This document shows, piece by piece, positions 1 to 26,484 of a stretch of DNA of 26,484 nucleotides (position 1 is the stretch's first letter; every line of letters begins with the position of its first letter). The DNA is from a virus: positions 1-26,484 of the IMG/VR virus record IMGVR_UViG_3300031758_000483; one strand, 5' to 3'. The position numbers were made by a program, and so were the translations under genes. A model generated the notes under the pieces. That model was not told the origin of the DNA, made no database searches, and saw nothing but the letters and a program-made list of their open reading frames with translations.

Positions 1-416
1 CTACGCCCACCAGCTATTGGAAATATGAATACCTTTTGCCTGGTGACCGGCTTGGCAACCCGCACTCGGTGCGCGATACCGCTGCAGTTGGCGGCTTCAT
101 TAGTGTCGATTGGGAAATCCACGGCGATAAACTGCTGACGAATTTGGAGTCGGTCTATATCGACTACCAGTACCAGACACCAGAATTTGCAATGCCGCAA
201 TACTTTGTGCAGCTGCTGAAGTACATGATTGCCTGGCACATCGCCGAGCCGATTACAGAACAGGGCGACAAGACACTACGCTGGCGGCAGATTGCTGTTG
301 GCGATCCTGCTGAAAATGGGCGCGGTGGATTCTTCCGGCAGGCTGCTGTGATTGATGGCAAGAATCAGCCGGTGCGCGTTATTGAAGATTACACCTTGGT
401 TTCGGTGAGGAACTAA
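1..416 (+). CDS. Tail tubular protein A, 5' truncated (T7 gp11-like)
   Basis: The reading frame is open from base 3 through the left edge, so the true start lies outside the window; the in-frame TTG at 36 is not a credible start. About 137 C-terminal residues are visible, against roughly 200 in T7 gp11. The visible part has the composition of the tail tubular A family: a segment around YWKYEYLLPGDRLGN, then an aromatic-rich region with IDYQYQTPEFAMPQYFVQLL. In T7-like phages this protein forms the ring joining the portal to the tail nozzle. The stop overlaps the next ATG by one base (TAATG), and the next gene is tail tubular protein B, the usual order, which supports the call. Family assignment is by recognition, not by search. 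Confidence 0.8.
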   Translation, partial: TPTSYWKYEYLLPGDRLGNPHSVRDTAAVGGFISVDWEIHGDKLLTNLESVYIDYQYQTPEFAMPQYFVQLLKYMIAWHIAEPITEQGDKTLRWRQIAVGDPAENGRGGFFRQAAVIDGKNQPVRVIEDYTLVSVRN

Positions 417-2632
417 TGGCACGCTTCGTTGACTTCACAACGAACTTCTCGACGGGTGAGCTCGACCCGTTACTGCGTGCGCGGGTTGACCTGCAGCAGT
501 ATGGCAATGCGCTGGCCAAGGCGACGAATGTCCTGATCCAGCCACAAGGTGGCCTGCGTCGCCGCCCAGGCTTAAAGCATATTTTGCAGTTGCCTAATAC
601 CAGTACAGAATCTGCAGGCAATGGCGTGCGCTTGGTGCCGTTTTCATTTTCTGTTGATGATTCTTACATGCTGTGCTTTACGCATAACCGCATGTATATC
701 ATCAAGAATGGCGTAGTACAGGCCAACATCAACGGCAGCGGAAACAACTACCTGACCACCACCATTGGCAGCAGTATCGTTGACGATATGTGCTGGACGC
801 AGTCGGCTGACACGCTGATTGTGGTGCATCCTGATTTGCAGCCAGTGCGCATAACACGCACCAGCGACACAGCCTGGACGGCCACCACGATTACCTTTGA
901 CAGCATTCCAAAGTACGCATTCAACATTGAGTTTGATACAAACATCGGCTCAACGCTGACCCCATCGGCTGTGTCAGGAAACATCACGCTGACAGCCTCT
1001 GCGACCAATCACGACAGCGGCGCAGCACAGGCTGGCACCAGCACTACCATCACGCTGAAATCAACGGCTAGCGCGACCAATGACATCTATAACGGGATGT
1101 ATGTCACGATTACTAGCGGCACCGGCTCGGGGCAAATTAGGATTATCAAAGACTATGTCGGCAGCACCAAGGTTGCAACAGTAGACGTACCTTGGACGGT
1201 AACGCCAAACGGCACCAGCAATTACCTAGTAACTACTTGGACAACAGAATCGGTCAACCAGTACGTCAATGCCAGCCCACAGGGTCGGGCAAGGATTACC
1301 AGGTACATATCAGCAACAGTGGTCGAAGCTGTTACCGAATACCCATTCTTTAACACCACGGCCATTGATGCTGGCCGCTGGGAGCTTGAGCACAATTACG
1401 AGGATGTCTGGTCGAGCACCAAAGGCTGGCCACGGTCGGTAACTTTCCATGAGGGTCGGCTGTACTTTGGCGGCAGTAAGTCGCGGCCATCGACCGTGTG
1501 GGGCAGCAAGATCGGGCTATTCTTTGACTTTGTGCCGTTTGAATCTTTGGACGATGATGCGGTCGAGGCGACGCTAGATACCAATGATCTGAACGTCATC
1601 ACCGACATCATCAGCTCGCGTGACTTCCAAGTATTTACCACCGGCGGTGAATTCTTTGTACCGCAGCAGGGTACTGATCCGATCACGCCGCTGACCTTCA
1701 CGTTTAAGAACGTCAGCCGAAATGGGATTAAGCCTGGCACTCGGGTGCAATCGGTCGAGTCTGGCTCGGTCTACATCCAGCGCCAGGGCAAGTCGCTCAA
1801 TGAGTTTCTGTTTAGCGATACCCAGCTAACCTACATCACCCAGCGGATCTCGCTGCTGTCTGGCCACTTGCTAAAAGGGCCGCAGCGCATTGCCTTGCGT
1901 CGGGCATCTAGTACAGAAGAGGCAGATCTGTTGCTAATGACCAACACTAACGATGGCAGCATGGCGGTCTTCTCCATCATGCGCAGCCAGCAGATTACGT
2001 CGCCGTCTGAGTACACCACCGACGGTGAGTTTATTGACGTTGGCGTGGACATCACGCAGATCTATGTGGTGACCAAGCGCGTATTCAACGGCACCACAAG
2101 GTACTTCATTGAGCGTTTCCAGGATGATCTGTATACCGACTGCGCATTTATTGGCGGGTCGGCTGGCGGCGTTGGCAGTGGCCTGCCGCACATTGGCAAG
2201 TCGCTGAACGTGATCACCGATGGCGTGCCGCAGAGTAACGAGACTGTCAGCTCTGGCGGCGCTGTGACGTTTGACCGCGAGAGCACGACGAGCTACGAGG
2301 TTGGACTGCCTATTACTGTGTATGCCAAGACAATGCCCGTTGAGATTAAACTGCAGACCGGCAGCCGGGTATCGTTTAAGAAGCGCATCGTTGAGATTAG
2401 CGCGGTGCTAGAGGAGACGCAGAATCTGGTGATTAACAACCAGCCGGTGGCATTTAGGTTGCTGGACAATCCGCTGCTGGATGATCCAGAGCCGATCTAT
2501 ACCGGCATCAAGCGGGTCAATGGTGTGCTGGGTTACAGCCGCGAGCAGTCGATTGAGGTGTCGCAGAATCTGCCGCTGAAGATGAACTTGCTCGGCCTTG
2601 ACTATCGCGTGGCCGTTTACTCGGGAACATAG
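416..2632 (+). CDS. Tail tubular protein B / tail nozzle protein (T7 gp12-like)
   Basis: This 738-residue protein is close in size to T7 gp12 (about 790). The N-terminus has the recognisable signature of phage nozzle proteins: F-T-T-N-F-S-T-G-E-L-D-P-L-L-R-A-R-V-D, then A-T-N-V-L-I-Q-P-Q-G-G-L-R-R-R-P-G. The body is rich in Thr, Ser, Gly and Val, as expected for a beta-propeller-like nozzle, with a conserved-looking stretch near residues 342-360 (VTFHEGRLYFGGSKSRPST). In T7-like virions six copies form the tail tip through which DNA leaves. The start overlaps the tail tubular A stop by one base, implying translational coupling. The following gene begins two bases after the stop. Confidence 0.88.
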   Translation: MARFVDFTTNFSTGELDPLLRARVDLQQYGNALAKATNVLIQPQGGLRRRPGLKHILQLPNTSTESAGNGVRLVPFSFSVDDSYMLCFTHNRMYIIKNGVVQANINGSGNNYLTTTIGSSIVDDMCWTQSADTLIVVHPDLQPVRITRTSDTAWTATTITFDSIPKYAFNIEFDTNIGSTLTPSAVSGNITLTASATNHDSGAAQAGTSTTITLKSTASATNDIYNGMYVTITSGTGSGQIRIIKDYVGSTKVATVDVPWTVTPNGTSNYLVTTWTTESVNQYVNASPQGRARITRYISATVVEAVTEYPFFNTTAIDAGRWELEHNYEDVWSSTKGWPRSVTFHEGRLYFGGSKSRPSTVWGSKIGLFFDFVPFESLDDDAVEATLDTNDLNVITDIISSRDFQVFTTGGEFFVPQQGTDPITPLTFTFKNVSRNGIKPGTRVQSVESGSVYIQRQGKSLNEFLFSDTQLTYITQRISLLSGHLLKGPQRIALRRASSTEEADLLLMTNTNDGSMAVFSIMRSQQITSPSEYTTDGEFIDVGVDITQIYVVTKRVFNGTTRYFIERFQDDLYTDCAFIGGSAGGVGSGLPHIGKSLNVITDGVPQSNETVSSGGAVTFDRESTTSYEVGLPITVYAKTMPVEIKLQTGSRVSFKKRIVEISAVLEETQNLVINNQPVAFRLLDNPLLDDPEPIYTGIKRVNGVLGYSREQSIEVSQNLPLKMNLLGLDYRVAVYSGT

Positions 2633-2634
2633 AC

Positions 2635-3312
2635 ATGGCAGCACCTACTGACACAAGCGCATATTGGAATCAGCCCGTAATGCGAAGTGCTCCAGCGGCA
2701 GCAAGCGCTGGCAACATTTCGGGCGGGATGATAGTCGCAGGCGCTGGCCTTATTGCATCCTATGGTGCGGCTCAAGCGCAGCTAGCGGCTGGTATCCAAC
2801 AGCAGACAGGCTACCTGCTGCAGGCACGCGACAACTTGGCGGTGGCCGAGGTTCGCGCAGAAATGTCGGATCAGTATGCGCAGATCCAGGCTGGCCGCAT
2901 GTTGAAGAAGGCGCAGGTTGAAGCGCAGAATTACCAGATCGCTGGCAACCAGCTGCTGAAGAATTTGAGGGCGACTAATGCCACAGCTAGAGCTCGAGCT
3001 GCTGCGTCGGGTGTCGCATTTGGCGAAGGCAGCGCAGCTGCAATCCAGCGCGAGAATGTGCAGGCCACCATGTTTGATGTTGGCATTGCTGATCTGAACG
3101 CGCTGACAGCTCGCGTGCTTGGGTTTGAGGATGCGTCTGCGATGATCCAATCGACTGACTATCAGAACTTCCTGAACGTGTTTGCGGCACAGCGCCAGGC
3201 TGGTCAGTACACCCAAGCTGGCAAAGCTGCGCGTCAGCAGGCTGGTTTGTTGGCTGGTGCTACATTGACCCGTGGCGCAATAGAGTTTGCCCAAACTGGC
3301 TACAGATCATAA
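2635..3312 (+). CDS. Internal virion protein candidate (T7 gp14-like position)
   Basis: This 225-residue protein has an Ala/Gln-rich composition. A hydrophobic Gly/Ala segment at about residues 28-46 (GNISGGMIVAGAGLIASYGA) is followed by a long Ala/Gln/Glu helix-forming region. A motif near residues 122-140 (AAASGVAFGEGSAAAIQREN) resembles the S-G-V/I-...-G-S-A/P motif of T7 gp14-type internal virion proteins. Such proteins are ejected first and line a channel across the outer membrane. It starts two bases after tail tubular protein B and precedes two larger ejection candidates, matching the gp12-gp14-gp15-gp16 order of T7. Assignment rests on order, length, composition and the motif. Confidence 0.65.
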   Translation: MAAPTDTSAYWNQPVMRSAPAAASAGNISGGMIVAGAGLIASYGAAQAQLAAGIQQQTGYLLQARDNLAVAEVRAEMSDQYAQIQAGRMLKKAQVEAQNYQIAGNQLLKNLRATNATARARAAASGVAFGEGSAAAIQRENVQATMFDVGIADLNALTARVLGFEDASAMIQSTDYQNFLNVFAAQRQAGQYTQAGKAARQQAGLLAGATLTRGAIEFAQTGYRS

Positions 3313-3321
3313 GGCAACAAC

Positions 3322-5097
3322 ATGGCAACCAGAATTGAATCAGGCCGAATCCAAATAGATGCACCAGGCGGCGTGCCGATGGAGCGCGTTGGGCCGCCAC
3401 AAGTTGATTTTATGGCTGCAGCCAGAGAAGAGGCTAGAGGCGCAGCCACGATGGCTGACATCATTGACCGTATGTCAACGAGCGTCTTTGGCATGGCCAA
3501 GGAAATGGCGCAAGAAGAGGCGCTGCGGTTTGCTGCAGAAAATCCAATTACTGATCAACAGCTCGCGCTTGCCAGAGAGGGGTTGCCATCAGCAATTCCT
3601 GGTGTAGGCAAAATGTCCAATGATGTAACGGTCTATGGCAAGGCATTGCAAAAGGCTCGCACGCTGCAGCTGTCTGGTTATTTTGAGATGGAAGGCCGGA
3701 ACGAATTAGCAAAGCTGCTGGTTGATGTGCAGAACGGCAAAGCATCTTCGACCGATGTTGCAAATAAGATTGCTGTTGTGACTGATGGGTATGCCAAATC
3801 GTTAGCCAAGATTGATGGCGAGGCATCCATCAAGCTGCGTGCAACTATGGCAACGCATGGCAACACGGTGCTGAATGCTGCCTATGAGTCTGAGTTAAAG
3901 CGCAAGAAAGCGCAGGACATCACCAAGTTTGACTTGGACTTTGACAACACAATGAAGCTGCTAGAGGTTACCGTTTCCAGAGGTTACTGGATTGACCCAG
4001 ATAACAACCAAAGATCAATCAATGATCTTGTCAAAAATATAGAAGTAAACATTGCCAATCAATCGCTGCTGATCGGTGATGCTGGCGTTCAAAAAGAGTA
4101 TAGCGAAAAGTTTCGCGTTGCGTTGCGCACGGCAAAAATCAATGCTATGACTCAGCATATTACGGGCAACGAGTTTATGACAGACCCAACTGCCACGCTA
4201 AACAAAATAAGAACTGGCGATGTCGGCAAGATGTCTCAGTTATTTAAGGAAATGGTCGCAACTGATTTTGATGCTGTTGCAAAAGTAACTGCCAACTATA
4301 TGTTGGCCGTCAATCAGAAAGAAGAGATTGCACGACGCAAGCGAGATGATGAGAAGCGTGCTGCAGAAGCAACAGCGATTGATTTGCTTGAAAAGATATA
4401 TCCAATCAAAGACACCAAAAACCCAACGCGAATAAAACTTGTTGAGCAACTAATGGCGCTGCCGCCAGGATCAATTCCTATTGGCACGATCAAAGATATT
4501 CTTGAGCCAGAGAAAGAAGGCGAAGGTAATTTATTGGCTGAATACAATGCGGAAGGTTTAATATTTGCCAACAAACTTACTACAAAAGAGCAGCTAGATA
4601 GAATTCCTGGCTTAAACCTAAAGCAAAGAATGTCATTGCAACGGTTGATGAATAAGGAAAATAAATCTGGCGATAGAGAACTAGATTCTGGATTAAACAA
4701 ACTTGCCGGTATAAATGCCGATCCTGGAACAATTGTTGTGCTTGATAAGAACAGCGAAGAATTTAAGCGTAAGCAAGAATTAAAAACCAGGGTGCTTCAA
4801 ATACAAGCAGAGGCTTCTGCAAAAGGTGAAACCATAACCGAGCGCCAGATTCTGAATCAGATTGAATCTGAAATCCTTGCAAAGAAAAATACTTCTGAAG
4901 CAAAGCAGGCAAAAGATTCGCTGGATTACTTTGTGATTGATAAGAGCGGTCGCGCAAAGCCAGATCGGGATTGGATTACTGGCCCGGTCAATCGACAGAC
5001 TTTGCCAGCGCTAAAACAAAAAGCTGGAACTGATCCAAAGAAATTGCGCCAGATCCAAGAGATTGAGCGCCTGCTAAAAATATCCGAGGGAGGCTGA
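3322..5097 (+). CDS. Internal virion / ejection protein candidate (gp15-like position)
   Basis: This 591-residue soluble, mostly helical, highly charged protein begins with a short disordered segment containing P-G-G-V-P and a helical region rich in A, E and M (about residues 28-75). I see no signal peptide, membrane span or catalytic motif. By position between the gp14-like and the 973-residue protein, and by size (T7 gp15 is about 750), it is probably an internal core protein injected into the cell. The second half (about 4240-4950) is clearly richer in A/T than its neighbours; three 60-base lines I counted by hand were 33-40% GC. The stop (TGA 5095-5097) lies one base before the GTG of the next gene. 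Confidence 0.55.
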   Translation: MATRIESGRIQIDAPGGVPMERVGPPQVDFMAAAREEARGAATMADIIDRMSTSVFGMAKEMAQEEALRFAAENPITDQQLALAREGLPSAIPGVGKMSNDVTVYGKALQKARTLQLSGYFEMEGRNELAKLLVDVQNGKASSTDVANKIAVVTDGYAKSLAKIDGEASIKLRATMATHGNTVLNAAYESELKRKKAQDITKFDLDFDNTMKLLEVTVSRGYWIDPDNNQRSINDLVKNIEVNIANQSLLIGDAGVQKEYSEKFRVALRTAKINAMTQHITGNEFMTDPTATLNKIRTGDVGKMSQLFKEMVATDFDAVAKVTANYMLAVNQKEEIARRKRDDEKRAAEATAIDLLEKIYPIKDTKNPTRIKLVEQLMALPPGSIPIGTIKDILEPEKEGEGNLLAEYNAEGLIFANKLTTKEQLDRIPGLNLKQRMSLQRLMNKENKSGDRELDSGLNKLAGINADPGTIVVLDKNSEEFKRKQELKTRVLQIQAEASAKGETITERQILNQIESEILAKKNTSEAKQAKDSLDYFVIDKSGRAKPDRDWITGPVNRQTLPALKQKAGTDPKKLRQIQEIERLLKISEGG

Positions 5098-5098
5098 A

Positions 5099-5791
5099 GT
5101 GGCATACAGCCAAATTGAACAGCGTTACATGGACATGATTGTGGAGGGGTACTTCCCCACCACGCCACCAGAGCCTGCGCCACAGGAGCCCAGCCTAGAG
5201 GGCGTTCAGCTGGCCGCTGGCCCGAGCAAGACGCGCACAGATGCGCCTGCTGGTGCTGGCTTGCCTAAAGCGCCGACCACGCCTGAACAGGCTGCGGAGA
5301 TGATGCGCAATCTGCCGCTGGCAACGCAATCGGAAATGATCATGCGCAGGATTGCAGAGGATCAGAAGGCTGGCGTTGTGGGCTCTGTCATTCCAAAAGA
5401 TATGACGCTGCGTGAGAAGCTGGCTTCTGGTATGCAGCAGATGCTGATTGACAACACCGGCATGGACAATGTTCGCGCACGCAGGCTGGCTCAAACCATG
5501 TTTGGCGGCGAGAGCTCTGGCGCACCGCTTGGCATTGGCTTGGTTGATGTCACGCCGTTTGTCATTCCACTTGCCGCGCAAGAAGCAGGTATCTCTGCTG
5601 GTGAGGCAAGAGAGGCCGCGCAGGCGGGTGAGTATGGCAAGGCCGCATTGAGCTACGGAACTGGCGTGCTGCAGGGGTTGGATGTTGTGCCTGGCGTTGC
5701 GCTTGCCGCAAAAGGTGGCAAGGCTTTGGGTGAGGCGCTGGCATCAAAAACCAAAGCAAAAAACAAAATGAAAGCTGGAGGTGCTGAATAA
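5099..5791 (+). CDS. Hypothetical virion-associated protein in the ejection-protein block
   Basis: This 230-residue protein starts with GTG one base after the previous stop, preceded by the purine-rich GAGGGAGGCTGAA; an ATG at 5129 is the alternative. The N-terminal 60 residues are Pro/Ala-rich and look disordered (PTTPPEPAPQEPS). The middle is helical (AEMMRNLPLATQSEMIMRRI). A hydrophobic segment near residues 145-165 includes GIGLVDVTPFVIPLAAQEAG, and a second Gly/Ala segment lies near 184-210. The C-terminal tail is basic. Its stop overlaps the ATG of the 973-residue protein (TAATG), so the two are probably co-translated and may be partners. I do not recognise the family. A part in ejection or internal core is inferred from position only. 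Confidence 0.55.
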   Translation: MAYSQIEQRYMDMIVEGYFPTTPPEPAPQEPSLEGVQLAAGPSKTRTDAPAGAGLPKAPTTPEQAAEMMRNLPLATQSEMIMRRIAEDQKAGVVGSVIPKDMTLREKLASGMQQMLIDNTGMDNVRARRLAQTMFGGESSGAPLGIGLVDVTPFVIPLAAQEAGISAGEAREAAQAGEYGKAALSYGTGVLQGLDVVPGVALAAKGGKALGEALASKTKAKNKMKAGGAE

Positions 5792-8712
5792 TGGCAACCG
5801 CACCACTTGAGCAGCGCCTCGGTTCTATCCTGCCTGACGTACCTACAGCGCCGACCGGTGAGGTGCCGCTAGAGCCGTTTCCAATGGAAGCAGCCGCCGA
5901 TCCGATAGACATGCCGAGCGGCGACCCTGGCTCGCCTAACATGGACGGGATGCAGGTTGCTGGTGTCGGATCGCTTCTCCGCAAGATGGTCACCGAAGCA
6001 AAGCCAAGCGCTGGCCGCAGAATCGTTAGCGATGCTGTGCCGGCTGATGCTCTGCCGGAGGCTGCAAAGGTTGGCCGAGTTACCGTAATTCCAGAAGCTG
6101 GCGATGTACTGACTACCCAGGTGCAGCAGGCCACAGAGGCTAGAAAAGCAGCTGGTGCCACCAAGGGTAAGCCGAGCCCAACGACAGCCGAGCGTGCTGC
6201 TGGTGTGCCTGTTGAGCCGTTCAACCTGTCTCGCTATCAGAGTGAAGATGCAGCTGCCGTGATTGGTGGCGTGGCCGATGCGCTGGGCATTAAGACCAAG
6301 CGCGTCACCTTTGATGAGATCAAGAAGAAAGCGGAAGACAGCGGAATCAGCGAGTCTTTTCTCGCTCGCTTGACATCACCAGACGGCACGATGCTGCCGA
6401 GCGCTGTGGATACTTACAAGGCTTTGCAGGTGCTGGAGTCTAGCGCTGTTGAGCTTGATCGTTTATTCAAACTGGTTAATACCGGCGCTGCAACTGACAT
6501 TGATAAGCTGGCACTGCGTCAGCAAATCGCTTTCCACGGCCTGATCCAAAAGGGCGTTAAGGGCATCCAGACTGAGACAGCCCGAGCTCTGGCCGTTATG
6601 CGTATGCCACGCGATGGCAAGTCGCAGGCACTGCGCCAGGTACTAGATGAGTTTGGTGGCGACAATGCGCTGACCGATATGGCTCGGTCTTATCTGTCGC
6701 TTGAGACACGCGCAGCTAAAAATGCAATGGTCGAAAAGTCTATGATGTCCGGCGTTAAGGATGTCTGGATGACTACATGGATCAATGGCCTGCTATCGTC
6801 GCCGGTCACCCACGCAAAGAACATTGTCTCGAACTCGCTGTTCGGTCTGTACCAGATCCCAGAGCGGTTGGTGGCTGGGCTGTATTCCAATTACTTGCCG
6901 CAGAAGATCCGGGCTGGCGAGCTGCCGCCAGGGCTGCGCTGGTTTGGTGACAGGGTGCCTGGTAGCGCAGAAGAGCGCATCGAGCTGGATGAGGCGTTGA
7001 CGATGACGCTGTCGCTGCGCAACGCCCTCAAAGAAAGTTTCGAGCTGGCATCCAAGGCATGGAGTTCAAACGCACCACAGCTGGATATTGCCAGCAAGGT
7101 TGAGCTCAGTCGCGCTCCGATGGAAAGCATGGGCGAGACACTGCAGCGCATGACCGGCGCAAAGCAGGACAGCTGGATCGGCAAAGGGCTGGACTACTAC
7201 GGCACAGCGGTGACGCTGCCTGGTCGTGCGTTGATGACCGAGGACGAATTCTTCAAGGGCTTTGGATACCGTTTGCAAATGAATGTAGTGGCCACTAGGC
7301 GCTCAAAGAAAATCTACCGCGATGCAATTGACGCTGGCATGTCAGAGCAAGACGCGACTGCAAAAGCCACGCAAGAATTGCAGGATATGTTGCAAAACCC
7401 GCCGAGGGATTTGGATGAGGCGGCGATGGCATATGCCAAGGAAGGCACTTTCCAAGCGGATCTGCCGCCAGGTCTGGCCAAGCTGCAGAATGTCTTTAAC
7501 CATCCGGCGCTCAAGATTGTGGTGCCATTCTTTAAGACCCCAGCCAACATTGGATTAAATGTTGTGGAGCGCACACCATTTGCGCCACTATCGTCACGCT
7601 GGCGGCAAGAGATCGCAGCTGGTGGGCCAGAGCGCGACATGGCGCTGGCCAAGGTATCTTTTGGTTCAACGGTGCTGGCAGGCTTTGCCTTGTGGGCTGC
7701 AGAGGGCGGCTTGACCGGTCGCGGCCCGGAGCGCAAAGAAGAGCGCGACGCATTGATGCGCACCGGCTGGCAACCATACAGCATGAAGATAGGCGACGAG
7801 TGGTATTCGTTCCAAGGCATGGAGCCGATTGGCGCACTGATGGCCATTGCTGCCGACTACGCCGAGTACGCCAAGCATGAGCCCGATGCCAGCAAGGTCG
7901 AGGAAGTTTTCCTGGGCGCGACCTACGGCCTGTATGAGTACCTAAAAGAGCAGCCTTATCTGCAGGGTATCGCTGATGTTGGCAAGCTGATTGGCTTTAA
8001 TGAGTCTGGCCGGGTAGATGGCGAGAAGATTGTCAACGGCTTGGTCAAACAGTTTGGTGGCTTTGTAATTGGCGGCTCGCCTGGTGGTGTTTACAGCTCG
8101 GCTGTGGCCAACATTGATCGCCTGCTAGACCCGACCAAGAAGGACACCAAAGCCAGCCCGGATCTGCCTATGGGCGTGCGTGGGTTTGTCGAGGCATTCA
8201 ACCAGTACCGCAGCCGTTTGCCTTACTTTAGCGAGTCACTAACAGAGGATTTGAATTTGTGGGGCGACACGATGAAGCGCAGCCAAGGCAACCCGTGGGA
8301 GCTAATACTGCCGACTAGGGTATCGCCGGATCAATTTTCGGAGGTAGATGATCTGCTGGTCGAGATCGGCTCGCCAATCGGCGTGCCTGACCGCAAGACA
8401 TCATTCACCATAGGCGAAGGCGAGGGTTCAGTCTCTGCGCCAGTAGAGCTAACACCAGAGCAACGCAACCGACTGCTGACCATCTACGGCAAAGAGACTG
8501 ATGCCAAGCAGACAATTCTTAACACCATGACGATGCCAGGCTTTGACCTGTTGCCATTAGATCAAAAGCAGAAGATGGTGCAGAAGGTACACAGCAAATA
8601 CATGGGGTTTGCAAAACAGAAACTAATGTCGGAATATCCTGAAATTCAAGACAAAATCATGGACATTGGCGAGGCGCGTCAGTCTTTTGGCATCTATTAC
8701 AAACCAGATTAA
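5791..8712 (+). CDS. Large internal virion protein (gp16-like role; polyvalent-protein type)
   Basis: This 973-residue protein is the largest in the window and sits where T7 carries its big ejection protein. The first about 145 residues are Pro/Ala-rich and low in structure. Residues around 326-355 carry a distinctive block (VWMTTWINGLLSSPVTHAKN), followed by SNSLFGLYQIPERLVAG. I recall similar blocks in large phage internal or polyvalent proteins delivered with DNA. A hydrophobic stretch near residues 612-635 could insert in a membrane. I see no clear lytic transglycosylase motif of the kind found at the T7 gp16 N-terminus, so the wall-opening activity may be missing or elsewhere. The start overlaps the upstream stop by one base. 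Function by position and family resemblance. Confidence 0.62.
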   Translation: MATAPLEQRLGSILPDVPTAPTGEVPLEPFPMEAAADPIDMPSGDPGSPNMDGMQVAGVGSLLRKMVTEAKPSAGRRIVSDAVPADALPEAAKVGRVTVIPEAGDVLTTQVQQATEARKAAGATKGKPSPTTAERAAGVPVEPFNLSRYQSEDAAAVIGGVADALGIKTKRVTFDEIKKKAEDSGISESFLARLTSPDGTMLPSAVDTYKALQVLESSAVELDRLFKLVNTGAATDIDKLALRQQIAFHGLIQKGVKGIQTETARALAVMRMPRDGKSQALRQVLDEFGGDNALTDMARSYLSLETRAAKNAMVEKSMMSGVKDVWMTTWINGLLSSPVTHAKNIVSNSLFGLYQIPERLVAGLYSNYLPQKIRAGELPPGLRWFGDRVPGSAEERIELDEALTMTLSLRNALKESFELASKAWSSNAPQLDIASKVELSRAPMESMGETLQRMTGAKQDSWIGKGLDYYGTAVTLPGRALMTEDEFFKGFGYRLQMNVVATRRSKKIYRDAIDAGMSEQDATAKATQELQDMLQNPPRDLDEAAMAYAKEGTFQADLPPGLAKLQNVFNHPALKIVVPFFKTPANIGLNVVERTPFAPLSSRWRQEIAAGGPERDMALAKVSFGSTVLAGFALWAAEGGLTGRGPERKEERDALMRTGWQPYSMKIGDEWYSFQGMEPIGALMAIAADYAEYAKHEPDASKVEEVFLGATYGLYEYLKEQPYLQGIADVGKLIGFNESGRVDGEKIVNGLVKQFGGFVIGGSPGGVYSSAVANIDRLLDPTKKDTKASPDLPMGVRGFVEAFNQYRSRLPYFSESLTEDLNLWGDTMKRSQGNPWELILPTRVSPDQFSEVDDLLVEIGSPIGVPDRKTSFTIGEGEGSVSAPVELTPEQRNRLLTIYGKETDAKQTILNTMTMPGFDLLPLDQKQKMVQKVHSKYMGFAKQKLMSEYPEIQDKIMDIGEARQSFGIYYKPD

Positions 8713-8745
8713 GCTAGTAAAATTTTGACAAGGAAGGAATAAATC

Positions 8746-10362
8746 ATGGGCGTGCCAATTAACAATGTGACAAGGCGGGTGGTCTATGCCGCAAGCGGCA
8801 CTGGCCCGTATAACTTTACCTTTGAGATCCTGGCTGCAGGCGACATCGCGGTCTACAAGGATGACGCGCTGCTGACCCTGACCACCGATTACTCGGTCAC
8901 GATCAACAGCAACGGCACCGGCTTTGTGACGCTGACGGCGACACCCACGGGTGCGACTCAGATCGCCATCGTCGGCAACCGCACGATCTCGCGCACCACA
9001 GACTTTGTGACCGGCGGTGACTTCTTTGCCAACACGCTGAACGACGAGCTGGATCAGCAGACCATCTTCAACCAGCAGAACTCGGAAGGCTTGAGCCGCG
9101 CTCTGCAGGCACCGCAGACTGACCCGACCAGCATTAACATGACCCTGCCCAGGGCATCGCTGCGTGCCAACAAGGCGCTAGGCTTTGATGCTAACGGCAA
9201 CCCAGCCATTGCTGACACGCTCGGCACCAACCGTGGCAACTGGGCGGCGGCTACGCTGTACTACGTCCGAGACATCGTCAAGGACACCACCAACAACAAC
9301 ATCTGGCAATGTATCGTTCAGCATACCTCAAGCGGTTCGCAGCCGATCAACACCAACACCGACAGCGCCAAGTGGACGCTGCTTGTGGATGCTGCTTCTG
9401 CTACAACCTCGGCCACCAACGCTGCCAACAGCGCCACGGCTGCTGCTTCTAGCGCCTCGGCTGCTGCGACTTCAGCATCTAACGCAGCAAGCTCTGCTAG
9501 TTCGGCATCAACCTCGGCATCTAATGCTTCGACGAGCGCAACTAATGCTGCTAGTTCTGCTAGCACTGCTAGTACGGCAGCGACTAATGCGGCTGCAAGT
9601 GAAAGCACGGCCAGCACAGCAGCCACTAATGCCAGTAATTCGGCAACATCAGCCTCAACATCGGCTAGCAATGCGTCAACATCAGCGAGTAATGCAGCAA
9701 GCAGCGCGTCATCTGCTAGTACATCGGCAAGCAATGCTTCTACTAGCGCGACCAGTGCATCGAATAGCGCAAGCACTGCAACCACGCAGGCAACGAATGC
9801 AGCATCAAGCGCATCTGCCGCAGCGACTAGCGCGTCGAATGCTGCTACCTCGGCAAGCAATGCAGCGAGTTCGGCCAGCACAGCAAGCACAGCGGCTACA
9901 AATGCTGCTGCTAGCTACGATGCCTTTGATGACCGTTACCTAGGTGCCAAGTCTTCAGCGCCGAGTGTAGACAACGACGGCAATGCACTGCTGACCGGTG
10001 CCTTGTACTGGAACACCACCGGCAACCAGCTCTATGTTTGGACGGGCTCCGCTTGGAATGCGGCTGCATTTACTGCAAGCGGTGGTGTCGTGCAGACCAG
10101 CTCGACCGGCTCTGCAATCATCCCATCAGGTACGGATGCCCAGCGTGACGGCTCACCTGCTGCTGGCTACTTCAGATTCAATACAGATTCAGATTCGTTT
10201 GAAGGATACGATGGCACCGCATGGGGCGCGATTGGCGGCGGTGGTGCAACAACGCTCACTGTTACAAACCGATCGGGCAGCGGTGTAAGTGTTCCGCTGA
10301 CTAATGGATTCTTGGCGGTGACTAATCGTGCAGGTTCAACCGTCAACGTACCAGTAACCTAA
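8746..10362 (+). CDS. Tail fibre protein with T7 gp17-type N-terminal anchor
   Basis: The 538-residue product opens with a T7 tail-fibre N-terminal domain over about residues 1-140: a beta-rich part with Y-N-F-T-F-E-I-L, D-D-A-L-L-T-L and T-T-D-Y-S-V-T-I, then R-T-T-D-F and a helix D-E-L-D-Q-Q-T-I-F-N-Q-Q. That domain attaches fibres to the tail. Residues about 165-215 (ATLYYVRDIVKD to WTLLVDA) look like a small carbohydrate-module-like fold. Residues 216-390 are a Ser/Ala/Thr/Asn repeat, probably a trimeric shaft. The C-terminal part has a beta segment with GALYWNTTGNQLYVWTGSAW, common in phage fibres. The start is preceded by AAGGAAGG. It heads a three-gene adhesion block. Confidence 0.88.
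   Translation: MGVPINNVTRRVVYAASGTGPYNFTFEILAAGDIAVYKDDALLTLTTDYSVTINSNGTGFVTLTATPTGATQIAIVGNRTISRTTDFVTGGDFFANTLNDELDQQTIFNQQNSEGLSRALQAPQTDPTSINMTLPRASLRANKALGFDANGNPAIADTLGTNRGNWAAATLYYVRDIVKDTTNNNIWQCIVQHTSSGSQPINTNTDSAKWTLLVDAASATTSATNAANSATAAASSASAAATSASNAASSASSASTSASNASTSATNAASSASTASTAATNAAASESTASTAATNASNSATSASTSASNASTSASNAASSASSASTSASNASTSATSASNSASTATTQATNAASSASAAATSASNAATSASNAASSASTASTAATNAAASYDAFDDRYLGAKSSAPSVDNDGNALLTGALYWNTTGNQLYVWTGSAWNAAAFTASGGVVQTSSTGSAIIPSGTDAQRDGSPAAGYFRFNTDSDSFEGYDGTAWGAIGGGGATTLTVTNRSGSGVSVPLTNGFLAVTNRAGSTVNVPVT
9391..9915 (+). repeat. Low-complexity Ser/Ala/Thr/Asn repeat inside the tail fibre gene
   Basis: About 175 consecutive residues are nearly all Ser, Ala, Thr or Asn, in an irregular short period with recurring units such as SASNAAS, STSASNA and TAATNAA. 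The codons are mixed (GCT, GCA, GCG, GCC; AGC, TCT, TCG, TCA), so the DNA repeat is imperfect even where the peptide repeats. Long open frames on the other strand and in other frames here are by-products of this composition. Structurally it is likely a trimeric helical fibre shaft. Confidence 0.85.
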
Positions 10363-10373
10363 AGGAAATCATC

Positions 10374-10928
10374 ATGGCAACAAGATACCCGCTGGTGCTT
10401 AACGGCACCACCATCCAAGAGCTTCAGTCTGGTGACACGATTATCGGACAGAACTTTGCGCTTACTGACGCAGCTCAAACATTTACCGCAGACCAGACTT
10501 TCAACTCGACAAGGCTAAAGCTGGCTGGCTCATCGTCAGGTACTGCAACGCTCAACGCGCCTGCTGCTGCTGGCACCAACACATACACCTTGCCACCTGA
10601 CGCTTCAACGCTTGGGTATAGGAATGTGCCTCAGTCTGGCTCTGACAAAACTACGTCATACACATTAGCACTTACCGACATCGGTGAGTTTGTGGGTGTC
10701 GGCACTAGCGGATCAATCACGATCCCGAACTCGACATTCGCTGCCGGTGACATTGTTTCGATCTTCAACAACACGACAGGCAACATCACGATCACTTGTT
10801 CGATTACGACAGCTTACATTGCTGGAACGAATACAGATAAGGATACGATGACGCTGGCCACCAGAGGTGTGGCGACGATCTTGTTTATCAGCGGCACGGT
10901 CTGCGTTGTCACCGGCAACGTAACGTAA
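10374..10928 (+). CDS. Small tail fibre / adhesin-associated protein
   Basis: This 184-residue protein begins MATRYPLVLNGTTIQELQSGD, a kind of N-terminus I associate with phage fibre or tail-tip proteins. It continues with AQTFTADQTFNSTRLKLAGS and ends in a Thr/Gly/Ile-rich beta region with no charged core. There is no signal peptide or membrane span. The segment TYTLPPDASTLGYRNVPQSG, followed by a small beta-sandwich-like half, resembles other phage receptor-binding tails. It is preceded by AAAGGAAATC and sits 11 bases after the main fibre stop and 9 bases before the Gly-rich gene, so it is probably one component of a multi-protein adhesin. Confidence 0.6.
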   Translation: MATRYPLVLNGTTIQELQSGDTIIGQNFALTDAAQTFTADQTFNSTRLKLAGSSSGTATLNAPAAAGTNTYTLPPDASTLGYRNVPQSGSDKTTSYTLALTDIGEFVGVGTSGSITIPNSTFAAGDIVSIFNNTTGNITITCSITTAYIAGTNTDKDTMTLATRGVATILFISGTVCVVTGNVT

Positions 10929-10937
10929 GGGGCTGAC

Positions 10938-12587
10938 ATGAGTGGAATCATGGCAATGCTGCTGGGTCGGATGGGTGGAGCAACCGGTTTTACCATCGTC
11001 CAGACGTTCACCGCATCTGGCAGTTGGACTTGTCCGACCGGCGTGACCGAGGTTGAATACCTTGTGGTTGCCGGTGGCGGTGGCGGTGGTGACAACCGAG
11101 GCGCTGGTGGTGGTGCTGGCGGGTTTAGAACTGGTACTGGTTTTTCAGTAACCGCTGGAACTGAATATACCGTAACGGTTGGGTCAGGGGGTGCTAATGC
11201 TAGTAGAGGCGCTAGTGGAGCAGATTCTATTTTTTCAACAATCACTTCAACTGGCGGCGGCGGTGGTGGAGGGACTAGCTCTGGAAGTAATCAAAATGGT
11301 TTGAACGGAGGTTCTGGTGGAGGAGGTGGCTCTAATTTTGCTGGACAGCCGCAAGGTTCTGCTGGTTTAGGCAACACACCGAGCGTTTCTCCTTCACAAG
11401 GAAACAATGGTGGAATTACTAGTAGTGACACAAACGGTGCTGGCGGGGGCGGTGGCGCTTCTGCTGCTGGTTCTAACGGTACGCCAAGCCCATCGGCAAC
11501 GGGAGGTAATGGTGGAAATGGAACAGCATCGACCATTTCAGGTTCATCCGTAACTTACGCAGGCGGCGGTGGCGGTGGAGCATACGCACCTGCTACTGGC
11601 GGTACTGGAGGAACTGGCGGGGGAGGAAATGGAAGCCCTAACCAAGGCGATAATGCGACTGCCGGAACTGCTAACAGAGGTGGCGGTGGCGGCGGCGGTG
11701 GTGGTGCAGGGCCGACTGGAGGGCCGGGCAAAAGTGGTGGTTCGGGAATTGTTGTTCTTAAGTACATCGCCCCTTCACAGACAGTTTTTACTTTTAGAGG
11801 CTCAGGAAATTGGGTTTGCCCAACAGGAGTAACCACAGTTGATTATCTGGTCGTGGCTGGTGGTGGTGGTGGAAATGGCGCTGATTATTTATGGACTGCT
11901 GGCGGGGGTGGTGGCGCTGGAGGTTTCCGTACTGGCACAGCCGCATCCGTTACGGCAGGCGTTGAATACGTAATTACCGTTGGTGCTGGTGGTGCCGGTA
12001 GAGTATCTTTTGGACAAGCTGGAATCAATGGGAACAATTCTTCTATAGTTGGTGGTTCTTCTCCGTCTGTTTTTGCATCCCCCGGTATTGTTTCCGCTGG
12101 TGGTGGTGGTGGCGGTACATACAATGGTGCAGTTGGGAATGGCGGTTCTGGTGGTGGCGGTGGTGCTTTTAACAACACAACCGGAGGAACAGGAAATACA
12201 CCATCAACTAGCCCATCCCAAGGAAGTAATGGTGGCACTGGTCGCACTGGACAGGATTCAACTGTTGCAGCAGGAGGTGGTGGTGGTGCTTCTGCTGTTG
12301 GTGGCAATGCTTCTCCTGCTACGGGTGGAAATGGCGGTGCTGGCACAGCTTCATCAATTTCTGGGTCGTCTGTGACCTATGCAGGCGGTGGCGGTGGCGG
12401 TGCGACAACAGGTGGAACTGGTGGTGCTGGAGGAGGAGCTAATGGAGTCGGAGTTGCAACTGCAACAGCAGCTACAGCGAATACTGGAGGAGGTGGTGGT
12501 GGCGCATCCGGTGGTGCGAATCCCGGTAACGCAGGAACTGGTTCTGCCGGCGGTTCTGGTATCGTAATTATCAAAATCAACCAATAA
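10938..12587 (+). CDS. Glycine-rich tail adhesin with two tandem modules
   Basis: This 549-residue protein is dominated by Gly runs. Two modules of similar sequence cover about residues 24-277 and 286-549. Each opens with a beta segment ending in W-x-C-P-T-G-V-T-x-V-(E/D)-Y-L-V-V-A-G-G-G-G, continues with GGFRTGT and SVTAG-x-EY, contains a shared SISGSSVTYAGGGGGG-type block, and closes with GGSGIV(V/I)(L/I)K. Gly-rich repeats of this kind form polyglycine-II sandwiches in some phage adhesins such as T4-like gp38, where variable loops at the tip bind receptors. It follows two fibre genes, so host recognition is the likely role. Gly-rich collagen-like function is the main alternative; no enzyme motif is seen. 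Confidence 0.75.
   Translation: MSGIMAMLLGRMGGATGFTIVQTFTASGSWTCPTGVTEVEYLVVAGGGGGGDNRGAGGGAGGFRTGTGFSVTAGTEYTVTVGSGGANASRGASGADSIFSTITSTGGGGGGGTSSGSNQNGLNGGSGGGGGSNFAGQPQGSAGLGNTPSVSPSQGNNGGITSSDTNGAGGGGGASAAGSNGTPSPSATGGNGGNGTASTISGSSVTYAGGGGGGAYAPATGGTGGTGGGGNGSPNQGDNATAGTANRGGGGGGGGGAGPTGGPGKSGGSGIVVLKYIAPSQTVFTFRGSGNWVCPTGVTTVDYLVVAGGGGGNGADYLWTAGGGGGAGGFRTGTAASVTAGVEYVITVGAGGAGRVSFGQAGINGNNSSIVGGSSPSVFASPGIVSAGGGGGGTYNGAVGNGGSGGGGGAFNNTTGGTGNTPSTSPSQGSNGGTGRTGQDSTVAAGGGGGASAVGGNASPATGGNGGAGTASSISGSSVTYAGGGGGGATTGGTGGAGGGANGVGVATATAATANTGGGGGGASGGANPGNAGTGSAGGSGIVIIKINQ
11007..12584 (+). repeat. Tandem protein-level duplication in the Gly-rich adhesin
   Basis: Module 1 spans about 11007-11768 and module 2 about 11793-12584. 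They share landmarks in the same order: the CPTGV entry, GGAGGFRTGT, NTPS(V/T)SPSQG, GGGGGAS, GGNGG(N/A)GTAS, the SGSSVTYAGGGGGG block and the GGSGIV exit. Between landmarks the loops differ in length and sequence, as expected for a duplication followed by divergence. Confidence 0.8.
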
Positions 12588-12591
12588 AACT

Positions 12592-12846
12592 ATGGAAACT
12601 AAAGTCTATCGATTCATGGGCATCGACACGGCAATGCAGTTGCTACGTCCGGGTGCTAAATGGGAAATCTCAAACAACGTATTTACTCGTTGGGATGATC
12701 CTAGACCTTGCCCGTCCATTGAAGAAGTGTATTGGGTGATGGACAGAATCAAAGAGTTTGAGGAAAGCATTCCGACCATGTGGCTACCAGAGCAGCTTGA
12801 GCAGATGGGCGTACAGATGAAAGAGATTGAGGAAGCCATCGGATGA
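12592..12846 (+). CDS. Hypothetical protein downstream of adhesin genes
   Basis: This 84-residue acidic protein has no signal peptide, membrane span or cysteine cluster. Its N-terminal half includes MGIDTAMQLLRPGAKWEISN and a DDPRPCPSIEEVYWVMDRIK block; the C-terminal half is an amphipathic helix rich in E, Q and M (EQLEQMGVQMKEIEEAI). Such small proteins directly behind fibre genes are sometimes fibre-assembly chaperones, but that is inference only. Four bases separate it from the Gly-rich gene, and its stop overlaps the next ATG (ATGA), so it is translationally coupled to the oxygenase gene. Confidence 0.6.
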   Translation: METKVYRFMGIDTAMQLLRPGAKWEISNNVFTRWDDPRPCPSIEEVYWVMDRIKEFEESIPTMWLPEQLEQMGVQMKEIEEAIG

Positions 12847-13445
12847 ATATGCACAATCTTTTCCCAACACCTGTGGGGATGTTTGATTTAGACCGTCCGT
12901 TGACCAACGAGGAAATGCTGTTCGTTCGCGGTCAGGAAACTAGGCCGAATGAGGGCAACACGACCAGCAAAAATAACTTTGTGCTGCGCGACCCTACGAT
13001 GACTTCCCTGCGCGGCTGGCTTGAGGACTGTGTGGCTGAATACTTCAAGGCAACCAGCAACCCTAAGCATGACGTTGACCTGCGGATTACGCAGAGCTGG
13101 TTTAATTATTCAGAGCAGGGGCAATGGCATCACAAGCACGCGCATCCGAATAGCTTTGTGTCTGGCGTGTTCTATCTGAACACCAATCCAGATGACAAGA
13201 TTTTCTTCTATCGCTCTGGCTGGCAACAGATTAAGTTTCCACCGGAAGAATGGAACTTGTACAACTCCGAGTCGTGGTGGTTTGAGGCCATCACAGGGCG
13301 GCTAATTCTGTTCCCCTCCTCGCTTGAGCATAACGTGCCGACGGTGACGGGTGATGATGTGAGGATAAGCATGTCGTTTAACACATTCCCTGTTGGCGTG
13401 GTGGGTGATGAGATGCAACTAACTGGATTAAAACTGGAGGCTTAA
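12843..13445 (+). CDS. 2OG-Fe(II) oxygenase superfamily protein
   Basis: The 200-residue product has the double-stranded beta-helix signature of putative phage 2OG-Fe(II) oxygenases: W-H-H-K-H-A-H-P-N-S-F-V-S-G-V-F-Y-L near residues 95-112, with H99 and H101 as likely metal ligands, then L-I-L-F-P-S-S-L-E-H-N-V with H162, and R173 in V-R-I-S-M-S-F-N as the probable 2-oxoglutarate anchor. These enzymes couple 2-oxoglutarate decarboxylation to substrate oxidation. The substrate is unknown; phage members could modify virion proteins, nucleic acid or host molecules. It starts in the upstream stop (ATGA), and the next gene begins directly after its stop. Ligand positions are counted by hand. Confidence 0.82.
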   Translation: MNMHNLFPTPVGMFDLDRPLTNEEMLFVRGQETRPNEGNTTSKNNFVLRDPTMTSLRGWLEDCVAEYFKATSNPKHDVDLRITQSWFNYSEQGQWHHKHAHPNSFVSGVFYLNTNPDDKIFFYRSGWQQIKFPPEEWNLYNSESWWFEAITGRLILFPSSLEHNVPTVTGDDVRISMSFNTFPVGVVGDEMQLTGLKLEA

Positions 13446-13802
13446 ATGGCGCACTTCGCTGAACTCGACGCAAACAACGTGGTATTGCGCGTCATTGTAA
13501 TCGACAACAAGGACACAGCAGACGTTAACGGTATAGAGAAAGAACACATCGGTGCTGCATTCTGTGAGCGCCTGTTTGGTGGCAACTGGAAGCAGACCAG
13601 CTACAACGGAAACATGAGAAAGCGCTTCGCAGGTATAGGTTTTATCTATCGCGCTGACACTGATGCGTTTGTTACACCACAGCCTTATCCGTCATGGACA
13701 TTAGACGATGACGCTAACTGGCAACCACCGGTAGCAATGCCTACTGATGGTCAGAAATATAGCTGGAATGAAACAACTCAGACTTGGGATGCAGTTGAGT
13801 AA
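13446..13802 (+). CDS. Conserved phage protein of unknown function (118 aa)
   Basis: The product begins MAHFAELDANNVVLRVIVID and contains HIGAAFCERLFGGNWKQTSY, NGNMRKRFAGIGFIY and QPYPSWTLDDDANWQPP, ending in an acidic WNETTQTWDAVE tail. I recognise this pattern from a widespread family in aquatic phages, often near tail fibre genes and oxygenases, with no assigned function. It is probably an all-beta protein with a single cysteine and no transmembrane part. Its ATG follows the oxygenase stop with no gap, so the pair is likely co-expressed. A structural or fibre-associated role is possible but not shown. Confidence 0.72.
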   Translation: MAHFAELDANNVVLRVIVIDNKDTADVNGIEKEHIGAAFCERLFGGNWKQTSYNGNMRKRFAGIGFIYRADTDAFVTPQPYPSWTLDDDANWQPPVAMPTDGQKYSWNETTQTWDAVE

Positions 13803-13804
13803 TC

Positions 13805-14083
13805 ATGGAAGACTTGATCACAAAGATTGCCGTTGGCATTGCTGGCCTTGGTGCCGGTGCTTGGGGTATGTACCAGAAGGTGAAGGCCGACAACCGCAAC
13901 AACCATGCGGCTGATCTTACTGGTGCGGCTTGGGCGCAGGTAGTCACTACCTTGCGCGAAGAAGTGTCACGCCTGTCGGAACGGCTGGCTGCTGTCGAGG
14001 AGCAGAACCGTCGGTGCGAGGAAGCGAACGATGCCTTGCGCGAAGAGATCATTAGCATGAAGAAGCAGCTCCACTTGTTCTGA
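13805..14083 (+). CDS. Small membrane-anchored coiled-coil protein
   Basis: This 92-residue protein has an N-terminal hydrophobic Gly/Ala segment (about residues 7-24, KIAVGIAGLGAGAWGMYQ) and then a long heptad-like helix from about residue 45 (LREEVSRLSERLAAVEEQN) to the end. It starts two bases after the previous stop. A membrane anchor plus coiled coil at the head of a lysis block would fit an accessory holin, antiholin or spanin-like role, but no family is recognised. An internal virion component is the alternative. The single cysteine lies within the coiled coil. Confidence 0.6.
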   Translation: MEDLITKIAVGIAGLGAGAWGMYQKVKADNRNNHAADLTGAAWAQVVTTLREEVSRLSERLAAVEEQNRRCEEANDALREEIISMKKQLHLF

Positions 14084-14086
14084 TGT

Positions 14087-14782
14087 GTGGATCCGCTAAC
14101 GCTACTTGCTGCTGCAAACGCTGCGGTCGCGGCGGTAAAGAAAGGCTGCCAACTTTACAAGGACATAAAAAACGCCAGCGGCGAGGTGTCCGACGTACTG
14201 AAGGATTTGCGGGCGCAGTTTGATAAGGTAACAGGTGGCAATCCGACAGTTGAGCAGAAGCAAAAATTTAACGCCGAGGTGCAGCGCGTCCAGGAGATTG
14301 CAAAGGCTGACCCAAATGATGTGTATACCGAGATCGGTAACCAGTTGGGTGCGTTGATGGACAGCTACGATGCACTAAGCAAGGCGCTGCTGGCTGAACA
14401 GATGGAGAGCAAGAAGGTTTACAAGGGCGAGGAAAGCATTGGCCGCCGAGCGCTGCGTCGAATCATCATCACGACACGCCTGGATGCCATGCTGGCAGAG
14501 ATACGAGAAACCATGGTGTTCCGCAGCCCGCCAGAATTGGGATCACTTTGGGGTAAGTTCTCTGAGATGTGGGAAACCATTGTGGCCGAGCAAGAGGCGG
14601 CGCACGCAGAGGAACTTAAACTGATTCAGATGGCTAGATGGCGACGCAGAAAAAAAATAGCGGAACTAAAGGCCAAAGCAACTTGGATTTCAGCAACCGT
14701 TTTCGTAATTCTGTGGGGGGTGCTTTTGATGTGGCTAACGACAAGAAGCGCAACGATGAGGACATCCCTTGGTCATTACTAA
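14087..14782 (+). CDS. Helical protein with C-terminal membrane span
   Basis: I chose the GTG at 14087, three bases after the previous stop, which gives MDPLTLLAAANAAVAAVKKG and 231 residues. The N-terminus is an Ala-rich helix, the middle is strongly helical and charged, and a basic patch (WRRRKKIAELKAK, about residues 185-197) precedes a single hydrophobic span near residues 199-218 (TWISATVFVILWGVLLMWL). The orientation suggests a long soluble domain with a C-terminal anchor. I recall similar MDPLT-type proteins in aquatic phages, all uncharacterised. The 3' end overlaps the next gene by 145 bases in another frame, and the overlap encodes membrane segments in both proteins. Confidence 0.65.
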   Translation: MDPLTLLAAANAAVAAVKKGCQLYKDIKNASGEVSDVLKDLRAQFDKVTGGNPTVEQKQKFNAEVQRVQEIAKADPNDVYTEIGNQLGALMDSYDALSKALLAEQMESKKVYKGEESIGRRALRRIIITTRLDAMLAEIRETMVFRSPPELGSLWGKFSEMWETIVAEQEAAHAEELKLIQMARWRRRKKIAELKAKATWISATVFVILWGVLLMWLTTRSATMRTSLGHY

Positions 14783-14949
14783 TCACGGTGATGGCGGTGC
14801 TGCTTTGCTTCTTCATTGTCATGCCCATCATTGGCTATATGCTGTACGACCTACACTTTGCCACGCAGGCTGCGGTGTATGAAGTAAAGAAGATGAAACA
14901 ATTGAGGCGTGAAATACTAGAGGAACGAAATCTATACAGGGGTAATTGA
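14638..14949 (+). CDS. Small membrane protein overlapping its neighbour out of frame
   Basis: This 103-residue product has a polar, basic N-terminal 40 residues, a strong hydrophobic span at about 46-68 (SLLITVMAVLLCFFIVMPII) and a charged C-terminal helix (KKMKQLRREILEERNL). Its stop overlaps the endolysin ATG (TGATG), which supports it as a real gene in the lysis cassette. It lies inside the 3' end of the preceding gene for 145 bases. Size and topology allow a holin or pinholin-like or membrane-regulatory role, but a single span and charged tail do not decide this. An internal ATG-less shorter form cannot be excluded. Confidence 0.6.
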   Translation: MATQKKNSGTKGQSNLDFSNRFRNSVGGAFDVANDKKRNDEDIPWSLLITVMAVLLCFFIVMPIIGYMLYDLHFATQAAVYEVKKMKQLRREILEERNLYRGN

Positions 14950-15587
14950 TGCTGACTGAAAGCCAACTGAAGCAGATGATTCCTGGCAACAAGCACGTTA
15001 GCTACTGGCACAACGCGCTCGAGCAACTGCTGCCTGACTACGACATCAACACCCCGCAGCGGATTGCTGCCTTCATTGCGCAGTGTGCGCATGAGTCTGG
15101 CAACTTCACCACGCTCAAAGAGAATCTTAATTACAAATGGGAAACCCTGCGCAGGTTATTCCCAAAATATTTTTCCACCGATGATGTCGCCAAAGAATAT
15201 GCCAGCAAACCCAACCGGCAAGAGGCTATTGCGAACCGCATATACGCTGGCCGCATGGGCAATGGCGATGAGTCTAGTGGCGATGGCTTTCGCTATTGTG
15301 GCCGTGGCCTCATCCAACTTACCGGTCGATCTAATTACCAGGCTTTTGCCGACAGCATAGAGGTGGATGACAGACCGCTCGAAATTACCGAGGTGCCTGA
15401 GTACCTGGCTACCTTCGAAGGCGCTGCACAGTCTGCCTGCTGGTTCTGGGAAACCAATAACCTGAACAAGTTTGCCGACGCTGATGACATCCTGGGCATG
15501 ACCAAACGGATCAACGGCGGCACCATCGGACTGAACGACCGGATCAAGCATTACAAACACGCGCTTCATGTCTTGGGGGTCAAATGA
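14949..15587 (+). CDS. Endolysin, GH19 chitinase-like muramidase
   Basis: The product is 212 residues from the ATG at 14949; the in-frame TTG one codon upstream is less likely because the ATG forms a TGATG overlap with the upstream stop. Motifs of the GH19 endolysin family are clear: AAFIAQCAHESGNFTTLKEN near residues 40-59, with E49 as the probable catalytic acid; ANRIYAGRMGNGDESSGDGF near 95-114; and YCGRGLIQLTGRSNYQAF near 116-133. It degrades the glycan strands of peptidoglycan. There is no signal peptide or SAR anchor, so release through a holin is expected. It is followed by a lipoprotein gene in an ATGA overlap. Confidence 0.92.
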   Translation: MLTESQLKQMIPGNKHVSYWHNALEQLLPDYDINTPQRIAAFIAQCAHESGNFTTLKENLNYKWETLRRLFPKYFSTDDVAKEYASKPNRQEAIANRIYAGRMGNGDESSGDGFRYCGRGLIQLTGRSNYQAFADSIEVDDRPLEITEVPEYLATFEGAAQSACWFWETNNLNKFADADDILGMTKRINGGTIGLNDRIKHYKHALHVLGVK

Positions 15588-15766
15588 GATACCTGCTGAT
15601 TCTGCTGCTGCTGGCTGGGTGCGAAGACAGATTCAGATACCCGTGCCAGGACAACAAGAACTGGAACAAGCCTGAGTGCCAGCGACCGACCTGCGCGGTG
15701 ACCGGCACTTGCCCCGACCAGCTGGTGCCAGCTGCTGACTTTAAGCCGGAGGAACAAAAACCATGA
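15584..15766 (+). CDS. Small Cys-rich lipoprotein in the lysis cassette
   Basis: This 60-residue product begins MRYLLILLLLAGCEDRF, a short lipoprotein signal with lipobox L-L-A-G-C and the lipidated Cys at about position 13. The mature peptide of under 50 residues has four further cysteines in YPCQDNKNWNKPECQRPTCA and VTGTCPDQ. It overlaps both neighbours by ATGA. I recall similar CEDRFRYPCQD-type lipoproteins in aquatic phages without a function. An outer-membrane lipoprotein next to an endolysin could be a spanin subunit or a lysis or exclusion factor, but a clear Rz1 is already present downstream, so this is probably distinct. Confidence 0.75.
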   Translation: MRYLLILLLLAGCEDRFRYPCQDNKNWNKPECQRPTCAVTGTCPDQLVPAADFKPEEQKP

Positions 15767-16194
15767 AGTGGACTCCAGATCAAATCGACTCGGTCATCAA
15801 GCTAGTCATCGGCACGACGTTCTGTGCTGTGCTGCTGATGATGTCGAGCCTGGCCATGTACTCGGTAGTGTTCGTGACCCAGCCGATGAACTCCATTGCG
15901 CCTGCGGATCGCCAGTTCTTTATGTTGCTATCGGACATGTCGAAGTACATCCTCGGTGCGCTGGCAACCCTGTTGGCCATCAAGGGCAAGGACGGCGTGG
16001 CCAAACTGATCGACCCACCGCCTGGTGTTAGCAAGGCCAGCGATTGGACTGACCCGCAGCCACCGGCACCCAAGGCTCCGGCCCCAGTGCATCAGCGCGT
16101 CGAGCCTATGCTAGAGACTAGCCCACCACCACCCGTGGCGGCAGGCTTCAACGGTAAAGCAGCACCACCAGCAGCACCACAACCTGAACTATAG
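15763..16194 (+). CDS. Holin candidate with two membrane spans and Pro-rich tail
   Basis: This 143-residue protein has two hydrophobic segments, about residues 13-38 (VIKLVIGTTFCAVLLMMSSL and onward) and about 56-72 (LSDMSKYILGALATLLAIKG). A cytoplasmic-looking Pro/Ala-rich tail (PPAPKAPAPVHQ, TSPPPPVAA) fills the second half. Two spans with a short N-terminus, lying between endolysin and Rz/Rz1, fit a class II-like holin that permeabilises the inner membrane. The long Pro-rich tail is unusual for a holin and could act as a regulatory or wall-facing part. Its ATG overlaps the lipoprotein stop. There is no direct holin signature, so the assignment rests on topology and context. Confidence 0.55.
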   Translation: MKWTPDQIDSVIKLVIGTTFCAVLLMMSSLAMYSVVFVTQPMNSIAPADRQFFMLLSDMSKYILGALATLLAIKGKDGVAKLIDPPPGVSKASDWTDPQPPAPKAPAPVHQRVEPMLETSPPPPVAAGFNGKAAPPAAPQPEL

Positions 16195-16202
16195 GGGGAA
16201 CC

Positions 16203-16391
16203 ATGAACGCTTTTGTACTGATCCGCATGGCCGCAACCGTGGCAGCCAGCCTGCTGTTAGCATTCAACGTCCACGCTGGTGGCGAGATGAAGAAGGTCTG
16301 CCGGGAAGATCCGAAGACCAAGAAGGAAGTGTGCCGCGATGTGAAGGTTCATAAAAAATTGGAAGGCACAAAAGTGCCGCCATCAAAATGA
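16203..16391 (+). CDS. Small secreted peptide with two cysteines
   Basis: This 62-residue protein has a Sec-type signal: a basic start, the hydrophobic core MAATVAASLLLAFNV, and likely cleavage after N-V-H-A. The mature part of about 37 residues is very basic and contains a near-repeat, K-K-V-C-R-E-D then K-E-V-C-R-D-V, with one cysteine in each half, so a disulfide-bonded hairpin or dimer is possible. A strong AGGGGG lies upstream of the ATG, and the stop overlaps the Rz start (ATGA). I do not recognise the family. Periplasmic accessory lysis or envelope binding is an inference. Confidence 0.6.
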   Translation: MNAFVLIRMAATVAASLLLAFNVHAGGEMKKVCREDPKTKKEVCRDVKVHKKLEGTKVPPSK

Positions 16392-16858
16392 ATCCTTATT
16401 TCATTGCCGGTGCTGTCATAGCTGTCGCACTGGCTGGCGCTGGTGGCTACGTCAAAGGCTCGGCAGCAGGTAAGGCCGAGGTGCAGGCGCAATGGGATCA
16501 GGAAAAGGCCAAGCTGGCAGAAGAGTATGCGAAGGCGCAGGCAGCTGCACGCGAGAAGGAACAGCAGCTACAGGCCCAGGCTGACAAGCTGAGAGAGGAA
16601 TCGTATGAACAGATTAAGGATATTAACGCTCGCTCTGACCGGCTCATTGACAGCCTGCGCAAGCGCCCCGAGCGCCCCGCCGCCCCGGCAGGTGCCGTGT
16701 CCAGTACCGCCAGCTCTTGCAGTGGAGCGTCTGGAGCGGAACTGGATCGGGCAAATGGAGAGTTTCTTGCAAGGTACGCCGCCGACGCAGCAAGGCTCCA
16801 ATCAGCCCTCGACACCTGCATCCGTCAGTACGAAGCAGTGAGGAACACCCCCCGCTGA
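16388..16858 (+). CDS. Rz-like inner-membrane spanin subunit (i-spanin)
   Basis: This 156-residue protein has a single N-terminal membrane span (about residues 4-22, YFIAGAVIAVALAGAGGYV) and a long coiled-coil region rich in A, E, Q and K (about 30-90). A typical Rz block, DSLRKRPERPAAPAG, occurs near 88-102, followed by a C-terminal region with two cysteines. i-spanins bridge the inner membrane to an outer-membrane lipoprotein and fuse the membranes at the end of lysis. The complete o-spanin is nested in another frame of this gene, the classic Rz/Rz1 arrangement, which makes the call strong. A terminator follows within about 45 bases. Confidence 0.88.
   Translation: MNPYFIAGAVIAVALAGAGGYVKGSAAGKAEVQAQWDQEKAKLAEEYAKAQAAAREKEQQLQAQADKLREESYEQIKDINARSDRLIDSLRKRPERPAAPAGAVSSTASSCSGASGAELDRANGEFLARYAADAARLQSALDTCIRQYEAVRNTPR
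16605..16841 (+). CDS. Rz1-like outer-membrane spanin lipoprotein, nested in Rz
   Basis: This 78-residue ORF lies wholly inside the Rz-like gene in a different frame. It starts MNRLRILTLALTGSLTACAS with lipobox L-T-A-C, so Cys18 should be lipidated and the protein sorted to the outer membrane. The mature part is Pro-rich (SAPSAPPPRQVPCPVPPALA), typical of o-spanins. Nested Rz/Rz1 genes are well known in lambda, where Rz1 is embedded in Rz. It ends 17 bases before the Rz stop. No strong Shine-Dalgarno is seen, but GAGAGGAA lies upstream of its ATG. Confidence 0.85.
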   Translation: MNRLRILTLALTGSLTACASAPSAPPPRQVPCPVPPALAVERLERNWIGQMESFLQGTPPTQQGSNQPSTPASVSTKQ

Positions 16859-16899
16859 CACTGCGCCCCTCCTGCGCTAACCAAAGTATCAGCGGGTTT

Positions 16900-16925
16900 T
16901 CCCGGCTATCAGTCGGGATTTTTTT
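16900..16925. terminator. Probable intrinsic terminator between converging operons
   Basis: TCCCG at 16900-16904 pairs with CGGGA at 16914-16918 around a 9-base loop, followed by seven T residues at 16919-16925 on the + strand. The loop contains the TGA of the minus-strand RecT gene, so the element also sits at the end of that operon. Upstream CGGGTTTTCCCG could form a competing small hairpin. The stem is short, so termination strength is uncertain. Confidence 0.6.
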
Positions 16926-17940
16926 CCTTGTTCATTTCAGCGCCCAGCATTCGCAGCCGCTTCTGGTAAGCCTGTGAATGCTGCAGCATGGCACCAGGCT
17001 CCATCTGTTTGAACATCGCCTGGTTCGCTTCCTTGAAATTTTTTAGCGCTGTCATCCGGTCACGCTCACTAGCCTTGCCTGCTGACATGGTCTTGTCGGC
17101 AAGCGTTTCGTAGGCTGCAGACCACTCAAGCTGGCTGGTGTGGGTTGATTTGACCACTGGCCCGGCATCACCTTTGCTTGGCACCATCAGCTGATAGATG
17201 CTTATCACGCCAGGTTCTGCAGCAGGTTCTGCAGATTCTGCAGAATCATTCTGCAAATCAGAATTGGCTTCCTCCAGATCCGGCACATACTCATCCACCG
17301 TGGTGGCGATGATTGTTTCCATCACTGCGGTTGGCTCTGGCGGCGCGATCCGATCCAATGGATTGGCTGGCAGCGGCGTGATATTCTTGGCTGGCTGTGG
17401 CCGTGCCTCTGGCGGGAAATCCTGCGCCTCTTCGACTGTGATCAGCCCCTTCAGCGCGTCAGGAAACGCGTCACGCAGCGCAAAGCCTCGAGCTCGCATC
17501 TGCATCATGCGCTTCGGGTACGCCTGCCACGGCCCCTGCTTGCCCCACAGGCCAGCTCGCTTGGCATCCTCGACCGAGAACTTAGCAATCACCGGCTTGC
17601 GACCCTTGCGCTTGGCCACGCACACAGCGGTCGGGTTCGGCGTGCCTTCACCCTCGAAATACTCTTCGATGTCTTCGCAGTGTGGGCTGGCCTGCACCAG
17701 CGCCATCGCTGCATCACCGTAGACCGAAGGCTTCCCATTTATCACCGCGATATTTTGTAACGCCTGCATGGGTGCCAGGCCGATCTCTGCACCCCATTGC
17801 ATGGCCACCAGAATATCTTGCGGCTTGCCGGTGTAGGCTTTGGGTACTAGGCTGGACGATGCCAGCTCTTCGGCAAACTGCCTGGCTTCGGTAAAGGTTG
17901 CAGGCGCGAACCCCTGTCTAGTTGTAACGAGATTGGTCAT
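16909..17940 (-). CDS. recT: RecT-type single-strand annealing protein
   Basis: I prefer the ATG at 17940 (MTNLVTTRQGF) because AGGGG precedes it; an ATG at 17964 would add eight residues and has weaker support. The 343-residue protein contains the RecT-family core: a helix with ILVAMQWGAEIGLAPMQALQ then IAVINGKPSVYGDAAMALVQ (about residues 42-83), SPHCEDIEEYFEGEGTP, and WQAYPKRMMQMRARGFALRD (about 137-156). Annealases pair ssDNA left by a partner exonuclease. Here the partner is the YqaJ-type nuclease two genes upstream. The last 160 residues are an acidic, low-complexity linker plus a helical tail, longer than in typical RecT (about 270). Its first bases overlap the 57-aa gene. Confidence 0.82.
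   Translation of the reverse strand: MTNLVTTRQGFAPATFTEARQFAEELASSSLVPKAYTGKPQDILVAMQWGAEIGLAPMQALQNIAVINGKPSVYGDAAMALVQASPHCEDIEEYFEGEGTPNPTAVCVAKRKGRKPVIAKFSVEDAKRAGLWGKQGPWQAYPKRMMQMRARGFALRDAFPDALKGLITVEEAQDFPPEARPQPAKNITPLPANPLDRIAPPEPTAVMETIIATTVDEYVPDLEEANSDLQNDSAESAEPAAEPGVISIYQLMVPSKGDAGPVVKSTHTSQLEWSAAYETLADKTMSAGKASERDRMTALKNFKEANQAMFKQMEPGAMLQHSQAYQKRLRMLGAEMNKEKNPD
17215..17255. repeat. TTCTGCAG direct repeats within the recT linker
   Basis: TTCTGCAG occurs at 17215-17222, 17227-17234 and 17236-17243, with a seven-base copy (TTCTGCA) at 17249-17255. On the coding strand this encodes the acidic S-A-E / A-A-E-P segment of the RecT-like protein's linker. It may be a slippage-derived coding repeat rather than a regulatory site. 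Confidence 0.7.
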
Positions 17941-18091
17941 TGTTATCCCCTGGTAAAAATTCATGGATGGTGTAAAGAACTAGCGCGGTGAAGGATTCGA
18001 CGATCTCTTCGGCCTCTTCCTCGCTGCACTTGGGTATCGTGTTCAACAGCGCAACCACAGCTCTGGCGTGCGCCTCTTCGAGTTTGGTCAT
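17918..18091 (-). CDS. Small acidic protein between exonuclease and recT (57 aa)
   Basis: Reading the complement from ATG 18091-18089 gives a 57-residue product beginning MTKLEEAHARAVVALLNTIP and ending in TAG at 17920-17918. Its ATG overlaps the exonuclease stop as ATGA, and its end overlaps recT by 23 bases. This pattern supports a real coupled gene in this compact operon. The sequence is helical and acidic (CSEEEAEEIVESFTALVLY). I do not recognise it. It could be an accessory factor for the Exo/RecT pair or a short regulator. A chance ORF is less likely because it exactly bridges the gap. Confidence 0.62.
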   Translation of the reverse strand: MTKLEEAHARAVVALLNTIPKCSEEEAEEIVESFTALVLYTIHEFLPGDNNDQSRYN

Positions 18092-19044
18092 AGTGCCTCT
18101 TTGATGGACAGGGTTGATTGTCTGATGCTGTATGCGTCCTTCGCAGGCACCACCTTCTCTGGTGTCGCTTTGTAGCTACGCATTGGCCAGCGGATCTCGA
18201 AGCGACCGACGGTGCCTTTGGATGCCTGGCCGAGCATGGCTTTGAGCTCGGTCTCTGCTTCGGAGCGTTTGCCTTCTGCCTCTTTGATGGCTGCGTTGGC
18301 GGCTAGGATCTGGTCGGCCAGCTGTTCAGCGCGACCAGGTAGGTTGACTACCGCAGCCTCATCAGCTGCCGGGTACATACGGTCGGCATCCTTGCTGTTG
18401 GCTGGTGGGTAGTAGTCAATCTCGCCGGTGGCTTTGTACTTCTCAATCTTGTTTTGGAACTCCAGCACCGCAGTCTTGATTGTTTCCAGCGTCTGCTTGT
18501 GCGGCTCGAACAAGAAGATCCGCAGCACGGTTCCCTGGTACAGCACGGCCACGGCACCCCATCGGGCCTGCATAATGTCCATCTGTGCCTGCAACTGCAC
18601 AGGGCCACGGTACAGCGCAGGCATTTCCTCGGGCGACACCGCGGTTAGCTTGGCCTCAAGTACACCATAACCGTCCAGCATGATCTCATCTTGGCCCACC
18701 ACAATAATGCCGGCATCCATGTCGGTGCGGATCTTCTGCCCACGGCCATGCGCCCAACCGTCCAGGCTGCAAGCCAGCGGTAGCGTCTTATGAAAGAAGG
18801 CCGAGTCGAACTCGGTCGAGAGCTCGAGCAGCTCGAGGCGCTTGGCTGTTTCCAGCAGGATCAGGCGCTCGATGCGGTCGCCCCAAGCCATCGCTTCGTT
18901 CTGTTTGTCTTCGCGTGGCAGGCCTTTGCTGGCGTTGATGCTGTACTGTAGTTCGTCATTGGGTGTCTGGTAGCGAGACAGCCCGAGCAGCGCTGGCAGG
19001 CGGCTGGCGCTCATCATGTAGTCCGGTGTTAGTTTGCCTGACAT
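18088..19044 (-). CDS. YqaJ/lambda-Exo-type viral recombinase exonuclease
   Basis: This 318-residue protein has the order of conserved parts seen in the YqaJ family: N-terminal SASRLPALLGLSRYQTPND, WGDRIERLILLET with E59, CSLDGWA with D95, VLEAKLTA with E130 and K132 (the E-x-K pair), and VQLQAQMDIM with Q150 and Q152. Such enzymes degrade the 5' strand of DNA ends to give a 3' overhang for an annealase. A C-terminal helical region from about residue 228 (GRAEQLADQILAANAAIKEA) is followed by a beta-like tail. The ATG is preceded by a near-perfect GGAGGAAAC. Its coding start overlaps the preceding gene's end by 16 bases. RecT two genes downstream is the expected partner. Confidence 0.87.
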   Translation of the reverse strand: MSGKLTPDYMMSASRLPALLGLSRYQTPNDELQYSINASKGLPREDKQNEAMAWGDRIERLILLETAKRLELLELSTEFDSAFFHKTLPLACSLDGWAHGRGQKIRTDMDAGIIVVGQDEIMLDGYGVLEAKLTAVSPEEMPALYRGPVQLQAQMDIMQARWGAVAVLYQGTVLRIFLFEPHKQTLETIKTAVLEFQNKIEKYKATGEIDYYPPANSKDADRMYPAADEAAVVNLPGRAEQLADQILAANAAIKEAEGKRSEAETELKAMLGQASKGTVGRFEIRWPMRSYKATPEKVVPAKDAYSIRQSTLSIKEAL

Positions 19045-19331
19045 GTTTCCTCCGTTAGTTTATAGACCCGCACAACGCGAGCGTGGGCGGCTTTGTGAGC
19101 GGCTTCTGTGTAGCCGATTGCTGTGAATTTTTTACCCCGGAAAACGGCACCCAAAACCGATGGGTGCAGCTCCGCAGGCAGGTTGATGGCAGCTCGAACA
19201 TCGTTGATGGACACCGAGCCCTGCTGCCTGCAGATCTGAGCTGCAATTTCCCGGCACTGAGCCAGGAAGTCGCTGTCGCGTTGCTCGAACAATGCCAGCT
19301 GGGCATCGCGCAGGATCTGGCCGGTGATCAT
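19029..19331 (-). CDS. Hypothetical 100-aa protein, possible winged-helix fold
   Basis: The start at 19331 (MITGQILRDAQLALFEQRDS) overlaps the stop of the 26-aa peptide as ATGA; a longer frame upstream is noncoding-like. The N-terminal half is helical (FLAQCREIAAQICRQQGSVS). The second half contains INDVRAAINLPAELHPSVLG, then FRGKKFTAIG and HARVVRVYKL, resembling a small helix-turn-helix plus beta wing, and I recall this layout in phage proteins of recombination or replication operons. No catalytic motif is seen. It precedes the exonuclease and overlaps it by 16 bases, so a DNA-binding accessory role is a reasonable but unproven inference. Confidence 0.6.
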   Translation of the reverse strand: MITGQILRDAQLALFEQRDSDFLAQCREIAAQICRQQGSVSINDVRAAINLPAELHPSVLGAVFRGKKFTAIGYTEAAHKAAHARVVRVYKLTEETCQAN

Positions 19332-19408
19332 ATGACACCCGCCACAAAGAACATGGCCATGACAACAAAGATCCCGAGCAGAAAACCGTTGAAGAAATCG
19401 TCGTTCAT
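19328..19408 (-). CDS. Predicted 26-aa single-span membrane peptide
   Basis: The complement from ATG 19408-19406 encodes a 26-residue peptide, MNDDFFNGFLLGIFVVMAMF followed by FVAGVI, ending TGA at 19330-19328. The N-terminal seven residues are acidic; the rest is one hydrophobic span. The ATG overlaps the serine recombinase stop and its own stop overlaps the next ATG, each as ATGA, so the whole length is constrained as a coupling link. It could be a membrane effector (antitoxin-like, lysis timing, exclusion) or only a translational spacer. It is too short for family assignment. Confidence 0.5.
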   Translation of the reverse strand: MNDDFFNGFLLGIFVVMAMFFVAGVI

Positions 19409-20052
19409 GCTGCACCCCGCTGAATAAGGTTGGAAACTTGGGCAGCGCCCCAGGTACGGCCACCGCGAGCAGTCTGCACGCCGCGAGCTGTGAGTGCTGC
19501 TGCGATTGAGCGCAGGCTGGTGATGCCTGCACGCTGCAGGTCGGCGATGATGGGCATCATGCGAGCTGCGAATGCGTCAGCGTTAGCACGGCCAGCGGCT
19601 GCACCGGCTTCTGCTGCTGCCTGGGGGTTTGGGTTACCGAGTTTGACACCGCGAGCCTTGGCGGCTTGCAGTGCTGCCTTGGTACGGCGGCTGATCTCTT
19701 CGCGCTCATGCTGGGCAACCACAGCGCGAATGCCGAACTCAAGCGTGCCAGCGTGCGGCATGTCGGCTGCAACGATCTGAACGCCAGAGTCACGCAGGGT
19801 CAGCAGGAACGCTGCCTGGCGCGACAGACGGTCGATCTTGGCAATCAGCAGAGCAGCGCCAGTGGCTTTGCACATGGCGATGGCAGCGGCCAACTGTGGC
19901 CGGTCATCGTGCTTGCCTGATTCGATCTCTGTGAAGCTGTGGATGATGCCGTCAGCGTATGCTTTGACTGCGGTGTGCTGGGCTTCGAGGCCGAGGCCAG
20001 ATTGGCCCTGGCGCTCAGTAGAAACTCGGAAGTAAGCTACATACTTGCTCAT
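19405..20052 (-). CDS. Serine recombinase, resolvase/invertase size
   Basis: From ATG 20052, preceded by AGGAGCGCAAAAC, the product is 215 residues; longer upstream frames add noncoding-like sequence. The catalytic domain shows YFRVSTERQGQSGLGLEAQ with Ser11 and Arg9, DRLSR with R75 and R78, and the family motif EREEISRRTKAAL. The C-terminal 50 residues include ITSLRSIAAALTARGVQTAR and a GGRTWGAAQVSNLIQR helix-turn-helix. Length matches resolvases and DNA invertases, not large serine integrases. Roles could be multimer resolution, inversion, or excision of a segment. It is transcribed away from the RHH regulator, and its upstream region has direct repeats. No att site was identified. Confidence 0.88.
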   Translation of the reverse strand: MSKYVAYFRVSTERQGQSGLGLEAQHTAVKAYADGIIHSFTEIESGKHDDRPQLAAAIAMCKATGAALLIAKIDRLSRQAAFLLTLRDSGVQIVAADMPHAGTLEFGIRAVVAQHEREEISRRTKAALQAAKARGVKLGNPNPQAAAEAGAAAGRANADAFAARMMPIIADLQRAGITSLRSIAAALTARGVQTARGGRTWGAAQVSNLIQRGAA

Positions 20053-20075
20053 GTTTTGCGCTCCTGTATCTCGGT

Positions 20076-20090
20076 GGCGTTGCGGTCTTG
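20076..20090. repeat. 15-bp direct repeat, copy 1 (upstream of serine recombinase)
   Basis: GGCGTTGCGGTCTTG here and GGCGTTACGGTCTTG at 20186-20200 differ at one base and lie 110 bp apart, flanking the dyad. Copy 1 also starts a small inverted repeat, CGGTC-TTGAGT-GACCG. Such paired sites beside a serine recombinase gene could be recombinase or regulator sites. Confidence 0.6.
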
Positions 20091-20112
20091 AGTGACCGTA
20101 GACAGAGACTCT

Positions 20113-20131
20113 CATATATCGCCGGTATATG
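20113..20131. promoter_or_regulatory. 19-bp near-perfect inverted repeat, probable operator
   Basis: CATATATCGCCGGTATATG pairs with itself except at one position: outer arms CATATA/TATATG and inner CG/CG flank a central C. On the minus strand it abuts TTGACA (20135-20130). A GGCGATATA resembling one half-site recurs at 20213-20221, just after the + strand -10. Two related sites around divergent promoters are typical of autoregulated phage switches, and the downstream RHH protein could bind them. Confidence 0.55.
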
Positions 20132-20180
20132 TCAACACCCCAAACCAAAATAATTTTAGGTGCTGTCAAATTGGCAAGCG

Positions 20181-20210
20181 TTGACGGCGTTACGGTCTTG
20201 GAATTATATT
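20181..20210 (+). promoter_or_regulatory. Probable sigma70-type promoter for the RHH-led operon
   Basis: TTGACG at 20181-20186 and TATATT at 20205-20210 are separated by 18 bases, a good match to host sigma70 consensus. The RHH gene ATG is 25 bases beyond the -10, with the ribosome-binding G-run at about 20224-20230 in between. Confidence 0.6.
20186..20200. repeat. 15-bp direct repeat, copy 2
   Basis: This is the second copy (GGCGTTACGGTCTTG), within the spacer of the predicted + strand promoter. Its placement between -35 and -10 means a bound protein would compete with RNA polymerase. Confidence 0.6.
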
Positions 20211-20234
20211 CGGGCGATATACAGGGGGGGAGTT

Positions 20235-20417
20235 ATGAAACAGGGCAAGATGTTTTTAATGCGTATGCGGCCAGAGGTAAGGCAGCTGCTAGACCAAGCG
20301 GCTGCAGAGCAGCGTCGCACCAGGGTGTCGATTCTGGAAGAGCTGATACTGGAAGCCTATGGCAAGCGCTACCAGAGCACGCAGGATCGGCTGAACAAGC
20401 TGCTAGGTGGCGCATGA
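20235..20417 (+). CDS. Ribbon-helix-helix DNA-binding regulator
   Basis: From ATG 20235, preceded by AGGGGGGGAGTT, the product is 60 residues: MKQGKMFLMRMRPEVRQLLD, then QAAAEQRRTRVSILEELILE. This fits a small RHH (Arc/CopG-like) fold, with a short beta strand (KMFLMRM) followed by two helices, and a positively charged loop. Longer upstream frames pass through the promoter and are not credible. RHH dimers bind short dyads, and one lies immediately upstream, so repression or autoregulation is the likely role. The stop overlaps the next ATG (ATGA). Confidence 0.75.
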   Translation: MKQGKMFLMRMRPEVRQLLDQAAAEQRRTRVSILEELILEAYGKRYQSTQDRLNKLLGGA

Positions 20418-20764
20418 ACGGTCGCGGTAAGCGGAATAAGGGTGCTGCAGGCGAGCGTGAGCTGGCCAAGCTACTGACTGATGAGCTCGGGTTTGTGGTC
20501 AAGCGCAACCTGGGCCAAGCCAGAGATGGTGCGGACGACATCACGATCCAGCACTTTAGGCTTGAGGTAAAGCGGCAGGAGCGGTTGCAGATTGATGCCT
20601 GGTCGCAACAGGTCGAGGCGTGTGCGCAGCCGCATGAGGTGCCGGTGGTAGTCTACCGGCGCAACGGCCAGCCCTGGCGCGTCTGCCTTTTATTGGATGA
20701 CTTTATACCTATGCTACGAGATCAATTAGAGGGAAACAATGCAAACCAAACTGAAGCTGGCTGA
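20414..20764 (+). CDS. PDDEXK-type phage endonuclease / Holliday-junction-resolvase-like
   Basis: Start at 20414 (MNGRGKRNKGAAGERELAKL) gives 116 residues; longer frames in the region overlap the RHH gene and promoter and lack support. Residues E14, D41/D42 and E51-V-K53 in GADDITIQHFRLEVKRQ match a PDDEXK active-site arrangement: an acidic residue in the first helix, D after a turn, then E-x-K. The basic N-terminus suits DNA binding. The length fits small phage nucleases related to Holliday-junction resolvases. It probably cleaves branched or concatemeric DNA during replication or packaging. It is coupled to the RHH gene by ATGA. Confidence 0.75.
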   Translation: MNGRGKRNKGAAGERELAKLLTDELGFVVKRNLGQARDGADDITIQHFRLEVKRQERLQIDAWSQQVEACAQPHEVPVVVYRRNGQPWRVCLLLDDFIPMLRDQLEGNNANQTEAG

Positions 20765-20939
20765 TGACACGATGCCGCCAAAGAAAGAAAAGAAGCCGGA
20801 TGACACGCCGAGTGTGTGGAACCCAAATTTCAAATATAAGCCAGCAGGCACGGCGATGGACTTAGCCGCCAAGTTCAAGCGCATCCAGCGCGAGCAGGCC
20901 AAGGCTGCGAAGGCTAACAAGGTGAGGCGCGTCAAATGA
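20739..20939 (+). CDS. Small basic hypothetical protein
   Basis: This 66-residue Lys/Arg-rich protein (PPKKEKKPDDTPSVWNPNFK, then FKRIQREQAKAAKANKVRRV) is preceded by GAGGGAAACA, which supports the ATG. It overlaps the nuclease gene by 26 bases in another frame. There are no cysteines, signal or membrane span, and the first 35 residues look disordered. A nucleic-acid-binding accessory is possible. I do not recognise the family. The next small gene overlaps its stop (ATGA). Confidence 0.55.
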   Translation: MQTKLKLADDTMPPKKEKKPDDTPSVWNPNFKYKPAGTAMDLAAKFKRIQREQAKAAKANKVRRVK

Positions 20940-21049
20940 TCAGACTGTGGCGAGCGTTCAGGATGTGGCGTTACTCCGGCCTTGGGATCATGGCCTCGGT
21001 GAAGCAGGCCAGGCGGTATCTGAGGCGGCATGGTGGCCGCAGGTTATGA
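20936..21049 (+). CDS. Arg-rich 37-aa peptide
   Basis: The ATG overlaps the previous stop (ATGA) and the ORF ends TGA at 21047-21049. The product is MIRLWRAFRMWRYSGLGIMA then SVKQARRYLRRHGGRRL. It is strongly cationic and amphipathic, with Trp/Arg pairs. It might be a nucleic-acid binder, a membrane-active peptide, or a leader-type coupling ORF. It overlaps the next gene by 20 bases. Nothing further can be claimed from sequence. Confidence 0.4.
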   Translation: MIRLWRAFRMWRYSGLGIMASVKQARRYLRRHGGRRL

Positions 21050-21311
21050 GCATTGCCAGCACTGCGACAGGCCGCATTGGAAGCCTCGCACGGTGCTGGT
21101 GGACGGCGTTGAAGTCTGCACGCACAGCGAAGCCTGGCGCTTCGAATGCGAGGTGAGGTGGGCTCTGAAGCTGCCGGACAAGGCGAGAAAGCCGAAGGTT
21201 ACCAAGATGCAATATTTACTCAGTGTCGAAGAGCGGCGCGGCATTGAGGGCAAGACCAAGCTGCGAAATGAGATGTTAAGGAGATATAAGAATGCAAAAA
21301 CCAAGGAATGA
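21030..21311 (+). CDS. Hypothetical protein with a small Cys pair (93 aa)
   Basis: The product begins MVAAGYEHCQHCDRPHWKPR with a C-x-x-C pair (HCQHCD) and continues CTHSEAWRFECEVRWALKLP, giving further cysteines at about 30 and 40; a compact zinc site is possible. The C-terminal half is helical and charged (SVEERRGIEGKTKLRNEMLR). I recall small phage proteins with this N-terminal Cys layout and a C-terminal E-R-R-G-x-E-x-K-x-x-L-R helix, all uncharacterised. It overlaps the preceding 37-aa ORF by 20 bases and the next regulator by 20 bases, as in compact early regions. Confidence 0.6.
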   Translation: MVAAGYEHCQHCDRPHWKPRTVLVDGVEVCTHSEAWRFECEVRWALKLPDKARKPKVTKMQYLLSVEERRGIEGKTKLRNEMLRRYKNAKTKE

Positions 21312-21504
21312 CCACCGGCTGCTGGACACACTGATTACTGAGCTCAGAGCTCGCAACGACGCTCACCTGGCTGTCAAGCTGGGCTGGCCGCAGGCGTATG
21401 TCAGCAAGATAAGAAACGGCAAGATGGGTGTCACAGCCGAGCGGATCTTGAAGATTCACGACGCGACAGGCTGGGAGATCAGCCGGATCAAGGGGCTGCT
21501 ATGA
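21292..21504 (+). CDS. Small helix-turn-helix protein, Cro/XRE-like
   Basis: This 70-residue protein is preceded by AAGGAGATATAAG, an excellent ribosome-binding site. Residues about 24-60 read AHLAVKLGWPQAYVSKIRNG then KMGVTAERILKIHDATGWEI, the spacing of a Cro/C1-type helix-turn-helix, where the second helix begins at the QAYVSKIRN turn. It may repress or activate early transcription or tune a switch with the RHH protein. I see no dimerisation or peptidase domain as in CI. The stop overlaps the next ATG (ATGA). Confidence 0.72.
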   Translation: MQKPRNDHRLLDTLITELRARNDAHLAVKLGWPQAYVSKIRNGKMGVTAERILKIHDATGWEISRIKGLL

Positions 21505-21701
21505 ATACCAAGTTCTGCACGAGTTGCCAATGCACCAGGGAAGAGGCAGGAGGCATCTACAAGCGCGGCAAGACCACGGCGAGGTGGATCTGTAAGCCTT
21601 GCATCGAAAAGCGCTCAGAGAGCCCGTATCGCAACCACAGCGGCCAGATAACGCCAGAGGCGCATGTCAGGAAGCTGGCTGCGCAGCTGCGGTGGCGGTG
21701 A
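21501..21701 (+). CDS. Zinc-ribbon-like small protein
   Basis: This 66-residue protein has two C-x-x-C pairs: CTSC near residues 6-9 (FCTSCQCTR) and CKPC near 31-34 (WICKPCIEKR), plus a basic C-terminus. The pair spacing and surrounding basic residues suggest a zinc ribbon or treble-clef fold. Such small phage proteins often bind nucleic acid or RNA polymerase. It is coupled to the HTH gene by ATGA, and its stop overlaps the next ATG (TGATG). The zinc-binding inference rests on the four cysteines only. Confidence 0.62.
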   Translation: MNTKFCTSCQCTREEAGGIYKRGKTTARWICKPCIEKRSESPYRNHSGQITPEAHVRKLAAQLRWR

Positions 21702-21817
21702 TGGTGATCGCATTCTTTGGCGTGCTGCTGATGACGATCGGCGGCCTGATTGGATTGGCAGCGATGGCGTTCTACATCGGCCTGCTTGCAGGCGATAAGG
21801 AAGACGATTGGAAATAG
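21701..21817 (+). CDS. Small membrane protein (38 aa)
   Basis: ATG at 21701 overlaps the previous stop. The product MVIAFFGVLLMTIGGLIGLA then AMAFYIGLLAGDKEDDWK is almost wholly hydrophobic for 30 residues and ends in an acidic tail, so one or two short spans are possible. It could be a membrane regulator, superinfection-exclusion or host-modulating peptide. Ten bases after its stop the next ATG follows, behind an AGGAG. Family unknown. Confidence 0.55.
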   Translation: MVIAFFGVLLMTIGGLIGLAAMAFYIGLLAGDKEDDWK

Positions 21818-21827
21818 GAGAAGAACA

Positions 21828-22118
21828 ATGAGCACAGCATTAGAGCGAGTAATCGCGGAGCAGCAGGCAACCATTGACCGCATGGAAGTGACGATTCAAT
21901 CGCAGTCAAAAACCCTGACCACCATGTGGAAGCAGCACGAGGATTTGTTCGAGGCTGCGGCAAAGCTGGCAGATACCGCAATGCCAAAAGCAGAGGACGA
22001 GGCCCAGGCAAAGGCTTATCACGCCCTGCGGCACAGCCTGCGTATGCAGCTGCTGAATACCGGGTATTGCATGGGTTGCTACAGCTTTGTGTGCGAGTGC
22101 GACCATGATTACAACTGA
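21828..22118 (+). CDS. Hypothetical coiled-coil protein with Cys-rich tail
   Basis: From ATG 21828, preceded by AGGAGAAGAAC, the product is 96 residues. The N-terminal part is a heptad-like helix (LERVIAEQQATIDRMEVTIQ and on), and the C-terminus carries a compact cluster YCMGCYSFVCECDH with C-x-x-C and C-x-C, able to bind a metal. A longer upstream frame would overlap the membrane peptide. It overlaps the next gene by 14 bases. Helix plus zinc knob suggests a regulator or adaptor; family unknown. Confidence 0.58.
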   Translation: MSTALERVIAEQQATIDRMEVTIQSQSKTLTTMWKQHEDLFEAAAKLADTAMPKAEDEAQAKAYHALRHSLRMQLLNTGYCMGCYSFVCECDHDYN

Positions 22119-22293
22119 CGACGTTGGCGACCGCTTTGCCCACCGGTTAGCGATCATGCTCGAGTGTTCGCTTTTGAGCCCTGAGAAGACATGGGATGAA
22201 GCGCACGCGCTGCTCGATGAGTACCGGCAGGCTTTGTACGAGCGCGACCAGGCACTAGGCATCCCGTATGTCAGCAGCTTTGGGAAGGATTGA
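22105..22293 (+). CDS. Small helical hypothetical protein (62 aa)
   Basis: The start ATG at 22105 gives MITTDDVGDRFAHRLAIMLE, followed by WDEAHALLDEYRQALYERDQ. It is acidic and helical, with a single Cys and no membrane span. The frame begins inside the previous gene's C-terminus and its stop overlaps the ATG of the initiator-like gene, so it is probably translated as part of the same chain. It might assist the initiator. Nothing in it indicates an enzyme. Confidence 0.5.
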   Translation: MITTDDVGDRFAHRLAIMLECSLLSPEKTWDEAHALLDEYRQALYERDQALGIPYVSSFGKD

Positions 22294-23267
22294 TGAGCGC
22301 AGCACCCGACAATGTGGTGCAGTTCCAGCTGCCCAAGAAGCCCAAGGTCAGGGAAAAAGAACCGGCACCGGATCAGCGCAAGGTCTGTGTCGTGCCGATC
22401 AAGGCGATCAGGGATGCCAGTCTGACAGATGCCAGCATCAGGGTATTGGCGATCCTCTGCAGCTACACCAACCGCGCAGGCATCACCTGGGTTAGCCAGA
22501 ACCGGCTGGCAGCTGACATGGGCGTGACCAAGCAGGCGATCAGCAAACAGTTTGTCAAGCTGAAGGCTGCAGGCTACATCGAGGTGGTCAAGCGCGGGTT
22601 CAAAGGCCAGCGCTCGGACACAGTGCGCGTCGTGTTTGATGAGTCAGTCGATACAGCCACAGCACTGGCAGTCACCAGCCGACATGAAGACAACCGATCA
22701 CCACAGTTGAAGGAACAAGACATGAAGAAAGAGCAAGAGCTGACACCAGATCCTGAGGGCCTAAAGCGTATCCAGGACATGATCAAAGGCGTTGTCAAAC
22801 CCATCACACAACCACCACAGGAGTACCAGATGCCGAAGTCAGGAGACACCATCACAGTTGCCAAGATGAAAGCAGAGATTGCTGCAAAAAAGGCATCAAA
22901 AGAGAAGCGCATAGTCAACCCAGAGGTTGTCAATGTAAGGCCGCCACATAGTCAACCTAAAGCTGTGGATAAGTCTCACACTGACAACCATACTGACAAC
23001 CAAGGGGTTGACCATAACCTAAAGAACGAAGGTATAGATAAAGTATTAAGGTTATTTTTAAGTAAAGGTTTTAATGTTTTAAGCAACCAAGAATCAATTC
23101 AACACATTGCAGATTCAACAACAGTTGCAGAACTTGAAACACTGATGGATAAGTTGTCAGATCGCTATGCAGCTGAAGGCTTGCCCTTGCCGACCGATGG
23201 CGCGATGTTGGCTAACGACTTGATCATGCTGCAATCGGATGAGCTGACGGCACGGCATGGCATTTAA
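22293..23267 (+). CDS. Replication-initiator-like protein with N-terminal winged helix (lambda O-type)
   Basis: Start ATG at 22293 (behind GGGAAGGATTG) gives 324 residues; a TTG one codon earlier is unlikely. Residues about 45-105 form a winged helix: ASIRVLAILCSYTNRAGITW, then RLAADMGVTKQAISKQFVKL and AAGYIEVVKRG. A long charged linker follows, and the C-terminal domain near 245-320 (DKVLRLFLSKGFNVLSNQES, LETLMDKLSDRYAAEG) is helical. O-like proteins bind iterons located within their own gene and recruit host DnaB. This gene contains such a cluster with a DnaA box and an AT-rich stretch. No primase or helicase motif is seen. Initiator function is inference from fold and context. Confidence 0.68.
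   Translation: MSAAPDNVVQFQLPKKPKVREKEPAPDQRKVCVVPIKAIRDASLTDASIRVLAILCSYTNRAGITWVSQNRLAADMGVTKQAISKQFVKLKAAGYIEVVKRGFKGQRSDTVRVVFDESVDTATALAVTSRHEDNRSPQLKEQDMKKEQELTPDPEGLKRIQDMIKGVVKPITQPPQEYQMPKSGDTITVAKMKAEIAAKKASKEKRIVNPEVVNVRPPHSQPKAVDKSHTDNHTDNQGVDHNLKNEGIDKVLRLFLSKGFNVLSNQESIQHIADSTTVAELETLMDKLSDRYAAEGLPLPTDGAMLANDLIMLQSDELTARHGI
22914..23110. other. Putative origin of replication inside the initiator-like gene
   Basis: Short related motifs cluster here: GTCAACC at 22914-22920 and 22951-22957, GGTTGTCA at 22925-22932, TGACAACC at 22982-22989 and 22994-23001, and GGTTGAC at 23006-23012. Two are exactly 12 bp apart. TGTGGATAA at 22964-22972 is the complement of the consensus DnaA box TTATCCACA. 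The next 60 bases (23021-23080) hold 13 G/C by my count, so they should melt easily. Iterons followed by an AT-rich region inside an initiator gene matches the lambda ori plan. Further copies outside the core lie at 22689-22695 and 22791-22797. Confidence 0.62.
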
Positions 23268-23505
23268 ACGCGATCTAAGGTACCTACAAGGCGCGATCAG
23301 GGTGCGGGTAATAGGCAGACATGGGTACGCATGGCAAACGGCTCTACGGGGCTGTAATCCAAAGTGTCCAAAGACCAAACGAACGTATGGTGTTTTGACG
23401 TGTCCAGAAGGCAGGGGGGGTAACGACGTGTCTGCATTGAAGCGATGCCAGCACGACCTGGCTGCAGGATCGATTGCGTTATCGATCTGGCATCATTCGT
23501 TGTAA
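23257..23505 (+). CDS. Doubtful small Cys-containing ORF
   Basis: An 82-residue frame starts inside the end of the initiator gene (MAFKRDLRYLQGAIRVRVIG) and includes C-N-P-K-C and later TCPEG and RCQHD. No convincing ribosome-binding site is present, the sequence has little conserved-looking structure, and it crosses the 23468-23487 inverted repeat. It might be a real zinc-binding peptide or just an open frame in a regulatory gap. I list it because it is the only candidate in this stretch. Confidence 0.22.
   Translation: MAFKRDLRYLQGAIRVRVIGRHGYAWQTALRGCNPKCPKTKRTYGVLTCPEGRGGNDVSALKRCQHDLAAGSIALSIWHHSL
23468..23487. promoter_or_regulatory. Inverted repeat, possible operator
   Basis: GATCGAT at 23468-23474 and ATCGATC at 23481-23487 are perfect inverted copies around TGCGTT. 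No T-run follows, so it resembles a protein-binding dyad more than a terminator. The interval upstream of the terminase block is a plausible control region. Confidence 0.4.
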
Positions 23506-23567
23506 AAAAGGCACCCTTTGCCCCCTCCCCCGTCATGAGCGCTAGCGGGGGCTACTCACAATTTTTC

Positions 23568-23594
23568 CCCACTTTTTTGTCTGGTGGGTTTTTT
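23568..23594 (+). terminator. Terminator-like hairpin before the SSB/terminase operon
   Basis: CCCAC at 23568-23572 pairs with GTGGG at 23584-23588 around an 11-base loop, followed by six T at 23589-23594. The long loop makes it weaker than a classic terminator. It would end transcription from the replication operon. Confidence 0.42.
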
Positions 23595-23618
23595 GCAACA
23601 ACTTAGGAGATTAACAAC

Positions 23619-23891
23619 ATGGGATGGGAACATAAGCCGAACTTTGGCAGTGCGTTTATCAACAAGGAAAAGAAGGAGGATTGGCACGCCGCCTACCGTG
23701 GTGACGTCATGTTGCCGGATGGTACGGTGCATTACCTTGACTTGAATCCTGCGACCACTAAGGCGGGTGAGCAGTATTTCAAGATCAAGATCGGCAAGGT
23801 GAAGTCGATTGGCGCTCCGCCGCTGTCTACGCACAACCAGGCCAAGGGCAATGGCTTCCAGCCGCAGGCTGACGAAGAGATACCCTTCTGA
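23619..23891 (+). CDS. Short SSB-like protein with acidic C-terminal tip
   Basis: This 90-residue protein is preceded by TAGGAGATTAACAAC. Its last residues are D-E-E-I-P-F, matching the acidic tip (D-D-D-I-P-F in E. coli SSB) that recruits partner proteins. The body (WHAAYRGDVMLPDGTVHYLD then EQYFKIKIGKV) is short and beta-rich, consistent with a reduced OB fold. A glycine/glutamine linker (THNQAKGNGFQPQ) joins body to tip. It is shorter than typical SSB (about 180), so binding mode may differ. It starts the packaging operon, one base before the small terminase gene. Assignment by the tip and layout, not by search. Confidence 0.6.
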   Translation: MGWEHKPNFGSAFINKEKKEDWHAAYRGDVMLPDGTVHYLDLNPATTKAGEQYFKIKIGKVKSIGAPPLSTHNQAKGNGFQPQADEEIPF

Positions 23892-24307
23892 TGGCTGCAA
23901 AGAAACAATCCAACGTAGTACCGCCCCTGACCAACTGGGGTGGTACTCGCTCGATCCAGCGTCGGTTGGAGCGCTCAAACACCCTGATCCAGAACCGTGA
24001 GGCGGTCAGTTACGCTTTGCTGTGCATGGCCAACACCAAGATCACGGACATCATGACCTGGGATGAGGACGGCCAGGTCAAGGTCAAGGCTGCGCACCAG
24101 ATTCCTGAACACGCCTTGCAGGCGATTAAGAAGGTATCGGTCAGAACTGACAAGGAAGGCAACAGTTTCTTGGACATCGAGCTGTACGATAAGGTGGGTG
24201 TCTTGCGGTTGCTGGCCAAGGCTTCTGGCCTGCTGGACAATCCTGACGAGAATGACAAGCCTAGCGTGATTGATGTCAACGTGGTCGCGCCAACGTCTGG
24301 CCAATAA
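23891..24307 (+). CDS. terS: Terminase small subunit candidate
   Basis: This 138-residue protein precedes the large terminase and starts in the previous stop (TGATG). The N-terminal half is helical and basic (KKQSNVVPPLTNWGGTRSIQ, RRLERSNTLIQNREAVSYAL), and the region TDIMTWDEDGQVKVKAAHQI, then YDKVGVLRLLAKASGLLD is typical of phage small terminases I know. Small subunits recognise the packaging site and stimulate the large subunit. The 18 bases after its stop hold GGAGGAAAC before the GTG of the large subunit. Confidence comes mainly from adjacency and the C-terminal pattern. Confidence 0.72.
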   Translation: MAAKKQSNVVPPLTNWGGTRSIQRRLERSNTLIQNREAVSYALLCMANTKITDIMTWDEDGQVKVKAAHQIPEHALQAIKKVSVRTDKEGNSFLDIELYDKVGVLRLLAKASGLLDNPDENDKPSVIDVNVVAPTSGQ

Positions 24308-24325
24308 TGAGTCTTTGGAGGAAAC

Positions 24326-25879
24326 GTGTCAAAAACGAAAGAGCAGTCCAGCAAGACGGTATCGAGCGAGGGGTTGAGGTTCGACTTCAGCGAGAGCCCG
24401 GTGATCTACGACTTCTTCCAGAGCAACGCCTTCGTCCAGGGCGTGATGGGGCCGGTGGGTTCCGGCAAAAGCTACGGTTGCGCTGCAAAGATCTTCAAGA
24501 AGGCGATTCAACAGAAGCCAAGCCCGATTGATAACATCCGATATTCGCGCTGGGCGGTGGTGCGAAACAGCTACCCAATGCTGAAAACCACCACCATCAA
24601 GACCTGGCTCGACCTGTTCCCCGAATCCACCTTCGGGCCGATGATGCACACCCCACCAATCACCCACCATATCCGGCTACCAGCCCGCGGTGAGGCTGCA
24701 GGCATCGATATGGAAGTCATTTTCTTGGCGCTAGACCAGCCAAAAGACGTTAGAAAGCTGCTGTCGCTTGAGCTCACTGGCGCGTGGGTCAACGAAGCGC
24801 GAGAGCTGCCCAAGGCGGTGATCGATGGCCTGACCCACCGGGTCGGACGCTACCCAACCAAGCGCGATGGCGGTGCCACATGGCACGGTATCTGGATGGA
24901 TACCAACCCAACAGACGATGATCACTGGTGGCATAAGATGGCCGTCAAGGAAAAGATGACCGGCCAGTACGCTTGGAAGTTTTGGCAGCAGCCTGGCGGC
25001 GTGATCGAGGTCGATCCTGAACACCTGCCCGAAAATCCCGAGGCTAACGACCATATATTCGCTGCTGGCAAGTGGTGGAAGGTCAACCCAAAGGCCGAGA
25101 ACGTCAACAACCTGCCCGGCGGCTACTACCAACAAATGCTGCTGGGTAAGAACTTGGATTGGATCAAGTGCTACGCAGGCGGTCTGTACACCTACGTCCA
25201 AGAAGGCCGACCCGTCTGGCCTGAATATGACGATTCCACCATGTCGGGTGAAACCGAGCTGTCGCTTGATGTGCCGATTCAGGTCGGTCTCGACTTCGGA
25301 TTGACCCCAGCTGCCACCATTGGACAGCGTTTACCTAATGGCCGCTGGGTTATCCACCATGAAATCGTGACGTTTGACATGGGGCTGGAGCGATTCGGTA
25401 TGCAACTGCTGGCCGAACTCAATGCGCGGTATCCACAGCACCAGGTCATGATTTGGGGCGACCCTGCCGGCATGGCGCGTGATGCCATTTACGAGGTGAC
25501 TGCCTTTGATTTCCTGCGCACACTGGGGCTAAAGGCTCAACCCACTGCCAGCAACGACTTCAAGGTACGCCGAGAAGCCTCCGCAGCGCCCATGCAGCGC
25601 TTGATCGACGGCAAGCCAGGGCTGATCGTCAACCGCAACTGCAAGCTGCTGCGCAAAGCTCTGGCCGGTGGCTACCACTTCAAGCGCGTGGCGGTCGGCG
25701 CAGGCCAGGAGCGGTTCCGAGATGCGCCCAACAAGAACGAACACTCGCACATTGGCGACTCATTTGGGTATTTGATGCTCGGTGGCGGCGAATATAACCG
25801 CATGACAAGAGTTCACAACCTGGGCGGCAAAGCACCCGGCCTGACGGTGGCGAAGATGGACTTCGATATTTTTGCATGA
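24326..25879 (+). CDS. terL: Terminase large subunit
   Basis: The GTG at 24326 follows a strong GGAGGAAAC and gives 517 residues. The ATPase part has Walker A G-P-V-G-S-G-K-S (residues 42-49, Lys48) and a hydrophobic strand leading to TGAWVNEARELP near 151-162, a Walker B-like site with N-E in place of D-E. The nuclease part has likely metal ligands D323 in VGLDFGLTP, D379 in MIWGDPAG and D478 in HIGDSFGYLM, the RNase H-like pattern. It translocates and cuts concatemeric DNA into procapsids. Together with the small subunit it places the packaging end of the genome here. Confidence 0.92.
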   Translation: MSKTKEQSSKTVSSEGLRFDFSESPVIYDFFQSNAFVQGVMGPVGSGKSYGCAAKIFKKAIQQKPSPIDNIRYSRWAVVRNSYPMLKTTTIKTWLDLFPESTFGPMMHTPPITHHIRLPARGEAAGIDMEVIFLALDQPKDVRKLLSLELTGAWVNEARELPKAVIDGLTHRVGRYPTKRDGGATWHGIWMDTNPTDDDHWWHKMAVKEKMTGQYAWKFWQQPGGVIEVDPEHLPENPEANDHIFAAGKWWKVNPKAENVNNLPGGYYQQMLLGKNLDWIKCYAGGLYTYVQEGRPVWPEYDDSTMSGETELSLDVPIQVGLDFGLTPAATIGQRLPNGRWVIHHEIVTFDMGLERFGMQLLAELNARYPQHQVMIWGDPAGMARDAIYEVTAFDFLRTLGLKAQPTASNDFKVRREASAAPMQRLIDGKPGLIVNRNCKLLRKALAGGYHFKRVAVGAGQERFRDAPNKNEHSHIGDSFGYLMLGGGEYNRMTRVHNLGGKAPGLTVAKMDFDIFA

Positions 25880-25903
25880 GGTATATCTGCAATATAGCTT
25901 TAT

Positions 25904-25913
25904 GGTTGCAACC
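25904..25913. repeat. Perfect 10-bp palindrome upstream of the cupin gene
   Basis: GGTTGCAACC is fully self-complementary and lies in the 64-bp gap between terminase and cupin. Its arms share GGTTG/CAACC with the iteron-like motifs in the initiator gene. A regulatory site or a weak terminator (TTTTG follows) are possible. Confidence 0.4.
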
Positions 25914-25943
25914 TTTTGAAAACCCAATAGAATTGCTTGCTAT

Positions 25944-26261
25944 ATGAGCGACATTGAGATTGATTTAGACATATCACATCATTTCAGCGATGGCGTATAT
26001 GCACGCAAAATGCTGTTGCCAGCTGGTCATTATGCTGTGACGCACGCGCATGAGTATGACCATCTAAGCATTTTGGCTGCAGGCCGAGTAACGCTTGAGG
26101 TTGATGGTGATAGTCGGGAATTGATTGCGCCGACTTGTGTGACGATTCTGGCAAATAAGCACCACCAGATTGTGGCACTTGAGGATGCCGTTTGGTTTTG
26201 CATCCATGCAACCGACGAAACCGATGTCGATAAACTGGATGAAGTATTAATTAGGGGGTAA
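25944..26261 (+). CDS. Cupin-domain protein
   Basis: This 105-residue protein has the single-domain cupin pattern: AGHYAVTHAHEYDHLSILAA followed by GRVTLEVDGD, so H34, H36 and H40 are candidate metal ligands, then a second motif KHHQIVALEDAVWFCIHATD. The family covers many small enzymes and binding proteins, so substrate and reaction cannot be named. A phage cupin in front of head genes is seen in some podoviruses as I recall. It lies between terminase and a coiled-coil gene, in the same direction. Confidence 0.78.
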   Translation: MSDIEIDLDISHHFSDGVYARKMLLPAGHYAVTHAHEYDHLSILAAGRVTLEVDGDSRELIAPTCVTILANKHHQIVALEDAVWFCIHATDETDVDKLDEVLIRG

Positions 26262-26263
26262 TC

Positions 26264-26484
26264 ATGCCTTGGATTGCAGCAGCAATATTTGCCGGATCTG
26301 TTTATCAAGCAAGTGAAGCTAACAAAGCGCGTCGAGATGCTGAACGTCAACAGCAGGCCGCATTAAAGCAACAAGCCGCTGACGCAGCTGCAATGCGCAT
26401 GGAAATGTCGCGGCAAACTGCTGAGTACGCAAAGCAGGGCGCGTCGCTTGAGCAACAGGCACTAACTGCTAGAGAACAATTCCA
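26264..26484 (+). CDS. Coiled-coil protein, 3' truncated by the window
   Basis: The frame starts with ATG at 26264, after GGGGGTAATC, and stays open to the right edge: MPWIAAAIFAGSVYQASEAN, then basic and Gln/Ala-rich helix (RRDAERQQQAALKQQAADAA, AEYAKQGASLEQQALTARE). A short hydrophobic start and a long Gln/Ala/Glu helix resemble internal virion or scaffold-like proteins of podoviruses. The remaining part lies outside the window, so the function is open. It is likely the first of the head/portal block. Confidence 0.6.
   Translation, partial: MPWIAAAIFAGSVYQASEANKARRDAERQQQAALKQQAADAAAMRMEMSRQTAEYAKQGASLEQQALTAREQF

Follow-up and report, generated by a model that had tools for sequence, protein, structure and literature searches.

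The locus and its recombination operon

The window, that is, the whole stretch of DNA analysed, is a virus record of 26,484 nt, which also carries terminase and tail genes and an O-like replication protein. A small serine recombinase leads a leftward operon, and the gene of a small RHH protein is divergent from it:

16909-17964, minus strand: RecT-like annealing protein, a later gene of the leftward operon (PF03837; phrog_561, 5e-52)
18088-19044, minus strand: YqaJ/RecE-like exonuclease, a later gene of the leftward operon (PF09588, 3e-6; phrog_434, 2e-35)
19405-20052, minus strand: small serine recombinase of 215 aa, first gene of the leftward operon (PF00239, 1.6e-25; phrog_125, 9e-32)
20235-20417, plus strand: 60-aa RHH (Arc-like) protein, presumed repressor (phrog_3431 'Arc-like repressor', 2.5e-4)

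The recombinase belongs to the small serine resolvase/invertase family (PF00239) and has its conserved catalytic motifs; R-V-S-T and K-D-R-L-R are invariant. For the 60-aa protein, Pfam alone gave no RHH match above the cut-off. A second candidate regulator is found in the rightward operon, a 70-aa HTH protein at 21292-21504 on the plus strand (HTH_3, 6.5e-5; YdaS-like below the cut-off).

No close relative of this phage group was found in the GenBank phage collection, and the intergenic region had no match there. More than 400 loci from viral contigs were compared. The queries were two protein sequences (recombinase and RHH protein), the 17-mer CCACCGAGATACAGGAG in bare and in degenerate form, and two deep alignments of the recombinase. 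Since the recombinases of this set diverge to about 44% identity with the window's copy, the short DNA elements common to the set are informative. Nine bacterial relatives of the recombinase were also found; they are at most 66% identical, and none has the leader described below directly upstream.

Among 23 diverse loci with the leader, a divergent RHH homologue is present in 23/23, the recombinase is common to all, and the exonuclease and RecT are found in 21 and 20, respectively; the leader thus heads a recombination operon. The bare 17-mer scan of viral contigs was independent of the recombinase and the RHH protein, yet nearly every match had both in the same arrangement, with the recombinase 17-460 nt downstream and the RHH gene divergent. 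The first position of the operon is often taken by a variable small gene. Where such a gene is inserted between leader and recombinase, the recombinase is pushed 200-460 nt off; the promoter, the dyad and the leader stay together. The slot between the leader's Shine-Dalgarno (SD) sequence and the recombinase holds differing small genes (about 60-93 aa) in L020, L022, L023, L026, L054, L071 and others, and the window has the empty form.

Putative RHH operators on two divergent promoters

The features between the two divergent genes that concern transcription are as follows:

20106-20135, minus strand: leftward promoter P_L, with -35 TTGACA (20135-20130, kept in relatives), a weak predicted -10 GAGTCT (20111-20106), an 18-bp spacer and a predicted start at about 20099
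20116-20130, no strand: O_L, putative RHH operator ATATC-gccgg-TATAT (5-N5-5), in the P_L spacer and touching the -35; in close relatives this position reads ATATC-N5-GATAT, the central 5 bp being variable (spacing-5 enrichment, z=14)
20181-20210, plus strand: P_R, promoter of the RHH gene, TTGACG-N18-TATATT (10/12 matches)
20206-20220, no strand: O_R, putative RHH operator ATATT-cgggc-GATAT, covering the -10 of P_R and its start region, kept in relatives (spacing-5 enrichment, z=10)

An earlier sequence-only reading of this DNA had described a 19-bp dyad, CATATATCGCCGGTATATG, which indeed lies at 20113-20131; its single other match is its own reverse strand (0.01 expected). The related half-site reported at 20213-20221 is present too, but it is part of a second complete operator copy, O_R, rather than a half-site, and the 16-mers 20115-20130 and 20206-20221 are 88% complementary. 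Seen against the relatives, one putative operator, ATATC-N5-GATAT, is present twice, as the dyad and as the 'half-site'; O_L and O_R each differ from it by one base. The essential form of the dyad would be 5-N5-5, which had been overlooked, as had the perfect TTGACA -35 of P_L that abuts it; a promoter scan did not flag P_L either. The sigma70-like promoter with one repeat in its spacer was correctly described, being P_R with the right 15-mer in its spacer; O_R overlaps its -10 at 20205-20210.

The spacing of the half-sites was compared in 45 divergent phage clusters. The half-site score peaks at spacing 5, with z=14.2 for P_L and 10.4 for P_R (best other spacings 5.4 and 6.3, respectively); its matrix was drawn by eye from the same data and was applied equally at all spacings. 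Perfect 5-N5-5 inverted repeats occur in 24/45 P_L regions, compared with 3.2 in shuffles; on P_R the counting of perfect palindromes gave no enrichment at spacing 5, which was found by the half-site score alone. In many other clades the P_L operator is located at the transcript start instead of the spacer, with the half-sites ATTGC, ATGTC or GTATC. The transcript-start dyad of these clades is itself 5-N5-5, so that operator and RNA hairpin I (see below) are indistinguishable there. A second dyad, TAGGG-N5-CCCTA or TAGGG-N5-ACCTA, lies in the middle of the intergenic region in L149, L158, L178, L071 and others, which are clades without the spacer operator of the window type.

The operator architecture and its conservation are supported computationally, and RHH binding and repression are what we infer from them. 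The proposal of a divergent switch autoregulated by the RHH protein is well supported: the same half-sites stand one helical turn apart on both promoters throughout the 45 clusters, and nearly every relative has an RHH gene in divergent orientation. An RHH protein encoded alongside, half-sites at a fixed spacing of about one helical turn and overlap with the protein's own promoter are found together here, as in known RHH operators. Autoregulation by the RHH protein is suggested with good confidence, and this small DNA-binding protein probably represses both back-to-back genes. In RelB, strictly spaced 6-bp repeats are read from a single face of the helix (PMC2812701), and the one-turn distance between the half-sites here would likewise let two RHH dimers sit on the same face of the DNA. 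The arrangement resembles P22 Arc, CopG and RelB-type systems in its small RHH protein, its divergent or own promoter and its short inverted half-sites on one helix face. It differs from them in its 5-bp half-sites parted by 5 bp, in the drift of the half-site (ATATC, ATTGC, GTATC, ATGTC) and in the location of the putative operator, which is in a promoter spacer or at the transcript start.

Two classes of leader hairpin

From its expected start at about 20099, the leftward message on the minus strand opens ACGGUCACUCAAGACCGCAACGCCACCGAGAUACAGGAGCGCAAAACAUG, and RNA folding gives two hairpins. These and the two 15-mers of the sequence-only reading are located as follows:

20056-20082, minus strand: leader hairpin II (class 1), CGC-CA-CCG-AGAUA-C-A-GG-A-GCG, supported by covariation, model match and compensatory change, with the SD AGGAG (20065-20061) in its 3' strand
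20076-20090, minus strand: left 15-mer, running from within the loop of hairpin I through its 3' arm into the first bases of hairpin II (sequence, RNA fold)
20083-20098, minus strand: leader hairpin I, CGGUC-ACUCAA-GACCG, where the leftward mRNA is predicted to begin (RNA fold)
20186-20200, plus strand: right 15-mer, inside the spacer of P_R, retained by the closest relatives only

That the left 15-mer belongs to a conserved leader RNA had been missed. In hairpin I, stem changes are seen by eye (CGGTT/AACCG in L285, CGACC/GGTCG in L298). Hairpin II has the class 1 consensus N3-5-CA-CC(G/C)-AGANA-(C/G)-A-GG-A-N3-5, a covarying hairpin that carries the SD. Among 67 distinct 27-mers its covariation is 0.398, compared with 0.101 +/- 0.014 in shuffles and at most 0.076 when the partners are slid by one column; 90.9% of the cells are paired, 77 cells are double-changed (20 in shuffles), and double changes affect 6/8 pairs. 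Many loci were found via the core motif, so the invariance of the core is partly ascertained; the outer stem is free of that. The degenerate 17-mer scan admitted all four base combinations at the pair G5-C11, and with a recombinase at most 1.2 kb downstream it returned 35 G-C, 22 C-G, 0 C-C and 0 G-G; all 16 mismatched (C-C/G-G) matches lie away from recombinases. Compensatory change in hairpin II and its tie to the operon are thus supported computationally, and the hairpin very probably forms as RNA. Alone in the window it is moderately stable (-4.7 kcal/mol, z -1.3).

The covariance model R1 found hairpin II in the window at 37.9 bits (E 1.7e-9) and no further strong copy; most of 20 related records also have a single strong copy. 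The next best match in the window, at 13260-13285 on the minus strand (15.5 bits, E 0.02), is antisense inside an ORF and is probably due to chance. In the operons of L013, L339, L341 and L342 a second leader copy without a promoter lies between a G+C-rich hairpin and the recombinase, immediately ahead of the latter, which argues that the leader acts as RNA near start codons. Two hairpins are found at L013 (817 and 1183), L339 (1870 and 2478), L341, L342 and L479; in L013 and L479 one copy has G5-C11 and the other C5-G11. The 17-mer matches in L151, L171 and L203, together with all C-C/G-G variants, have no recombinase nearby and were set aside as chance. The exact 17-mer also follows a G+C-rich hairpin and precedes a 274-aa MGRPKKQTVDYFPH protein in L153 (5849), L215 and L217, with no recombinase near; there it may be a chance match or a leader that was transplanted. 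Class 1-like hairpins in shorter or altered form (CUACCGNNNGACAGGAGG and others) were noted in L255, L260, L269, L280, L286 and L293; they keep CCG..C-A-GG and have a changed loop.

At the same promoter, 24 distant recombinase loci without class 1 have another hairpin (class 2), for example CAUGUUCAAC-GCGC-AGAUAAA-GCGC-AAAGGA-GUUCAACAUG, in which the AUG start codon is paired to a CAU at the 5' end. Its stem also covaries (CAUGUU/AACAUG vs CAUCG/CGAUG), with a covariation of 0.323 against 0.101. Class 2 was spotted by eye before it was counted, and the main safeguards are the pair controls and the opposite-strand count, which gave no class 2 hairpin at the distant recombinase loci. The AGAU-type loop is common to both classes, and both have the SD in or inside the hairpin; an evolutionarily supported helix that holds the SD or the start codon, as expected of an operator that sequesters the ribosome-binding site, is thus present in each. 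In the stretch searched, about 30 of the 109 nonredundant distant recombinase loci have neither class.

The scan of nine sources, with the class 2 loci outside it, gave no Rfam match at gathering, and 19900-20400 of the window gave none at E<=5. Searches for the leader in GenBank phages returned short chance matches only. No report of it was found in the literature searched, although absence from all these sources is no proof of novelty. Operators for RHH proteins and leaders that sequester the SD are of known kinds; the conserved hairpin itself is absent from the RNA database scanned.

Proposed control of the operon and alternative readings

The locus is read, on balance with reasonable confidence, as a divergent early phage control region that combines an RHH switch on both promoters with a translational leader on the recombination operon. 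The RHH protein would bind two 15-bp operators, with inverted 5-bp half-sites 10 bp apart, of which one lies between the -35 and -10 of P_L and the other covers the -10 of P_R. When bound, it would repress both transcription units, the RHH gene to the right and the recombination operon (serine recombinase, exonuclease and RecT) to the left. Once P_L fires, hairpin II, with the SD in its 3' strand, would limit translation of the first gene until it is opened or a ligand changes it. The AGANA loop presented by hairpin II might be read by a trans-acting ligand, which would make a second, translational control point. Of these steps, SD occlusion in vivo and the AGANA-reading ligand are inferred.

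That the leader exerts translational control is moderately likely. That a specific trans-acting factor reads it has a little less than an even chance; if so, the ligand is more likely a protein than a small molecule. The full proposal is equally tentative: an undescribed family of phage leader RNAs, in two classes with an AGA(U/A) loop, may be read by a dedicated trans-acting factor (a recombination-operon protein or a host RNA-binding protein) and so switch early translation of the recombination operon downstream of the RHH switch. The coat translational operator of MS2 is likewise a phage mRNA structure for translational repression. In T4/RB69, gene 43 and gene 32 have mRNA structure at or beside the ribosome-binding site, with conserved loop bases, for translational repression (PMC3014915). 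The leader resembles these three operators in its structure at the ribosome-binding site and its conserved loop bases. It differs in that its hairpin holds the SD (class 1), or encloses the SD and pairs the AUG (class 2), in that it precedes variable small genes or a serine recombinase, and in that its binding protein is only conjectured. A parallel to T4 gp32 (PMC3014915) would arise if RecT, or some other product of the operon, acted on its own leader, but no candidate is singled out here.

The hairpins might also be purely cis-acting and, without any specific ligand, tune how ribosomes load, how stable the mRNA is or how it responds to temperature. This has perhaps one chance in a few: the SD or start codon lies within a stem in both classes, and hairpins at mRNA 5' ends often stabilise messages, but the conserved AGANA loop and bulged A, kept across recombinases down to 44% identity, exceed what a stem needs. 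A put- or nut-like antitermination RNA, which would modify RNA polymerase on the early leftward operon, is considered improbable. In its favour, an early leftward transcript opens with two hairpins here, as it does in phage HK022, whose putL is a structured RNA (PMC9378689). However, the conserved part here is about 27 nt, with one hairpin around the SD by the start codon, and the leader shows no sign of the two long stems of the ~70-nt put RNA. Moreover, antitermination requires neither the second leader copies inside the operon directly before the recombinase nor the start-codon pairing of class 2. A CsrA site was considered and dropped, since conservation does not extend to the A-N-GGA core. 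Hairpin II as a protein site at the DNA level is very unlikely, since, although it adjoins the promoter and operators, it is always at SD distance from the ATG in real loci, also occurs inside operons, has only Watson-Crick combinations at G5-C11 and is asymmetric in bulge and loop.

The sequence-only reading had further proposed that the 15-mers and the dyad are a res-like target, with subsites for the 215-aa serine recombinase. The two 15-mers, GGCGTTGCGGTCTTG at 20076-20090 and GGCGTTACGGTCTTG at 20186-20200, are 14/15 identical as described, and the repeat is not due to local chance since none of 300 dinucleotide shuffles of 20053-20234 reached 14/15. This excess and the adjoining small serine recombinase with its conserved catalytic motifs speak for such a site. 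The 26,484-b record has no further copies of the 15-mer. However, both repeats are kept (with at most one mismatch) in 12/166 distinct leader regions, most being without both; a res site should be conserved with the recombinase gene. Absence of the repeats from relatives with both genes had itself been named as evidence against the proposal: the direct repeats are indeed absent from most of these, whereas the dyad is retained.

The right 15-mer is lost in clusters beyond the closest relatives, and the left one is accounted for by the leader hairpin. Where other genes part the dyad from the recombinase, it remains beside the promoter. It is also as small, at 15 bp, as an RHH operator and recurs over the divergent promoter; resolvase crossover sites are about 28 bp. 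The window also has no convincing long inverted repeats that would mark an invertible segment, and the candidates for one were GC-rich chance matches only. The intergenic DNA is thus not supported as the recombinase's own PF00239-type site, and this reading is given hardly any weight; a repeat and dyad beside a recombinase gene need not be that recombinase's recombination site.

If the preferred reading of RHH switch and translational leader is true, environmental phages of this group use very small parts for a two-level control of their recombination operon. The leader is a defined 27-nt RNA with strong covariation, whose sequence variants separate pairing from loop identity, and the operators are a natural collection from which RHH specificity could be read. 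Should a phage protein be the ligand, the two would make a new RNA-protein pair of the kind of the MS2 and PP7 hairpins, which became tools. As for a res-like element, a long palindromic stretch around AAACGAACGTTT is located directly upstream of bacterial recombinase relatives in L248 and L249 (Hymenobacter), and is a better candidate than anything in the window.
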